A stretch of DNA of 64,000 nt from contig NZ_AP019309.1 of the NCBI RefSeq assembly GCF_003925875.1, forward strand, positions 1,984,001 through 2,048,000, written 5' to 3'. The notes under the pieces are model-generated. The model made no database searches. It was given only the letters and a program-made list of their open reading frames with translations, and was not told the origin of the DNA. Of this stretch, positions 1 to 64,000 are shown piece by piece (position 1 is the first letter of the stretch; each line of letters opens with the position of its first letter). The position numbers were made by a program, and so were the translations under genes. This DNA is from Intestinibaculum porci. GTDB taxonomy: Bacteria > Bacillota_I > Bacilli_A > Erysipelotrichales > Coprobacillaceae.

Positions 1-273
1 CCTCACAATCCATTAACCAGATCAGTAGCCGTTGGAATACTAAGAAGAATTTCCAAAAATATTGGAATGAAAAGTCCAAACGGATTCCACGTTATCAGAA
101 AGACATTCGCTACGGATCGAATCAAGAGTGGCGTTGGTTTAAATAATACTGCGGCGGTGCTTGGGCATTCAGATACTGAGAACGTCAAAAAATATGTATC
201 ACTTGACGAAAAGAATATGAAAAAATGCCCCCTTTCGCTTGATGGCATAGAAATGGAGGAAATAATGAAATGA
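1..273 (+). CDS. Tyrosine recombinase, first of RIT trio (C-terminal part)
   Basis: The frame is open to the left window edge, so only the C-terminal end of the catalytic domain is present. Visible active-site elements are the box HVIR (HxxR), the motif VLGHSD carrying the second histidine, and a tyrosine in KKYVSL. Its stop overlaps the start of the next recombinase by four bases (ATGA), implying translational coupling. By position it corresponds to RitA of RIT elements. The internal Met often called as a start is not the true start. Confidence 0.8.
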   Translation, partial: PHNPLTRSVAVGILRRISKNIGMKSPNGFHVIRKTFATDRIKSGVGLNNTAAVLGHSDTENVKKYVSLDEKNMKKCPLSLDGIEMEEIMK

Positions 274-1211
274 AAGAGACATTAAGCATTTATGGAGCAT
301 ACATCAGTGAGTACATCAGCTACCGGATAAGCAACGGATTTTCAGCCTCAACTTTTGATAAGCTTTACATGTTTGACAGATTTCTTGCGGAAAAAAATTA
401 TAATCAAAAGATTCTGACTAAAGAAATAATAGATGAGTGGGATAAAAGAAGAGAAACGGAATCAAACGTGACCCAGCTTAAAAGAATATCTACAGTGCGC
501 ATCTTTTGCATCTATTTGAATTCGATTGGTGTCCAGGCACATGTATCCAGAACCTCGATAAAAGTAGTTAAGACTGTTCCTTTTGTGTTTACCCGAAAAG
601 AAATCATTAATCTTTTTAAAGAACTGGACAAGTATTTCCGTACGAAATCACATCATTACAGATACATGATGCCAGTTTTGTTTCGGCTTATGTATACGAC
701 TGGAATGAGAGTCGGCGAAGCAGTAAGTCTTAGGCATGAACATATTGATTTAAAGAGGAATGTAATAGTTGTAGAAAATGGAAAAAACAAGCTTACCCGT
801 CTTGTTTACATGAGCGATGATGTCAGTTCAATGATGAGTGATTACATGAAAAAAATCTTTAATGAAAAGTCCCTCTCTCAATGGCTTTTCCCAAGCACAA
901 AGGCTGATAAGCATATCGTGAGCTCAACTGTCGCTGATTACTTCAGCAGAGTTATCCGTAAAATGGGTTACACGAACCCTGACTATCATCCTGTGCCGCA
1001 TTCCTTGCGTCATTCATATTGTGTACATGTGATTGACGGATGGATCAAAAACGGCGAAAACCTCAATGAACTAATGCCATATCTTGAAAAGCAAATGGGC
1101 CACAAGAACCATAAGTCCACATGGTACTATTATCATATGGTTTATGACAGCTATGAGTGTGTTGTCACGAAGACACGCGATATCTATCCGGAGGTGAGCG
1201 ATGATGGCTAA
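270..1211 (+). CDS. Tyrosine recombinase, second of RIT trio
   Basis: This is a 313-aa phage-integrase-family protein. The N-terminal ~110 residues resemble a SAM-like core-binding domain. The catalytic domain shows the first arginine in TTGMRVGEA, then HSLRHSY (HxxR), MGHKNH and a tyrosine-rich STWYYYHM that supplies the nucleophile. It starts inside the stop of the preceding recombinase and ends 11 nt inside the next one, so the three are one transcription and translation unit. By position it corresponds to RitB. It catalyses DNA strand exchange for element movement; individual roles of the three proteins are not deducible here. Confidence 0.88.
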   Translation: MKETLSIYGAYISEYISYRISNGFSASTFDKLYMFDRFLAEKNYNQKILTKEIIDEWDKRRETESNVTQLKRISTVRIFCIYLNSIGVQAHVSRTSIKVVKTVPFVFTRKEIINLFKELDKYFRTKSHHYRYMMPVLFRLMYTTGMRVGEAVSLRHEHIDLKRNVIVVENGKNKLTRLVYMSDDVSSMMSDYMKKIFNEKSLSQWLFPSTKADKHIVSSTVADYFSRVIRKMGYTNPDYHPVPHSLRHSYCVHVIDGWIKNGENLNELMPYLEKQMGHKNHKSTWYYYHMVYDSYECVVTKTRDIYPEVSDDG

Positions 1212-2214
1212 GCCTTCTCTTTCTGAACTGTTTTTTGCATATGCTACGGATTTTTTGACCGCATATCTGACAGAAAAGCTCTCAAGAAGCAGTAAGACTG
1301 CTGAAAGCTACCGTGATGCCCTAACCATCTTTCGAAGATACATCAACAGTGAATTACAAATTAGTCTTCTTAAATTCAAAACAGAAGATATAACTGTTGA
1401 TCTTATTCTTGACTATAGAGATTATCTCCAAAAAAAATATGCAATTACTACGGTTAACCAGCGCATCGCTGCAATTAAGACTTATCTCAAATACATTGCT
1501 GAATGTGATACAAAATACGTGAGCATAAGCATAAAAATAGATCGCATACCATCTCTGAAAGCACCGGTTAGAATCAGACCGGTCCTTGATGATGATCTTA
1601 TCAGGCGGATTATTGACGAAGCATCAAAGACAAGAAAGTCATCAAGAAATGTAATGATCATCATTCTTTTATATGATACTGCAATGAGGATTTCTGAGCT
1701 CACAAACCTGAAAATGTGCGATTTGTTTTTAAGCAATGAAGATCTTCCATATATTCATGTTCGCGGAAAGGGAGATAAGGAAAGAATTATTGTTTTGAGT
1801 GAGAGAGCAGCACAGTATCTTAATAAGTACATTAGAAAATATCATTCCAGAGGTGAGTGTGAATACCTGTTTTATACCTGTATCAAAGGAAATAATGATA
1901 AGATTTCAAATTCAACAGTTGAAAAAATGCTCGATGAAATCACTGCCCGACTGAAGGCTCAAAGAATAACTGATCTAACTTCCATACATCCTCATATGTT
2001 CAGAAGAAGCCGATCCACACATCTTTATCAGGATGGTGTACCGCTTGAACAAATAGCCCGGATTCTAGGACATGCAAATCTTGAAACAACACAGATTTAT
2101 GCACAAATGTCAAAAGAAAAAATGAAAAAAATTATTGAGATTGAAAAAGATAAACTTGTTGATCCGGAATGGGATGAAGATGATGAAATTGCGAGAATGT
2201 TCGGTCTCAAATGA
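1201..2214 (+). CDS. Tyrosine recombinase, third of RIT trio (XerC/D-like)
   Basis: This is a 337-aa XerC/D-like recombinase. The N-terminal core-binding domain (about 10-110) is followed by the catalytic domain with AMRISELTNL (first Arg), HMFRRS (HxxR), ILGHANLETTQIY (His and Tyr nucleophile) and an acidic C-terminal tail. A strong ribosome binding site GGAGGTGAG precedes the paired start codons ATGATG. It overlaps the previous gene by 11 nt. By position it corresponds to RitC. All active-site residues appear intact. Confidence 0.88.
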   Translation: MMAKPSLSELFFAYATDFLTAYLTEKLSRSSKTAESYRDALTIFRRYINSELQISLLKFKTEDITVDLILDYRDYLQKKYAITTVNQRIAAIKTYLKYIAECDTKYVSISIKIDRIPSLKAPVRIRPVLDDDLIRRIIDEASKTRKSSRNVMIIILLYDTAMRISELTNLKMCDLFLSNEDLPYIHVRGKGDKERIIVLSERAAQYLNKYIRKYHSRGECEYLFYTCIKGNNDKISNSTVEKMLDEITARLKAQRITDLTSIHPHMFRRSRSTHLYQDGVPLEQIARILGHANLETTQIYAQMSKEKMKKIIEIEKDKLVDPEWDEDDEIARMFGLK

Positions 2215-2230
2215 AGTACTTACTCTTATA

Positions 2231-2258
2231 ATGACTGACGATGGGTCAGTCATTTTTA
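2231..2258 (+). terminator. Rho-independent terminator after RIT genes
   Basis: A perfect 9-bp stem (ATGACTGAC / GTCAGTCAT) with a 5-nt loop is followed by a run of five T. It lies 17 nt after the third recombinase stop. Confidence 0.9.
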
Positions 2259-2325
2259 GCTTCCTCTAAATATTATGCGGAAGAAAAAAAGCAATTATTC
2301 AGTGCTATACAGGCATAGCATTAAA

Positions 2326-2379
2326 CTTCCACATAATTAAAAGTTCCACATAAAATTTTTTATGTGGAAGTCTACATAA
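2326..2379. repeat. Repeat cluster at RIT element right end
   Basis: Two direct copies of a TTCCACATAA unit (near 2327 and 2344) are followed by an inverted copy TTATGTGGAA (2360-2369). The second copy and the inverted copy form a 12-bp hairpin. A degenerate TCTACATAAA ends at the switch into tniA sequence. These are plausible recombinase binding sites at the element end; that role is inferred. Confidence 0.55.
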
Positions 2380-2874
2380 AAAATCGAAAGGTTCTTTCTC
2401 CGGGTTAGACAGCAGTGGTTAAATGCGGATAATGGGGAAGCCTACGAAAATATTGATGATCTCAATGAAAAGCTTCGCGAATGGATAGCTGTTTATAACA
2501 GGACTGAGCATGGTGGCCTGACTGGCCGTGATGATAACTGTAATACACCAATGAAGCGTTTTATGAAGGATATGCATGATATCTCCCCGCATCAGGCCGC
2601 TAATATTCGCAAGAATGAATACAACGAATGGGTTGAAAACTGCTTTCTTTATGAAGAAAAGCATAGAGTAAACGCAGACAGCAGCGTCAAAGTGATGAAT
2701 ATGTCATTTGATGCCCCTGCAAAGTATAGCGGCTCAATGGTGATTATTCAGTATGAGCCAGGCAACCCTGAACGCGTTTATCTTTATGATCCGGCCAACA
2801 AAGAAAAAATCAAGCTGGAAAAGACAGATAAGGTATCAAACAGCAAAAAAAGAAGAGAAGAAATTATTTACTAA
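2380..2874 (+). pseudogene. TniA-like DDE integrase, C-terminal fragment
   Basis: Translation from about 2380 gives KIERFFLRVRQQWL, the motif that follows the last catalytic Glu region in Mu/TniA-type integrases. It continues with the VYNRTEHGGL segment and a Mu-transposase C-terminal beta-barrel-like domain (SGSMVIIQYEPGNPERVYLYD). There is no start codon and the catalytic core is missing, so it is a fragment cut by the RIT element junction. The stop lies 14 nt before the ATPase gene start, the usual tniA-tniB arrangement. The first in-frame ATG (2551) is internal. Confidence 0.8.
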
Positions 2875-3259
2875 CGACAGGAGAAACAAAAATGGAATTT
2901 ACAACTTATTACGGCATGGATTATAACCCTTTTACAAAGGAAATATCATCCAACAACTTATTTGAGTCCAACGATTATCTGCAAATGAAAAACAGGATTA
3001 ATTTTCTGATTGAAAATCGCGGAATAGGCCTGTTTATGGGTGATCCGGGAATGGGCAAAACCTCATCGCTAAGAAGCGTAATTTACGGCCTTGATAAAAG
3101 CAGATATAAAATTATTTACATTTGCATGACAACTATTACGCCTTTGGACTTTTACAAGACTCTCAATGATGCACTTGGACTTGAAGATAACAGCCGAAAA
3201 GCGGTGCTCTTCAAGCAAATCCAGGAAGAGATAGCAAAGCTTTATAAGGATCACATTAA

Positions 3260-5022
3260 CTTGAATTCCCTAGAACAGTTTTTAACTACACTGATTTCTA
3301 GATGGATTAATATATAGAATTATGTTGTTAACATCACTATAAATTGAATTTTTACATTGAAATAATTAGCACGATATAGTATAATGTAGTTATAAAGAAT
3401 TAGATTTATAACTACTCATGCAAAAGAGGTGCTAATATGAAGCTCAGTTATCAGACAATTAATGGAACACTTTATGCTAAAATCCCTGGCAAATCAGTCC
3501 GCAAAAACGGCAAGATCGTTAAGCAAGGTGCTAAACATTTAGGCAAGGTTATCGATAAGGAAAACAATATCTTTTTCAATAAAGAAAGAGGCATGTTTAC
3601 CTATGATCCTGAAACTGGTGAATTCGGTGAAGCTGATGAATCCTATGTATCTGATGTTCAGCCTGATAAGCGCAAAAGACAGCGTACTATTCTTGATTAT
3701 GGCGATGCCTACTTCGTAGATCAGCTTATTCATCATATGGGATATGACAAAGTCATTGATGAAATCAGCTATAAAAACAAAGATACCTTATATGCAATGG
3801 TTGCCTACTATGTCATTTCCAACGCTGCTAACTGTCATGCCAATACCTGGTATGAAGGGAGCTTTGAAAGCATTCTTTATCCAAAGGCTAATCTCACATC
3901 TCAGAGAATAAGTGACTTTATGAGATCAATTGGCAAATCAGAAAATGTCCTTAAATTCTTTGAAAATCATATGAAGTGGATCAAAGAAAACATTTCGTCT
4001 GATAAAGCTATAATCATTGACAGCACAGGGCTTCCTAACAGTATTCATATGCCATTAACTGCAATCAGTAACCACAATGGGAAGGTTTCCAATGAGGCTA
4101 GAATGATTACAACACTTCAGAGAGATACAGGCTATCCCCTAATGTTTAGAATTATTCCAGGCAATATCGTTGATATGAATACACTGATCAGATCAGTAAA
4201 TGTACTTGATAATTTAGGCAATATTGAAACAGACTATATTCTTAGTGATGCTGGTTATTATACCCTTGAGGATATTAATGAGCTTTATCGAGCTAACATC
4301 GATTTCCTGATGAGACTGCCTGAGAAATATAGACTATATCGTGATTTGATCAATAAATACGGTCCCGAACTAAAGCAGGAAAGAAATATGGTCAAATATA
4401 GTGATAGAGTCGTCTATATCAAACAGATCGAAGTTAGCATTGGTGATGGACATAAGGCTTATGCTTTTCTAGGATATGATCTAGATCAGGTAGATCATGA
4501 AATACATAAGTGTCTGAATAAGAGCAAAGAAATGTCAACTATGCAGATCCAAAAAAAGCTTGAATCAATGGGATATTTTGTACTGATTTCAAGTCTTCCA
4601 TTCCCAATTGAAGAAGTGCTTCCTGCCTACTATACTAGACAGCTGGTTGAGCAGTACTTTGATTTAAGCAAGGGATCATCTAAGCTGACACCACTTCGCG
4701 TTCATAGCGAAGAAGCAGTAAGAGGTCACCTGTTATTATCAATGATTGCGGCAACCATTAACGTGTATATCCAAAAGAAAACAAAGAAAACTGCAACCAA
4801 CCAGGAAGGCATATTCATGGGACTCAGAAATCAGAAGTGCCTCGTCTACAAGACAGTCACTTCAGTTGAAGAGCCACAAAAAAGAGCTAATGATATCTAT
4901 AATGCGTTTAATATTTCATGCCCACTTTCATACACAAAAAGAGGCAGTGATTGGGTACCAAAATTTCACCTAAAAAGGCATGAAGATGAGGTGTAGTTAT
5001 AAACTATACCCGGGAATTCAAG
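3260..5022 (+). mobile_element. IS1634-like insertion sequence (1763 bp)
   Basis: The ends are imperfect 32-bp inverted repeats: both begin CTTGAATTCCC and share AGTTT and TAACTACAC blocks, about 27 of 32 matching. A 5-bp duplication ATTAA flanks the element (3255-3259 and 5023-5027). Removing it restores the host ATPase reading frame, which fixes the boundaries. The right inverted repeat overlaps the transposase stop codon. It contains one transposase gene. Confidence 0.92.
3437..4996 (+). CDS. IS1634-like (IS4 superfamily) transposase
   Basis: This 519-aa DDE transposase starts with an N-terminal segment (about 1-70) rich in Lys/Gly and ending FTYDPETGEFG. Candidate catalytic residues are the Asp in IIIDSTGLPN, the Asp in YILSDAGYY and the Glu in YYTRQLVEQYFDLSKG, followed by an RVHSEEAVRGHLLLS segment typical of IS1634/IS4 enzymes. 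The start follows AAAGAGGTGCTAAT, a good ribosome binding site. It appears intact. Its N-terminal segment resembles the small standalone proteins of the two IS66-type elements in this window (9857-10225 and 32667-33029). Confidence 0.9.
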   Translation: MKLSYQTINGTLYAKIPGKSVRKNGKIVKQGAKHLGKVIDKENNIFFNKERGMFTYDPETGEFGEADESYVSDVQPDKRKRQRTILDYGDAYFVDQLIHHMGYDKVIDEISYKNKDTLYAMVAYYVISNAANCHANTWYEGSFESILYPKANLTSQRISDFMRSIGKSENVLKFFENHMKWIKENISSDKAIIIDSTGLPNSIHMPLTAISNHNGKVSNEARMITTLQRDTGYPLMFRIIPGNIVDMNTLIRSVNVLDNLGNIETDYILSDAGYYTLEDINELYRANIDFLMRLPEKYRLYRDLINKYGPELKQERNMVKYSDRVVYIKQIEVSIGDGHKAYAFLGYDLDQVDHEIHKCLNKSKEMSTMQIQKKLESMGYFVLISSLPFPIEEVLPAYYTRQLVEQYFDLSKGSSKLTPLRVHSEEAVRGHLLLSMIAATINVYIQKKTKKTATNQEGIFMGLRNQKCLVYKTVTSVEEPQKRANDIYNAFNISCPLSYTKRGSDWVPKFHLKRHEDEV

Positions 5023-5523
5023 ATTAATGTCATTATTGTAATAGACGAAGTGCAGTTTTTATCAAAAAAGGTTCTTCAGGAATTTACAATGCTTATGAAT
5101 TTTGCATTTGATTCCGAAGATTACTGTACGCTCATCCTGGTTGGCCAGCCGATAATTGAGAAGACGCTTAGAGCTAAGGCTCTTGAGCCTTTTCGTCAGC
5201 GTATTAATATGCACTATACCCTAACGGGATTCACTGTTGATGAAGTAAAAAAATACGTTGAGGATCGTCTGGCACTTGTTCACTGCAGCAAGGAGCTCTT
5301 CACACCAGAGTCGTATCACACACTTCATTCTCTGATGCAGGGTTCGACGCGAGTGCTTAACGCAATTATAACCAAAAGCCTGATCATAGGCATGAACCAT
5401 GAATGCCGTCCTATTAATACCGATGTGATTATGGAGGCAAACGAGGAAGCAAGAGTCTAAACGATATATAAAGATTATATGATCCTTATATGATGATTAT
5501 ATTATTCAGAAGGAGAAGCAAAA

Positions 5524-5709
5524 ATGAGTAAAAAAAGAAAAATGGTTTCATTTTCATTAGAAGTGGAAGTTTATGAAAGACTTCATCAGTATGCGTTTGA
5601 ACAGCATCAGTCAATGGCGTCACTGATTACATCGTGGATAATGAATTCAAAAATTAAAAATGAAGTGAGCTGGCGACAGCAAAGCCTGTTCGACAATGAT
5701 AAAAAGTAA
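5524..5709 (+). CDS. Small ribbon-helix-helix-like protein (61 aa)
   Basis: This 61-aa basic protein starts with KKRKMVSFSLEVEVYERL, a short beta strand, followed by two helices (HQYAFEQHQSMASLITSWIMN), the pattern of MetJ/Arc/CopG-type DNA-binding proteins. It has a strong ribosome binding site (AGAAGGAG). It lies 63 nt after the tniB-like gene in the same orientation, so it is probably a transposon-borne regulator or accessory protein. The family assignment rests on pattern alone. Confidence 0.6.
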   Translation: MSKKRKMVSFSLEVEVYERLHQYAFEQHQSMASLITSWIMNSKIKNEVSWRQQSLFDNDKK

Positions 5710-5739
5710 TTAATTAAAAGCAAATACGGAGGCAAATAT

Positions 5740-6116
5740 ATGAATGAAATTGATTTTTGGGCTGTAGATAAAAAAACAAGCCAGTAAAAGCAAAAATTTA
5801 TAATATGCTTTATAGCCTGTCTTTCTCATTTGATATACATACGAAAGACGAAAGCACATATACGTGCTATCTAACAAGAGAGTATTATTATTTAAATTGT
5901 GATCTGAAAAGCAGACCAGTAATAATTATTGATAATATCTATGGTGAGGTTTTTGTAGTGAAATGTATTCAGTCTCCTGAAAGGGATGCGGTTAATAAAA
6001 GAATTATATATAGCCAGACAAATAACATGGAGGTATCAACTCTGATTAGTCGAGCCATAAGCGAAATTTCCATGTACTTTCCAATGGCTTTCGATTTTGA
6101 AGAAAAAGAATATTGA
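5740..6116 (+). pseudogene. Hypothetical transposon passenger, probable frameshift in a poly-A run
   Basis: A ribosome binding site (CGGAGGC) precedes an ATG at 5740 that opens MNEIDFWAVDKKTSQ and stops at 5787. A second frame becomes open at 5772 and continues for about 115 codons to 6116 with no ribosome binding site before its first ATG (5805). Both frames meet at a run of seven A (5770-5776). A one-base change there would give one protein of about 125 aa. The product is not recognised; it contains YLTREYYYLN and a C-terminal SRAISEISMYFPMAF helix. Programmed slippage is an alternative to mutation. Confidence 0.6.
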
Positions 6117-6194
6117 TAACACCATTATCTTCTTACCTTCCTACATAAATAACCAAATCTTAAAATAGAAGAACGCTTACTTTAAGCAATAGGA

Positions 6195-6252
6195 TAGAGG
6201 GAAATTAATCCCCCTTCCATTGCACCATACGTACGGATCTCGTATATGGCGC
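6195..6252 (-). other. Group II intron domains V and VI
   Basis: On the minus strand a hairpin with arms GCGCCATATACG and CCGTACGTATGGTGC (loop AGAT) has the domain V shape. It is followed by a GGGGGATTAATTTCCC stem whose A-rich internal bulge could supply the branch-point adenosine of domain VI. It lies just after the reverse-transcriptase stop codon (6257), as expected. Confidence 0.8.
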
Positions 6253-7639
6253 TACATTACATTATGCACAATTTATCTAGATAGTAACTAAGGGGATTGA
6301 CCAAACCTGGGCAGTCTCCTTTATCTTTCTCAAGAAATTTAGGACTTAAAATAAAATTAACAACATTACCGGTTGCATTACGGTACCATCCCAGACGCGA
6401 ATTAGCTACTTTAAAGATATCATCGAATGAAAAATGACAATGCATAATCTTATTCAGATATGTAAGATGTCTAAAGATCGTTTTGGGTCTTTTCCACATT
6501 TTTAAAATGATAACCCTGATCTTGTGACGTAACCACTTGCCCAACTCAATAAGAAAGCTTTTCATCATACCAATACGGAAGTAATTAATCCATCCTCTCA
6601 GTATTTGATTGACTTTCGTAATTGTATCTGCAAGCGTGCGGGCTACAGCTCTTTTTCTCAAAAGAACCACTTTAAGCTTGTCATAAAGTCTCTTCTTTCT
6701 ATCATCAGCAGGTTTACATCTCCATTGTTCTTTATAATGCAAGAACGTAAAGCCAAGAAATATACTCTTGTTGGGGCGTACAACTTTGGTTTTTGTTGCA
6801 TTAACCTTCAAGAATAGCTTTCTTTCTATCCATGAGCTAATTGATTTCATCACCCGGTTTGCTGACATTTCACTTTTTACGTATACACATGTGTCATCAG
6901 CGTACCTCGAAAAATTTAATCCTCGTTGCTCTAACTCTTTATCGAGCTTATCAAGATATATATTACTGCAGATCACGCTTAAGGGTCCGCCCTGAGGCAT
7001 ACCCAGCGGTGTAGGTGATATTATCCCATTCTCCATCACTCCGGCTTTGAGAAAAGAACGGATAAGATGAAGAATATTCCTATCGTTCACCTTTTCTCTA
7101 ATAATGGATATGAGCTTGTCCTGATTGACTGTATCAAAAAACTTCTCAATATCCAAGTCAACGACCCACTCATATCCTGCATTAAGATAACCAAGGACCT
7201 CATGGACTGCCGTATGGCAACTTCTCCCAGGTCTAAAGCCATGACTATGCTCGCTGAACAACGGCTCATAAATTTCAGACAACTGCTGAGCGACTGCCTG
7301 CTGGATAACCCTATCAACAACCGAAGGGATTCCAAGCGGTCTCTTTTTGTTGCTGTTTGGCTTTTCAATATAAACCCTCTTAACAGGAAGAGGACAGTAT
7401 CTTCTTTCTCTGATTTGAGCACAGATCTCTTCTTCATGTCCAAAGAAATACAGGTCCAATTCTTCGACGGACATGCCATCAATTCCTGCTTTTCCTTTGT
7501 TATTCTTAATTTGATGGTAAGCGTTAGATTAAATATCCATAATTACAAAATTATGATAATTTAAAATCTATATAAGCATGATTTTTGATTTTAAACCGGT
7601 TACTCTCTAACTTGAATAAATATAACTTTTAATGGAAAT

Positions 7640-7674
7640 CCCCCAGCTACTGCTGCTAACAGTGTTGCCGGGGG
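7640..7674 (-). terminator. GC-rich hairpin downstream of IS66 tnpC
   Basis: The arms CCCCCAGC.ACTG and CAGT..GCCGGGGG form a strong stem, enclosed by a weaker outer pairing of ATATAACTT and AAGTTATAT. It lies about 270 nt after tnpC. There is no T-run on the minus strand, so it could be a terminator without U-tract or an end structure protecting the element from outside transcription. Confidence 0.4.
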
Positions 7675-7947
7675 TGTTTAATTTGGCTAAGTTATATTAA
7701 TGACATCTTATTCAGAGTATTGATTTTACTTTTTTGTTATGCCTGAAGGCTGCTGCGGGCTGGATCAGTGTAATAAAGATATAACTTCATAGTCTGATCT
7801 GCTAGCGGTACTATGTCTGGTTAGTGTTTGCATAGATTTATGATCTTTCAGCTGTCTTCAGCAGGCTGCATATTAATCGATTAAGGCAATTCTTTTTGCC
7901 CGGGATATTAATAAAACCCAAAACAAGCACTCCTAGGCCGGCGGCTG

Positions 7948-9846
7948 TTAAGCCGCTGGCCTGGATGTTGTGCTATTTATATTTTCTGTCATCATTGCGT
8001 GTCGTCTTTCAGCTCTTGCAGTATCCACATCAGCTTTAACTGGCATTTCAGGCTCTTCAGTGCAGAAGTCTGGTATTTTCCCTAACGGTCTGCTGAACCT
8101 CTCTTCCTCGAATTTTTGGTATTCGCTTGACCAGGGCATCATCTCATCGATATATTCGCTAATATCGACGCTGGCATGGGCAAGTGAGCTTTCGAAAAGA
8201 TATTCCAGATACGTATGCGGATCGCAGCCGTTTGACTTGGCAGTTTCAATAAGCGTCATAATGATGCAGAGCGTTTCAGCGCCGCCGATGGAATAGCAGA
8301 ACAGACTATTGTTTCTGACCATGGCTATATTACGAATCTTGCGTTCGCATTCACCGTTATCGATTGGAACCATTGGATCATCAAGAAACACTCTGAATGC
8401 ATCCTCATGATTGAGGCTGTAGCTCACCGCATCCTCCATTTCCTCACTAAAAGTGCCGCTGCTGATATCAAGGGACTTGATATAATCAAAGTATGCATCG
8501 ACAAGCGGTCTTTCGATTTCGTCTCGGACTTTAGCTCTTTCCTTGGCGGTAAGTTCTTTGGCATCATCATCAGCGCTGTAAAGATCACCGATCATATCGA
8601 GACACTTTTTTTCGGGGCTTTCCTCAAGAAGCTCTTTATCCTTTACCGCTTTAAATTTCACTTCATATGCCTTGTACAGTCTGCGTCTCAGATGCATAAA
8701 GCACCCGCCGAGTATTACATGATCCTTTTTCTCCGAAGCCAGCTTATAATAGGCGCTGTAGGCATCAGATGTCAGATGGATTGTGCCGTCGTTAAGATCC
8801 GCATAGAACTCAAGAAGGTGATCCGCTGATCTTGTCAGCTCGAAGCAGAAGACTGCCAGCGGCCGCTCTTCTTCAAATTCGCCAGTGATATGACACCATA
8901 TGTAGCTTTTGCTTCCCGCATTTCTTCCGTCATTGATGACTTCCAGATAGGTTTCATCAATCTGGGTGTATGTCCGGCAGGCCATTTGTCTCATTATCTC
9001 GCTATAGACTGGCTTTAGATATCTGTCAGTGCATTTAATGACCCAGTCTGACATTATCTCTTTTGACAGGTTGATTCCCTGATATGACAGAACCCTTGAC
9101 AGCCTTGCCAGGGGAACTCCCAGCACAAATTTGAAAGACATGATAAAAGCCAGCAGTGAAGGCGTAACCTTGCTCCTTAACATCAGCTTATTAACCGGCA
9201 GTGCCACTTCGCGTAAATCATTAGTATCATCATCGTCATAGACTCTGATCACTGGGCGTTTGACATATACCCTGTAGAGATTTCCTGGAATAAACATAAA
9301 TTCTTCGGATATGTTCCAGCCTTTTAATGTCCATTTGCCGTAGCCGTATTCTTTATCGATACGCTCCCTGTCAAAGTCAATAATCGTTATTTCTGGTATC
9401 TGTCTGGTCTTCTTTTTCCTGTTTAGCTGCCTGCAGGCAGGTCTTTTTATTTTCCTGGATTTTTGGCTGTCATTATTATTCTGTTTTTTACCATCACAGT
9501 CGCTTTCATTCATTTCTTCCGAAAGAGGGTCGCTAAACTCATCATCGTGGATTTTGCCATTCATCTTTTCAGACTTTCTTCCAAAGCGATTCTTTTTGAG
9601 CTCATCCGTCTGATTCTGAAGTCTGGTATTCTCATGATTAAGAGTGTTAACTCTTATAACTAGATCTTCGCATTCGGCTTTAACCTTCTTAAGCTCATCG
9701 GCTGTGTAGCTGAATGTGTTTTTTAATTCATCCAGTTCGGCACGTAATCCGCAGCACTCTTCATAATATTTTAAAGCAACCGCAATCAGGTCCGCATAAC
9801 TCATTTTATTCAGTTGCTGTTTAAAATATGCGCTGTCTGCCTTCAT
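7948..9846 (-). CDS. tnpC: IS66 transposase TnpC
   Basis: This 632-aa IS66 transposase has an N-terminal leucine-rich coiled coil (about 25-90), a basic linker, and a DDE domain. Candidate catalytic residues are the Asp in TQIDETYLEV, the Asp in HLTSDAYSAY and the Glu in DNGECERKIRNIAMVRNN, followed by the conserved SIGGAETLCIIMTLIETAKSNG segment. The C-terminus contains the DPHTYLEYLF motif of the family. It appears intact and lies 10 nt downstream of the small accessory ORF in the same operon. Confidence 0.93.
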   Translation of the reverse strand: MKADSAYFKQQLNKMSYADLIAVALKYYEECCGLRAELDELKNTFSYTADELKKVKAECEDLVIRVNTLNHENTRLQNQTDELKKNRFGRKSEKMNGKIHDDEFSDPLSEEMNESDCDGKKQNNNDSQKSRKIKRPACRQLNRKKKTRQIPEITIIDFDRERIDKEYGYGKWTLKGWNISEEFMFIPGNLYRVYVKRPVIRVYDDDDTNDLREVALPVNKLMLRSKVTPSLLAFIMSFKFVLGVPLARLSRVLSYQGINLSKEIMSDWVIKCTDRYLKPVYSEIMRQMACRTYTQIDETYLEVINDGRNAGSKSYIWCHITGEFEEERPLAVFCFELTRSADHLLEFYADLNDGTIHLTSDAYSAYYKLASEKKDHVILGGCFMHLRRRLYKAYEVKFKAVKDKELLEESPEKKCLDMIGDLYSADDDAKELTAKERAKVRDEIERPLVDAYFDYIKSLDISSGTFSEEMEDAVSYSLNHEDAFRVFLDDPMVPIDNGECERKIRNIAMVRNNSLFCYSIGGAETLCIIMTLIETAKSNGCDPHTYLEYLFESSLAHASVDISEYIDEMMPWSSEYQKFEEERFSRPLGKIPDFCTEEPEMPVKADVDTARAERRHAMMTENINSTTSRPAA

Positions 9847-9856
9847 AGTGTTACGT

Positions 9857-10225
9857 TTAGATCTCCTCTGACGATACGGTTAGCTGTCTGATCTCACTAA
9901 TCAGCTGCTTTAATTTTGTGTTCTGGCTGCTTAATGATTCTATCTGCTTGCGAAGATCAGTGATTAATATCATCTGATCCATATTTTCCTTTTTCAGTCT
10001 GGCTAATTCGGCTGACTGTCTCCTCTCGGCAGCTGAAGGTTCTCCGCTCTTTTTCTTCTGTGGACCTTTTTTGCCGGTGGGGACCATTTTGCCGGTTTCG
10101 GGATCAATTTTTCCGATCAGCTTTCGCTTGGAGCGAGCCTGCTTCTTTTCAGGATCCCAGTAGCTCTTAGACTCGTAGACATAGGTAATGCCTGTAGTCT
10201 TGTTGGTCTGTTTGATGATAGCCAT
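9857..10225 (-). CDS. IS66-associated small accessory protein (122 aa)
   Basis: The N-terminal half (about 1-55) reads YVYESKSYWDPEKKQARSKR then LIGKIDPETG, a Lys/Arg-rich beta-type domain. The C-terminal half is a predicted coiled coil. The same layout occurs in the 120-aa protein at 32667-33029, and the N-terminal domain resembles the start of the IS1634-like transposase. It is therefore a mobile-element domain, perhaps DNA-binding, that occurs alone or fused. It is not one of the classical IS66 genes. A ribosome binding site (GGTGATGG) overlaps the start. Confidence 0.75.
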   Translation of the reverse strand: MAIIKQTNKTTGITYVYESKSYWDPEKKQARSKRKLIGKIDPETGKMVPTGKKGPQKKKSGEPSAAERRQSAELARLKKENMDQMILITDLRKQIESLSSQNTKLKQLISEIRQLTVSSEEI

Positions 10226-10281
10226 TCCATCACCTCGTCCTATATACTATTATAACACTATGAAGACTAAAATTCAAGATA

Positions 10282-10313
10282 ATAGTGATATTAAGCGAAT
10301 ATAATATCACTAT
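10282..10313. repeat. Inverted repeat between IS66 tnpB and accessory gene
   Basis: A 10-bp perfect inverted repeat (ATAGTGATAT / ATATCACTAT) with a 12-nt loop lies in the 133-nt gap between tnpB and the accessory gene. A TATAAT-like box lies further downstream, near 10250 on the minus strand, so the gap may carry an internal promoter with an operator or a weak terminator. Confidence 0.45.
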
Positions 10314-10358
10314 ATTGTTCAGTTTTGAATTACCATCAGAGGAGTGATATTTCCTTTA

Positions 10359-10697
10359 TCAGCGCTTATTTATTGTACCATCCAAAGTAAATCCGTCCAA
10401 CAGTCTTTCGTACTGTTCACGCGTTATATCACGAGCTTCCTGATCATCTCTAGGCCACTGAAAGGCACTTCCTTTTGAAAGTCGGACATAGATAAGAACC
10501 CATCCGCCTTCTTCGTAAAGAAGCCCCTTGATACGATCTCTTCTGCCACCGCAGAAAAGATAAATGGTTCCTTTTTCCATCGGATTCATATGATATTCAG
10601 CGGCTATAACTGAAGCCAGACCGGTAATGCCTCTGCGCAGATCAGTCTTTCCGGTTCTTATTACAATTCTTTTGATGCCTGTCAGTTCTCTAAGCAT
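10359..10697 (-). CDS. tnpB: IS66 accessory protein TnpB (Orf2)
   Basis: This 112-aa IS66 Orf2-like protein has the family pattern TGKTDLRRGITGLASVI, then TIYLFCGGRRDRIKGLLYEEGG and a LSKGSAFQWP motif. It overlaps the tnpA stop by 8 nt, so the two are coupled. It is required with TnpA for transposition in studied IS66 elements. Confidence 0.92.
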   Translation of the reverse strand: MLRELTGIKRIVIRTGKTDLRRGITGLASVIAAEYHMNPMEKGTIYLFCGGRRDRIKGLLYEEGGWVLIYVRLSKGSAFQWPRDDQEARDITREQYERLLDGFTLDGTINKR

Positions 10698-11112
10698 TTT
10701 TAACCACCGCCATAACTCTTGTCAGCGTTTCTTCATCAAAATGTGAATCAATCTCAATGACAAATCCATTCTTCTGAAGTCTCACTCCTGACGATTTGGA
10801 GACGCTATTACCGGTTTGAGGAGAACTGTCATTTAAATCAACAGAATAAAAAGTGCCGTTGCCGTCACCCCGATACGGGTCAATATTATTGTTTTGGCAG
10901 CTGCGCTCTGCCAGTGATCTTAAATCACTGTAGGTGCTGATTCCGTGTTTTATCATGAGATCCCTGATAATCTTTTTATAATGTGACAGTGTACTTAAAC
11001 CAACATTATTTTTGGTACACCATTTAGCTAAGGAAAGACCGCTTTTTCCCTGATTTTCAATAATGCCAGTCCATTTAATGATCATTTTGCAATCCTTTTC
11101 CGAAAAATACAT
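10690..11112 (-). CDS. tnpA: IS66 accessory protein TnpA
   Basis: About 140 aa, with an N-terminal helix-turn-helix-like region (WTGIIENQGKSGLSLAKWCTK, then NNVGLSTLSHYKK) typical of IS66 Orf1. The C-terminus (VRLQKNGFVIEIDSHFDEETLTRVMAVV) matches the family end. I choose the ATG at 11112 because GGGAGG lies just upstream; an upstream in-frame start at 11148 lacks a ribosome binding site and overlaps the promoter region. An inverted repeat TATTAGAATAATT / AATAATTCTAATA (about 11129-11161) upstream may be an operator. Confidence 0.85.
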   Translation of the reverse strand: MYFSEKDCKMIIKWTGIIENQGKSGLSLAKWCTKNNVGLSTLSHYKKIIRDLMIKHGISTYSDLRSLAERSCQNNNIDPYRGDGNGTFYSVDLNDSSPQTGNSVSKSSGVRLQKNGFVIEIDSHFDEETLTRVMAVVKNA

Positions 11113-11855
11113 ATGCAAAAGCCTCCCTATTAGAATAATTTGATACATTAATAATTCTAATAGAAGGCATAACTAATTTCATGGATATTACCTCATACGC
11201 TTACATTTGATGCAGTGCTCGCATCAGGTTCTCATGATCTAAAATCTTGTCTGTTAGATTCATTGCTGCTTTCTCCTTCTATAGTAGATTATTTAGAAAC
11301 ATCCCAGCTTCGGTATTTGATCATAGACAAGGTACGCCCTATCCAGCGGATCACCTAACTTGCGGACTATCTAAATATTGCAAATAGTGAATTAGCACTA
11401 TGTAACATTAGGCCCTTCGATATCTCTATCTACTACAACCTCAGCTGACTTCTAGTGGCAACCTTTTTCGTCCGACGTTCACCCATACTGTTTAAAAGAT
11501 TCAGGAATTCATCGTCCACTAGATCTCCCTAAAGAGCATTGAGATTTAGGCATCCTTCAAGGATACTCCCTCTCGTACTCGGGGTAAGGACACACATCAC
11601 ATTTGAATCCTCACTAGCTCTGAATTTACCTTACTGATATATACGTCTACCCTTTAGGGCTTTGGCTTGATGTGCAGCCTTACCCAACAGCTAGGCCTAA
11701 TTCAGTTTCTGTTCGTAGCCACAAGGATTTTGCTACACCGCTTCCTTCATCCATAACATCACTGCTATAAACTTGCGGTTCACTATACTTGGCGGTAGAT
11801 TCCCGTAGTTGATTTCACATCAACAAGATGTGCGCCATGCCCGGCACACACAGTT

Positions 11856-11880
11856 AAGGGCGTAATAAACAAACGCCCTT
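11856..11880 (+). terminator. Terminator hairpin at group II intron 5' exon
   Basis: A perfect 7-bp GC-rich stem (AAGGGCG / CGCCCTT) with an 11-nt loop is followed on the plus strand by TTTT. It would end plus-strand transcription of the transposon genes. The antisense group II intron begins about 6 nt from its other side, as class IIC introns do next to such hairpins. Confidence 0.75.
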
Positions 11881-11933
11881 TTAAGTACATAATTAAACAA
11901 TAACCCATCATGCAAAACCATATAAACATCAGA

Positions 11934-12141
11934 TAAAACGTAAATTTATTTATAAATTAGAGATGACATATCGACATTTAAAAGAAGTAAACTGGCTAAG
12001 AGTGAAGGGATACTTAGATGAATTAATTTACGGTTTGACTTTTAATATCAGCGAAATCGGCAAAATATCACAATCAACAAGCTTTATTTTAAAGGTGAAT
12101 TAATTTGCGGTGTGATGGTTGAGATAATTTGCAGGTCCACA
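11934..12141. repeat. Repeated transposase-binding-like sites at transposon right end
   Basis: Three direct copies of a TGAATTAATTTGCGGTGTGA-like unit lie at 12017-12038, 12094-12115 and 12117-12141; the last is degenerate and ends in CA. A fourth, inverted copy is at about 11934-11955. Mu/Tn7/Tn552-type elements carry such multiple binding sites at their ends. The sequence beyond 12141 is host coding sequence. Confidence 0.65.
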
Positions 12142-12809
12142 TGATATTTCACTAGATTGAAGATATGCGCTGTCAACACCTTGTCGACATTAATGCCCGG
12201 CTGAACGACCCAGCAGTCAATTTTCATGGCATCACATAAAGCTTTAAAAAGAGCAGCATAACCGCCACAATCAGCTCTATGATATTTCACTGGCCCATAT
12301 GAGACCGAGGTATGGTGCTTAATATACTGTTCATAAGAAGCCTGCTTATATACACAACGAGCCGCTAGCGCAAGCTGAATAGCCGTTGGCATCCCTTTTT
12401 GCAGCTTAGTATTTACAAACTGTGCCGCATAATCACTGACAGCCTTCTTATGTACTTTCGACATGTTATGATCCCATAACGTTTTTTCTTTCGCAAAAGT
12501 CACATGGGAATAGCGCTTTGTAACTCTATTCGATTTTACTTGTCCTGCTTTCACAAAATAGGTATAGGATTTACGATCATCAAGCTTGCGATCCGTGTAA
12601 TGCGTAGCTTTGGTCGTCGCTATTTTTTTATACGTCTTGCCAGCCTTTCGATAAATGGTGTACGTTTTGCCAAATGCATTCCATTTAAGATCGCAACGAT
12701 CGGATTTAAAATGACTCGCTTTTAAAGTCGCATTGTAAGCTGATACACTGGACCACGATGTCCCGATCAGCAAAGCACTGATCATGAAACTGATCATTCT
12801 CTTCATCAT
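12084..12809 (-). pseudogene. Secreted transglutaminase-like protein, truncated by transposon end
   Basis: The signal peptide (MMKRMISFMISALLIG, cleavage near SVSA) is followed by an Fn3-like stretch (NAFGKTYTIYRKAGKTYKKI). Next comes a transglutaminase-like core with the catalytic Cys in ADCGGYAALFKALCDA and the His in AHIFNLVKY. The expected third residue (Asp) and the rest of the fold are missing. From about 12141 downward the codons come from the transposon terminal repeats, giving the tail VDLQIISTITPQINSPLK. Ribosome binding site AGAAGG precedes the start. It probably acted extracellularly; it is likely non-functional now. Confidence 0.8.
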
Positions 12810-13119
12810 TGATATCCCTTCTGGTATATTCTAATTAGCTCATCTAGCTAATAGGAATATACATTTCCTTTCTATCAACTTTATATACGTAGTTGATTAC
12901 TGTTTAGAAATAGTATATGTTTGAAAAAGTGAATGTGTATGTGGATTTATATCCCTCCCTGTAGCTTTGACTACTTAAGAAAGTATCATACCGCAGACTT
13001 ATTCACCAGCAACCATCAGTTAGATGAGTCTTTGAACTCGCATTTCGAACCAGGATTTGCAGATTAAGCCCTGTGGGTTCAACACAGTCACAAAATCTAT
13101 AATCGAAAGGAACTTAACT
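12810..13119 (+). other. IS110 upstream non-coding region, candidate bridge RNA locus
   Basis: There are 310 nt without a gene between the truncated transglutaminase and the IS110 transposase. The first ~60 nt hold the upstream gene's promoter area with an inverted repeat ATTAGCT-N5-AGCTAAT. The part from about 12950 to 13115 has several short self-complementary stretches (for example TGTG..CACA near 13072-13087). In IS110-group elements this position encodes the bridge RNA. I could not fold it or define loops, so this is by position only. Confidence 0.4.
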
Positions 13120-14304
13120 ATGATTACATCAGGAATTGACATTGGAAAGAATTCCCATGTCATCTCAGTCATTGATCAGGATACAGGCGTTCCGCTAGTC
13201 AAGCCGACATCCTTCACCAACAACTTTGAAGGATTCAAGAAGCTCGACAAAATTCTAGAACCGTATTCAGAAAAAAATCTGAGAGTCGGCATGGAAGATA
13301 CCGGACACTATCACTTCAATCTTCTCCATCATCTTCTTAAAGAAGGATACAGCACGTATCTCATTAACCCTTCAAAGACAGATGCAGAAAGAAAGTTAAC
13401 CGGAAACATCACAAAAAATGATCAGCAGGATTCAATGCAGATTGCAGATATTCTAGCATATCCAGCAAGAAAGAAGCTTTACCGAAAGGTTGATATGACC
13501 TTCTTTTCCATGGACGAGCAGAAAAGTCTTACGCGTCTGCACGCAGATCTTACGGAACAGCTGTGTCCAATAGGCAATAAAATACAGAAGTCGCTGGACA
13601 TCCTGTTTCCCGAATACAACAGCTTATTTGGCGGCCATTATGGCAAAACCTATATGAAGATCCTTATGACCTTTAAATCAGCCGCTAACATTGCCGAAGC
13701 TGACATTACCGATATCAAGGAAGCAATGAAGCATAACGGCCGAGGAAGAGGCGTTAGCTTTACTGCTGAGGACCTCCAGGCACTAGCAAGAAATTCGGTT
13801 GCACAGGCAAATAAAGGCGAGGAATACGCCCTTGAGGCCCGACTTGATCAGTACACTGTGGTAGCAGAGCAGCTTGAAAAAGTGGATAAAAAAATAGAAG
13901 AGCTGTCAAAAGAAACAAACTCTCCTATGTTAACCATTCCAGGAATTTCACACCTTTCCTGTACCACCATTCTAGCTGAAATACGCTGCATTGGCAACTT
14001 CAATTCGGCAGCAAAGCTTACAAAATTTGCAGGAGTAGCTCCAAAGCACTACGAATCAAGCCAGTTTGACGCTAAGCACTGCTCAATATCCAAGAAAGGC
14101 AACAAGTATCTGAGAAAGATACTCTATCAGATAATAACGCCTGTCATTAACAATAATAAGGTCTTCAAGGACTACTATGACAAGAAGATCAGCGAAGGAA
14201 AGAGCCATAGGTGTGCACAGGGCCACTGCGTAAGAAAGCTTCTCAGGATCATCTTCCACATTCTTGCGACTGGCGAAGGCTTTGATCCAGACAAGCTGAA
14301 GTAG
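13120..14304 (+). CDS. IS110-family transposase (DEDD recombinase)
   Basis: About 394 aa. The N-terminal RuvC-like DEDD domain shows GIDIGKNSHV (Asp), GMEDTGHYH (Glu) and KNDQQDSMQIAD (Asp pair). A helical linker follows, then the Transposase_20 domain with MLTIPGISHLSCTTILAEI, FAGVAPKHYESSQF and SISKKGNKYLR carrying the candidate catalytic serine. I place the start at ATG 13120 after CGAAAGG; an upstream in-frame start at 13057 adds 21 residues not seen in the family. IS110 elements lack inverted repeats, so the element ends cannot be set. Confidence 0.9.
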   Translation: MITSGIDIGKNSHVISVIDQDTGVPLVKPTSFTNNFEGFKKLDKILEPYSEKNLRVGMEDTGHYHFNLLHHLLKEGYSTYLINPSKTDAERKLTGNITKNDQQDSMQIADILAYPARKKLYRKVDMTFFSMDEQKSLTRLHADLTEQLCPIGNKIQKSLDILFPEYNSLFGGHYGKTYMKILMTFKSAANIAEADITDIKEAMKHNGRGRGVSFTAEDLQALARNSVAQANKGEEYALEARLDQYTVVAEQLEKVDKKIEELSKETNSPMLTIPGISHLSCTTILAEIRCIGNFNSAAKLTKFAGVAPKHYESSQFDAKHCSISKKGNKYLRKILYQIITPVINNNKVFKDYYDKKISEGKSHRCAQGHCVRKLLRIIFHILATGEGFDPDKLK

Positions 14305-14316
14305 ACGCTTCAGCTT
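14293..14316 (+). terminator. Hairpin overlapping IS110 transposase stop
   Basis: A 9-bp perfect stem (AAGCTGAAG / CTTCAGCTT) with a 6-nt loop spans the stop codon. The following T-rich stretch (CTTTGATGTTTTTT) makes it a likely intrinsic terminator. Confidence 0.65.
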
Positions 14317-14612
14317 CTTTGATGTTTTTTACATATCTTTTTTGAAAACTTCGCAAAAAGCTATAGGAGATTTGCATCACAGATTTGTGAATAATCTCGC
14401 ATACTATTCATTTTTCAAGGTTCTATATACTATTTGTATACTAACTGAAATCAAATAAAATTTTCAAACTTTTTCATAAAACTACTTGATTTTTATATAG
14501 TTAGCTTTCTTAAGTTTATTATATACCTTTCCTTTTGTGCCTGGTACAAATAGCGCATGGTCACAAAAATCTTAAGAGCACCTTTTCCATGTTTTCTATG
14601 AAAGCGCGTCCA
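14317..14612. other. Non-coding region after IS110 transposase
   Basis: AT-rich, with no convincing ORF. It probably includes the IS110 right end and leftover host sequence. I see no clear structure apart from the flanking terminators. Confidence 0.4.
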
Positions 14613-14639
14613 AAAGAGGTTGCTTACAGCAACCCCTTT
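14613..14639 (-). terminator. Terminator of decayed permease gene
   Basis: Stem AAAGGGGTTGC / GCAACCTCTTT read on the minus strand, followed by TTTGG. It lies 11 nt after the permease stop. Confidence 0.75.
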
Positions 14640-14649
14640 GATCGTTTTG

Positions 14650-15148
14650 TTACTCATGTCCTTTTAAAGCCATCTCCATAGGAATATGACGAATTCGGTG
14701 ATATTCTAAAAAGAGAATACCAATAAGTAAAATTATACCGGCTACAGCTAATAGGATGATGGTAGACAAAGACGTGTCATAAGGTAAAAAACCACTCATT
14801 TCATTGCGGACAGCCGCTTCCCACACTTCTTTTAACAGGCGGTCATCAATAATTTGTAAACCATGATGTCAGCTGACTTTGAATGCCTAATGTCTTATGC
14901 AGTTTGCTTTGTGTCATAAAAAGACGCAAAGCCCCCTCATAATGATAGACACCTGAGATCTTAAAGGTATAGGTCCGCTTTTTATAGGGCTCCTTGACTT
15001 TGAGCGTCATCCCTTTTTTAAGATGATATTTTTGAGCATAAGCGGAAGAGATGTAAACCTGATCTTGGCATAGTTTCAAGTGAACATATTGGCTTTTTGC
15101 GACGATCCCATATAAGGCAACCTCATTGAATATGTGTAATATTGCATT
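14650..15148 (-). pseudogene. FtsX/MacB-like ABC transporter permease, C-terminal remnant
   Basis: Two frames together read as the end of an FtsX-type permease. The upstream frame gives a periplasmic segment (QDQVYISSAYAQKYHLKKGM, then KISGVYHYEGALRLF). After a one-base shift near 14865, the second frame gives DDRLLKEVWEAA and a transmembrane helix TIILLAVAGIILLIGILFL, ending IPMEMALKGHE. No N-terminal part or start exists; the frame is closed by a stop at 15149. It is a decayed fragment with one or more frameshifts. The ORF 14846-15079 seen alone is not a gene. Confidence 0.75.
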
Positions 15149-15166
15149 TCATGTTCATCAAACGTT

Positions 15167-15195
15167 AAAACTCGTTAGCATGAATACTAACGAGT
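15167..15195 (-). terminator. Terminator after Ig-like secreted protein
   Basis: An 8-bp stem CTCGTTAG / CTAACGAG is followed by TTTT on the minus strand, just downstream of the gene at 15204-15743. Confidence 0.8.
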
Positions 15196-15203
15196 AAAGA
15201 GAA

Positions 15204-15743
15204 TTATTTCTTTATTGTGATCTGACAAACAGCTTTTTTATGATTTGTGGAATAAGCAGTAATGAAAGTAATGCCTGGTGAAATAGCTTTAATAGAGCCA
15301 TGAGATAAGATTTGAATATGTTTATTTGAGGCTTTATAAGTTAAAGCCTGATAAGTGGTATTACCAGGATGAAACGTGACTGGTAAGTACTTTGTCTGAC
15401 CAACTTTGATGGTATGATATTTCTTTTTAAATGTTATTGATTTACAGGCAATAATCTTAGAAACGTTAATCTTCCAGGTAAATAAATGGGTGTGATCACG
15501 CGCTGTGATCACTGCTTTACCGGGATGAACGGCATAGAACATGCCTCGATCAATGGATATGATACGGGAATTAGTATTGGTAAAGTGCATCTTTTTGACG
15601 TATTGTTTTCCCGCTGCTAACATGTTTTCTCCAACGACCATATGAACATGATAAGTCGGATAACGTTTAAGCTTATGCGCTGAGACAGTAGATATTGAAC
15701 ATACTAAGATCAGTGATAAAAGACATGATAATAATCTTTTCAT
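15204..15743 (-). CDS. Secreted protein with bacterial Ig-like (Big2) domain
   Basis: 179 aa. The signal peptide MKRLLSCLLSLILVCSISTVSA is followed by a ~70-residue N-terminal segment that looks like half an Ig-like repeat (SIDRGMFYAVHPGKAVITA). A Big2-type domain follows (SITFKKKYHTIKVGQTKYL ... ASNKHIQILSHGSIKAISPG ... ITIKK). There is no membrane anchor or sorting signal, so it is probably released or wall-associated by other means. The precise role is unknown. It lies 10 nt downstream of the next gene, so they may share a transcript. Confidence 0.7.
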   Translation of the reverse strand: MKRLLSCLLSLILVCSISTVSAHKLKRYPTYHVHMVVGENMLAAGKQYVKKMHFTNTNSRIISIDRGMFYAVHPGKAVITARDHTHLFTWKINVSKIIACKSITFKKKYHTIKVGQTKYLPVTFHPGNTTYQALTYKASNKHIQILSHGSIKAISPGITFITAYSTNHKKAVCQITIKK

Positions 15744-15753
15744 GCTATATCTC

Positions 15754-16590
15754 TTAGAGACAACGTCTCATTTGACGATCAAGTTTATGATATGTTTCAT
15801 AATCTAACTCAGGACATTTTCTTGTCACGTATTTGTAGATTGTCTGGGCATCTTTTCCTAAGGCTAATAAACGGAAGACATGATGCGTTACACTTCTGAC
15901 ATAGTAATCATTACGCTGAGATAATTGACGATAAGTATTCATGAAGTCTAAATAAGGCTGAGACGCATAAAAGCCATAACGCCTATAATCATGGAATAAG
16001 GATTGATTAACATCATCTGACTGATTATAAAGATAGAATTCATGAGGAATAGTGCTCACATAATGATCTTCTTCAAAGTGGACATAGTCTTCATCAGGAT
16101 CAACATTCTTAATCAGAATACGTAAGTCATGACTATTAATACGGACTTTATCAGCCATTACATTGATTAAAGCATCAATAGAAATATCTTCGTAAAGTAA
16201 TGAGACATATTCCAGCATTGATAAACAATAAGCAGATAACTCTCTTTGGGTTTTCAGCCCTTCATCAACGGCGGCTAAGCGTTCTAATAAATCCTGTGAG
16301 ATATAAAGATCCTCATTGATCGTGATATAGCCTAAATGGACAAAATGATGTAAAGCATACACTTCCCGTCCTTTGAGTTTTGTATCCCCTCTTGCAATTT
16401 TATCAAGTGCGGTAATCGCTAAATCTGGTAAGACGAGATAAGCCTTCATAAAGAAGTCATACTGAATTAATAATGTTAAACAGTCATCAAGAGAAGCCTG
16501 ATTCAGGATTTTATGGATTAATCTGTTTTGCGCTTTTTCATCTAACTGCTTGAGGACATCTTTTAATGTTGGGACAATGGTAATGTTCAT
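15754..16590 (-). CDS. Hypothetical cytoplasmic protein (278 aa)
   Basis: I do not recognise the family. The protein is soluble, mostly helical by composition, Tyr/His/Asp-rich, with no signal peptide. I place the start at ATG 16590 (MNITIVPTLKDVL) because a strong GAGGAGG lies just upstream; the longer frame to 16653 overlaps the end of the diguanylate cyclase gene and lacks a binding site. It follows that gene by 16 nt, so they are probably co-transcribed, suggesting a link with cyclic-di-GMP signalling. That link is inference. Confidence 0.6.
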   Translation of the reverse strand: MNITIVPTLKDVLKQLDEKAQNRLIHKILNQASLDDCLTLLIQYDFFMKAYLVLPDLAITALDKIARGDTKLKGREVYALHHFVHLGYITINEDLYISQDLLERLAAVDEGLKTQRELSAYCLSMLEYVSLLYEDISIDALINVMADKVRINSHDLRILIKNVDPDEDYVHFEEDHYVSTIPHEFYLYNQSDDVNQSLFHDYRRYGFYASQPYLDFMNTYRQLSQRNDYYVRSVTHHVFRLLALGKDAQTIYKYVTRKCPELDYETYHKLDRQMRRCL

Positions 16591-16606
16591 AAAAATTCCT
16601 CCTCGT

Positions 16607-18256
16607 CTATCTGGCGCGATGATGCTGCTGCTTAAAGATATACATATTGGCATCCGCCTGTGCGCGCGCCTGTTCTGGTGTTATACCTTCTTTGCCTTTT
16701 GCAATCCCATAAGATAAGGAAAGTGTAAAAGGAAAGAGCTGTTTCTGATTATAAGTATCAATCATCTCTATCATTTTTGCAAGAGCGTCGCTCATATCCT
16801 TTTCATGATAGAAGGCCATAATGAATTCATCACCGCCCCAGCGGCCACAAAAGCCATACGTTCGATCAACGGATTCACTAATAATGTGGGCCATCATCTT
16901 TAATAACCGATCACCCATTTCATGACCATAACGATCATTGGCCTTTTTCAAATAATCGACGTCCAAGAAGACAATAGCATAGCCCTGCGTTAACTTTTTC
17001 ATTAATTTTTCACAAAACTGACGGTTAGGAATACCCGTTAAAGAATCAATATATGCAAAATGTTCTAACTGCTTCTTTTCTACCTGCGCCATTACTAAGT
17101 CAAGGAACTTTTCAGTATTGCCAATAGTAACTGCGATGAAAAAGATTATTAAAGCAATCGATGATAAATTAATACCCGCCATATTCGCGTAATGAATACG
17201 GCCTGGTAATACGCAGTCGGTCATTCCTAAAGCAACGTGGGTAATTATTAATACTGTTGAGAGGATCAGTACATTTGAATAAAAATGCTTTTGCTTGGTC
17301 TTTCGACGCTCGCTCGCGGCAACGATCAGCAATATGAGAAAAAGGAAAGCGGCGACGCAATAAATAAGCTGTTCATAATCAACGATGACATGCCCTGTAA
17401 GGATCGCCAAAAAATGTAAACCAATGATAAATAAGGCAAAAAACACAGCCGTTATGATATCTATTATATACATCTTCCCTTTTTGATGCAGCGTTGATAA
17501 ATAAAGAAACAACAAAACGACACCAATATAAAAAGTATAATATTCAATTTGAGCACAAAAGGCATAGTTTTGGAAAAAAATATAGAGTATCCTTTTTTCA
17601 GCTAATTGCCAAAGCGATGCTATAAAGACTAACAGACCTAATAAAAAGGTAGAAATCATCTCCCGCTTAGAAATGATGGCGCCAACGACGGATGTGCCCA
17701 TAATAGAAATACTTCCCATTAGGGTAAAGACAAAAATCAAGGTGACAAGACTATTGCCAATCAAGGGATACAGCCGTGCCCTTGTCACATTCATTAAACG
17801 AAAATATGTAAAATGACTCGATCGATCTTTTTCGACATGATGCGCATAAATTGTAATCGTCTTTCCGGCATCTGATGGTAAAAGCGGAATTGTAAAAAGC
17901 TGATTACCAATGATATGATGCGGATCCTTTAATGTAAGATTTTTTCCTTGGATAAGATGCTTACCAATCGCAATTTTCACAAGTGAATGTTTTTGGGTAA
18001 AGCATAACGCCACACGCTGTGCATTTTTGGGGATTGGTACACGATATATAAAGGTGTCTCCCCGTTTACCAAGAGGAATATCGGTCATCGTATAATTTTT
18101 CTGATGATGATTGTGAATCACCTGACAAGTCACTTTGGGATTAAGATTAACCGATGGTATTTGTCCAAACTTTGTGACATGAACGATCAGATTCTGGATG
18201 ATTAATATTAACATAACGCTGAAAAGAATCAGCTTATATTTTCTTTTTGTTTTCAT
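16607..18256 (-). CDS. Membrane diguanylate cyclase with 7TM sensor (GGDEF)
   Basis: About 549 aa. An N-terminal TM helix is followed by an extracytoplasmic beta-rich region (about 30-170) and seven TM helices (about 175-385), the 7TMR-DISM layout. The C-terminal GGDEF domain has DSLTGIPNRQF, FLDVDYLKKANDRYGHE and the intact signature RWGGDEF, so it should make cyclic-di-GMP in response to an outside ligand. No RxxD inhibitory site is obvious. The start at ATG 18256 is preferred (GGAAG upstream) over 18280, which has no binding site. Confidence 0.85.
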   Translation of the reverse strand: MKTKRKYKLILFSVMLILIIQNLIVHVTKFGQIPSVNLNPKVTCQVIHNHHQKNYTMTDIPLGKRGDTFIYRVPIPKNAQRVALCFTQKHSLVKIAIGKHLIQGKNLTLKDPHHIIGNQLFTIPLLPSDAGKTITIYAHHVEKDRSSHFTYFRLMNVTRARLYPLIGNSLVTLIFVFTLMGSISIMGTSVVGAIISKREMISTFLLGLLVFIASLWQLAEKRILYIFFQNYAFCAQIEYYTFYIGVVLLFLYLSTLHQKGKMYIIDIITAVFFALFIIGLHFLAILTGHVIVDYEQLIYCVAAFLFLILLIVAASERRKTKQKHFYSNVLILSTVLIITHVALGMTDCVLPGRIHYANMAGINLSSIALIIFFIAVTIGNTEKFLDLVMAQVEKKQLEHFAYIDSLTGIPNRQFCEKLMKKLTQGYAIVFLDVDYLKKANDRYGHEMGDRLLKMMAHIISESVDRTYGFCGRWGGDEFIMAFYHEKDMSDALAKMIEMIDTYNQKQLFPFTLSLSYGIAKGKEGITPEQARAQADANMYIFKQQHHRAR

Positions 18257-18316
18257 AAAATCACTACTTCCACATGTCATTATATCACAGTTTTTATGAT
18301 AAATGGCTATTATGTG

Positions 18317-18898
18317 TTACTTATGAAGATCTCTAAGCAGCTCATTTACTTTCCTGGCCGTTATCTTCCCTTTGATCTTACGAATATGTCGCTGCTCTTT
18401 ACGATACTTTTTCGAGTTTTTAGTCAGATGGCGATCCTTCATTGTTTGCGGGGGCTCGTAAGGGTTATTTTTGCGAAAAGCATCATGCGAGATAATGTAC
18501 TGCAAATAATCGATGATACTCTCTTTATGAACATGCTGACGATGATAATCTTTGATCTTTGTGGCTTCATCAAAATCGGTTGCAAATTCATTATGATGAT
18601 AAAGACTCAGCTTACGATCACTGGCATAAAGTTTCCAGCGGCTATACCTTGTCATTACATCAATTGTGCCATCTTGATTGTTAAAGTGAAAAGAGAGGTG
18701 ATAATCATTAACAAAATCATCAATATTTTGACGATCCTGATGGTAATAAGCCATCACCGCTGCGCAATAAGGGCAGTAATGATAATGTTCTTTTAACGCT
18801 TCTGCTTCTATAAAGAAAAACGTCTGATGATTGATTTCTTTGACCTTTTCACACTGTGACGTGTGAAAGATCTTTTTCTCTATGTCTCCGATATACAT
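18317..18898 (-). CDS. Hypothetical protein with CPYC motif (193 aa)
   Basis: Unrecognised. It starts MYIGDIEKKIFHTSQC after a strong AAAGGGGGCAG. A pair of cysteines in YHYCPYCAAVMAYY plus the earlier Cys/His (HTSQCEKV) could bind a metal ion. The C-terminus is very basic (KKYRKEQRHIRKIKGKITARK), suggesting nucleic-acid contact. It lies downstream of the Shango-like operon but is separated from it by a strong terminator. Confidence 0.55.
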   Translation of the reverse strand: MYIGDIEKKIFHTSQCEKVKEINHQTFFFIEAEALKEHYHYCPYCAAVMAYYHQDRQNIDDFVNDYHLSFHFNNQDGTIDVMTRYSRWKLYASDRKLSLYHHNEFATDFDEATKIKDYHRQHVHKESIIDYLQYIISHDAFRKNNPYEPPQTMKDRHLTKNSKKYRKEQRHIRKIKGKITARKVNELLRDLHK

Positions 18899-18963
18899 AA
18901 ACTGCCCCCTTTTATTTATTGTACACCATAAAAAGCGCAAACCCGTAAAAAAACAGACACCTC

Positions 18964-19008
18964 AAAAAAAGACTTATCAAGGCTAGTTAACAGCCTTGTA
19001 TAAGTCTT
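18964..19008 (-). terminator. Strong terminator of the defence operon
   Basis: On the minus strand AAGACTTAT..CAAGGCT pairs with AGCCTTG.ATAAGTCTT, followed by seven T. The stem includes the helicase stop codon. Confidence 0.9.
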
Positions 19009-21262
19009 GTGGATAATCATCTTCTACCTGATCTTTTTCTAAATACAATACCTCTTTGACATATTGGATCATTTGCTTAACATCTAAGACGCCATAGGCA
19101 AAACCTTTCTTGACGAGTTCATCAGGTAAATAGCGATCATATTTATCAAAGATGGGAACTTCTTTCTCATAGACCAAATCTAACGGATCAAATTCCTTGC
19201 AGGCCTCTTCATAGAGAATCTGATAAAATTCTTTCATTGAAACGTCCATTGTAAAAGTTATAAAGTATGGCCGGGAAGAGGATAACTTACGTAAATGGAG
19301 ACGCTCCCCGCATTTTAATTTAAGGAAACGCTCTAACGCTAAAAAGGCATAAGTGCCAAGCCATGGGAATAAACAGTACATCTTCTTACCCAATGGAATC
19401 AAGCTTTGAGCAAGTAATTCCCCATTACGCGCGGTTTCCCTCGCCTGTTTTAAACGGACGACCGCATTAGGACGCAAGTAACGATAAGAGGTATCTTCTA
19501 ATAAGACCTGTTTCATTCTTAAAAGAATCCTCGTATGAATATCGCCAGGCACATCGCCAAAGTAAGCAGGAATCTTCCCTTTGACCACATGAACATAGAC
19601 ATGATGATGTTCATGATCCACATCATCGACGACCCAGACCCGGCCGGCAATGGCAATCTTTTCACCAATTGGCGGGGGTTTGACGATCGTTCCTAACTCT
19701 TTTGAATCAGCGTGGACGCTGTATTCAACATTTTCCTGAAAGACGGCATAAAACTTATAACTATTGACCACGCGTTCTCCCGCTAAGCCAACCATTAACT
19801 GCTTATGTTCATCCATTTCGATCATATCGGTCTCTAATAAGTGCCGTAATAACACTTTATAGTCTTCCTGACTGATATTATGAAACGGCGCTAAGGTTAA
19901 GATGCGTCTTGCTAAATCACGCGGAGTTAATGGGCCTGATGAAGCGAGTTCGCTCATCGTCTGATGGAAAAGCAAACTAAAAGGCATGCGATCTAAACGC
20001 GGCGGTTCGACCCAGCGCTCTTCGATATAAAGCTGTACTAAGGCGATACCTTGAATGAGCGTCCAGGGCACTTTTTCCGGCAGCATGGCCCGGGTTTCGG
20101 GATATTCTTCTTGCATCACAAACCACATTTCACTTGGGCTGCCGCGCCTTCCGGTACGGCCCATGCGCTGCAAAAAGCCAGAGACCGTAAAGGGGGCATC
20201 AATCTGAAAGGCGCGCTCTAAGCGACCAATATCAATGCCTAATTCGAGCGTCGCGGTGGCACAGGTGGTCATATAGGTATCTTCATCTTTCATCGCCTCT
20301 TCGGCGCTTTCGCGATAAGATGTCGATAAGTTGCCATGATGAATGAGAAAACGATCGGGTTCATGTTTGTATTCACAATACAAGCGTAAACTCTGACAAA
20401 CGGCTTCGCACTCTTCGCGGCTATTAGTAAAGACCAAACACTTTTTCCCGCGGGTATGTTCAAAGATATAGGCCATCGCATCGTTAGCGTTGCGAGGCGC
20501 CTGATCGGTGGGTGCTTCAAGCGGTAAAGCTTCGACTTCTTGGCCTTTCGCCGCCTGATCCCCTTCTTTATAAAAATGTTCCATCGATAAACGCCAGCGG
20601 GTTTTCTCACCTTGGATTTTAGGAATCTGGGTTTTTCGATCAGTATTTTGCGCTAAGAAGGCCGCCGCTAATTCCGGCTGACCAATGGTCGCCGATAAGC
20701 CGATGCGGCGCGGATTGACACCAGCTAAACGCGATAAGCGTTCTAATAAACAAAACGTCTGACCGCCGCGATCACCGCGAAGCAAGCTATGAATTTCATC
20801 GATGACAATAAAGCGCAGATCCCCAAAGAGATGAGGAATCTCCATATGTTTCTTTAGCACTAACGCTTCTAAAGATTCCGGGGTGATCTGTAAGACTCCT
20901 GCCGGATGTTTAAGCAGTTTCCGCTTTTTACTCGATGAGGCATCCCCATGCCATTTGGTGACGGGAATATGGGCTTCCTCGCAAAGTTCATCTAATCGCT
21001 CAAACTGATCATTTATTAAGGCTTTTAAAGGGGCAATATAAAGCACGCCGACAGAAGATGGCGGATCTTCTTCCATTAAAGTTAAAATCGGAAAGAAAGC
21101 CGCTTCGGTTTTACCGGAAGCGGTGCCGGCACAAAGTAAGACATGATCATCAGTATTGAAGATGGCCTCCCCGGCCGCCACCTGAATGCCGCGTAAATTT
21201 TCCCAGTCATGGCTATAAATATAATCTTGAATAAAAGGCGCATAGCGCTCAAATACATTCAT
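18983..21262 (-). CDS. sngC: SngC-like DEAD/DEAH-box helicase of Shango defence system
   Basis: This 759-aa superfamily 2 helicase has Walker A AGTASGKT (45-52), a VIDEIHSLLRGDRG motif II, GLSATIG (motif III), TATLELGIDIGR (motif V) and QRMGRTGRRG (motif VI), resembling the Lhr/Ski2-type core. A long C-terminal region is specific to its subfamily. It is the last of three tightly spaced genes (12 nt after the ATPase). The combination TerB-domain protein, P-loop ATPase, DEAD helicase matches the Shango anti-phage system (SngA, SngB, SngC). All helicase motifs look intact. The mechanism of defence is not established by this sequence. Confidence 0.8.
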   Translation of the reverse strand: MNVFERYAPFIQDYIYSHDWENLRGIQVAAGEAIFNTDDHVLLCAGTASGKTEAAFFPILTLMEEDPPSSVGVLYIAPLKALINDQFERLDELCEEAHIPVTKWHGDASSSKKRKLLKHPAGVLQITPESLEALVLKKHMEIPHLFGDLRFIVIDEIHSLLRGDRGGQTFCLLERLSRLAGVNPRRIGLSATIGQPELAAAFLAQNTDRKTQIPKIQGEKTRWRLSMEHFYKEGDQAAKGQEVEALPLEAPTDQAPRNANDAMAYIFEHTRGKKCLVFTNSREECEAVCQSLRLYCEYKHEPDRFLIHHGNLSTSYRESAEEAMKDEDTYMTTCATATLELGIDIGRLERAFQIDAPFTVSGFLQRMGRTGRRGSPSEMWFVMQEEYPETRAMLPEKVPWTLIQGIALVQLYIEERWVEPPRLDRMPFSLLFHQTMSELASSGPLTPRDLARRILTLAPFHNISQEDYKVLLRHLLETDMIEMDEHKQLMVGLAGERVVNSYKFYAVFQENVEYSVHADSKELGTIVKPPPIGEKIAIAGRVWVVDDVDHEHHHVYVHVVKGKIPAYFGDVPGDIHTRILLRMKQVLLEDTSYRYLRPNAVVRLKQARETARNGELLAQSLIPLGKKMYCLFPWLGTYAFLALERFLKLKCGERLHLRKLSSSRPYFITFTMDVSMKEFYQILYEEACKEFDPLDLVYEKEVPIFDKYDRYLPDELVKKGFAYGVLDVKQMIQYVKEVLYLEKDQVEDDYPQDLYKAVN

Positions 21263-21273
21263 CGAAAGCCCCC

Positions 21274-22587
21274 TTATAAGGTAAATTCCGCAAAGTCATC
21301 ATCCTCTTTTGTTTTGTCTTCATCGACAAATAAGGCATGTTCTTCAATAAGGCTTTGAAGGGTCATCTCAGGATGCTGATAAAGAATATCTAACAGTTCA
21401 ATAAAATCTCGAATCACTTCACGTGGGGTAATATTGGTATCGGCGCCAATGCGAGAATATTCTACCTGAATAAAAGCGGCTAAGTCTTTTTCATCAAGCT
21501 TGCATGTATATTTATAGAGACTTTCATGCATCGCTTTGAGTTTTTCCGTTAACACTAACATTTCTTCGGCTTTTAAAGGATCCAGATGAATGACCGGTGC
21601 TAACATATCACGCGCCCCTTCTTTCGAAAACTTACCCGCAGCTAAACGCGAACGCAGAGCTTCATAAGAATAAACACCGCGACGCTGATCTTCAATGGCC
21701 TGCGGGGTGCCGCACATAATAATGCCTAAATACTTGGCTTTCCCCTGCAAAGTATCATTATACATCGTCAGAATCTTTTCATAGTTATACTGACGAGTGA
21801 TACTATTAGGGATCTTATAAATATTGACGAGTTCATCGATCATCATCATGAGTCCGCTATAGCCTGCCTGTCTAAAGAAATAAGCGAATAACTTGATATA
21901 TTCATACCAGTCATCATCAGTAATAATGATATTGACCCCTAATTCTCTTTTGGCCTGCGTTTTCGTTGTATATTCCCCGCGGAACCATTTGATCACTTTG
22001 CCTTTGGTGTCATCATCTTCATCGACAAAGGACTGATAATACATCGTTAACAGGCGCGCAAAATCAAAGCCATGAACGAGTTCATTTAAACTGTTAATGA
22101 CTTCATGAATGCGTTTTTCGACTTCTTTAGAGAAATCACGATGATCATAATCAATCCCGCTTTGGACGACTTCACTGCGGACATTGTTAATCCATTTATC
22201 TAGAATCAAGGTTAAGGCTCCGCCTTCGGGCCTTGTTTTAGTGGATAAGTTACGAATTAATTCTTTATAGGTGGCTAACCCTTGCCCTTTGGTCCCTTGT
22301 AATCGTCTTTCTGGTGATAAATCTCCATCGACAACGATAAAGCCGCGATCCATCACGTAGTTACGAATAGTCTGTAAAAGGAAGGACTTCCCGGCGCCAT
22401 AGCGTCCTTCAATAAAGCGAAATGTTGCCCCGCCTTCAGAGATAATATCCACATCATGAAGCAGCGCTTCGATTTCCTGGCGACGGCCAACAGCGATATA
22501 AGACAAGCCAATCCGCGGGACAACCCCGCCTTTTAGTGAATTGAGGACCGCCTGAGCGATTCTTTTGGGAATACGTTTTTCTGCCAT
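21274..22587 (-). CDS. sngB: SngB-like P-loop ATPase of Shango defence system
   Basis: About 437 aa. It shows the DUF2791/BrxD-like ATPase pattern: FIEGRYGAGKSFLLQ (Walker A, about 60-74), DGDLSPERRLQG, MMMIDELVNIYK (Walker B) and a sensor region CGTPQAIEDQRRGVYSYEALRSRL with an arginine finger candidate. The C-terminus is helical and acidic. Related ATPases act in BREX-type and Shango-type phage defence, always beside a helicase. It sits between the TerB-domain gene (16 nt) and the helicase gene. Start ATG 22587 is chosen from the GGAAG spacing; ATG 22593 is possible. Confidence 0.8.
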   Translation of the reverse strand: MAEKRIPKRIAQAVLNSLKGGVVPRIGLSYIAVGRRQEIEALLHDVDIISEGGATFRFIEGRYGAGKSFLLQTIRNYVMDRGFIVVDGDLSPERRLQGTKGQGLATYKELIRNLSTKTRPEGGALTLILDKWINNVRSEVVQSGIDYDHRDFSKEVEKRIHEVINSLNELVHGFDFARLLTMYYQSFVDEDDDTKGKVIKWFRGEYTTKTQAKRELGVNIIITDDDWYEYIKLFAYFFRQAGYSGLMMMIDELVNIYKIPNSITRQYNYEKILTMYNDTLQGKAKYLGIIMCGTPQAIEDQRRGVYSYEALRSRLAAGKFSKEGARDMLAPVIHLDPLKAEEMLVLTEKLKAMHESLYKYTCKLDEKDLAAFIQVEYSRIGADTNITPREVIRDFIELLDILYQHPEMTLQSLIEEHALFVDEDKTKEDDDFAEFTL

Positions 22588-22602
22588 GTACATCTTCCTT
22601 TC

Positions 22603-25218
22603 TTATGTATGCAAATAATCTTCAAGATCTTCTAAGTAATCTTCCACAACCATCGGCTGGTCATCTTCAAATGTGATGACATTATCACCAATCTCATCAA
22701 AGAGACTTTCATTGATCTCTTCCGCTAAAACGGAAGCCATCAAATGATGGGTTTTTAAATAGTCAGAGGCATCCTGCCCTTTCATTAACATTGTCAGGAA
22801 AGTAAAAGCCTCTTTACTTAAATGTGTTGGATTGTCAAATGATGCCTCATTTATCTCATCAGCTAGTAAATCTTCTTCATCTTCAATTGATAAGGCCCTC
22901 TCTTCTTCGGTTAACAGCTTTTCCGTTGTTATATGGGCATCTTCACGAATCTGCTCAAGCGCACTAAAATCAATGGCAATGGGTTTTGATTGAATGACTG
23001 CTTTGGTTTCCTTGGACGGTTTATAAGATGCTAATACCTCTTGAATCATAGAGATCAGCTTTGCTGGTAATTTGCCTTCTTTTAACGGTTTTCCGCGATG
23101 ATAGATCTTACGTGCCTGATTGTCAATTTCTCTTATTACCGCTGATAGCTTATTCACTTTTATTTTCTGTCTGACAAGGATGGCAAAATCGTCGTCATCA
23201 GACTCGTGATAACACGCTTTTAATAAAGGATCAAGAACAATCTCATTCTCTTTGGCATAGTCCTGGGCAAAAAAGAGCGGTGTGAACGGGGCCCGGCGGC
23301 TATAAGTGATGGTGATATAAGATAAATACGCTTCCGATGCTTGCAGCTTTTTAAGGCAAGTAAAAAGCAGATCCTGATAAAGTGTATCATGCCCTTTAAA
23401 AGCAACGCTGGTGAGATGGGCAACGCCATGGTCTTTCAAACGTTGTAAATAATCTTCTTTTGTATCTTCTTCATGAATATAATAGATCAAACTATCATCA
23501 CCAGAAAAATAAGTTTGGCGAATGTAAGCACACAGCTTTTCACGATAGGGCTCGCCTAATTGATGATAGAGAATATAGTTCATCGCCAAATGATCAGATA
23601 CTGTGGGATAGATCCGATATTTTATAATCAGCGGCTGAATCATCTCTATTTCCTGCATGCGCTCTTCTAACGTAAACAAATCAAGATCATTGCAGATTTC
23701 GCTGATATACATAACCCCATAGCCATAGCTAAACAAACGTTCATCATGATGCTTACGAAAGGCATCACGTAAATAGTAATATGTTAACCACTGCGCATAC
23801 GTGAAATAATCAATAGTGAAGGGAGATTTGAAATCCGCTTTGACGAGCTCAGGCATACGATGAGGCACATAATCCACTAACGCTTTGCCCACAAATAAGA
23901 AACGTTGCGCTCTGCTCATCCCTTTGCTTAAACGTAAAGCTTCTTCTAAGACGCGCGGCACAAAGACCCGCGGCATGCGAAAAGTGCGATCTTCTAGCGG
24001 ATAAACATACACATAATCTTCGCTCAGGAAATGATCAATCGCTGGTGCAAGCGCGCCATGCAGCATCTGATGCGCATGATAAGAGCGTATATCTTCCTGA
24101 ATCTCTTTGATGCAGGTTGTGAGTTTTTCCTGGTTGAGCACAAAGTGTGTGATGAAACACTGCCTCCCCTTGATTTGATAGCTTGTATTCTTTTCATAAT
24201 ACGTCTGATGATAGGGATGATTGATTGGCAAGTACAGACTGCCGGGAAAAAGCGTATACGCTTCTTCTTTCTCGGCAATACAGCTTTTCGCTAATGCTGG
24301 CTTGAGATACCAAAAGAGCATTTTATTATTGTTTAACACTTTCTGCGATAAGCCATATTTCACTAAGACGCCTTCATAAAGCTGATCGTCAGAGGTCTCT
24401 TTATAAAGGATCCCAAGATCACCATCTAAGATTTGTAAAGACCCTACACTGCCTGGATTATAGACCATCTTATAATCATGCACCAGGCGAATAAAATACA
24501 CATCTTTAAAAAAGTCTGCTAAGCTTTCTAAATGATCTAAAACATACATGTGATCTTTATTGATCAGACCATTGATGAGTTCACAGGCAAACAGCTTCGC
24601 ATAATTAAGATCACGCTGATGATACATTTCTTTCATAAAATTTGAACGCAAACGATAGTAAGTATCAATCTCATCATCATTCATTTCCTGTAAGGATTTA
24701 AAAGCGGATAACGGCGCTGCGACCTGTCTTCTGGGGCGATAGCTTTTCATCGCTCTGGCTTGATCAACAAAGTTTCGCGCTTCTGATTTGGACGTGGAAT
24801 ACATTGCATGCATCTGACTAATACGGCGATTTTTCATCACAGGCAGCTTCACATCATGATAGCCATCGATGATGGTTTCTTTCATCGCCATCGGCATCCC
24901 GCTTTGATGTGAATAAGGCGCATAAGCCTGCTTGATCAAAGCAATGATTTGTGATGAATCAGCGCTCAAATCAATACCAACCCAATCCATAGAATGCATC
25001 TGATGGGGAGCAGTGCAAGGAGGCGTGCCAATGAGATGGCGCCCTTCTCCTTGGAGTTTGAGATCAAAGTATTCATGATTCCCTACCTTCATAAGTAAAC
25101 CTAGCCAATGATGTTCTGGTGATAAAAAAACACCATAAGAAGGAAAACGAGGGAGTTCATAACTAATGGTGCCATGTAAGGTCTTTTCAATATATGTGAT
25201 GATATGATCGATTGTCAT
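22603..25218 (-). CDS. sngA: SngA-like TerB-domain protein of Shango defence system
   Basis: This 871-aa protein is the first gene of the operon. The N-terminal ~120 residues are of unknown fold (WVGIDLSADSSQIIALIKQ). A TerB-N-like region occupies roughly 140-420 (RNFVDQARAMKSYRPRR, then YYRLRSNFMKEMYHQRDLNYAKLFACELINGL). A long helical middle follows, and the C-terminal ~75 residues match TerB-C (HLMASVLAEEINESLFDEIG, then VEDYLEDLEDYLHT). TerB-N/TerB-C proteins next to such ATPases and helicases were proposed as a DNA-processing stress system and are known as Shango SngA. No truncation is seen. Assignment is by architecture. Confidence 0.78.
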   Translation of the reverse strand: MTIDHIITYIEKTLHGTISYELPRFPSYGVFLSPEHHWLGLLMKVGNHEYFDLKLQGEGRHLIGTPPCTAPHQMHSMDWVGIDLSADSSQIIALIKQAYAPYSHQSGMPMAMKETIIDGYHDVKLPVMKNRRISQMHAMYSTSKSEARNFVDQARAMKSYRPRRQVAAPLSAFKSLQEMNDDEIDTYYRLRSNFMKEMYHQRDLNYAKLFACELINGLINKDHMYVLDHLESLADFFKDVYFIRLVHDYKMVYNPGSVGSLQILDGDLGILYKETSDDQLYEGVLVKYGLSQKVLNNNKMLFWYLKPALAKSCIAEKEEAYTLFPGSLYLPINHPYHQTYYEKNTSYQIKGRQCFITHFVLNQEKLTTCIKEIQEDIRSYHAHQMLHGALAPAIDHFLSEDYVYVYPLEDRTFRMPRVFVPRVLEEALRLSKGMSRAQRFLFVGKALVDYVPHRMPELVKADFKSPFTIDYFTYAQWLTYYYLRDAFRKHHDERLFSYGYGVMYISEICNDLDLFTLEERMQEIEMIQPLIIKYRIYPTVSDHLAMNYILYHQLGEPYREKLCAYIRQTYFSGDDSLIYYIHEEDTKEDYLQRLKDHGVAHLTSVAFKGHDTLYQDLLFTCLKKLQASEAYLSYITITYSRRAPFTPLFFAQDYAKENEIVLDPLLKACYHESDDDDFAILVRQKIKVNKLSAVIREIDNQARKIYHRGKPLKEGKLPAKLISMIQEVLASYKPSKETKAVIQSKPIAIDFSALEQIREDAHITTEKLLTEEERALSIEDEEDLLADEINEASFDNPTHLSKEAFTFLTMLMKGQDASDYLKTHHLMASVLAEEINESLFDEIGDNVITFEDDQPMVVEDYLEDLEDYLHT

Positions 25219-25241
25219 AGGACCCCTCCTTCGTTTTTTTC

Positions 25242-25270
25242 ATTATAGCACAAAAAAGAGGACCATTGAA
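25242..25270 (-). promoter_or_regulatory. Promoter of the Shango-like operon
   Basis: On the minus strand a TATAAT box (25242-25247) lies 23 nt before the sngA-like start. A weak TTCAAT -35 is 17 nt further up, inside the terminator hairpin of the upstream symporter gene. GGAGGGG just before the start is a strong ribosome binding site. Confidence 0.6.
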
Positions 25271-25278
25271 TGTCCTCT
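25252..25278 (-). terminator. Terminator of symporter gene
   Basis: A 7-bp stem AGAGGAC / GTCCTCT is followed by six T on the minus strand, directly after the symporter stop codon. Confidence 0.88.
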
Positions 25279-25279
25279 C

Positions 25280-26518
25280 TTAACAATCTGCGTAAGCCAT
25301 TTCCTTCGCCTTCGCACGGGCTTTCTGTAAGTGTGACACAATGATCGCACAAGAAGCATCGCCAGTAATATTTAAAGTGGTACGACCCATATCGAAGATA
25401 CGATCGACGCCAGCCACTAAGGCAATACCCGCTACAGGTAAGCCGACTGACTGTAAGACCATCGCTAACATGACCATCCCCGCGCCAGGTACCCCAGCCG
25501 TGCCAATAGACGCTAAGGTCGCCGTTAAGACAATGGTGATCATCTGACCAAAGGTTAAGTTAATGCCGAAACATGAAGCGATGAAAACTGCACAGACACC
25601 CTGATAGATGGCTGTTCCATCCATATTAATGGTTGCCCCTAATGGTAAGACGAAAGATGTAACTTCTTTCGAAGCGCCTAACTTTTCTGCACATTCCATA
25701 TTGAGCGGCAGCGTCCCTACGGAAGAAGCACTTGAGAAGGCAAATAACATTGCTGGCAGCATTCCTTTGAAAAATTCTAATGGACTTAATCCGCCAGCGG
25801 CGCGGACAGCCATCGAGTAAACAACCACAGCATGAATCGCAAAACAAAGGTAAGCCACCAATAAGACTTTGGCTAAAGAGCCGATGACAACAGCGCCATT
25901 TTCCGCAATAACCGGACAAAGCAAACAGAAGACACCAATTGGTGATAAGTGTAAGATCATATCCATACACTTCATAAAGATTTCATTGAGCACATCAATC
26001 GCTTTGATAGCTGGCTCAGCTTTTTCCCCTACTAAGATAATCGCAAAGCCAATAATTAACGCCATGACAATGACCTGTAACATGTTGTTGTTCACCATTG
26101 GTGAGATAAAGTTATCTGGGAAGATATTGACGATTGTTGACATTAATGAAGGCGCTTTAGAAGCGGTATACGATAAATTGCCCGTCGCGAGTTTTGGGAA
26201 AAAGCCCTTCGCTAAATTGGCAATGACTAAACCGATGGTTGTCGCACAAGCGGTTGTTAAAGTGTAGTAAAGTACAGCGGTTCCCCCGATTTTGCCGACT
26301 TTACGAATATCCTTCATCGAAACAACCCCTGCCATAATCGAGAATAAAACGATTGGCACAACGATAAACTTCACTAAGTTTAAGAAGATCGTTCCAAAAG
26401 GTTTAATGTAGTTATTGGCGATCGCAGCCTGATTTTGCATGAGCAGACCAACAATAATCGCCAGTACTAAGGCAATGAAAATTTGCCCTGCAAGTGGTAA
26501 CTTTCTTAACTTTTTCAT
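25280..26518 (-). CDS. Dicarboxylate/amino acid:cation symporter (DAACS family)
   Basis: 412 aa, about eight TM helices plus re-entrant loops. Family motifs are visible: a Ser-rich hairpin FAFSSASSVGTLPLN, the NMDGTAIYQG motif in TM7, and the ASIGTAGVPGAG hairpin, with DRIFDMGRTTLNITGDA in TM8. These mark the GltP/DctA/SstT group, which takes up glutamate, aspartate, C4-dicarboxylates or serine/threonine with sodium or protons. Substrate cannot be decided from what I see. It has a strong ribosome binding site AGGAGAG and a long leader with its own promoter and terminator-like hairpin, suggesting attenuation control. Confidence 0.88.
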   Translation of the reverse strand: MKKLRKLPLAGQIFIALVLAIIVGLLMQNQAAIANNYIKPFGTIFLNLVKFIVVPIVLFSIMAGVVSMKDIRKVGKIGGTAVLYYTLTTACATTIGLVIANLAKGFFPKLATGNLSYTASKAPSLMSTIVNIFPDNFISPMVNNNMLQVIVMALIIGFAIILVGEKAEPAIKAIDVLNEIFMKCMDMILHLSPIGVFCLLCPVIAENGAVVIGSLAKVLLVAYLCFAIHAVVVYSMAVRAAGGLSPLEFFKGMLPAMLFAFSSASSVGTLPLNMECAEKLGASKEVTSFVLPLGATINMDGTAIYQGVCAVFIASCFGINLTFGQMITIVLTATLASIGTAGVPGAGMVMLAMVLQSVGLPVAGIALVAGVDRIFDMGRTTLNITGDASCAIIVSHLQKARAKAKEMAYADC

Positions 26519-26671
26519 GTAAACTCTCCTTTAAATACTGTGCTATTATGGCATAGTTTGAAGTTATTTACAAGAAAATTATCATAAAAAGAAGGGTTTA
26601 TTAAATTATGAAATCTTTTATTCACTTTTGTATTTAAAGAAAAATGAATCGATGAATTGTCTTAAGATCGT

Positions 26672-26697
26672 AAAAAGCCGAATCGCTTCGGCTTTTT
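26672..26697. terminator. Bidirectional intrinsic terminator
   Basis: Stem AAAAAGCCGAA / TTCGGCTTTTT with a 4-nt loop. It has a T-run on either strand, so it may end both the minus-strand leader RNA and any plus-strand transcript. Confidence 0.88.
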
Positions 26698-26810
26698 ACT
26701 GATATGACTCAATTGTGTTCGGCTAATCCAGCGCACTGAGCGAAGCACCGTTTCTGAAACGCGTAGGCTCACGACTCCCAGCCTCACTCAATGTACTGGG
26801 CATCTCTATG
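26672..26810 (-). ncRNA. Candidate small RNA or riboswitch-like leader of the symporter gene
   Basis: Starting just after a near-perfect sigma-A promoter, about 140 nt of GC-richer, self-complementary sequence (for example CCCAG / CTGGG; GGCT / AGCC; CGTTT / AAACG) ends in an intrinsic terminator. It lies about 155 nt upstream of the symporter start in the same direction. It could be an independent sRNA or an attenuating leader. I could not match it to T-box, lysine, glycine, SAM, 6S or SRP RNA consensus from memory. Confidence 0.6.
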
Positions 26811-26816
26811 CTTTAT

Positions 26817-26845
26817 AGTATAGAGCTTGCACCTGTATATGTCAA
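26817..26845 (-). promoter_or_regulatory. Strong sigma-A promoter of leader/sRNA
   Basis: On the minus strand TTGACA (26840-26845), 17-nt spacer, TATACT (26817-26822). It is one of the best consensus promoters noted in the window. Confidence 0.8.
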
Positions 26846-26867
26846 TAATATTTTATTATATTGATAA

Positions 26868-27977
26868 TTATCTTACATTCCCATCATTCTTGAATCCTAC
26901 CCCTAAAGACTTGGAATAGCTATTCATATGGTGAATGATCCGCGTTTTTTCGGCGCCTGAGACAATCGTTGGCTGATAATCATTTTTATAGGTGACAGAT
27001 GATAAACGACATGGAATCATTTTTAACTGTTTGTCTTTTATCAGTTTGCCATCTTTAAAATGGAACGTCTTCTGTAAAATCATCGTTTCTTTATCTTTAG
27101 GATTGGTATTTCCGCCAAAGCAGAAGTTTCCTAAAGAATAAGCAATATAAGCCCCTTTATAGCGTTCTACCCCCTGTAAGACATGAGGATGATGACCAAG
27201 TACTAAACTTGCTCCCTGGTTGATCGCATAATGGCCTAAATCTTTCTGTAAAGATGTTAAGCTATGGGTCCCTTCAATCCCGCCATGCATGCTCACGACA
27301 ATAGCATTGGTCTTTTGCGCCTTACATTTTTTAACCCCATCTCTGATCAAGCGTTTCGCATAAGGCATCGATCCAAATGGCATCGCCTGGTTAAAATCAA
27401 CGGAGATAAAACCTAGCTTCACCCCTTTGACCTGATAAACACCCACATGTTCAAAAGAGGCATAAGTCATCTGATAGTCTTTAAATGCTTTTAAGGTATC
27501 GCTATAACTCTTTTGTCCATAATCCTTACAATGGTTATTAGCAAAGGACGCAACGTCAATATGACCTTTCTTTAAAATGTCCATATATTTAGCGGGTCCT
27601 TTAAAAGTAAAGGCTTTTTTCATTGGCGTCGCCACATTCGTTAATGTGCCTTCAAAGTTAACCACACTGACATCATCTTTCGCAAAGACAGGGGCAACCT
27701 TTTTCAAGAAATAAGAAGAACCATAACGATCATAATAAGCTGGCAAAGTGCGACTGTAGGATTGTTTCGGATCTTTTCCTAAGGTGGTATCACCCGCTGC
27801 TGATAACGTAATATAGACATCCTTACTTGCTTTTTTCACTGTTTTTGCTTGACGCGTCACTGTTTTGACCTTTGTCGGCGTTTCTTTCGCCACCGTTTTT
27901 TGCTCATTTTGACAGCCTACAACGCCGCTGCATACTAACGCTAAGGCAACGCTTTTCATGGCTAATCCTTTAATCAT
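26868..27977 (-). CDS. CapA/PgsA-like lipoprotein (metallophosphatase fold)
   Basis: 369 aa. A hydrophobic N-terminus with lipobox GVVGC indicates a lipoprotein anchored outside the membrane. The PGA_cap domain shows LSAAGDTTLGKD (metal-site Asp), VVNFEGTLTN, FANNHCKDYG (the ANNH motif), VVSMHGGIEG, GHHPHVLQGVE and AYSLGNFCFGG, all typical. These proteins are linked to poly-gamma-glutamate capsule or related polymer handling; no pgsBC partners are seen nearby, so the actual role is open. The start at 27977 overlaps the phoH stop by 4 nt, implying coupling. Confidence 0.85.
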   Translation of the reverse strand: MIKGLAMKSVALALVCSGVVGCQNEQKTVAKETPTKVKTVTRQAKTVKKASKDVYITLSAAGDTTLGKDPKQSYSRTLPAYYDRYGSSYFLKKVAPVFAKDDVSVVNFEGTLTNVATPMKKAFTFKGPAKYMDILKKGHIDVASFANNHCKDYGQKSYSDTLKAFKDYQMTYASFEHVGVYQVKGVKLGFISVDFNQAMPFGSMPYAKRLIRDGVKKCKAQKTNAIVVSMHGGIEGTHSLTSLQKDLGHYAINQGASLVLGHHPHVLQGVERYKGAYIAYSLGNFCFGGNTNPKDKETMILQKTFHFKDGKLIKDKQLKMIPCRLSSVTYKNDYQPTIVSGAEKTRIIHHMNSYSKSLGVGFKNDGNVR

Positions 27978-28939
27978 TCCTGATCCCTTCTTTCTTCTTT
28001 TTCTGCTTCTTCATAACGGCGAATAATTCTCGCTACCACCGGATGACGCACGACATCAGTGGCTGACAGGAAGACAAATTTAATCCCTTTCACGCCTTTT
28101 AATAACGCCACCGCGCGACGAAGTCCGCTGCGCACGCCATGAGGTAAATCGATCTGCGTAATATCCCCCGTAACGATCATCTTAGAATTAAAACCTAAAC
28201 GGGTTAAGAACATCTTCATCTGATTATCCGTCGTATTCTGCGCTTCATCTAAGATGACATATGCATCTTCAAGAGTACGGCCACGCATATAAGCTAATGG
28301 GGCAATTTCGATAATGCCTTTTTCAATCATCCGTTCAGTTGTCTCCTGCCCTAACATATCATAGAGGGCATCATAGAGCGGTCTTAAATACGGATCGATC
28401 TTTTCTTTTAAATCACCTGGTAAAAAGCCTAAAGATTCCCCGGCCTCTACCGCTGGTCTGGTTAAAATAATCTTTTTGACCTGATTATTCTTTAATGCCT
28501 GCACGGCAAAAACGACCGCCATATATGTTTTCCCGGTTCCAGCCGGACCAATTGCAAAGACCACATCATGGTCTTTTAAAGCATAGTAATACTCTTTCTG
28601 ACCAATGGTTTTTGGGGTGATAACTTTGCCTGTGACGGTGCGCGCAATCTTTAACGTATAGAGCTGATCCATCTCATCTAAGGATGATGTTTTCGATAAC
28701 CCAATCGTATACATAATATCTTTCGTTGAGATACGCACATGTTTCTTGGTCATCTCTAATAAGCGATGAATGACCTTTTCCAACTGTTCATTACTTTCAG
28801 AAATATGCAGTTCATCCCCGCGGATGACTAAGTCAACATGAAATTCATCTTCCAGAAGGGCTAAATGTTCTTCATTAGGGCCGCCAAAGGTCTGAATTTC
28901 TTCCATAGTATAATCTTCTAATTTTATGATTTTTTCCAT
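27974..28939 (-). CDS. phoH: PhoH-family ATPase
   Basis: About 321 aa. An N-terminal KH-like region (about 1-110) is followed by the PhoH domain with GPAGTGKTYMAV (Walker A), LTRPAVEAGESLGFLPGD, EIAPLAYMRGRTLEDAYVILDEAQN (Walker B) and TGDITQIDLP. PhoH proteins are probable RNA helicase/nuclease-linked ATPases in phosphate stress and RNA metabolism. The ATG at 28939 is preferred because AAAGGTGAG is correctly spaced; the GTG at 28951 overlaps that site. It lies downstream of rpsU, a conserved Firmicutes order. Confidence 0.9.
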   Translation of the reverse strand: MEKIIKLEDYTMEEIQTFGGPNEEHLALLEDEFHVDLVIRGDELHISESNEQLEKVIHRLLEMTKKHVRISTKDIMYTIGLSKTSSLDEMDQLYTLKIARTVTGKVITPKTIGQKEYYYALKDHDVVFAIGPAGTGKTYMAVVFAVQALKNNQVKKIILTRPAVEAGESLGFLPGDLKEKIDPYLRPLYDALYDMLGQETTERMIEKGIIEIAPLAYMRGRTLEDAYVILDEAQNTTDNQMKMFLTRLGFNSKMIVTGDITQIDLPHGVRSGLRRAVALLKGVKGIKFVFLSATDVVRHPVVARIIRRYEEAEKEERRDQE

Positions 28940-29009
28940 TAACACACTCACCTTTTCATATCTCTATTTTACAATGGTTCAAGGATAGTCGTCAATTTCT
29001 TTCCAAAAC

Positions 29010-29031
29010 AAAAGGAGCCCCGCAAGGCTCC
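29010..29031 (-). terminator. Terminator of rpsU
   Basis: A 6-bp GC-rich stem (GGAGCC / GGCTCC) is followed by TTTTG on the minus strand, 9 nt after the rpsU stop. Confidence 0.85.
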
Positions 29032-29039
29032 AAATGTTT

Positions 29040-29225
29040 TTATCTTCTTCTTCTTTTCTGATTTTTTCTAGCAGCTTCTGATTTCATTTTTCTTTTTAAA
29101 CCAGGCTTTACATAGAATTCTCTCTTACGAGCTTCAGCAAGGGTTCCTGTTCTAGATACCTGTCTTTTGAAACGACGTAAAGCATCATCTAGAGATTCGT
29201 TTTCTCTTACTACTGTCTTTGCCAT
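29040..29225 (-). CDS. rpsU: 30S ribosomal protein S21
   Basis: 61 aa, highly basic, with the conserved [16 protein letters not shown] and [11 protein letters not shown] segments and a Lys/Arg tail (KNQKRRRR). It binds the 16S rRNA 3' end region in the small subunit and supports initiation. Length is normal. It has its own promoter and terminator. Insertion of the IS30-like element 101 bp upstream of its start separates it from deoC but leaves the promoter intact. Confidence 0.95.
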
Positions 29226-29261
29226 TGAACTTTCCCCCCTTTACTCATAAAGTACAACGAG

Positions 29262-29290
29262 ATTATACGCGAAGTCAAATCGAATTGCAA
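29262..29290 (-). promoter_or_regulatory. rpsU promoter
   Basis: On the minus strand TTGCAA (29285-29290), 17-nt spacer, TATAAT (29262-29267). The IS30-like element starts 37 bp upstream of the -35 box. Confidence 0.7.
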
Positions 29291-29500
29291 GCATTTTAAA
29301 CTATTTATAAAAAATATTTGCGTTTTCGTCAATTGATTTTCGAAATTCCAGTTAGATATTTCTAACGTGAATTCTATCATTCACTTATTAATCCTTATGT
29401 TTTTTATGAATTTAGTTATTCAGTTATTTTAAAATGTGATAAAATTATCATGATATTAAAGTGTTAAACTAAATTCGATTTGGAGGTAAGGACAAAAAAA

Positions 29501-29557
29501 GATGATGAGTTAACGCCCTGGAAAAGCTTCTCATCATCTGTCCAACAAGACAATATG
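29501..29557 (+). promoter_or_regulatory. Leader mini-ORF and hairpin before accessory gene (IS30-like copy 1)
   Basis: A Shine-Dalgarno GGAGG (29482) precedes a four-codon ORF ATG ATG AGT TAA (29502-29513). Its start lies in the 5' arm of a hairpin GATGATGAG / CTCATCATC (29501-29538). After the hairpin comes TGTCCAACAAG, then the accessory gene ATG (29555), which has no ribosome binding site of its own. The same layout occurs in the ISL3 element at 32273-32329. Translational coupling or attenuation is inferred. Confidence 0.55.
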
Positions 29558-30448
29558 ATAGTAATACACACCACGCCTGTTTTCAAGTATAAAAGTTTAA
29601 ATATGCATTTATGTGATGGTTCCTTTTCCTTCAATGATAAGATTTCCTCATGCTTCAAAGAGCTCATTAGAAATTCTTCTAGTGCAGAGCAGAAGCCTGA
29701 GCACGTCTTTCCTGACTGCGCAAATAACCACTTATGGAACAATAACTTTTCCGTTGCCCTTTTAGTGCGCTCTGATAACAGATTCTTTTTCAGACTGGTT
29801 AAAAAGCTTTATGAAGCTTGCCTTTCATCAACTGAACTTGCTTATGACATCATGCTTTTCATCAACGCCACCTATTCATATATCATGAACACCTTCTCTG
29901 CAGAGGATATTGTGAGAACAATACCCGATTTTTCTGATGAGAACGCACATGACTGGATAAAATTCGGGCATTACAAGAAGATCGTAAACATTAACGATAC
30001 TCCTTATGAATTTCAGCTTCAGCGCATCTACTCCAAAAGCCTTCATAAAACTCATGCCGTGTTTCCGCTGGGAATTATCCCTTTTATGCGTGAAAACCTT
30101 TTTGATATCCTTCTATACCTGCATCAGATCTTTCACGGCGACAGCAGCCTTGAGGATTTTCATGGTCGGCTTAGAGCACTCCTGGAATATCTTTATGCAA
30201 CCCCTAAGATCAATAAAATGAGTGATAATTTGCTTTCTAATCTTATATGCTCATTTATCGCTGATCACTTCAAAGATTTCTATCAAAACAGTTTCATGAC
30301 CGTTACTAAAGGTCTCACCAAAGATTGCGTAAAAAACAGCTTCCTCCGCGATGATGTTGCCTGCCCATTACCAACATGGGAAAAATGTGAATCCTCCCTG
30401 ACGGTGTTAAACTTCTTTGTAAAGAAGCGGGAAACCGCCAAAAAATAG
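29555..30448 (+). CDS. IS30-associated accessory protein with DUF6431-like domain (copy 1)
   Basis: 297 aa if started at ATG 29555; a longer frame from TTG 29480 would run through the leader hairpin. The core is GHYKKIVNINDTPYEFQLQR, then IYSKSLHKTHAVFPLG (about residues 138-175). It closely matches GFYTRYVNIDGEPVEYRIMR followed by RIRSGRTGMTHAV in the ISL3 accessory gene of this window. I associate this domain with DUF6431, a family seen beside transposases; that name is from memory. Function is unknown. It is the first gene of the element's operon, followed by a 69-aa gene and the transposase. Confidence 0.65.
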   Translation: MIVIHTTPVFKYKSLNMHLCDGSFSFNDKISSCFKELIRNSSSAEQKPEHVFPDCANNHLWNNNFSVALLVRSDNRFFFRLVKKLYEACLSSTELAYDIMLFINATYSYIMNTFSAEDIVRTIPDFSDENAHDWIKFGHYKKIVNINDTPYEFQLQRIYSKSLHKTHAVFPLGIIPFMRENLFDILLYLHQIFHGDSSLEDFHGRLRALLEYLYATPKINKMSDNLLSNLICSFIADHFKDFYQNSFMTVTKGLTKDCVKNSFLRDDVACPLPTWEKCESSLTVLNFFVKKRETAKK

Positions 30449-30476
30449 AAAAAATATCAAGGAGGTGGCATTAAAC

Positions 30477-30686
30477 ATGTCAAATATCACAAAGAAGGCG
30501 GCTATTAAGAACGATAGCCGAGAAATCAATGGGACTATGCGCCCTTCGAAAGGCAAAAAACGTTGCAGAAAGCTTTCAGAAGTCGAAGAGGACGCATTAA
30601 TGAGAAGACTCTATCCCTACACATTAATTGATTACTGCTACCAAACAGTAATGCAGGAAGGTGATAAGAATGGAAAGAGCCGCTAA
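30477..30686 (+). CDS. Small basic IS-encoded protein (69 aa, copy 1)
   Basis: Starts MSNITKKAAIKND after a strong AAGGAGGTG. It is rich in Lys/Arg (PSKGKKRCRKLSEVEED), with a C-terminal helix LMRRLYPYTLIDYCYQTVMQ. It overlaps the transposase start by 17 nt. It is unrecognised and may be a DNA-binding helper or a coupling peptide. It is identical in copy 2. Confidence 0.6.
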   Translation: MSNITKKAAIKNDSREINGTMRPSKGKKRCRKLSEVEEDALMRRLYPYTLIDYCYQTVMQEGDKNGKSR

Positions 30687-32061
30687 AAAGCCCATAGGAT
30701 ATCAGAAGCACATAACTTATGAGCTTCGAGAAAAGATTGAAGCAGGTCTCAAGAGCGGCCTTAATAAGGCCCAAATTGCCAAGACCATTCATAAAGATCC
30801 AACTACCGTCGCTAAGGAAATTCGGAATCACAGAACTCCTTCAGGATCGCCAAGCAAGGCACCCTTTGACTGCGCCAACTACAAAAAGTGCACAAGAGGA
30901 CGGGAGTGCAGAACCAGCCATGAGGTGTTCATGGAATGCACTGACTACACCCTGTTTAAATGCAATCAAAGGGACAGATCACCGGGCGTCTGCAACGGCT
31001 GCACCAAAGCCCCCAGCTGCAGATTCTCAAAATACTACTACAGAGCAGATGTGGCCCAAAGAGCATACGAATATATGCTTAGGGATTCGAGAATGGGCTT
31101 CAACCTCACCTATTCAGAGGCTCAGTGGATGGCTGATATCATCAAGCCTGAGCTTGAACAGGGCAAGTCACCGTATGCAATTCTTAACGAGCATCCTGAG
31201 CTCAAAATTTCCGAAAAGTGCCTGTACAACTATATTGAGCAGGGTGCATTTGAACAGTTTGGAATCAATAGCCTGGCGCTCAGAAACCAGGTAAAGAGAA
31301 GAAAGATGCCTAAGGTACGCGCTAACCAGTACAGAAAGCGCAAGGACAGCGGCTATTTAACCGGAAGAACATTCAAGGACTTTCTTGAATACAACCCCCT
31401 TGTGGCCGCACAGTACAGCATCAATCATAGCGTTAAGCTCTATGATGGTGCAGAACGGCCTGATAGCGAGCAGGCAATTGATCATCCTGTCGGCTATATC
31501 CTTATGGATACCGTTTATAATGATGTTTCTAACGGCCCGTTTATTCAGACTTTTAAGATCATGCCAGGCGGTGTATTTCTTGCCGTCTATCATGATGAAA
31601 AAACAGCTGAGGAGATGGTGAATGGCCTTGACTATATTGAAAAGCTGCTTGGCCCGGATGTATTTATTAATAATATAGGGTCTATCCTGACTGACAGAGG
31701 CAGTGAATTCTCGCTGGCCGATGAATTCGAAGACAGAGAGTCAGGAACATGCCGAATCTTCTACTGTGATGCGATGCATTCAAATCAGAAGGGATCACTT
31801 GAGAACGAGCATCTTGTTTTAAGATATATCTGCCCTAAGAAAAAGGATCTCCGCAAGCTTGGGCTTGTAAGTCAGGAGGCCCTTAACAGAGCCGTTAATA
31901 ATATCAACTCCTACTCCCGCAAGCTCTATGGCGGCAGAAGTCTCTATGAAAACACGGCTTTCATGATGCCGGAGATCTATGAGGCTCTAAAGTGCAAAGG
32001 CTATAGCCAAATCGATAAAGACAAGGTGGAGTTAAAGCCTTCAGTTTTAAAGAAAAAGTAA
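30670..32061 (+). CDS. IS30-family transposase (copy 1)
   Basis: 463 aa from ATG 30670 (GTG 30661 also in frame; AGGAAGG upstream). The N-terminal HTH is HITYELREKIEAGLKSGLNK, then AQIAKTIHKDPTTVAKEIRN. A Cys-rich zinc-like region follows (CANYKKCTRGREC ... CNQRDRSPGVCNGCTKAPSC). The DDE integrase core shows YILMDTVYND, GSILTDRGSEFS and SNQKGSLENEHLVLRY. Intact. It differs from copy 2 by no residue that I found. Confidence 0.93.
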   Translation: MERAAKKPIGYQKHITYELREKIEAGLKSGLNKAQIAKTIHKDPTTVAKEIRNHRTPSGSPSKAPFDCANYKKCTRGRECRTSHEVFMECTDYTLFKCNQRDRSPGVCNGCTKAPSCRFSKYYYRADVAQRAYEYMLRDSRMGFNLTYSEAQWMADIIKPELEQGKSPYAILNEHPELKISEKCLYNYIEQGAFEQFGINSLALRNQVKRRKMPKVRANQYRKRKDSGYLTGRTFKDFLEYNPLVAAQYSINHSVKLYDGAERPDSEQAIDHPVGYILMDTVYNDVSNGPFIQTFKIMPGGVFLAVYHDEKTAEEMVNGLDYIEKLLGPDVFINNIGSILTDRGSEFSLADEFEDRESGTCRIFYCDAMHSNQKGSLENEHLVLRYICPKKKDLRKLGLVSQEALNRAVNNINSYSRKLYGGRSLYENTAFMMPEIYEALKCKGYSQIDKDKVELKPSVLKKK

Positions 32062-32272
32062 TCAAAAAAATGTGGAAATAAGTCCTTGAGTCTCTATATT
32101 AATTTGGGGTTTTGGCTAGCTTTAAAAGTTTTTGGGGTTATGTTCTCAAAGACTTTTTTCTTTTACAGCTGCGGTTTATGTTTTTGGGGTGCCTGAAATT
32201 TGATATACTTGAGATATAGAACAGCAAAATCAAATTGCTCAGTTTATCAAATTCCTAAGAAAGGCAAAAAAA

Positions 32273-32329
32273 GATGAAAGCCCATTAAGTTGACCACTTA
32301 GCTTTCATCTGTCCAATAAGAACAATATG
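32273..32329 (+). promoter_or_regulatory. Leader mini-ORF and hairpin before ISL3 accessory gene
   Basis: AAGAAAGG precedes a five-codon ORF ATG AAA GCC CAT TAA (32274-32288) whose start is in the 5' arm of hairpin GATGAAAGC / GCTTTCATC (32273-32309). TGTCCAATAAG and the accessory ATG (32327) follow without a ribosome binding site. The stem sequence differs from the IS30-like copy but pairing and spacing (17 versus 16 nt to the ATG) are kept. Confidence 0.55.
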
Positions 32330-32666
32330 AGTATAATACAAAGACCTAAAAAAAGCAAACCTTTTCCTCCATCTGAATACATGAAAAGTTACTATTCACA
32401 GTGCTGAAAGATTAAAAATTGAATAATGTCTTTATTTAGGGGTATATCCATATATGGGATACCCTTTTATTATAACTTTTAAAGTGATTTATAGTCATGT
32501 ATTAACAATTCAAGTGTCTTATTCCTGACAACCAAAAAAGTATTCTCTTTTTCTTGATAATTTCAGCAAACATAGTCTCTAATAAATTTAAATTATATGT
32601 AAATTACTATTTATTTTAAGCTAGTTATATGATATACTGTATATAGTAACAAGGGGGTGAGAAAAG

Positions 32667-33029
32667 ATGGCAATTGTTTATGTGACAAACAAGAAAACTG
32701 GCAAGAAATATGCTTATGAATCTGTTTCAGTTTGGAATCCTGAGCTCAAACAGCCTAGAGCAAAACGCAAATACCTTGGCGTTGTAGACGAGGAAACTGG
32801 AGAAATTATTCCTTCAAGCAAAAAGCGAGGGAGAAAGCCTAATCCTGATAAAAATACAGCTGAAAATGAAGAAAAAGCAAGCGGCAGAAGAACCTATAAA
32901 AAGATGGTTGAGGATATGCAAAAAATTATTGCAAGCAGAGATGATGAGATCAAACAGCTTAAGGCGGCTAATAGAAAGCTTACCAGCAAGATCAATAGAA
33001 TTGAATCAATTCTTAATAATGATGATTAA
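32667..33029 (+). CDS. IS66-like element small accessory protein (120 aa)
   Basis: The N-terminal domain YVTNKKTGKKYAYESVSVWN, then PELKQPRAKRKYLGVVDEET, is clearly related to the 122-aa protein of the other IS66 element (9857-10225). The C-terminus is a coiled coil (MQKIIASRDDEIKQLKAANRK). Strong ribosome binding site AAGGGGGTGAG. It precedes the transposase by 14 nt. It probably assists transposition by DNA binding or oligomerisation; that is inferred. Confidence 0.75.
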   Translation: MAIVYVTNKKTGKKYAYESVSVWNPELKQPRAKRKYLGVVDEETGEIIPSSKKRGRKPNPDKNTAENEEKASGRRTYKKMVEDMQKIIASRDDEIKQLKAANRKLTSKINRIESILNNDD

Positions 33030-33043
33030 CAAGGAGTAAATCA

Positions 33044-34624
33044 ATGGATTCTTTAGGAACACTATCAGTAAAATATGATAAAGCATGCAAAAAGATTGGT
33101 GACCTTAAAACAAGACTTTACGATTGTAATGAAGAACTGAAATCCAAAAAACAGAAGCTTGAATACAGGGATAACAGAATCGCAAAATTAAAGCAGCTTT
33201 GTCTTGAAAAAGATGAAATGATTAGAAATCTTAATGATGAAATTAACAGACTGAAAGACAAGATTGAATATCTTAATGCCATAAGCAATCATGACTCAAC
33301 TACCGTTGGTATTCCTACTGCGTCTACTCCTATAGGAAAAGCAAAATATAACTCAAGCATCAATTCCAGAGAGCCTACTGACAGAAAAATTGGAGGTCAG
33401 CCAGGACATTCTAAAAGTGAACTCGGTATTCCTGATGATATTGACGAAGAAATTGAATATGTGGCAGATGATGCAACTGAGTGTCCGAAATGTGGTTCTC
33501 ATGAACTTGTTTTCACCGGCAAAACTAAAGCTGTATATGAGAAAACTATTAGCATCAAGCCTATAAACCTCAAAAAGGTTTTCTATCAATACAAATGCGG
33601 AAGCTGCGGGACTACATTTTTTCTTGGCCTGAAGCCTAATGAAAGATCAGCCTGTCACTATGGGACGGCAGTACAGGCCGTTGGCTTATCGCTAATGAAT
33701 ACCTGCAATGTTCCTATTAACAAGGTTAAAACCTTTTTTGAGGGGATCACAAACGGAGAAATAAGTCCGTCAGAAGGCTACCTTGCAAAACTTCCTATGA
33801 TTGCATCAAAAAAGTTATCTGAGTTCCGTATAGTTTTAAAGAATCTAATGCTCCAAAGAACTCTCGTATATTGGGATGACACTGTTATCAATATTAATAC
33901 AAAGAAAGGCTGCCTGCGCTTTTACGGAGATGAAACACTCTCATATTATACGGCTCATGAGAAGAAAGATCTTGAAGGGATTGAAGAAGACAAAGTCCTA
34001 ACACTACTCACTGAAGAGCAAAAAACGATGCATGATCACAATAAAGTGAACTATAACGCTAAATTCAAGTTTGGCAACCTTGAATGCAATCAGCACCTTC
34101 AGCGTGACCTCAAAAAAATCGCTATTGATACAAAACATGATGAGCTTATGGAACTGAAAGATCTTATTTCCGATACCATCCACAAACGCAAAGAAGCCAT
34201 AAACAAGGGAGAGACTCGCTTTAGTGATGAATTTATTGAAAACTTTAACAAAAAAGTTAATGATATACTCAACCGAGCGGAAAAGAGAAACAAAAAAGAT
34301 TATGATGCATACTTTGGAAGATCCGAGAAGACGCTAATTAAGCGTATACGTGATTATTATGATAATTACTTTGCTTGGGTAAATGATTTCACTCTTCCGA
34401 CAACCAATAATTGCGCAGAACGCGGACTTAGAGTCGTAAAAAGCCATATGCGATCATCAGGACAGTTCCAAAATATTCAAAACGCTCAGTATTACGCAGA
34501 TGCCAAAACGTATATAGAAACCTGCAGGAAAAACGGAATAAATGAGATCTATGCAATGATACGACTTTATGAAGGTGATCCAATAACGGTAAAAGAAATA
34601 TTCTCAGGGGAAGATCTCTCCTGA
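33044..34624 (+). CDS. IS66-family transposase (single-ORF type)
   Basis: 526 aa. Long N-terminal coiled coil (about 10-85), then the KIGGQPGHSKSE segment and a zinc-binding region CPKCGSHELVF / YKCGSCGTTF. The DDE domain has VYWDDTVININ as first Asp and NNCAERGLRVVKSHMRSSG as the C-terminal catalytic region. The family C-terminal YIETCRKNGINEIYAMIRL is present. Ribosome binding site AAGGAG. Appears intact. Confidence 0.92.
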   Translation: MDSLGTLSVKYDKACKKIGDLKTRLYDCNEELKSKKQKLEYRDNRIAKLKQLCLEKDEMIRNLNDEINRLKDKIEYLNAISNHDSTTVGIPTASTPIGKAKYNSSINSREPTDRKIGGQPGHSKSELGIPDDIDEEIEYVADDATECPKCGSHELVFTGKTKAVYEKTISIKPINLKKVFYQYKCGSCGTTFFLGLKPNERSACHYGTAVQAVGLSLMNTCNVPINKVKTFFEGITNGEISPSEGYLAKLPMIASKKLSEFRIVLKNLMLQRTLVYWDDTVININTKKGCLRFYGDETLSYYTAHEKKDLEGIEEDKVLTLLTEEQKTMHDHNKVNYNAKFKFGNLECNQHLQRDLKKIAIDTKHDELMELKDLISDTIHKRKEAINKGETRFSDEFIENFNKKVNDILNRAEKRNKKDYDAYFGRSEKTLIKRIRDYYDNYFAWVNDFTLPTTNNCAERGLRVVKSHMRSSGQFQNIQNAQYYADAKTYIETCRKNGINEIYAMIRLYEGDPITVKEIFSGEDLS

Positions 34625-34756
34625 GAATCGACAAACCGTTATAATGGTGGAATAAGGTATCATAGCCATTACCTGAAATCAGATTTAACATCATGCTTCA
34701 TTTCGCTGTGTATACATTTTACATACCTCTTTACTACAATTAAAACAAGGCCGTAT

Positions 34757-34785
34757 CACGGGCACCGTTCCGTGCTCTTTTTAGG
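34757..34785 (+). terminator. Terminator of IS66-like transposase
   Basis: A GC-rich stem (GGGCAC / GTGCTC with one G-T pair) is followed by TTTTT. It lies about 130 nt after the transposase stop and inside the element. Confidence 0.7.
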
Positions 34786-35363
34786 TACAACTTTATATAT
34801 CAACTATATCTAACCGTGAATAGTAACCATGAAAATAATCGCCAGACTTAATGTCCTAAAGCTTTTAGGAAAGCTATATAACGACACCTTCACTGTGTTT
34901 GGATTCTACACAAGATATGTGAACATTGACGGAGAACCCGTTGAATACAGAATTATGCGCATCCGCTCTGGAAGAACCGGCATGACACACGCTGTGCTCT
35001 TTGATTTTATGGTGCCGTATCATCAGATCTCTTCCGAAGATCTGAATGCAGTGATCAGTGGCGATACCGATGATCTTCCTTACAGCGAAGCATATATCCG
35101 ATGGCTGACCAATGTCATCAGGCTTCACCGCATCACTGATTACGTTAGCGCATGTATGGCCTTCTGCAGAGGACACTTCATTGATAAGTGCGAAACTCTG
35201 GTGGTTGCCGTCTGACAAATTTATCTGTTTTTTCTCTTAATTTCTTATTAGAATCATTATAATTCTATGCGTATATTTCAAAAATAAAACTCTCACACGA
35301 CATGTTTTGAGTTAGTAAGTATTTCCTTCTATTATGATATTGTAAGCTTACAGGAGGTCATAA

Positions 35364-36917
35364 ATGAAGAAAAGCAACGATAACGAAATAGTGTTTGCCG
35401 ACATAATCCCTGGTGAAAACGGCTTAATAGATGGGGATTTCATTCTCCAGCTTTTCAACCTGCATAAAGAAGACGTTGAGGATCTTTCATGCATTCATCA
35501 GGCAGACGGCATTTACGTTTTTATTACGCTAGCCGCAAGAAAGCACGAATGTCCGTACTGCACCACGCCCACCAAGAAAATCAAAGGCTATCACACCAAG
35601 AAGATCACCCATTCGATCTTTCACAACATCAACTGCTATATTGAATACCATGTTAGACGCTATGAATGCACTGCATGCGGCAAAACATTTAATGAAGACA
35701 ACCCCTTCTCAGAAGGCCATTCCACAATCAGTGTGCTGACCGTGTATAATGTCCTGACTGCATTGAGAAATCCTAAACTGAGCTATGAGGATGTCGCCAA
35801 AACGTTTAATATTTCTGCCTCTTCGGTAATGATCATATTTGACAGACACGTTCAGATTCCCAGAAAGCCGCTTCCCAAGTATATTCTAATCGACGAAGTT
35901 CATGCCGTTGACAGCCGCGATTCAAAGTATGCGTGCGTTATCATGGACTTTGTAACGCAGGACATCATCGACATTCTGCCAACAAGAAGAAAGGAGGATC
36001 TTGTCAGATACTTCACTCTTATTCCCCGGGAGGAGCGTGAAAAAGTTGAAATCATCTGCTCTGACTGCTGGAAAACCTATCGTGAAATCACCAGGATATG
36101 CTTTCCTAACGCTATCCATGCCTGCGATGAATTTCACATCATTCAGATTTTTACAGAAATTTACAAAGGATTGCGAGTTGATACAATGAAGGCCGCTAAA
36201 AATAAGCGTGACAAGCTCGAAAAGTATCTCACTACCCCTAACGGCCGCAAGTATCTCAACCCCGAATGGAATAAATATGACATCCAGCATTATCTTCTCA
36301 GCAAGTGGAACTGGCTTCTGATGAAGTCTGATGAATATAAAAGCAAAGATAACAAGAAAAAAAAGAAGAAAAAAGGCAAGCACGCTGACGATGAGGAGCT
36401 GCCTATCCTGGATCCTAACAGAGCAAAGAAGATGAACAAAAAGCTGGGCAGATATCTCAATTTCTATGATATCCATAACCTTCTGATTGAAACCAATCCT
36501 GATCTGGCTGAAGCAGAAAACTTCTACGACAAGCTTAGAGCGTTTTACCACACAATCAGCTACAATGAAGCCAGAGAAGCGCTCAATTCCCTGATTGGAG
36601 AACTGAGAATGTCTAACGTTCCTGAAATATGCGGATATGCCAGCACCCTCAGCGAATGGAAAAAATCAATCGTCAATTCGTTCATCATTATTGACGATAC
36701 GGGCACTCATATTTCGACCGGGAAAATTGAATCACGGAATAAAATCATCAAAGACGTAAAGAGGGCTTCAAACGGTGTGAGAAACTTCCAGAGATTCAGA
36801 AACCGCTGCCTCTTTGCGATAAACACAGATACGCCAATCTACATGCCTTATACGCCTAAAAGAAGAATTGATGACGATAATGATCGCAGCAATAAATCTA
36901 AAAAAACAAGCAAATAA
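35364..36917 (+). CDS. ISL3-family transposase
   Basis: 517 aa. The N-terminal zf-ISL3 zinc finger shows HECPYCTTPTKKIKGYHTKK and YECTACGKTFNED; a helix-turn-helix region (SYEDVAKTFNISASSVMIIF) follows. DDE core: ILIDEVHAVDSR, IICSDCWKTYREI and, after a long Lys-rich insertion (residues about 330-345), STGKIESRNKIIKDVKR. Ribosome binding site ACAGGAGGTC. Intact. Confidence 0.93.
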   Translation: MKKSNDNEIVFADIIPGENGLIDGDFILQLFNLHKEDVEDLSCIHQADGIYVFITLAARKHECPYCTTPTKKIKGYHTKKITHSIFHNINCYIEYHVRRYECTACGKTFNEDNPFSEGHSTISVLTVYNVLTALRNPKLSYEDVAKTFNISASSVMIIFDRHVQIPRKPLPKYILIDEVHAVDSRDSKYACVIMDFVTQDIIDILPTRRKEDLVRYFTLIPREEREKVEIICSDCWKTYREITRICFPNAIHACDEFHIIQIFTEIYKGLRVDTMKAAKNKRDKLEKYLTTPNGRKYLNPEWNKYDIQHYLLSKWNWLLMKSDEYKSKDNKKKKKKKGKHADDEELPILDPNRAKKMNKKLGRYLNFYDIHNLLIETNPDLAEAENFYDKLRAFYHTISYNEAREALNSLIGELRMSNVPEICGYASTLSEWKKSIVNSFIIIDDTGTHISTGKIESRNKIIKDVKRASNGVRNFQRFRNRCLFAINTDTPIYMPYTPKRRIDDDNDRSNKSKKTSK

Positions 36918-37227
36918 TGATGCTTCATCATGAACCCTGCAGCCGCACTACCGGCACGTATATACTCCGCGGCATTAGCGATCATGTCAACGCATCGTCT
37001 CTGCAATGAGAATCATTTTTAAAGCCGTGCCGGCACTTATATCATCAACATTAAACATTGACAACTGAATAACGCATATACATCAGAGATGCATCATTAA
37101 TTACTAAGCCACTGGATAATGCCTGGGAATGGCTTATAAGCTTTCATTACTCCTCATTTGGCAGTCCAGTGGCTGCAAATGAGGATTTTTTACAAGTCAA
37201 TTCATATACAGGAAAGGAGAATTAACT
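36918..37227 (+). other. Structured non-coding region in the ISL3 element
   Basis: There are 310 nt without an ORF between transposase and passenger gene. It contains a distant inverted repeat CCGGCACG / CGTGCCGG (36951-36958 and 37026-37033) enclosing 67 nt, an AAGCCA / TGGCTT pair near 37107-37136, and the terminator at 37151-37190. It may be a structured 3' UTR or small RNA; no family recognised. Confidence 0.4.
37151..37190 (+). terminator. Intrinsic terminator in the ISL3 element
   Basis: Stem TCCTCATTTG.CAG / CTG.CAAATGAGGA is followed by six T. It separates the transposase transcript from the downstream passenger gene. Confidence 0.85.
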
Positions 37228-37725
37228 ATGGCAATGAAAGACTATGAAATCAGCTCAGATCCTCTTACAGAGAAGGATGATGACTATGATCCGGAAATGT
37301 ACGAAGACGGCAGCGTAGAAGCGATGGGAGCATACTATACCTATATCGCTAATTCACTGTCCAGAATCAAAACAGCGCTAAGCGCAACCTCCAGCAGCAA
37401 GAAAATAAAGGAACTGATGTCATCGGATGAAAACATTAATATTTATCAGATGCTTATTGATGATCCCCGCCTCATGAAGGATATAAGAGAGGCAATGAGC
37501 AGTGATATCATTAAGCCTTTTGACGAGGATAACCTGTTAGAATTATACATGAATAAAGTATCAGATTTAATCAGCCAGATTGAATACGTATATCCTGAAA
37601 GATATATGACTCTTATGCACAAGATACTCCCCTACAGCGTAGCATCATATTATGATCAGATGGTTTCCGAAGAAAACGACAGGGATTTTGAATATGCCAT
37701 CCAGGATGATGATGTACAGTTCTAA
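37228..37725 (+). CDS. Hypothetical acidic passenger protein of the ISL3 element (165 aa)
   Basis: Unrecognised. Very acidic ends (DPLTEKDDDYDPEMYEDGS; DRDFEYAIQDDDVQF) enclose a helical middle (IANSLSRIKTALSA; NLLELYMNKVSDLISQIEYV). Strong ribosome binding site GAAAGGAG. It lies inside the element, after a terminator, so it probably has its own promoter. Acidic small proteins can mimic DNA, but there is no direct support for that here. Confidence 0.55.
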   Translation: MAMKDYEISSDPLTEKDDDYDPEMYEDGSVEAMGAYYTYIANSLSRIKTALSATSSSKKIKELMSSDENINIYQMLIDDPRLMKDIREAMSSDIIKPFDEDNLLELYMNKVSDLISQIEYVYPERYMTLMHKILPYSVASYYDQMVSEENDRDFEYAIQDDDVQF

Positions 37726-38212
37726 AAATGTGCATAACTGTATCGCTTTGAATGCAGTGAAAACAGCATAATAAGAAGGAGACTCGTTATTTCCTTCTTT
37801 TAATATTTCAATTAGCAAGCATGACTGAGCTGTATTTTGGATTTAAACAAACATACTGAAAATATATAGACATAACAAATAAAAGAAGATGTATATTGTT
37901 TATACATCTTCCTAAAGGTCTCCAAGAGATTATGGGGTCTTATCAATTTAACTTAATAAATTTGGTTAGTTATGACTTACCCCATCAATTTCCTGAGAGC
38001 CAAGTCCTTCACAGAAATGTGAGGTGCGAAGTTCCACATTTTTCGCTACAATCTTTTTTCATTATTAGCAATCAATTTAGTAAAATCAGACATGTTTTGA
38101 CCTCTGAATTTCTAATAAGCGCTAACGAATTCCTTTAATAAAGGCATTTGTAAGACAAAACTACACAAAACCGGAATTTAAATTTAAGCGGAATTTACTT
38201 TTTCAATTGAGG
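37726..38212 (+). other. ISL3 right end followed by IS30-like right end
   Basis: No gene. 37726-38001 is the AT-rich right end of the ISL3 element. 38010-38212 is the displaced 3' end of IS30-like copy 1 and matches 45988-46190 of copy 2 base for base as far as I could compare. Confidence 0.85.
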
Positions 38213-38223
38213 ATATTTGCGTT

Positions 38224-38874
38224 TTAGTCTTCTTTGATCAGCGCTAAACCAGCTGAAGCGCCAATACGGCTAGCCCCTGCATCAATCATTGCTAACATTT
38301 CTTCACGGGTATGGATCCCGCCGGAAGCTTTCACTTTAGCGTGATCGCCTACTGTCTTCTTCATTAAAGCAACATCTTCGACCGTGGCTCCGCCAGTTGA
38401 GAACCCAGTCGATGTCTTGACGAATTCAGCGCCCGCCTGAACGGATAATTCACAGGCACGCACTTTTTCTTCTTCGGTTAATAAGCAGGTTTCAATAATG
38501 ACTTTGGTAATCTTGCCAGCGCTATGTGCTTCTTCAACAACAGCTTTAATATCATTGACAACCGCTGCATCGTCATGATCTTTTAACGCACCGACATTAA
38601 TGACCATATCAACTTCATCAGCGCCATGTGCTAAAGCATCCTTAGCTTCAAAAGCTTTTGACGCTGTCGATGTTGCACCTAATGGGAAACCAATCACAGT
38701 GCAGACATGAACATCACAATCCTTTAAAAAGTCTGCACAGAAAGGCACCCAGTACGGATTGACGCAGACAGAAGCGAAATCATTGTCTTTCGCTTCCTGA
38801 CAAATACGCGTAATATCGGCTTTGGTCACCTGTGGTTTTAATAATGTGTGGTCGATGAATTTATTATATTTCAT
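38224..38874 (-). CDS. deoC: Deoxyribose-phosphate aldolase
   Basis: 216 aa from ATG 38874 ([14 protein letters not shown]), with ribosome binding site GGAGGAAAAGAGG. DeoC motifs: [63 protein letters not shown] (Schiff-base Lys) and VKASGGIHT. It cleaves 2-deoxyribose-5-phosphate to glyceraldehyde-3-phosphate and acetaldehyde in deoxynucleoside breakdown. It overlaps the end of the murE-like gene by 11 nt. IS30-like copy 1 is inserted within its stop codon, but the 13-bp duplication recreates the stop. Confidence 0.95.
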
Positions 38875-40336
38875 CCTCTTTTCCTCCTCCAAAAATCTCT
38901 TCTACCGCTTTTAATGCGATATATTTATCGCCCGGATAAGGCTGATTGCCAACTGATGATTTCATAAACTGCTCATGGCCTTTGCCTAAGATGAGGATCA
39001 AATCCTCATTGCAGGCCATTTCAATAGCCTGATAGATCGCGACACGGCGATCGGTCACAATGACCGAAACGGTCTCTTTTAATAAATCCTGCATTGCTTC
39101 ACAGGAGTCTAACATATTGTCATCGCGATCATCTTCCTGGGTTAAAATCACCTGGTCGCAGTACTTATTGGCTATTTTTGCAATGCGATTGCGTTTATTA
39201 ATTTCTTTTTTACTTGGCACGCCAATAATCGCAATAATGCGGCTGTTTGGTTTAATGACGCTTTTCGCAAAGCGGAACACCTGACCATAAGCATGGACAT
39301 ACTGACAGAAGTCCACAATCACATGAAATGGTGTATGGGTCTCTAATAACTCCATCCGGCCATCAACGGGACTGATATAGTCAATGGCCGAGACAATCTG
39401 TTCAATCGGCATTTCAAGAGCCATTAACACGGTTAATGTGGCTAAGGTATTAGAAACATTAAATCGGCCTAAAAGCGGCACATTGACATGATACACCTCA
39501 TCTTTGATAAAGAGATCAAATTCCGTATGATCAATAAAGACACGTACATTTTTCGCCATAATATCCGCTTTATGATCAATACCATAAGTCAGACGATGGG
39601 CTTTGATCTTTGCATTTTGCGCTAAGAAATGATTAAAGCGCACTTCATCGGCATTGAGAATGACAAAGCCTTTCTCATTGACTAATTCAAAGAGTTTCAT
39701 TTTCGCTCGCATCAGGTTTTCCATCGTGCCATGAAAATCTAAATGTTCTTCATGAATGTTGGTGAAGACGGCTATATCGAAATCAATCGAATCAACACGC
39801 TTTAACGCCAAGCCATGGGACGATACTTCTATTGTAACACCTTTTACATCACTTTTAACCATTTCATTAAGCGTACGATGCAAAAAGATTGTCTCCGGAG
39901 TTGTATACGAAGACTGAATGACAGTGGAACCATATTGGGCATCATTGGTGCCAATATAGCCCATCTTTAAATAATGATTCAAAACATCACGGATCGTTAA
40001 AGCCACCACTGTTTTCCCGCTGGTACCAGTAATCCCGATCACGGTCATCTTATAAGACGGATAATCATAGAAAATATTGGCGACGCGGTTGAGTTCATCT
40101 AAGACATCCTTCACCTGGATATAGAGAACACCAGGATACTTACGTTTAAGCGGTTTGGAGTGGACAATGACTTTAGCCCCCTGGAAAACCGCATCATCGG
40201 CATAACGATGACCATCAGTTGTTAAACCTTCAATACAAAAAAAGACCGAATCTTTCCCTACATAGCGAGAATCGCTATGGAGAGAAATAATCTTAAAGTC
40301 TTCTTTGACATCAAATAATTCATTAACCCTTTTCAT
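38864..40336 (-). CDS. MurE-like Mur ligase (divergent)
   Basis: 490 aa. Three Mur ligase domains: N-terminal ([20 protein letters not shown]), central ATPase ([10 protein letters not shown]-loop, [43 protein letters not shown] with the Lys usually carbamylated), and C-terminal ([15 protein letters not shown]). It resembles UDP-MurNAc-tripeptide synthetase MurE, which adds lysine or diaminopimelate. The usual DYAHxPD segment is [12 protein letters not shown], and the DNPR or DDP substrate motif is TQEDDRDDN. It may therefore be a specialised paralogue. ATG 40336 is chosen for GGTAGGTG spacing. Confidence 0.78.
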
Positions 40337-41627
40337 GTAATTCACCTACCAAATCATAGCCGATGCGATCCGTGATCTTTACGGTATGAATATCGCCTTC
40401 ATGAATGGCAGGATCTTTTACTTTCACAAGCAGATAGTTAGAGGCATGCCCCTGCATATAACCATCTTTTTCTTCTTCAAACAGGACTTCTAAGTCTTTG
40501 CCCATTTGCCATGACGCAAATTCGGTGCGTAATTCATCAGAAAGGGCCATTAACCGTCTGACACGATCTTTCTTAACATCGCCTGGCACCTGTTCCTTGA
40601 ACTTTTCCGCTGGGGTATTTTTACGTGGTGAATAAGGGAAGACATGAAGCTGATTGAAGTGATTCTTCTTGATCCAGTTATACGTGGTCATGAAGTCTTC
40701 TTCGGTTTCCCCTGGGAAACCAACAATCACATCTGTGGTCACAGATAAGCTTGGCAGTCCTTTCTTTAAGGCATTGAGTTTTTCTTCAAATTCAGATGTT
40801 GTATAGGTCCGATTCATGCGTTTAAGAATCTTATCGCACCCGGACTGAATAGGAATATGTAAATGATCGACAATAATTGGGGATTCATCGATCAAACGAA
40901 TAATCTCGGGAGTAATCTGACCCATTTCAATAGATGAGATACGTAAACGTTTTAATCCATTGACTTTATGGGTTAAATCATTGAGTAAATCGTAGAAGCT
41001 GTAATCTTCTAAATCATTGCCGTAACCAGCGGTATGAATGCCCGTTAAGACAATTTCCTTAAAGCCGTTATCGACCAGACGCTGAGCCTGCTCAAGCACT
41101 TCCTGCGGATTGCAGGAACGAATCCCGCCGCGGGCATAAGGAATAATGCAGTAGGTGCAGAATTTATTACAGCCATCCTGAATCTTCATGAATGCACGGG
41201 TACGGTTTTCATAAGAGAAAATCTTCAAGCGTTCAAACTGATGAAGATTCATGACATCTTCAACGTCAACGATCGTTTCTTTTTTTGCTTTATAAGCATT
41301 GACATAATCGACGATTTTATTACGATGCTGCGTTCCGATAACGATATCAACGCCATCAATGGCTTTGACTTCATCACTGGAAACCTGGGCATAACAGCCA
41401 ACCACGGCGATAATCGCATCCGGATTGGTCCGTTTGGCTTTACGAATCATCTGACGTGATTTCTGATCGCCAGTATTAGTGACGGTACATGTATTGATGA
41501 CATAGACATCAGCCTTTTCATCAAAGTTTTTGCTGGTGTAGCCGTCTTTTTCAAAAAGTTCCAGCATTCCTTCTGTTTCATAAGTATTGACTTTACAGCC
41601 TAAAGTATGAAATGCAACTGTGGGCAT
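40323..41627 (-). CDS. mtaB: tRNA t6A37 methylthiotransferase
   Basis: 434 aa. N-terminal MTTase domain with Cys in LGCKVNTYE, NTCTVTN and VVGCYAQ (second iron-sulfur cluster). Radical SAM domain with CNKFCTYCIIPYARG (CxxxCxxC). C-terminal TRAM domain (GYMQGHASNYLLVKV). It converts t6A37 to ms2t6A in ANN-decoding tRNAs. The position beside rsmE is the conserved Firmicutes order. It overlaps the murE-like start by 14 nt. Length is normal. Confidence 0.93.
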   Translation of the reverse strand: MPTVAFHTLGCKVNTYETEGMLELFEKDGYTSKNFDEKADVYVINTCTVTNTGDQKSRQMIRKAKRTNPDAIIAVVGCYAQVSSDEVKAIDGVDIVIGTQHRNKIVDYVNAYKAKKETIVDVEDVMNLHQFERLKIFSYENRTRAFMKIQDGCNKFCTYCIIPYARGGIRSCNPQEVLEQAQRLVDNGFKEIVLTGIHTAGYGNDLEDYSFYDLLNDLTHKVNGLKRLRISSIEMGQITPEIIRLIDESPIIVDHLHIPIQSGCDKILKRMNRTYTTSEFEEKLNALKKGLPSLSVTTDVIVGFPGETEEDFMTTYNWIKKNHFNQLHVFPYSPRKNTPAEKFKEQVPGDVKKDRVRRLMALSDELRTEFASWQMGKDLEVLFEEEKDGYMQGHASNYLLVKVKDPAIHEGDIHTVKITDRIGYDLVGELHEKG

Positions 41628-41642
41628 AGGCTCACTCCTTTT

Positions 41643-42410
41643 CTATACTGATTTAATAAGTTTCTTATATAATTTTTCTTCAATAAAGGTTCTGCCAACC
41701 ATGTAGTCAAGTAAATCACCATAATTTTCTTCAATACATAAGATTGCTAAAACCTGCAAATCTTTCCCGGTAATCTTTTCGGTCGTTTTCTCTCCTTCAA
41801 CACGCAGGGCATATAAGAAGCGTTTGTTGGGGCGATCGAAGAAATAGAGAGTCGTAAATTCTACCGAATAATAAACAGTGATTTCTTTGGTTTCATAGAC
41901 ATTTAATAATGAGGAAAAATCTGTTTTAAAAATACTCATGCCATAAATATCTTCCGGGGTATCTAAAAAGATATCCTGTTTTTCAATGATATTCTTATGC
42001 TGATTCAAAAAGACACGCTGAATATCATTGCGATACCAGGTATTAATTTCGGGATTAAAGCAAGGAATATAAATCGAATCACCGGCATTGGTTTTAAAAT
42101 GCGGCAGGCGTTCTAATAATGGTTTGATATCCTGGTTAAAAAGGCGCTGACGTTCACCATATTCTAACATGTCATACATATCACCGCCATCTTCACATTT
42201 AAATTCATCAAAAGCATCAATAATAGCCTTCCGATTAAGCAGCGCATTGACGAGTACTTCTAAATAAAATAAATCGATTTCATCACTTGGACGAGAATCA
42301 ACATCCACTTCATCTAACAATTCATCATTTTTCAAAATATGACGATAGATATGTGTTTTCTTATAATTTAATGGTTTGACTCTTTTATTGAGTTTATCAA
42401 TGATCTTCAT
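41643..42410 (-). CDS. Hypothetical protein (255 aa) between rsmE and mtaB
   Basis: Unrecognised. Soluble, acidic N-terminal half (NDELLDEVDVDSRPSDEIDL) and a beta-rich C-terminal half (EITVYYSVEFTTLYFFDRPN). The start overlaps the rsmE stop by 4 nt (ATGA), so it is translated with rsmE, and mtaB follows after 15 nt. The operon context suggests a housekeeping or RNA-related role; this is inference only. Confidence 0.7.
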   Translation of the reverse strand: MKIIDKLNKRVKPLNYKKTHIYRHILKNDELLDEVDVDSRPSDEIDLFYLEVLVNALLNRKAIIDAFDEFKCEDGGDMYDMLEYGERQRLFNQDIKPLLERLPHFKTNAGDSIYIPCFNPEINTWYRNDIQRVFLNQHKNIIEKQDIFLDTPEDIYGMSIFKTDFSSLLNVYETKEITVYYSVEFTTLYFFDRPNKRFLYALRVEGEKTTEKITGKDLQVLAILCIEENYGDLLDYMVGRTFIEEKLYKKLIKSV

Positions 42411-43138
42411 GCTAATTCCCTCTCGTATCCTATCACACTTAACATATAAAGCGGTGCACTTTCACTGCGCAAGATTCTTTTACCTAAGCCAACTGGGGTA
42501 ATCCCTAAGTCTTTCATCGCGGTAATTTCACTTTCATCAAAGCCGCCTTCTGGCCCCACAATAATGGTAATGGAAGTCGTTAGTTTTTCTAACGCCCGAT
42601 GGAAAGCACTGACTTCCCCCTGCTTAGCTGATTCTTCATAAGCCACCACATTGACTTCTGATAAGTAATCCTTTAATTCTTTCAAGTGAATGGGCGCGAT
42701 CACTTCCGGGCAGATATTACGATGTGACTGTTCACTTGCTTCCTGAATAATCCGCTCATAGCGCGGTTTCTTTTTCATGAACTTGCTTTCATCCATTTTG
42801 ATCAGAGAGCGCGCACAAAGAAACGGCACAATCTTAGTAACCCCTAATTCTGTCGCCTTCTGTAAGACAAATTCAAACTTATCGCCTTTCGGCATCCCGT
42901 ATACCAAGGTGACATCGACATCTAATTCATTATTTTCATCCAAGGCTTTTTCTAAAATCAGACGACCACCTTCTAAATCAAAGACTGTCGCTAAAAAAAA
43001 CTGTCCTGATTCATCAGTGACAATCACTTTTTCCCCTTGTTTCATGCGCATCACTTTCGCAATATGTTTATGCATGATGGGATCCATATCGACTATGCCA
43101 TCATGAATTTGACTGTTTTTCACAAAATATCTCTGCAT
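42407..43138 (-). CDS. rsmE: 16S rRNA m3U1498 methyltransferase
   Basis: 243 aa from ATG 43138 (MQRYFVKNSQIHDG) with GGAGGAG upstream. N-terminal PUA-like domain (KHIAKVMRMKQGEKVIVTDE), then a SPOUT fold with FVLQKATELGV, RIIQEASEQSHRN, IIVGPEGGFDESEI and LGKRILRSESAPLYML, all diagnostic. It methylates U1498 in the decoding region of the small subunit. IS30-like copy 2 begins about 90 bp upstream of this start, so the native promoter may be displaced. Confidence 0.94.
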   Translation of the reverse strand: MQRYFVKNSQIHDGIVDMDPIMHKHIAKVMRMKQGEKVIVTDESGQFFLATVFDLEGGRLILEKALDENNELDVDVTLVYGMPKGDKFEFVLQKATELGVTKIVPFLCARSLIKMDESKFMKKKPRYERIIQEASEQSHRNICPEVIAPIHLKELKDYLSEVNVVAYEESAKQGEVSAFHRALEKLTTSITIIVGPEGGFDESEITAMKDLGITPVGLGKRILRSESAPLYMLSVIGYERELA

Positions 43139-43400
43139 ATTCCGGCTCTCCTCCGCAAGACATTCTACCATTTTTCCCTAGTCCTGAAAAGCCTTTAACT
43201 CCTCCCGCGCGTAAAAAAACATGGAGCGTCAATTGATTTTCGAAATTCCAGTTAGATATTTCTAACGTGAATTCTATCATTCACTTATTAATCCTTATGT
43301 TTTTTATGAATTTAGTTATTCAGTTATTTTAAAATGTGATAAAATTATCATGATATTAAAGTGTTAAACTAAATTCGATTTGGAGGTAAGGACAAAAAAA

Positions 43401-43457
43401 GATGATGAGTTAACGCCCTGGAAAAGCTTCTCATCATCTGTCCAACAAGACAATATG
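43401..43457 (+). promoter_or_regulatory. Leader mini-ORF and hairpin before accessory gene (copy 2)
   Basis: Same arrangement as in copy 1: GGAGG, ATG ATG AGT TAA within the hairpin GATGATGAG / CTCATCATC (43401-43438), then the accessory gene ATG at 43455 without a ribosome binding site. Confidence 0.55.
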
Positions 43458-44348
43458 ATAGTAATACACACCACGCCTGTTTTCAAGTATAAAAGTTTAA
43501 ATATGCATTTATGTGATGGTTCCTTTTCCTTCAATGATAAGATTTCCTCATGCTTCAAAGAGCTCATTAGAAATTCTTCTAGTGCAGAGCAGAAGCCTGA
43601 GCACGTCTTTCCTGACTGCGCAAATAACCACTTATGGAACAATAACTTTTCCGTTGCCCTTTTAGTGCGCTCTGATAACAGATTCTTTTTCAGACTGGTT
43701 AAAAAGCTTTATGAAGCTTGCCTTTCATCAACTGAACTTGCTTATGACATCATGCTTTTCATCAACGCCACCTATTCATATATCATGAACACCTTCTCTG
43801 CAGAGGATATTGTGAGAACAATACCCGATTTTTCTGATGAGAACGCACATGACTGGATAAAATTCGGGCATTACAAGAAGATCGTAAACATTAACGATAC
43901 TCCTTATGAATTTCAGCTTCAGCGCATCTACTCCAAAAGCCTTCATAAAACTCATGCCGTGTTTCCGCTGGGAATTATCCCTTTTATGCGTGAAAACCTT
44001 TTTGATATCCTTCTATACCTGCATCAGATCTTTCACGGCGACAGCAGCCTTGAGGATTTTCATGGTCGGCTTAGAGCACTCCTGGAATATCTTTATGCAA
44101 CCCCTAAGATCAATAAAATGAGTGATAATTTGCTTTCTAATCTTATATGCTCATTTATCGCTGATCACTTCAAAGATTTCTATCAAAACAGTTTCATGAC
44201 CGTTACTAAAGGTCTCACCAAAGATTGCGTAAAAAACAGCTTCCTCCGCGATGATGTTGCCTGCCCATTACCAACATGGGAAAAATGTGAATCCGCCCTG
44301 ACGGTGTTAAACTTCTTTGTAAAGAAGCGGGAAACCGCCAAAAAATAG
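43455..44348 (+). CDS. IS30-associated accessory protein with DUF6431-like domain (copy 2)
   Basis: 297 aa, identical to the copy 1 protein except Ala for Ser near the C-terminus (CESALTV instead of CESSLTV). It has the same GHYKKIVNINDTPYEF core and the same leader. Function unknown. Confidence 0.65.
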   Translation: MIVIHTTPVFKYKSLNMHLCDGSFSFNDKISSCFKELIRNSSSAEQKPEHVFPDCANNHLWNNNFSVALLVRSDNRFFFRLVKKLYEACLSSTELAYDIMLFINATYSYIMNTFSAEDIVRTIPDFSDENAHDWIKFGHYKKIVNINDTPYEFQLQRIYSKSLHKTHAVFPLGIIPFMRENLFDILLYLHQIFHGDSSLEDFHGRLRALLEYLYATPKINKMSDNLLSNLICSFIADHFKDFYQNSFMTVTKGLTKDCVKNSFLRDDVACPLPTWEKCESALTVLNFFVKKRETAKK

Positions 44349-44376
44349 AAAAAATATCAAGGAGGTGGCATTAAAC

Positions 44377-44586
44377 ATGTCAAATATCACAAAGAAGGCG
44401 GCTATTAAGAACGATAGCCGAGAAATCAATGGGACTATGCGCCCTTCGAAAGGCAAAAAACGTTGCAGAAAGCTTTCAGAAGTCGAAGAGGACGCATTAA
44501 TGAGAAGACTCTATCCCTACACATTAATTGATTACTGCTACCAAACAGTAATGCAGGAAGGTGATAAGAATGGAAAGAGCCGCTAA
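44377..44586 (+). CDS. Small basic IS-encoded protein (69 aa, copy 2)
   Basis: Identical to the copy 1 protein at 30477-30686. AAGGAGGTG upstream; its end overlaps the transposase start. Confidence 0.6.
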   Translation: MSNITKKAAIKNDSREINGTMRPSKGKKRCRKLSEVEEDALMRRLYPYTLIDYCYQTVMQEGDKNGKSR

Positions 44587-45961
44587 AAAGCCCATAGGAT
44601 ATCAGAAGCACATAACTTATGAGCTTCGAGAAAAGATTGAAGCAGGTCTCAAGAGCGGCCTTAATAAGGCCCAAATTGCCAAGACCATTCATAAAGATCC
44701 AACTACCGTCGCTAAGGAAATTCGGAATCACAGAACTCCTTCAGGATCGCCAAGCAAGGCACCCTTTGACTGCGCCAACTACAAAAAGTGCACAAGAGGA
44801 CGGGAGTGCAGAACCAGCCATGAGGTGTTCATGGAATGCACTGACTACACCCTGTTTAAATGCAATCAAAGGGACAGATCACCGGGCGTCTGCAACGGCT
44901 GCACCAAAGCCCCCAGCTGCAGATTCTCAAAATACTACTACAGAGCAGATGTGGCCCAAAGAGCATACGAATATATGCTTAGGGATTCGAGAATGGGCTT
45001 CAACCTCACCTATTCAGAGGCTCAGTGGATGGCTGATATCATCAAGCCTGAGCTTGAACAGGGCAAGTCACCGTATGCAATTCTTAACGAGCATCCTGAG
45101 CTCAAAATTTCCGAAAAGTGCCTGTACAACTATATTGAGCAGGGTGCATTTGAACAGTTTGGAATCAATAGCCTGGCGCTCAGAAACCAGGTAAAGAGAA
45201 GAAAGATGCCTAAGGTACGCGCTAACCAGTACAGAAAGCGCAAGGACAGCGGCTATTTAACCGGAAGAACATTCAAGGACTTTCTTGAATACAACCCCCT
45301 TGTGGCCGCACAGTACAGCATCAATCATAGCGTTAAGCTCTATGATGGTGCAGAACGGCCTGATAGCGAGCAGGCAATTGATCATCCTGTCGGCTATATC
45401 CTTATGGATACCGTTTATAATGATGTTTCTAACGGCCCGTTTATTCAGACTTTTAAGATCATGCCAGGCGGTGTATTTCTTGCCGTCTATCATGATGAAA
45501 AAACAGCTGAGGAGATGGTGAATGGCCTTGACTATATTGAAAAGCTGCTTGGCCCGGATGTATTTATTAATAATATAGGGTCTATCCTGACTGACAGAGG
45601 CAGTGAATTCTCGCTGGCCGATGAATTCGAAGACAGAGAGTCAGGAACATGCCGAATCTTCTACTGTGATGCGATGCATTCAAATCAGAAGGGATCACTT
45701 GAGAACGAGCATCTTGTTTTAAGATATATCTGCCCTAAGAAAAAGGATCTCCGCAAGCTTGGGCTTGTAAGTCAGGAGGCCCTTAACAGAGCCGTTAATA
45801 ATATCAACTCCTACTCCCGCAAGCTCTATGGCGGCAGAAGTCTCTATGAAAACACGGCTTTCATGATGCCGGAGATCTATGAGGCTCTAAAGTGCAAAGG
45901 CTATAGCCAAATCGATAAAGACAAGGTGGAGTTAAAGCCTTCAGTTTTAAAGAAAAAGTAA
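44570..45961 (+). CDS. IS30-family transposase (copy 2)
   Basis: 463 aa, identical in translation to copy 1: HTH, Cys-rich region and DDE core (YILMDTVYND, SILTDRGSEFS, KGSLENEHLV). Here the downstream non-coding end is uninterrupted, so this copy is a complete element and probably mobile. Confidence 0.93.
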   Translation: MERAAKKPIGYQKHITYELREKIEAGLKSGLNKAQIAKTIHKDPTTVAKEIRNHRTPSGSPSKAPFDCANYKKCTRGRECRTSHEVFMECTDYTLFKCNQRDRSPGVCNGCTKAPSCRFSKYYYRADVAQRAYEYMLRDSRMGFNLTYSEAQWMADIIKPELEQGKSPYAILNEHPELKISEKCLYNYIEQGAFEQFGINSLALRNQVKRRKMPKVRANQYRKRKDSGYLTGRTFKDFLEYNPLVAAQYSINHSVKLYDGAERPDSEQAIDHPVGYILMDTVYNDVSNGPFIQTFKIMPGGVFLAVYHDEKTAEEMVNGLDYIEKLLGPDVFINNIGSILTDRGSEFSLADEFEDRESGTCRIFYCDAMHSNQKGSLENEHLVLRYICPKKKDLRKLGLVSQEALNRAVNNINSYSRKLYGGRSLYENTAFMMPEIYEALKCKGYSQIDKDKVELKPSVLKKK

Positions 45962-46634
45962 TCAAAAAAATGTGGAAATAAGTCCTTCACAGAAATGTGA
46001 GGTGCGAAGTTCCACATTTTTCGCTACAATCTTTTTTCATTATTAGCAATCAATTTAGTAAAATCAGACATGTTTTGACCTCTGAATTTCTAATAAGCGC
46101 TAACGAATTCCTTTAATAAAGGCATTTGTAAGACAAAACTACACAAAACCGGAATTTAAATTTAAGCGGAATTTACTTTTTCAATTGAGGAAAAAACATG
46201 GAGGATGACTTCATATTCCTTCAGGCTTCTGTTTTTTTCACAAATAATATCAAAACACCTAACCATCTGTACGCTCAATATCTTTCAATACCTATGCACA
46301 TCTCCGTGTTTTTCATTCCCATCACGCCAAAGATCTGCGTGATCTTTCGTTAAAGCTGAAATATAGACAGTGCCAAGCACTTTTCCAGTGATAATGACCG
46401 AATTTTCGATGTGATAAAAAATGTGACTATGCCATTTAGTCCAAAACATTCTATCACTAAATAGCGATCGCTTCGTGTCCTTCTTTTTGCGAAAATCCAT
46501 TGATTATTTTCCCACAGTTATTTGCTGTTACTTATTTCGCTATTCATGGCTTTATCTTTATAGCCGTTGATTGTATCGTCTGACATAGGATGATATGCGA
46601 AGTTGACATAACTATGATCTATCGAAAGGAAAGG

Positions 46635-46662
46635 AAATTGCTTATTTACAGGCAGTTTCCTT
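46635..46662 (+). terminator. Terminator-like hairpin, plus direction
   Basis: Stem AGGAAATTGC / GGCAGTTTCCT is followed by seven T on the plus strand. No plus-strand gene directly upstream is recognised, apart from the IS30-like element. Confidence 0.6.
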
Positions 46663-46739
46663 TTTTTATCAAAAAAGGAAAGTAAAAGCGGATTCGCACT
46701 TAAAAAAGGCTCAAAAACACAAAAACTTTCATGAAACCA

Positions 46740-46767
46740 AAAAGACCTATGCACAAACATAGGTCTT
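46740..46767 (-). terminator. clpB terminator
   Basis: An 11-bp stem (AAGACCTATG / CATAGGTCTT) with a 6-nt loop is followed by TTTTTGG on the minus strand, just after the clpB stop. Confidence 0.88.
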
Positions 46768-46771
46768 GTCA

Positions 46772-49336
46772 TTAAGCCTGACGAATGACAAAGTCACCAT
46801 TGTAGTCAATAATGACATGGGATTTTTCCGTAATGGTACCTTTAATCATTTCCTTAGCTAAATTGGTTTCAATGTGCGTCTGGATATAACGTTTGATTGG
46901 ACGAGCACCAAAAGCCGGTTCAAAAGCATCACGCGCAATGGCTTCTTTGGCTGCATCGGTAATCTCTAACGTAATCTTCTTTTCAGATAAACGTTCTTCG
47001 AGTTCGCCAATGAACTTATCAATGATCTTGTAAACAACTGAAGAGTTCAGTGAGTTGAACATGATAATTTCATCAATACGGTTTAAGAATTCAGGTTTGA
47101 AGTGGGCTTTTAATTCCTCTTTAACTTTGGCCTGATTTTCTGGCGTATTCCCCTGTAATAAGTATTCACTACCGATATTAGAAGTCATAATGATAATGGT
47201 ATTCTTGAAGGAAACGACATTCCCTTTCGAATCAGTTAAACGACCATCATCAAGTAACTGTAATAAGACATTGAAGACATCTGGATGGGCTTTTTCAATT
47301 TCGTCTAATAAGACGATACTGTAAGGGGCACGACGAACCGCTTCGGTTAACTGGCCGCCTTCTTCATAACCAACATATCCTGGAGGGGCACCGAGTAAAC
47401 GAGACACACTGTATTTCTCCATATATTCAGACATATCGATACGAACAATGTTCTTCTCATTATCGAATAACTGTTCCGCTAAAGCTTTGGCAACTTCTGT
47501 TTTACCAACACCAGTAGGACCTAAGAACATGAAGGAACCAATAGGACGGTTTTCATCATTGATCCCGGCACGGCTACGTAAAATGGCATCAGTAACCTTA
47601 GAAATAGCTTCATCCTGACCAATAACACGTTTCTCTAAGATATCCTGTAAGTGTAAGAGTTTATCCTTTTCACTTTCCATTAACTTAGAAACTGGAATAC
47701 CCGTCCAGCGAGAGATGACCTCACTAATCGTATCCACGGTCACTTTTTCATGTAATAAGGAATCATCTGCTTCTTTAGCTTGTAAGTTTTCGATTTCTTT
47801 TTCAATAGCTGGCAGTTTTTCGTATTTAATACGTGAAGCTTCCTCTAAGTTACCGCTCGTTTCATATTCGCTCATCTGCGTTTCTAAACGCTGTTTCTGA
47901 TTCTTTAAGTCTTTAACGCGGTCTAAGCCTTTCTTTTCTTCTTTCCACTTATCCGTTAAGCCCTGAATCTTTTCATTTAAAGAGGCAATCTTGCCTTTGA
48001 TTTCTTCCATGCGGGCTCTGGTATCATCATTCTGATCTTCTTTTTCGATCGAAATACGTTCCATTTCCAGACGATTCTTGTCACGGGTATACGTATCAAG
48101 TTCTTCTGGCATAGAGTCAATTTCCATACGAACACTTGCGCAGGCTTCATCAATTAAGTCAATTGCTTTATCTGGCAGATAACGATCCGTGATATAACGA
48201 TCACTTAAATGGGCCGCGGCGATAATCGCATTATCTGTGATCTGAACCCCATGATGTGATTCAAAAGGTTCCTTTAAACCACGTAAGATGGCAATCGTAT
48301 CATCAATGTCTGGTTCCTGGACCATAACTTTCTGGAAACGACGTTCCAAAGCCGCATCCTTTTCAATATACTGACGATATTCATCTAATGTTGTGGCACC
48401 GATACAGTGCAGTTCACCACGTGCTAACATTGGTTTTAATAAGTTAGCCGCATCCATCGCACCTTGCGTACGACCAGCGCCAACTAACTGATGGATTTCA
48501 TCGATGAACATGATAATCTGACCTTCAGATTTCTGAATTTCACCTAAGACAGCTTTCAAACGTTCCTCAAATTCACCCTGATATTTAGCACCAGCAATCA
48601 ATGAACCTAAATCCAGTTCAAATAATGTTTTGTTCTTTAAGGTTTCCGGTACATCGTTTTTAAAGATACGCCAAGCTAAACCTTCGACGATGGCTGTTTT
48701 ACCAACCCCAGGTTCACCAATTAAAATTGGGTTATTCTTAGTCTTTCGAGACAGAATCTGAATAACACGACGAATTTCTTCATCACGGCCAATAACTGGA
48801 TCAATCTTCCCGTTACGGACATCCTTGATCAAATCACGACCATATTTTTCCAATACTTCATAGTTGTTTTCAGGATTAGGATTATCGACATGGTGGTCCC
48901 CACGCATATCTTTAATCACTTTTTCTACTTCTCGCTTATTGAGGCGATATTTATCAATGAGAGCTCTGATACTTGTAGAATTCACGTTAAATAAAGCCAC
49001 TAACATATGTTCCATAGAAAGATATTCATCTTTATATTTCTGCATCACTTTGTTGGCTTCACCTAATAAATTATTCATATCATAACTGAAACGTAAATCA
49101 TTTTCAGTCACATGCGCAACCGAAGGTTTCGCATTGATATTACGATTCAGGTCATCTTTTAAGTTATTAATATTAACGCCACAACGATTTAAAACACGAT
49201 AGAATATGCCAGAACTATCCTCCAACGCGGCATAGACGAAATGATCGACATCAATAACCTGCTGATTCAAATTCATGGCCATGCTCGCTGCATTGTTTAA
49301 TGTTTTCTGCATTGCTTCAGTGAATTTATCATTCAT
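46772..49336 (-). CDS. clpB: ATP-dependent disaggregase ClpB
   Basis: 854 aa, full length. Clp N-domain (1-140), AAA1 with [13 protein letters not shown] and [14 protein letters not shown], coiled-coil middle domain (about 400-520, characteristic of ClpB rather than ClpC), AAA2 with [15 protein letters not shown] and [15 protein letters not shown], and a C-terminal D2-small domain. It rescues aggregated proteins with DnaK. Start has AAGGAG. Two CIRCE operators upstream show HrcA control. Confidence 0.97.
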
Positions 49337-49351
49337 AAATTATCACTCCTT

Positions 49352-49378
49352 TTAGCACTCTCTTTCTTCTTGTGCTAA
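49352..49378. promoter_or_regulatory. CIRCE operator 1 (HrcA site)
   Basis: TTAGCACTC-N9-TTGTGCTAA; one half is perfect, the other has two mismatches to GAGTGCTAA. It lies between the clpB promoter and the start codon. Confidence 0.85.
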
Positions 49379-49382
49379 GTAT

Positions 49383-49410
49383 AGTATACTCTCATTTTTA
49401 GCACAGTCAA
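49383..49410 (-). promoter_or_regulatory. clpB promoter
   Basis: On the minus strand TTGACT (49405-49410), 16-nt spacer, TATACT (49383-49388). The -35 box lies inside CIRCE operator 2 and the transcript start region inside operator 1. Confidence 0.75.
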
Positions 49411-49424
49411 GTATCGAGTGCTAA
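49398..49424. promoter_or_regulatory. CIRCE operator 2 (HrcA site)
   Basis: TTAGCACAG-N9-GAGTGCTAA, overlapping the -35 box. Paired with operator 1 it sandwiches the clpB promoter. Confidence 0.87.
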
Positions 49425-49447
49425 TTCTTTAAAATATTTTTTAAAAA

Positions 49448-49472
49448 GGTGACAATCCTAAGATCATCACCT
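49448..49472 (-). terminator. Terminator of large surface protein gene
   Basis: A GGTGA / TCACC stem with a long loop is followed on the minus strand by five T. Confidence 0.55.
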
Positions 49473-49480
49473 TCTGATAC

Positions 49481-52400
49481 CTATTTGACTGTTACTTTTA
49501 TCTTCGCATAAGCGCCGTTTTGGGCATAAACATAAATATAAGCTATACCTTTCTTCTTCCCTTGCACTTTTCCTTTCTGAACGCTCACCACTTTAGTATT
49601 GGAAGATTCTAAAGCGATCGGGCGATGGATCTTCTTCTTTTTCGCATCATAAACAAGCTTATACGGTAACTTATAAGATTGTTTCTTCTTAAGCTTTAGA
49701 GTCTTTTTCATCTTAATCGCTTTCACATTACCATAAAGGCCGCCTTTCGTTGCGACATGCACCACCTTCGATATGGCAACGCTTTGCCCTTTACTACCAA
49801 GAGCAATGACTAAGTATTTATAGTACGTGCCTTTTTTCAATTTTCCTTGTTTATACGTTGTCTTACTTGTCTTCTTTAAGAAGTGATAACGATGACCACA
49901 CCGATTGCCATAAACAAGATATGTCATTCGACCCGGTAACTTCTTCCAGCTTAACTGTAAACTCTTTTTCGCTCTTTTCTTAACCTTAAGTGTTAATTTC
50001 CGATACGATGATTCCTTAATATCATGATCATTCTTTAATCCCACAATCATCTTTGTCTGCGCAGTGACTGCCTGCTCAAGTGTTTGTGCGCTTTTACCCT
50101 TGTAGAAATGATCTTCTGTATTTCCGTTATTCTTATCATTCTTTTGCGCATTATTACTTATTGCATTCGTTACCACCTGCTCATTTTTATGAAGATCTGC
50201 CGTTTGTTTTGTTTGCTTCTCATTTGTACCATTACCATCATAAGAAGACGAATGACTTTGTTGAGTCGTTTCCTTATTCACTGGCGTTATAGTTTCATCT
50301 TGTTTATTCCCCACATTGGTATTTGTCTGATCAGATTCACTACCAGCAGTCTGATTTGTCTTTTCATCAGACGTTTTCTTTGCGTCATCCGTATTGGCAG
50401 CTTCCTTATTTTGATCAGCTGTTCCCGGATTATTCTCATTGCTAGATGCAAGTTTAGGAATAACTGTTCCCGCTTTTACGATTGTCCAACAATCACTGCA
50501 GATCACATCACCGCTATATCCTTCTTCCGTGATCGTAGCCTCTTTCTTATTTTGAACGCTTAAATGCTCTAAAGAATGATTACTCTGATCCATTGGTAAC
50601 GCTTCTGTTTTTTCATCACCACAGCGTTTGCAGGTATAAACCTTTTCACCTTTCTTTGTGCAAGTTGGCGTAATCGTCATCTTGCCATCATCATAGTCAT
50701 GACCTAAAGCCGGAATACTTTCTGCCTTTGTTTCAAGACAAACAGAGCAAGTATAAACCTTCTCTCCTGCTTGCGTGCAAGATGGCTCCTTTGTCATTTC
50801 ACCCTCATTCCAGCTATGAGAATGACCAGTTTTAGAAATAACAGTTCCTTTCTTTACTATTTGACCACAGCCATTACAAACCAAGTCACCACTGTAACCA
50901 TCTTCGGTGGCAGTCGCTTCTTTCTTATTTTTAATAACTTGTGATCCTGAATGATTTTGAGGATCATAATCTAATTCTTCACTTTTCGTTTTACTACAGT
51001 TTTTGCAGGTATAAACCTTAACGCCTTTCGTGGTGCAAGTAGGGACCACCACAATCTTACCGTCATCATAGTCATGATGATCTAACTTAGAAAGATTTTC
51101 GCGTTTCATGTAGCCGCAATCCTGGCAAATATAGATTTTCTCTCCTACGCGCGTGCATGTTGGCGTGATCACGACTTGCCCCTCATCATAACGATGAGAC
51201 TGTTTCTCTACATGATGAATATCTCTTTTACAAACACGCTTATGGATAAGATCATCATACTTTTCCCACTCACCATAATCGTGGCCTAAAGCGGGAATTG
51301 TCTCAGTCTTTGTCTCACCACAAATCGTACATGTATAAGTTTTTGCCCCTGCTTCAATGCATGATGCTGCTTTCGTAATCGTCCCATGATTCCATGTATG
51401 TGTATGATTTGTTTTAGGAATAGTTGTCCCTTTCTTTACTATTTGACCACAAGTCCTACATTTTTGATCACCTGTGTATCCTTCCGAAGTCGCCGTGGCC
51501 TCTTTTTTATTCACCACCGTGATTTGATCAGTAGGATGGTTATGGGAATCGTAATCTAATTCCTCACTCTTCGTCTGACCACAGTTTTTGCAGGTATAAA
51601 CCTTAACACCTTTCGAGACACACGTAGGTGCCACCACAATTTGGCCGTCATCATAGTCATGTTCTATGGTCGGAATACTTTCACGTTTTGTGTAGCCACA
51701 ATCTTGACAAGTATAAATCTTGACCCCCGTCTGTGTACATGTTGACGCTACGATTATTTTCCCTTCATCATAGCGATGAGGCTGCTTGTCTACATGATTA
51801 TGATCATTTTTACAGACACGTTCATGAACAAGATCATTGAATTTTTGCCAGTTGCCATAATCATGACTTAAAACGGGAATGTCTTTTGTGTAACGATCAC
51901 CACAAATTGTACAAGTGTACGTTTTCATACCTTTTTCATCACACGTTGCAGCTTTCGTATTTGTAAGCTGATAGTTATGAACATGTGTTAATATTGGTAT
52001 CGTCTCGGTTTTCGTGAAACCGCAATCTCTACATGTATATGTCTTAGCACCTTCCTCCTGATAAGTTGCAGCTTTGGTGATAACCCCGCCATCAAAGTCA
52101 TGATCTTCTTTTTCAACATGCGTTTGATCATTTTCACAAATACGCTGATGCTGCTGATCATCAAGTGATGTCCAAACGCCGTACTTATGGCCTAAAGCAG
52201 GAATCGTTTCGATTTTTTCATCTCCGCAGTCAGAGCATATCAGCTTCTTTTCCCCATTCTTTTCACAAGTCGCCGCTTTGATGACCTGTTCCTGATAGTG
52301 ATGTTGATGCTGATGGGTTTGAGTGACCGTCACCGGAAAACTGCAAGTATATCCATTCACCTTAACTGTGATCGTCGTTGTCCCAGTGCCGCGTGGATGA

Positions 52401-53416
52401 ACGATCCCTTTCTTATCCATCGTTGCTACCTTTTCATTGCTGGAAGTTGAGGATAACCCATCATATACTTTCCAGTAAGAAAGTGTCGGATCATGATCAG
52501 GATCATCAATTCGTTTCATCCCCACATAGATAGAAGATGGATGCGCCACATCATCATCAATTATCATATCATCAGGGCCTTTGATCGCGTCGACATAGTT
52601 TTCTCTCATTTCCACTTTTTGCGTCATACGCCCGCTATTATTGCGCTCTTGCGTTGAGGTTTTCTGAACGGCATAGCCTGCTTCTAAGCTGACAAAACTT
52701 TTATAAATGCCTTGATAGTTTTGCTTCGTGTCGCCTTGCGCAATAGCTAAAGCAGACATCCCGACATGCACATTCGCGGGGTTAATACAAATAGCATAAT
52801 GCCCAAAATCAGCTGTTGTCTTGCTTTCATTCCCATTGATATAGGCATCATAGGCCTCTCTTTCTGCCGCAAACTTATCGATTGCTTTTTCAAAGAGTGC
52901 CCATGGGTCATTATATATTCTTGTGGTATTATACAAGCATTCGGCACATGTATTGTTTTTGTCGACACCATCAAAGTTCATTGAAAAATCATCACCAGTA
53001 GGACGAGTATGTCCATAGCGTAAAGCTAATTCACTAGCCCTTATTTCTGCGGCATGTTCACAAACGTCACTCCATGTCATTGGACGATAATCTTCATTTT
53101 CTTCTGATAGCTGCTCATCTGTTGGATTGGGACCATAATCGTCTTTTAAGTGATATCTATAATTTTTATCGGGATATAAATTAATCTTAGGATCACATTC
53201 ATGTTCCCGGCAAGCCGTGTACCGCAACATATTTAACTTATGAATAATCCGCTCCTTGTAACCGGCATAGCGATCACCAGTTACACCAACCATGATCATA
53301 TGCTCTCGCGGCGATTCCCAATTTGTCTCATAAAGTATTTCTGCATGCACGGAATGCATCGTCGCTAATGAAATGATCATCATCAGCGAAACAATCAAAC
53401 TTATCCTTTTCTTCAT
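49481..53416 (-). CDS. Large secreted CAP-domain protein with Cys-rich repeats
   Basis: 1311 aa. Signal peptide (MKKRISLIVSLMMIISLATM). CAP/SCP-like domain (about 30-260; SELALRYGHTRPTG, DFGHYAICINP), with Cys residues that may pair. A Big2-like domain follows (about 280-365; NEKVATMDKKGIVHPRGTGT). Then come about ten repeats, each with two CxxC or CxxCG pairs and an ALGHDYGEW-type spacer (about 370-960), a Ser/Thr/Asn/Gln-rich linker (about 965-1110), and C-terminal Fn3-like and Big2-like domains. No LPXTG. The CxxC repeats resemble those in gut Firmicutes surface proteins; probable adhesion or metal binding is inference. The repeats are imperfect but long, so copy number may vary. Confidence 0.8.
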   Translation of the reverse strand: MKKRISLIVSLMMIISLATMHSVHAEILYETNWESPREHMIMVGVTGDRYAGYKERIIHKLNMLRYTACREHECDPKINLYPDKNYRYHLKDDYGPNPTDEQLSEENEDYRPMTWSDVCEHAAEIRASELALRYGHTRPTGDDFSMNFDGVDKNNTCAECLYNTTRIYNDPWALFEKAIDKFAAEREAYDAYINGNESKTTADFGHYAICINPANVHVGMSALAIAQGDTKQNYQGIYKSFVSLEAGYAVQKTSTQERNNSGRMTQKVEMRENYVDAIKGPDDMIIDDDVAHPSSIYVGMKRIDDPDHDPTLSYWKVYDGLSSTSSNEKVATMDKKGIVHPRGTGTTTITVKVNGYTCSFPVTVTQTHQHQHHYQEQVIKAATCEKNGEKKLICSDCGDEKIETIPALGHKYGVWTSLDDQQHQRICENDQTHVEKEDHDFDGGVITKAATYQEEGAKTYTCRDCGFTKTETIPILTHVHNYQLTNTKAATCDEKGMKTYTCTICGDRYTKDIPVLSHDYGNWQKFNDLVHERVCKNDHNHVDKQPHRYDEGKIIVASTCTQTGVKIYTCQDCGYTKRESIPTIEHDYDDGQIVVAPTCVSKGVKVYTCKNCGQTKSEELDYDSHNHPTDQITVVNKKEATATSEGYTGDQKCRTCGQIVKKGTTIPKTNHTHTWNHGTITKAASCIEAGAKTYTCTICGETKTETIPALGHDYGEWEKYDDLIHKRVCKRDIHHVEKQSHRYDEGQVVITPTCTRVGEKIYICQDCGYMKRENLSKLDHHDYDDGKIVVVPTCTTKGVKVYTCKNCSKTKSEELDYDPQNHSGSQVIKNKKEATATEDGYSGDLVCNGCGQIVKKGTVISKTGHSHSWNEGEMTKEPSCTQAGEKVYTCSVCLETKAESIPALGHDYDDGKMTITPTCTKKGEKVYTCKRCGDEKTEALPMDQSNHSLEHLSVQNKKEATITEEGYSGDVICSDCWTIVKAGTVIPKLASSNENNPGTADQNKEAANTDDAKKTSDEKTNQTAGSESDQTNTNVGNKQDETITPVNKETTQQSHSSSYDGNGTNEKQTKQTADLHKNEQVVTNAISNNAQKNDKNNGNTEDHFYKGKSAQTLEQAVTAQTKMIVGLKNDHDIKESSYRKLTLKVKKRAKKSLQLSWKKLPGRMTYLVYGNRCGHRYHFLKKTSKTTYKQGKLKKGTYYKYLVIALGSKGQSVAISKVVHVATKGGLYGNVKAIKMKKTLKLKKKQSYKLPYKLVYDAKKKKIHRPIALESSNTKVVSVQKGKVQGKKKGIAYIYVYAQNGAYAKIKVTVK

Positions 53417-53480
53417 AATATTTCTCCTCCATGAAGCCTATGCATATTTTATCACATGGCAAGCAAGAAGAAATAAAAAA

Positions 53481-53505
53481 AGATATGGACAAAAAATCCA
53501 TATCT
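53481..53505 (-). terminator. Terminator of secreted beta-rich protein
   Basis: A 9-bp stem AGATATGGA / TCCATATCT with a 7-nt loop is followed by seven T on the minus strand. Confidence 0.9.
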
Positions 53506-54252
53506 CTATGAGATCACAATTGATTTTAAATTTGAGCCGGTCACTTGCATGCCATCGGCATAGTTTGTGAGATGGTCGACATTAAATGTGCCGCCGCTGA
53601 CTTTCCCTTTTTCCTGATAGAATGAAGTTTCACCGGTAAAATTGCCACCGCTGATATTGACAAGGCCGCTATAAACAGATAATTCTTTAAAGGTTCCATT
53701 TTTAATTGTTAATAACGCTTTAGGGGCATTGTTTTGCACAATGTTTTGATAAGTGCCGCTTTTAATAAGTAACTGACTAAGATTATAAATATTTCCATTA
53801 ACCGTCGTTTTAATCATTGTCATCTTCGCAAAATTTTCAATCTTGCTAGCTTTAAGCGTCGCCGCATCACCAGAAATGGTCCCATGATTAATAATCACCG
53901 CCTGGACATGACTCTTTTCCAATGTTAAACTTGCGCCTTTATTCACGGTAATAATCGATGCTTTGAGATAGCTGTTTTTAAGGGTAATCTGACCTTTATA
54001 AACAGTGATCTTTTTGCTGGTAAATCGATGTTTTTGACCATCAATCGTGACTTTTTTATTAAGACTGTAAGTGAGGTCTTTCGGCTTCGTGATATCACTT
54101 TTTACCACAATATTTTGTTTGTCATTGGCTTTTTCTAAAGCTCGCTCAATGTTGGTATACGATGTTTTTCCCACCTGATAAAGTGATCTTTGCGCATAAA
54201 CTGGCACCACCATCATAGCCAAAGATAAAGTGAATGCGAATAATTTTTTCAT
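53506..54252 (-). CDS. Secreted beta-helix-like protein (248 aa)
   Basis: Starts MKKLFAFTLSLAMMVVPVYAQ, a clear signal peptide, after AGGAGGCGATGAT. The mature part is a series of short beta-type rungs (VTIDGQKHRFT, ITLKNSYLKASIITV, ASLTLEKSHVQAVIIN, LTIKNGTFKELSVYSGLVNISGGNFTGE), typical of right-handed beta-helix surface proteins. No catalytic residues are evident and no anchor. It may bind a polysaccharide or act as a surface repeat protein. The longer frame to 54333 overlaps the neighbour and is not used. Confidence 0.7.
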   Translation of the reverse strand: MKKLFAFTLSLAMMVVPVYAQRSLYQVGKTSYTNIERALEKANDKQNIVVKSDITKPKDLTYSLNKKVTIDGQKHRFTSKKITVYKGQITLKNSYLKASIITVNKGASLTLEKSHVQAVIINHGTISGDAATLKASKIENFAKMTMIKTTVNGNIYNLSQLLIKSGTYQNIVQNNAPKALLTIKNGTFKELSVYSGLVNISGGNFTGETSFYQEKGKVSGGTFNVDHLTNYADGMQVTGSNLKSIVIS

Positions 54253-54290
54253 ATCATCGCCTCCTATATCCTCATTATAGTCCTTTTTTC

Positions 54291-55400
54291 CTACTTTGGC
54301 ATATTCGAATAAAGCATATACATAAAAAAGCATAGATCAATCAAGGCCACGATCTTAACGAGAAAGATTGCTTTCGTAATAAGAATATCTTTGATCTGAT
54401 GATAATACTGTGCGCTATCCTTATAGGTTAAGCAGAGGCTAAAGGCATTAAGCGCACGATAATAACGGGCTTCCTTATAGGCAGTGAGCGCATAATGATA
54501 ACGTTCCTGCAATTTACTTAAACGTTTCGCCTGGTTGCGGATTTCATCCACATGAAAGCAGTCTCCCATTTGACGAAAAAGTTTATAAGCTTCTTCATAT
54601 CTTTCCTGATCCAAAGCCGCATAGCCATCAATGAGCTTTTGAATATCATTCATAATGCATTCTTTTTCATAATTCATATCGTAACGCTTCTTATGAAAAT
54701 GCCCCTGATGGATCTCTTTAAGATAGCGATGATGACACTCAATAATTCTTTCTAAATCACGGCTATAACTTGTATCATACTTGAAATCAATATCGACAAG
54801 CAGATTGCGAAAATAAACAAAACTGGTGAGTTCATCACGGTAAAATTTAATATACTCCTCTTTCTGCGCGGCATACTTTGTATCTGCCGCATTTTTAAGA
54901 AGTATTAATTTTTCATAAAAAGAGCCATGAGTATAACCAAACATCTGCGCTTCTTTGAGTTTTGCAGCCAATTTGACTTTGCAAGTGAAGTAATCCTGTT
55001 CTAAATAAGCATAAATGCTTTGATAATAGATCTTTTCTAATGAAGCATTAAAGATCTTCTCTTTAATGAGCGCATTGAAATGAGCAAGTTCCTGATTTCC
55101 ATAATAAACAGCTTTCTTATAATTAAGATCACGATCTAATGCTTCCCCTGCTTCTAAGAGTTCATCAAAAGAATGCATCTGACGATCAATTAAAACCATA
55201 TAAGCATAAGCCTGATGATTGCAGGGATCAGCATCTAATATCGATTGGGCAAAGGCTTTAGCCTGATCAAAAGCGCCGTTTAATAAAGAATCTTCAATCA
55301 TTTGAAGATCATCTTCCAAACTTGATAAAGTCACCGGTAACGGTTGATGCTGTATGCCTTTTTTTACCAGCATATGATTGAAACTTTCTGTTTGTGACAT
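54291..55400 (-). CDS. TPR-like tail-anchored protein (369 aa)
   Basis: Starts MSQTESFNHMLVKKG after GAGGTGAGG. Mostly helical, with TPR-like pairs (LLNGAFDQAKAFAQSILDAD; LDQERYEEAYKLFRQMGDCF; YKEARYYRALNAFSLCLTYK) and one C-terminal TM helix (FLVKIVALIDLCFFMYMLY), i.e. cytoplasmic repeats anchored at the membrane. Specific role unknown. It precedes the secreted beta-helix gene by 38 nt and may be co-transcribed. Confidence 0.65.
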   Translation of the reverse strand: MSQTESFNHMLVKKGIQHQPLPVTLSSLEDDLQMIEDSLLNGAFDQAKAFAQSILDADPCNHQAYAYMVLIDRQMHSFDELLEAGEALDRDLNYKKAVYYGNQELAHFNALIKEKIFNASLEKIYYQSIYAYLEQDYFTCKVKLAAKLKEAQMFGYTHGSFYEKLILLKNAADTKYAAQKEEYIKFYRDELTSFVYFRNLLVDIDFKYDTSYSRDLERIIECHHRYLKEIHQGHFHKKRYDMNYEKECIMNDIQKLIDGYAALDQERYEEAYKLFRQMGDCFHVDEIRNQAKRLSKLQERYHYALTAYKEARYYRALNAFSLCLTYKDSAQYYHQIKDILITKAIFLVKIVALIDLCFFMYMLYSNMPK

Positions 55401-55485
55401 AAAGTACCTCACCTCGCTATTCTTATTATACAAACGTTTTCACAAAATAAAAAGAAACTTATTCAAAAATTTGCGTTTCCATACT

Positions 55486-55514
55486 AAAAAAGAGAATCGC
55501 TTTGTGGATTCTCT
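55486..55514 (-). terminator. Terminator of rpsO-pnp-maf
   Basis: An 8-bp stem AGAGAATC / GATTCTCT is followed by six T on the minus strand. Its first base coincides with the end of the maf stop codon. Confidence 0.88.
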
Positions 55515-56074
55515 TATAAAACATGATGATTTTGTAAAATCGTTTTAATCTTCTTAACTGGTAAGCCAATGACCGTATCGATATCACCATCAACACTCGC
55601 AATCAAACGATCACCTTTACCCTGGATTGCATAAGCCCCTGCTTTCCCAACCCATTCATTGGTATCGAGGTAATCATCAATCTTGTCGGTAATATCTTTA
55701 AAGACAACGGTCGTCTTTTCAATAAAGTTTAAGGTCTCCTCAGGGAAGAAAATAGCGACAGAAGTATAGACGATCTGACGATCATTGGATAATGATGTCA
55801 GAATCGCTTTAGCTTCTTCACGGGAATGCGCTTTACCGATGATCTGATCATGATGATATACGGTTGTATCAGCCGCAATCACCACATCATCCGGATATTT
55901 TTCATGAATCGGCATGCCTTTATCGAGAGCGAGTTTCTTTAAGCGTTCTTCAACGCTTAAAGATTCATCTAACACCTCTTCGATGCTGGCTGCATCAACG
56001 ATAAAGTCGATGCCTTCCCGTGCCATCAGTTCTTTTCTTCGTGGCGAAGAACTCGCCAGAATAATTCTACTCAT
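55514..56074 (-). CDS. maf: Maf-family nucleotide pyrophosphatase
   Basis: 186 aa from ATG 56074: MSRIILASSSPRRKELM (the Maf SxSPRR motif), VVIAADTTVYH, GKAHSREEAKAIL, DYLDTNEWVGKAGAYAIQGKG and DTVIGLPVKKI. It hydrolyses dTTP/UTP or modified nucleotides (house-cleaning). A longer frame to 56158 runs into pnp and is unlikely. It starts 2 nt after the pnp stop codon, consistent with translational coupling. Normal length. Confidence 0.93.
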   Translation of the reverse strand: MSRIILASSSPRRKELMAREGIDFIVDAASIEEVLDESLSVEERLKKLALDKGMPIHEKYPDDVVIAADTTVYHHDQIIGKAHSREEAKAILTSLSNDRQIVYTSVAIFFPEETLNFIEKTTVVFKDITDKIDDYLDTNEWVGKAGAYAIQGKGDRLIASVDGDIDTVIGLPVKKIKTILQNHHVL

Positions 56075-56078
56075 AATC

Positions 56079-58226
56079 TTATGCTTCGCTCTTATTTTCT
56101 TCTTTATGGTCATGATGTTTCTTAACGGGTCTTGGTAATAATGCCTTACGAGAAACATTCACACCTTTATCGGTAATCTGGGTGACTTTAACTTTCACGA
56201 TATCACCCACTTTGATGACATCAGATACTTTTTCAGTACGTTCCCAAGCGACGTCTTTGACATGTAAGAAGCCGTTTGTCCCTGGGAATAATTCGATGAA
56301 TGCATAGTTATTTTCTACGCGGACAGCTTTCCCGTCATAGATTTCACCGACATTGGCTTTACGGGTAATGTCTTCGATCATCTTCTTAGCACGATCGATG
56401 GCATCCTGATTGTAATGATAGATTGTCACTAAACCTTCTTCATCGATATCGATCGATACATTATCACACTTAGCGATGATATCATTGATTGTATCGCCGC
56501 CTTTACCGATAACATCTTTGATCTGTTCCACGGCAATACGCATGGTCGCATATTTAGGGGCATATGGTGATAAATGATCACGTGGTGCAGGGATACAGTT
56601 AGTAATAACTTCCATGATCTGAGCACGCGCTTTCTTAGCCTGGGCTAATGCTTCTTCTAAGATCTGACGTGTAATCCCATCGATCTTAATATCCATCTGC
56701 AGGGCGCAGATCCCTTTTGTCGTCCCGGCGACTTTAAAGTCCATATCACCTAAGTGGTCTTCCATCCCCTGGATATCGGTTAAGATGGTATAGTTATCAC
56801 CTTTAGTCACTAAGCCCATAGCGATCCCGGCAACAGGCGCTTTAATTGGCACACCTGCAGCCATTAAAGCCATTGTAGAAGCGCAGATCGAAGCCTGTGA
56901 AGAAGAGCCATTAGATTCTAAAACTTCCGCAACCGCACGGATCGTATATGGGAATTCTTCAACGCTTGGCATAACCTGACGTAAGGCTCTTTCGCCTAAG
57001 TAGCCATGACCGATTTCACGACGACCTGGGGCCCCCATACGGCCGACTTCACCAACTGAATATGGTGGGAAGTTATAATGATGCATCCAGCGTTTTTCGG
57101 TTTCGTTGCCTAAGCCATCAATCTTCTGTTCATCAGAGATCGCCCCTAAAGTGACGACTGATAATACCTGCGTTTCCCCGCGGGTAAATAAAGCGGAACC
57201 ATGCACGCGTGGTAATAAGTCAACCTGGGCATCTAACGGACGAATTTCATCTACTTTACGACCATCAGGTCTGATCTTTTCTTCCGTAATAAGACGACGC
57301 ACTTCTTCTCTTTCTAAGTCATCTAAGACCATCTTTACCTGTTTAATAGTGTTATCATGCGCAGCAAAGTCTTCGTAATCTTTTTCTTCATAAGATGCGA
57401 CAACTTCAGCCTTTAAAGCATCAATAGCATCGTATCTTTCTAATTTGCCAGGAATAGAAATAGCTGCTTTCATGCGGTCATTCGCTACTTCAGTGACATC
57501 GTGAACGATGGTTTCATCTAATGAGAATAGTGGAATTTCCATCTTTTCTTTGCCGACTGCCGTGACGATTTCTTCTTCGAAGGCAATCAGTTTCTTGATC
57601 TGTTCATGACCGAACATGATCGCTTCCAGCATTTCTTCTTCAGAGACTTCTTTAGAATCAGCTTCCACCATGTTGATTGCGAATTTTGTCCCAGCGACTT
57701 CAAGGTTAATTTCGCTATTTTCCATTGCTTCTGGACCGGCATTGATTGTATATTCACCATCAATGTAGCCAACATTGACCCCAGCAATTGGACCATTAAA
57801 TGGGATATCCGAAATACATAAAGCAATACTTGCCCCTAACATTGCAGCCATTTCTGGTGAGGCATTCTGATCAACCGATAAAACGGTGTTAACGACCTGT
57901 ACTTCATTTCTGAAGCCATCCGCAAATAATGGACGGATTGGACGGTCAATCATACGCGCTGTTAAGGTGCCGTGTTCACTTGGACGACCTTCACGTCTTA
58001 AAAAGCCGCCTGGAATTTTCCCAACGGAATACATTTTTTCTTCATACGTTACGGTTAATGGGAAGAAGTCCACATCTTTTGGTTCCTTTCCCGCACAGGC
58101 TGTCGATAAGACAACGGTGTCATCATAACGCACTAATGCGGCGCCGTTGGCCTGTTTTGCAAGCTCACCGACTTCAACAGTCAGTTTCTTGCCAAAGAAT
58201 TCTGTTGTAAATACTTGTTTTGCCAT
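56079..58226 (-). CDS. pnp: Polynucleotide phosphorylase
   Basis: 715 aa. Two RNase PH domains ([19 protein letters not shown]; second with RTDG-like [16 protein letters not shown] and the phosphate site in [12 protein letters not shown]), KH domain ([15 protein letters not shown]) and S1 domain ([24 protein letters not shown]). A 3'-5' phosphorolytic exoribonuclease of the RNA degradosome. GAGGAG precedes the start, and a stable hairpin lies just upstream of it. Order rpsO-pnp-maf. Confidence 0.97.
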
Positions 58227-58239
58227 TTTCTCTCCTCAC

Positions 58240-58261
58240 AATTGTGCCCCGTGGCACAATT
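58240..58261 (-). promoter_or_regulatory. pnp leader hairpin
   Basis: Stem AATTGTGCC / GGCACAATT with a 4-nt loop (CCGT or ACGG by strand) lies 13 nt upstream of the pnp start and next to its GAGGAG. No T-run. In other bacteria pnp leaders carry RNase III-cleaved stems used for autoregulation; the parallel here is inferred. Confidence 0.55.
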
Positions 58262-58294
58262 TACCACAATAAAATCTATCATTCATACAAATAT

Positions 58295-58320
58295 GGGGAA
58301 CATTGCATTCAATGTTCCCC
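58295..58320 (-). terminator. Attenuating hairpin between rpsO and pnp
   Basis: A 10-bp perfect stem GGGGAACATT / AATGTTCCCC 8 nt after the rpsO stop, followed by ATATTTG rather than a full T-run. It is likely a partial terminator or processing site. Confidence 0.65.
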
Positions 58321-58328
58321 TGTATAAA

Positions 58329-58595
58329 TTATCTTCTTAAGCCGAGTTTATCAACTAATGCTGTATAACGGTCAAGGTCTTCATTTTTAAGATATCTTAA
58401 CATATCTCTTCTGCGACCGATTTTCTTTAATAAACCACGGTTACCATGATGATCTTTTGGATGAGCTTTGAAGTGATCATTTAATTTATTGATATCTGCA
58501 GTTAATAATGCGATCTGTACTTCTGCCGAACCAGTATCTCCTTCTTTTCTTCCATATTCTTTCATGATAGCTGTTTTTTCTTCTTTAGTTAACAT
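58329..58595 (-). CDS. rpsO: 30S ribosomal protein S15
   Basis: 88 aa from ATG 58595 ([15 protein letters not shown]) with GTGGAGGAT upstream. Conserved features: [25 protein letters not shown] and [14 protein letters not shown] primary 16S rRNA binding protein. An upstream in-frame start at 58634 would extend into the structured leader and is rejected. Confidence 0.96.
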
Positions 58596-58675
58596 TTTTA
58601 ATCCTCCACTTTCTATCAACTTAGCGTATCCCAAGGTGGACGACCGGAGGTGCGTTCATCCTAGTGATAGCCGCA
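58596..58675 (-). promoter_or_regulatory. Structured rpsO leader, possible S15 autoregulation site
   Basis: About 80 nt between the promoter and rpsO, with a GC-rich central part containing short self-pairing stretches (GGCTATCAC near the start with GTTGATAG near the end; GGAGGT / ACCTCC-like). S15 leaders in several phyla fold to bind S15 and block translation; whether this one does is unknown. Confidence 0.4.
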
Positions 58676-58681
58676 AGCATT

Positions 58682-58709
58682 ATTATAAGGATTTAAGCCT
58701 TAAAGTCAA
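58682..58709 (-). promoter_or_regulatory. rpsO promoter
   Basis: On the minus strand TTGACT (58704-58709), 16-nt spacer, TATAAT (58682-58687). Confidence 0.75.
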
Positions 58710-58725
58710 CGGCTTTTTCACTTTT

Positions 58726-60204
58726 TTAACGTCGCCTGTCCACTTGCGGGTTATAAGCATAGAATTTGGCCTTTTCTTTATACATATCATGATCTGCCCG
58801 TTTAAAGACATCACGATAATGTTCATCCCTCTGCCATTCACTATAACCGCAGGAAACGACAACCTGACTGCTAGAGGCAAAATCTCGTGCCCGCTTATCC
58901 ATGATGCGTTTAAAGCGTTCAACACTATTACGTGTTTTTTTCAAATCAGGATCATCAAAGACAACAACAAATTCATCTCCGCCAATACGGAAAACTTCAT
59001 CCTCTGGAAAGCAGAGATGGATGACTTCATAGCCATCGCGAATCAGCTGATCGCCGGCCATATGTCCCTGCTCATCATTGACTGCTTTTAAATGATTGAT
59101 ATCAAAGACGGCGACCCCATAACTGCGATGCGTATAAGCAATGCGTTTTTCTAATTCTTTCAGGTATTCCTGATAAGAAATCTTATTGCTGGCATCGGTT
59201 AAGGAATCCTTGCAGGCCATTCTAAAGAGCTTATTGACCATCGTCACCGCAATTAAACATAACACCGCGGAAAGTGAAATGATCGAGAATAAAACGGTAA
59301 AGATCGTGCGATTACGCGCTGCTAAAACATCTGTCTGCGGTACGGTGACAATCATATACATATTATCAGTTACCCGACGGGCATGCAGATATGTCTGGGT
59401 GTCATTAAGCTTCACTAAAGCTTCATAATTCCCTTGTTTAGCGACTTTTTTCATAAAGCTGTTTGGCACATTGACCATCGCCCCGCCATAATTGAGCTGT
59501 TGCCCATAGCGATCCGTTAAGATCGCTTTGCCATGTTCATAAAGCGAAATACTATTGGTATTATTGGCGATACGATCAAAATCTAATTCACAGAAAACAA
59601 CACCAACAAGCTGATGATTAATATAAATCGGCTTTGCATTCGTGATCGAATAGATGCCGTTAATCTTATTGTAATAAGGGACAGTCCAGATTGTTTTCTT
59701 CGCTAAAACAGCTTGGGCGTAAGGAGAAAGAAAACCATCCTCAGTGCGCGGCTTCAAGCTATCCTCATAATCTGATGATAAATTTTCCATCCGGCCAGTC
59801 GTATTATTATAAGAAATCAGAAACCCAGCATTTTTCCGATGAATAAATGAGGGATTAAAATGAAAGCCAATCGCTGAAATATCCTGTGTATCTTCCACCA
59901 TACTCCAGGCTAAGCCATTCCAGTTATCAATATCTGCCGCCGAGTAGTGATAGTCTGTGACATTGCTGATCGTTGTAATCGTTTTGGTAATAAAGCCGGC
60001 CATCAACTCATTATTGTTTTCACACATCAAAATCTTTTTCGACAGCTCAGAGCTGGCATGTATGGCTTTTAAATTAAGAATTTGCTGGCTATCATAGTTA
60101 ATAGTATTGCGCGTCGCGTAGGTAAAGATCATTCCACTCACTAGTGAAGAGATCAAAATGCCCATAATCATCACCAGCAGCATTTTATTTTGGAGTCTTC
60201 TCAT
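58726..60204 (-). CDS. Membrane-bound diguanylate cyclase with extracellular sensor domain
   Basis: 492 aa. TM helix (8-30), extracytoplasmic sensor region (about 31-300, dCache-like: DISAIGFHFNPSF, TEDGFLSPYAQAVLAKKTIW, KPIYINHQLVGVVFCELDFDRI), second TM helix (IFTVLFSIISLSAVLCLIAV), then a GGDEF domain with VAVFDINHLKAVNDEQGH and RIGGDEF. It should make cyclic-di-GMP on ligand sensing. The first GGDEF motif is DSLTDASNKISY, a variation on DxLTGLxNR. Its start overlaps the upstream membrane-protein gene by 4 nt. Confidence 0.87.
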   Translation of the reverse strand: MRRLQNKMLLVMIMGILISSLVSGMIFTYATRNTINYDSQQILNLKAIHASSELSKKILMCENNNELMAGFITKTITTISNVTDYHYSAADIDNWNGLAWSMVEDTQDISAIGFHFNPSFIHRKNAGFLISYNNTTGRMENLSSDYEDSLKPRTEDGFLSPYAQAVLAKKTIWTVPYYNKINGIYSITNAKPIYINHQLVGVVFCELDFDRIANNTNSISLYEHGKAILTDRYGQQLNYGGAMVNVPNSFMKKVAKQGNYEALVKLNDTQTYLHARRVTDNMYMIVTVPQTDVLAARNRTIFTVLFSIISLSAVLCLIAVTMVNKLFRMACKDSLTDASNKISYQEYLKELEKRIAYTHRSYGVAVFDINHLKAVNDEQGHMAGDQLIRDGYEVIHLCFPEDEVFRIGGDEFVVVFDDPDLKKTRNSVERFKRIMDKRARDFASSSQVVVSCGYSEWQRDEHYRDVFKRADHDMYKEKAKFYAYNPQVDRRR

Positions 60205-60911
60205 ACATGTTTCCTCCTTCGCTGATGGATGCGATATGTCAAGCGCTCTCTTAGCATTTGGCGATTAAGAATCATGTAGCCCGAGACAACACTAATCGTT
60301 GCCACCGTGTTAAGGACGTGGAACCATAATAAATATCCCGTAGAGAGCTCATAAAGTAAGCCGATCAATGGCAGCGCTAATGAAAACATTAAAACGATCC
60401 ACCAGAAATTCTGAAAGCGTCGATAGTTGATCATCATCTTAAGCATACTCCACAGAAAAATCAGCGTTGCCATGCCGATACTGATGGTAAACATAACCCC
60501 CAGCACTAAATTACGATTTGGGGTGTAATGAAAATAGAGCTCATGAATGGGATTCATTATTAATAGCCCGAATAAGGCAACGAGTATCCCATCTATGAGT
60601 CGCATGCCTTTATAATCACGAGAGCGCATTGAAATATAACGATTGATCAGGTGAAAAATCACAAATTGAGTGACGATAATGATATAGAGCGAGACCACTG
60701 TAAACAAATGACTGACTTGATTGGGAAGAGTGCGATACATCGAGAAAATCGCTTCTGAAGACACAAGTATGGCATTATTCAGTAAACTGCGCCAAAGATA
60801 ACGGCCTTCATCCTTCTTTTGCAGCGTGGCATAAGTAAAAATCGCATAGCCCATGCAAAGTAAAGCTTCAAAAAACTCTAAACCTAATGTCATTAACATT
60901 TTCTCATCCAT
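60201..60911 (-). CDS. Seven-TM-like membrane sensor partner (236 aa)
   Basis: Starts MDEKMLMTLGLEFFEALLCM after AGGAGGTG. Hydrophobic helices, about six or seven, fill the length (e.g. HLFTVVSLYIIIVTQFVIF, IDGILVALFGLLIMNP, WIVLMFSLALPLIGLLYEL). It resembles the N-terminal 7TM sensor modules of GGDEF proteins without the output domain. The 4-nt overlap with the diguanylate cyclase gene suggests they work together. Confidence 0.65.
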   Translation of the reverse strand: MDEKMLMTLGLEFFEALLCMGYAIFTYATLQKKDEGRYLWRSLLNNAILVSSEAIFSMYRTLPNQVSHLFTVVSLYIIIVTQFVIFHLINRYISMRSRDYKGMRLIDGILVALFGLLIMNPIHELYFHYTPNRNLVLGVMFTISIGMATLIFLWSMLKMMINYRRFQNFWWIVLMFSLALPLIGLLYELSTGYLLWFHVLNTVATISVVSGYMILNRQMLRERLTYRIHQRRRKHV

Positions 60912-61089
60912 GATTTTCACCTCCTCAAAAAAGTACATCGTCGATCGTATCAAATTCAAAAGATCTTGTAAAGTGTCACATAATATAATCTGTCACATTT
61001 ATTTTTTATATTTGTGACTTTATAACATCACCCTGTCCCTTTTTGACATGATTATTATAAAATGAAATTGCTTTCATGAAAACAAAAAG

Positions 61090-61114
61090 AGTGAAAGTTT
61101 TTTAGACTTTCACT
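61090..61114 (-). terminator. Terminator after ribF
   Basis: A 9-bp stem AGTGAAAGT / ACTTTCACT with a 7-nt loop is followed by CTTTTTG on the minus strand. Confidence 0.88.
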
Positions 61115-61122
61115 ACTTATTC

Positions 61123-62040
61123 TTAAAATTGTTTCATTAATTCCCGTACTTCAAGAGCATCGGCGTCTAACCGGGCTTTTAATTCCTCCATATTCTTAAA
61201 AACCGCTTCCGGACGGGTAAAAGCATAGAAATACACATCCATCATTTCGCCGTAAATATCATCCTGGAAATCAAAGATATAGATTTCTAATGAGTCCTTA
61301 AAAATATCATCAAAGGTCGGATTACGACCAATATTAGCCATACCGTCATACGTTTGTCCTTTGACTTTTACTTTTACGCCATAAACGCCGCGTCTGGGGA
61401 CAAAGTAGTGATCATAATCGACATTTGCGGTTGGATACCCCATCAGACGGCCTCGCTGCTTGCCATGAATGACTTCCCCTTTAATTGTAAAGGGACGCGT
61501 TAATAAACGATTGGCATCACGAATATGCCCTTGCGTTAACAGGTTTTTAATAAAAGTCGAAGAGACTTTCTCTTCTTTGTTATACATAATGGGATCGACA
61601 ACGCTTAAGGCAAACGACTGATGATCTAAATCATGAATATCCCCTTTATTGTGATCACCAAAGCGAAAATCATAACCGACAACCACATGTTTGACATTAT
61701 TTGGCATAAGATAGGCATCGATAAAAGCCTGCGCGCTCAGCGCTGCCACTTCTTTATTAAAATCAATGAGGAAGACTTTTTCAATGCCCATCGCTTCTAA
61801 CAGATCAAGACGATCCGCTAGCGATGTTAATGAAGTGGTTTTCACACCATTTAAAACAGCTAAAGGATGACTAGGAAAAGTCATTACAGCCGGCATCAAA
61901 GACTTTTCTTTCGCCACTTTTAAGACTTCCCGAATCAGCGCCTGATGGCCTAAGTGCAGACCATCAAAAAAACCAATCGCTACGACATAATTTTGTGTAC
62001 TTTGTTTTATTTCATGTAACTTAAGGGTTTCCGTTTCCAT
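61123..62040 (-). CDS. ribF: Bifunctional riboflavin kinase / FAD synthetase
   Basis: 305 aa. N-terminal FAD synthetase (GFFDGLHLGHQALI nucleotide-binding motif, VVGYDFRFGDHNKGD, STFIKNLLTQGHI) and C-terminal riboflavin kinase (GRLMGYPTANVDYD, PRRGVYGVKV, NIGRNPTFDD). It makes FMN and FAD in the cytoplasm. The start overlaps the truB stop by 1 nt; truB-ribF is a conserved pair. Confidence 0.95.
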   Translation of the reverse strand: METETLKLHEIKQSTQNYVVAIGFFDGLHLGHQALIREVLKVAKEKSLMPAVMTFPSHPLAVLNGVKTTSLTSLADRLDLLEAMGIEKVFLIDFNKEVAALSAQAFIDAYLMPNNVKHVVVGYDFRFGDHNKGDIHDLDHQSFALSVVDPIMYNKEEKVSSTFIKNLLTQGHIRDANRLLTRPFTIKGEVIHGKQRGRLMGYPTANVDYDHYFVPRRGVYGVKVKVKGQTYDGMANIGRNPTFDDIFKDSLEIYIFDFQDDIYGEMMDVYFYAFTRPEAVFKNMEELKARLDADALEVRELMKQF

Positions 62041-62876
62041 TAAAATAGCCCCCTTAAGCTTTTTAACTGGCCCTTGCCATCAGGCCCATAAATCGCTAAC
62101 AGCTGTCCTTTCTGATTATAAACAGCCACCTGATGATCAATGTTCTGATGAATTTTCTTGCCATTCAAGGCGATGCTTTCATCTTCTAAAATAAGACGAT
62201 CCATTGATGCAAAAGCCTCTTCTAACGGCATGATCGTATAACGTCCGGCCGCTAAATCTTCTAACGTGATCGCCTGATCAATCGTAAAGTCCCCGCTGCG
62301 TGTACGTATGAGATCTTTCATATAGCCGGGATAACCCAGCTTCTTAGCGATATCAACGCATAAAGAGCGAATATAAGTACCTTTTGAGCAATCGACCTGA
62401 AACGTAATCTCATTGTTTTCTTCTTTTAACAACTGAATATCTTGAATTGCAATCGGTCTTGCCGGTACATCGATATGCTCACCCGCTCTCGCGTATTCAT
62501 AAAGCTTTTTGCCATGAATTTTAATTGCTGAATACATTGGCGGCTTTTGCATCGACTCGCCAATGAAACTCTGCAAAACATCCTCTAAATCGGCATAGCC
62601 AGTAAACGGCTTTTCTTCTAACACCGTGCCGCTAGCGTCATAAGTATCCGTCGCCTTGCCAAGTGATAAGGTCGCAATATACTGTTTATGTTCGGCCGTT
62701 AAAAACTGCAGCGCTTTAGTCGCTTTGTTGACGCAAACCACTAGTACGCCCGTTGCATCAGGATCAAGGGTCCCGGCATGGCCGACTTTTTTCGTATGTA
62801 AGGTTTTTCTAACGATATTCACGACATCATGCGATGTCATGCCTTTGGGTTTATTGATAATTAATAGTCCATTCAT
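62040..62876 (-). CDS. truB: tRNA pseudouridine-55 synthase
   Basis: 278 aa from ATG 62876 (MNGLLIINKPKGMTSHDVV) with GGTGAG upstream. TruB motifs: KVGHAGTLDPDATGVLVVCV (catalytic Asp), KPPMYSAIKIHGKKLYEYAR, VDCSKGTYIRSLCVDI and a PUA-like C-terminus. It makes pseudouridine 55 in the T-loop of tRNAs. An upstream start at 62888 overlaps the binding site. Confidence 0.95.
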   Translation of the reverse strand: MNGLLIINKPKGMTSHDVVNIVRKTLHTKKVGHAGTLDPDATGVLVVCVNKATKALQFLTAEHKQYIATLSLGKATDTYDASGTVLEEKPFTGYADLEDVLQSFIGESMQKPPMYSAIKIHGKKLYEYARAGEHIDVPARPIAIQDIQLLKEENNEITFQVDCSKGTYIRSLCVDIAKKLGYPGYMKDLIRTRSGDFTIDQAITLEDLAAGRYTIMPLEEAFASMDRLILEDESIALNGKKIHQNIDHQVAVYNQKGQLLAIYGPDGKGQLKSLRGLF

Positions 62877-62901
62877 TTTTCTCACCATGTTCCATCATAC
62901 C

Positions 62902-62924
62902 AAAAAGCCGTGGATTTCTCCACG
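62902..62924 (-). terminator. tyrS terminator
   Basis: Stem CGTGGA / TCCACG with a 4-nt loop, followed after GC by TTTTT on the minus strand, 2 nt after the tyrS stop. Confidence 0.85.
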
Positions 62925-62925
62925 A

Positions 62926-64000
62926 CTACTTATGATTAATAACGAAATATTTCTTCTTACCACGTCTGATGACAGTAACTTTATTGCCAAAAGCATGTTC
63001 TTTCGAGACAACGAACTTCTCATCGGTCACTTTTTCACCATTAACCATCACTGATCCGCCTTTGACGAACTGACGTGCTTCACGGTTAGAAGAAGCGGCG
63101 CCGCATTTGACTAAGGCATTGAGGATCATTAAATCTTCATCGACATCAACGCTAGGGACATTGGAGAAGCATGATTTCACCTGATCATAGCTTAAGTCAC
63201 GAATCTGACCGCTAAAGAGCATTTGTGAGACATCTAAGGCTTCTTTATAAGCATCTTCCCCATGTAAGAAGGTAATAACTTCACGTGCTAAGGCTTTATG
63301 CGCTTCACGTTTATGTGGCTCTGTGCGATTTGATTCTGCTAAACGTTCAATTTCGTCTTTTGGTAAGAACGTTAAGAATTTCAGGTAATCAATGACCTTT
63401 TCATCTTCGGAGTTAATAAAGAACTGATACAGTTCATAAGGTGAAGTCTTTTCACGATCTAACCAGATGGCTTTGCCTTCTGACTTACCAAATTTTGTAC
63501 CGTCGCTCTTCGTTAATAATGGCATGGTGAAACCATACAGTTCATCACCGCATTTACGTCTGGTTAATTCGATCCCAGCCGTAATATTGCCCCACTGATC
63601 CTGACCAGCCACCTGTAAGTTGACACCATGATCACGATGTAAAACATAGAAGTCCATCGCCTGTAAGATCATATAAGAGAATTCGGCATAAGTAATCCCT
63701 TCATCTAAACGACGACGGATAATATCCTTATTTAACATGTAGCCGACATTGAAATACTTACCATAATCTCTTAAGTAATCAATGAAGTTCATATCTTTGT
63801 ACCAGTCATAGTTATTGACAACCTCAAAGCCAAAGATATCTTCTGCCTGTTTCTTTAAACAGTTAAAGTTATGTTCGACCTGTTCATAAGTGATCATTGG
63901 TCTTTCCGCATTAGGTTTTGGATCACCAATTAAACCAGTGCCGCCGCCCACTAATAAAATCGGATGATGGCCAGCTTCTTTTAAACGTTTCGAAATCAAA
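62926..64000 (-). CDS. tyrS: Tyrosyl-tRNA synthetase, partial (N-terminus outside window)
   Basis: The frame is open to the right window edge. Visible: GGGTGLIGDPKPNAER, NVGYMLNKDIIRRR, EFSYMILQAMDFYVLHRD, LQVAGQDQWGNITAGIEL, the KMSKS-type loop KFGKSEG, and a C-terminal S4 domain (ASSNREARQFVKGGSVMVNGEKV). The N-terminal HIGH region is missing because of the window edge, not truncation. It charges tRNA-Tyr. No leader can be judged here. Confidence 0.95.
   Translation of the reverse strand, partial: LISKRLKEAGHHPILLVGGGTGLIGDPKPNAERPMITYEQVEHNFNCLKKQAEDIFGFEVVNNYDWYKDMNFIDYLRDYGKYFNVGYMLNKDIIRRRLDEGITYAEFSYMILQAMDFYVLHRDHGVNLQVAGQDQWGNITAGIELTRRKCGDELYGFTMPLLTKSDGTKFGKSEGKAIWLDREKTSPYELYQFFINSEDEKVIDYLKFLTFLPKDEIERLAESNRTEPHKREAHKALAREVITFLHGEDAYKEALDVSQMLFSGQIRDLSYDQVKSCFSNVPSVDVDEDLMILNALVKCGAASSNREARQFVKGGSVMVNGEKVTDEKFVVSKEHAFGNKVTVIRRGKKKYFVINHK

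Follow-up and report, generated by a model that had tools for sequence, protein, structure and literature searches.

A candidate nitrogen-linked small RNA between capA and a symporter gene in Intestinibaculum porci

Introduction

Between a CapA-like gene and a symporter gene of Intestinibaculum porci lies a short segment in which a strong promoter, a structured RNA and a terminator follow one another directly. Does this segment act as a switch for the transporter gene behind it, or does it encode an RNA of its own? A first-pass annotation of the locus left the choice between a riboswitch or attenuator and a free small RNA (sRNA). The question is addressed here within a 64-kb stretch of contig NZ_AP019309.1 (the window, to which plain coordinates refer; an L number before a coordinate denotes another locus), the rest of the same genome and the genomes of related species.

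Structure of the RNA locus

The promoter of the predicted sRNA is of the sigma-A type (26817..26845, minus strand). It combines a -35 box TTGACA (26845-26840), a spacer of 17 nt and a -10 box TATACT (26822-26817), and it matches 11 of the 12 consensus positions; counting both strands, only four promoters in the 64 kb are as good. The -35 box is overlapped by the motif ATAATAAAATATTATTGACA, an operator-like AT-rich dyad (ATATAATAAAATATTATTGACA; 26840..26861, minus strand). Judging by the position of the -10 box, transcription would start near 26810 and give a predicted sRNA of ~140 nt (26670..26811, minus strand), which is present in a single copy in its own genome.

Structurally, a short predicted 5' hairpin precedes a core long imperfect hairpin of 72 nt (26728..26799, minus strand), whose outer helix of ~18 bp, with one mismatch, is present in every low-energy fold listed. 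At full length the RNA has a folding energy of -55.6 kcal/mol (z -4.2), a signal that comes in part from the terminator, since z is only -1.7 without it; the 72-nt core hairpin alone reaches -32.4 kcal/mol (z -3.4), and 3 of 1000 shuffles are equally good. A 28-nt linker, AUUAGCCGAACACAAUUGAGUCAUAUCA (26700..26727, minus strand), is mostly unpaired in both the minimum-energy and the centroid folds and is a candidate pairing region. The intrinsic terminator (26670..26699, minus strand) has 13 perfect pairs, a GCGA loop and five U in its 3' arm (-17.2 kcal/mol). The window has no second perfect stem of at least 13 bp, and 10 sequences of 64 kb simulated with a Markov model contained none. The GC content of the sRNA segment, 52% versus 39.5% for the window, is unsurpassed by any other intergenic 112-nt segment of the window. 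These promoter, hairpin, linker and terminator elements, with the fold statistics, confirm what the first-pass annotation had described, namely a near-consensus promoter, a GC-richer structured RNA of ~140 nt and a perfect terminator. Its account lacked the strand, which is the minus strand for all three elements, and missed the operator-like motif that the promoter has in common with nitrogen genes (see below).

Could the transcript be a messenger instead? A 26-codon ORF lies within it (26723..26803, minus strand), and one reading makes the RNA a nitrogen-regulated mRNA for a protein of 26 residues (MPSTLSEAGSREPTRFRNGASLSALD), akin to the small proteins that act as inhibitors in nitrogen metabolism. 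The ATG falls ~8 nt after the predicted start, and the 26 codons stay open across the hairpin. However, with a leader of less than 10 nt, no Shine-Dalgarno sequence and a position inside a strong hairpin, the ORF is probably not translated. Its product has no match in Pfam or PHROG, and at 52% GC an open run of 26 codons is nothing unusual. This makes a small-protein gene very improbable.

Relation to the symporter gene

The gene that follows encodes a sodium:dicarboxylate/amino-acid symporter of the SDF family (25280..26518, minus strand; Pfam PF00375, E=3e-126). Its ATG at 26518 lies about 150 nt past the terminator, in line with the 155 nt noted earlier. Promoter, structured RNA, terminator and transporter gene in a row form the classic layout for a riboswitch or transcription attenuator, which here would control the symporter by termination or read-through at 26670. 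Against this stands the equipment of the symporter gene itself: a separate predicted promoter with an extended -10 (TTGTAA-17-CATAAT, TGc; 26545..26573, minus strand), 97 nt beyond the sRNA terminator, a Shine-Dalgarno sequence (AAAGGAGAG) and its own terminator (AGAGGAC-8-GTCCTCT, then a T run; 25252..25278, minus strand). The antiterminator that a switch of this kind calls for does not appear in folds of the growing transcript either, and when the terminator hairpin is disallowed, its 5' arm finds no competing partner and stays unpaired.

Conservation upstream of homologous transporters had been set beforehand as the test that could refute a riboswitch, and it is absent. The closest symporters in the order (L089 and L090) are 67% and 66% identical, and the sRNA was found upstream of neither of these orthologues, nor ahead of the family homologues inspected, which at ~40-44% identity lie mostly within operons. 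Ahead of one orthologue lies another gene followed by a short AT-rich spacer, and ahead of the other a structured region. The latter, at L090, was considered as a counterpart of the sRNA and rejected as unrelated in sequence. Adding the lack of an Rfam match, the sRNA is not a riboswitch or attenuator of the symporter by any test run, and we regard that reading as improbable. Of the two possibilities first proposed, the free sRNA, with its own promoter and terminator next to a gene that has both as well, is the one that is supported.

Directly downstream of the symporter gene lies a complete Shango-type anti-phage operon (18983-25218, minus strand; SngC, SngB and SngA by PADLOC profiles). In the family genomes searched, SngA has only weak matches, partial in length and at 24-33% identity. 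A link between the sRNA and the Shango genes was dropped, the symporter gene having its own terminator and an extended -10 lying ahead of SngA. The window also contains mobile DNA. The same ORF pair occurs twice, ~13.9 kb apart (29480-32061 and 43380-45961, plus strand), with a 322-aa product of unassigned family and a 466-aa, IS30-like product with an HTH_38 domain; the two copies bracket other transposases and housekeeping genes. A group II intron reverse transcriptase/maturase (6257-7474, minus strand) and a separate match to group II intron domains D1-D4 (11592-11768, minus strand) sit among IS66 and IS110 elements, and the strongest hairpin of the window (7909-7980; -36 kcal/mol per 72 nt) adjoins the end of an IS66 transposase gene.

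Identity and distribution

As the first-pass annotation had found, the RNA belongs to no known class that could be recognised. The region has no Rfam match at the gathering threshold, and in a permissive search the best matches stay far below it (BTnc005, 19.1 vs 174.8 bits; AgrB, 22.5 vs 40). A tRNA or tmRNA identity was rejected by search, an IS or repeat copy by the single copy of the sRNA, and 6S RNA (RF00013) by the location of the genome's 6S candidates elsewhere, at 2887681 and 1584143. Of these two candidates (L078 and L079), one scores above and one below the Rfam cut-off.

No homologue was found by BLAST in 316 genomes of the order, or in 43 family genomes with a covariance model whose reach is limited by its construction from one sequence. 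Matches of 23-26 nt in G019 (within a coding region), G036 and G222 are at chance level. An 18-mer scan of the contig collection gave 5 unrelated matches, with ~7.5 expected by chance; two exact-pattern scans found no copy in viral contigs, a plasmid search returned nothing and a phage search one match only, again at chance level. The sRNA thus appears specific to the species or lineage.

The CapA-like (PGA_cap) gene upstream (26868..27977, minus strand; Pfam PF09587) has an orthologue in the sister species (L048), whose genome is 82% complete and carries phoH-capA, then a terminator, then amtB. In other genera of the family (L051, L054 and L055), capA is followed by a ZMP/ZTP riboswitch (RF01750), apparently leading fhs, as we take that gene to be from its sequence. 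That riboswitch thus occupies the same place downstream of capA as the sRNA, but the two have no sequence or Rfam similarity, and a ZTP identity was rejected with no match even in the permissive search. With amtB in the sister species and the ZTP riboswitch and fhs in other family members, the place after capA is variable, and the sRNA would be either new or lost elsewhere.

The short distance to capA suggests a further origin, in which the RNA derives from the 3' UTR of the phoH-capA mRNA; the operon would end in the hairpin and terminator, and the internal promoter would matter little. The capA stop codon (26868) lies ~7 nt before the operator-like dyad, no other terminator was seen before 26670, and capA of the sister species likewise ends in a terminator hairpin. 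Yet termination does not require a 72-nt GC-rich hairpin, and what separates capA from the RNA is a near-consensus promoter whose nitrogen-type dyad scores best in the sampled genome. We therefore give this origin little chance.

The promoter motif and nitrogen genes

What, then, might the promoter respond to? When the sister genome was searched by BLAST with the sRNA region, three matches had E<0.01, all of them falling on the -35 box and the sequence upstream of it. They precede two tandem glutamine-type ABC operons (L005 and L007) and a type III glutamine synthetase gene (L006), identities that we assign from the sequences. A fourth site of the sister species, reached independently via capA synteny, is the amtB promoter, with CAATAATTTATTATTGACA. 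The dyad is an exact or near match to sister sites at glnA, amtB and two glnPQ operons.

A weight matrix made from these four sister-species sites only was used to scan 1,262 upstream regions of the I. porci genome, covering 2.43 Mb (about 75% of it) in 20-kb stretches. The sRNA promoter ranks first of the 1,262, with a score of 27.3 (next 22.8), and nitrogen genes follow among the high ranks, an enrichment that is partly post hoc, since it was a BLAST search with this very promoter that brought the motif to light. The genes below it include asnB at rank 3 (score 19.9), amtB at 6, amino-acid ABC binding proteins at 7 and 8, glnA at 11, a peptide ABC binding protein at 13 and a second amtB at 17. 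The ranks of glnA and amtB show conservation rather than independent discovery, as the two are orthologues of training sites, whereas asnB, the second amtB and the binding-protein genes count as independent finds. In a first sample of 855 regions, both amtB genes fell in the top 9 (chance ~1e-4). Among 311 TTGAC promoters from about half of the genome, the dyad upstream of the sRNA again scores best (17.4, next 9.9), a value equalled by 2 of 5000 composition-matched shuffles. Read by eye, the promoters of amtB and asnB have the same TTGACA-17-TATACT arrangement as the sRNA, and that of glnA has TTGACA-17-TATAAT. Since its promoter is the best motif match in three quarters of the genome, the sRNA probably belongs to nitrogen control and is not a switch of the neighbouring transporter.

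The asnB gene has a feature of its own, a leader of more than 300 nt (L092:8475-8819, minus strand) that starts from the promoter with the nitrogen-type dyad. By eye it is T-box-like (AGCGAGCCGG...GGTGAAAGTCCGG), and a terminator immediately precedes asnB, but the leader has no Rfam match. At L158:12336 (minus strand), a strong dyad-TTGACA promoter-like site has no gene within 500 nt on its strand, and possibly serves another non-coding transcript.

The motif could in part be an UP element. Carried further, this would make the RNA a free orphan sRNA with a strong promoter, its likeness to nitrogen genes reflecting generic promoter strength and no regulon. Consistent with such a reading, the AT-rich dyad adjoins a near-consensus -35 box, composition-matched shuffles reach the scores of the weaker sites in 1-2% of cases, and several high-ranking sites precede genes of no obvious nitrogen role: a choline-type kinase/nucleotidyltransferase (rank 2), a repeated mobile ORF (4-5) and a thiM-like gene (10). 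An UP element, however, predicts ribosomal-protein or tRNA promoters among the top sites, where none was recognised; asnB and amtB supply 2 of the 4 best upstream scores among the 311 TTGAC promoters, and the three sister-species matches and amtB are all nitrogen genes. We consider an orphan RNA without a regulon unlikely, though well worth weighing. The rank-2 site itself lies ahead of a gene (L186:1941-3755, plus strand; the same locus as L003) that we name, from its sequence, a choline-type nucleotidyltransferase/kinase with an HTH start, not an obvious nitrogen gene.

The motif does not follow the GlnR consensus TGTNA-N7-TNACA: a TGACA half is present, but where the spacing calls for the other half, the 5 nt are ATAAA. 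In our view the motif resembles an ATAAT-N5-ATTAT dyad such as LysR-type proteins bind.

Model and implications

The reading that we favour, at a probability of roughly 0.55, is that the locus encodes a stand-alone, lineage-specific sRNA of ~140 nt that is part of a nitrogen-assimilation regulon. The sequence elements, the motif common to nitrogen genes and the lack of homologues in the genomes searched are direct results of the sequence analysis; the expression, regulator and targets of the sRNA are what we infer from them. In the proposed mechanism, the near-consensus sigma-A promoter would start the ~140-nt RNA and its own terminator would end it, while a nitrogen-responsive regulator would bind the dyad over the -35 box. 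The near-consensus sequence of the promoter suggests that this regulator is more likely a repressor, released at nitrogen shortage. The same control would reach glutamine synthetase, ammonium transporters, asparagine synthetase and glutamine/amino-acid ABC transporters. During the nitrogen-limitation response, the sRNA may then pair in trans through the 28-nt linker or a hairpin loop. Such pairing would be Hfq-independent, as no Hfq gene was found in the genome by a search that detects it in E. coli and B. subtilis. In a duplex scan of the 1,262 start regions, nothing rose beyond shuffled seeds; glnA ranks 22, through the apical region only, and shuffled seeds do as well overall. The symporter was rejected as a neighbouring pairing target, its start region ranking near the bottom of the scan.

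A broader proposal, which we hold tentatively and at somewhat less than even odds, is that this Firmicute lineage has a nitrogen-control system not yet described and separate from GlnR, recognisable by the motif ATAATWWWWTATTATTGACA; the orphan RNA, which has the strongest site, would be its dedicated Hfq-free sRNA arm. If so, one motif would tie glnA, amtB, asnB and amino-acid transport to an sRNA, and conserved genes would flank a nitrogen-responsive sRNA that a single lineage has recently gained. It would also offer a testable entry into nitrogen sensing in Hfq-less gut Firmicutes, with the motif as a possible bait for the regulator.

Comparison with known systems

We know of no sRNA of this kind among GlnR targets. 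The GlnR/TnrA regulon of Bacilli offers a parallel in gene content: like the set described here, it comprises glnA, amtB and glutamine transport genes with promoter-proximal dyads, but its consensus TGTNA-N7-TNACA (PMC9249791) is one that the present motif does not follow. Nitrogen-regulated sRNAs themselves are known from other groups, among them NsiR4 in cyanobacteria (PMC9196836) and NfiS, NfiR and sRNA154 (PMC9170634). A review of nitrogen sRNAs makes no mention of Firmicutes or Gram-positive bacteria, and where it names Bacillus, twice, it does so for an engineered sRNA and in the title of a reference (PMC9170634). NsiR4 is a stand-alone sRNA under a global nitrogen regulator (PMC9196836, PMC9170634), much as the RNA described here has a promoter motif common to nitrogen-assimilation genes. 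Unlike it, NsiR4 belongs to the cyanobacterial phylum, has an NtcA operator, bears no sequence relation to the present RNA and is described as highly conserved in its phylum, whereas the I. porci RNA has no homologue in the genomes searched. sRNA154 of Methanosarcina mazei is likewise tied to nitrogen metabolism, through glnA and nif mRNAs (PMC9170634), but is archaeal and unrelated in sequence and targets. By function, the putative nitrogen-regulated sRNA of I. porci would thus join a known kind of regulator, to whose members it is unrelated in sequence.
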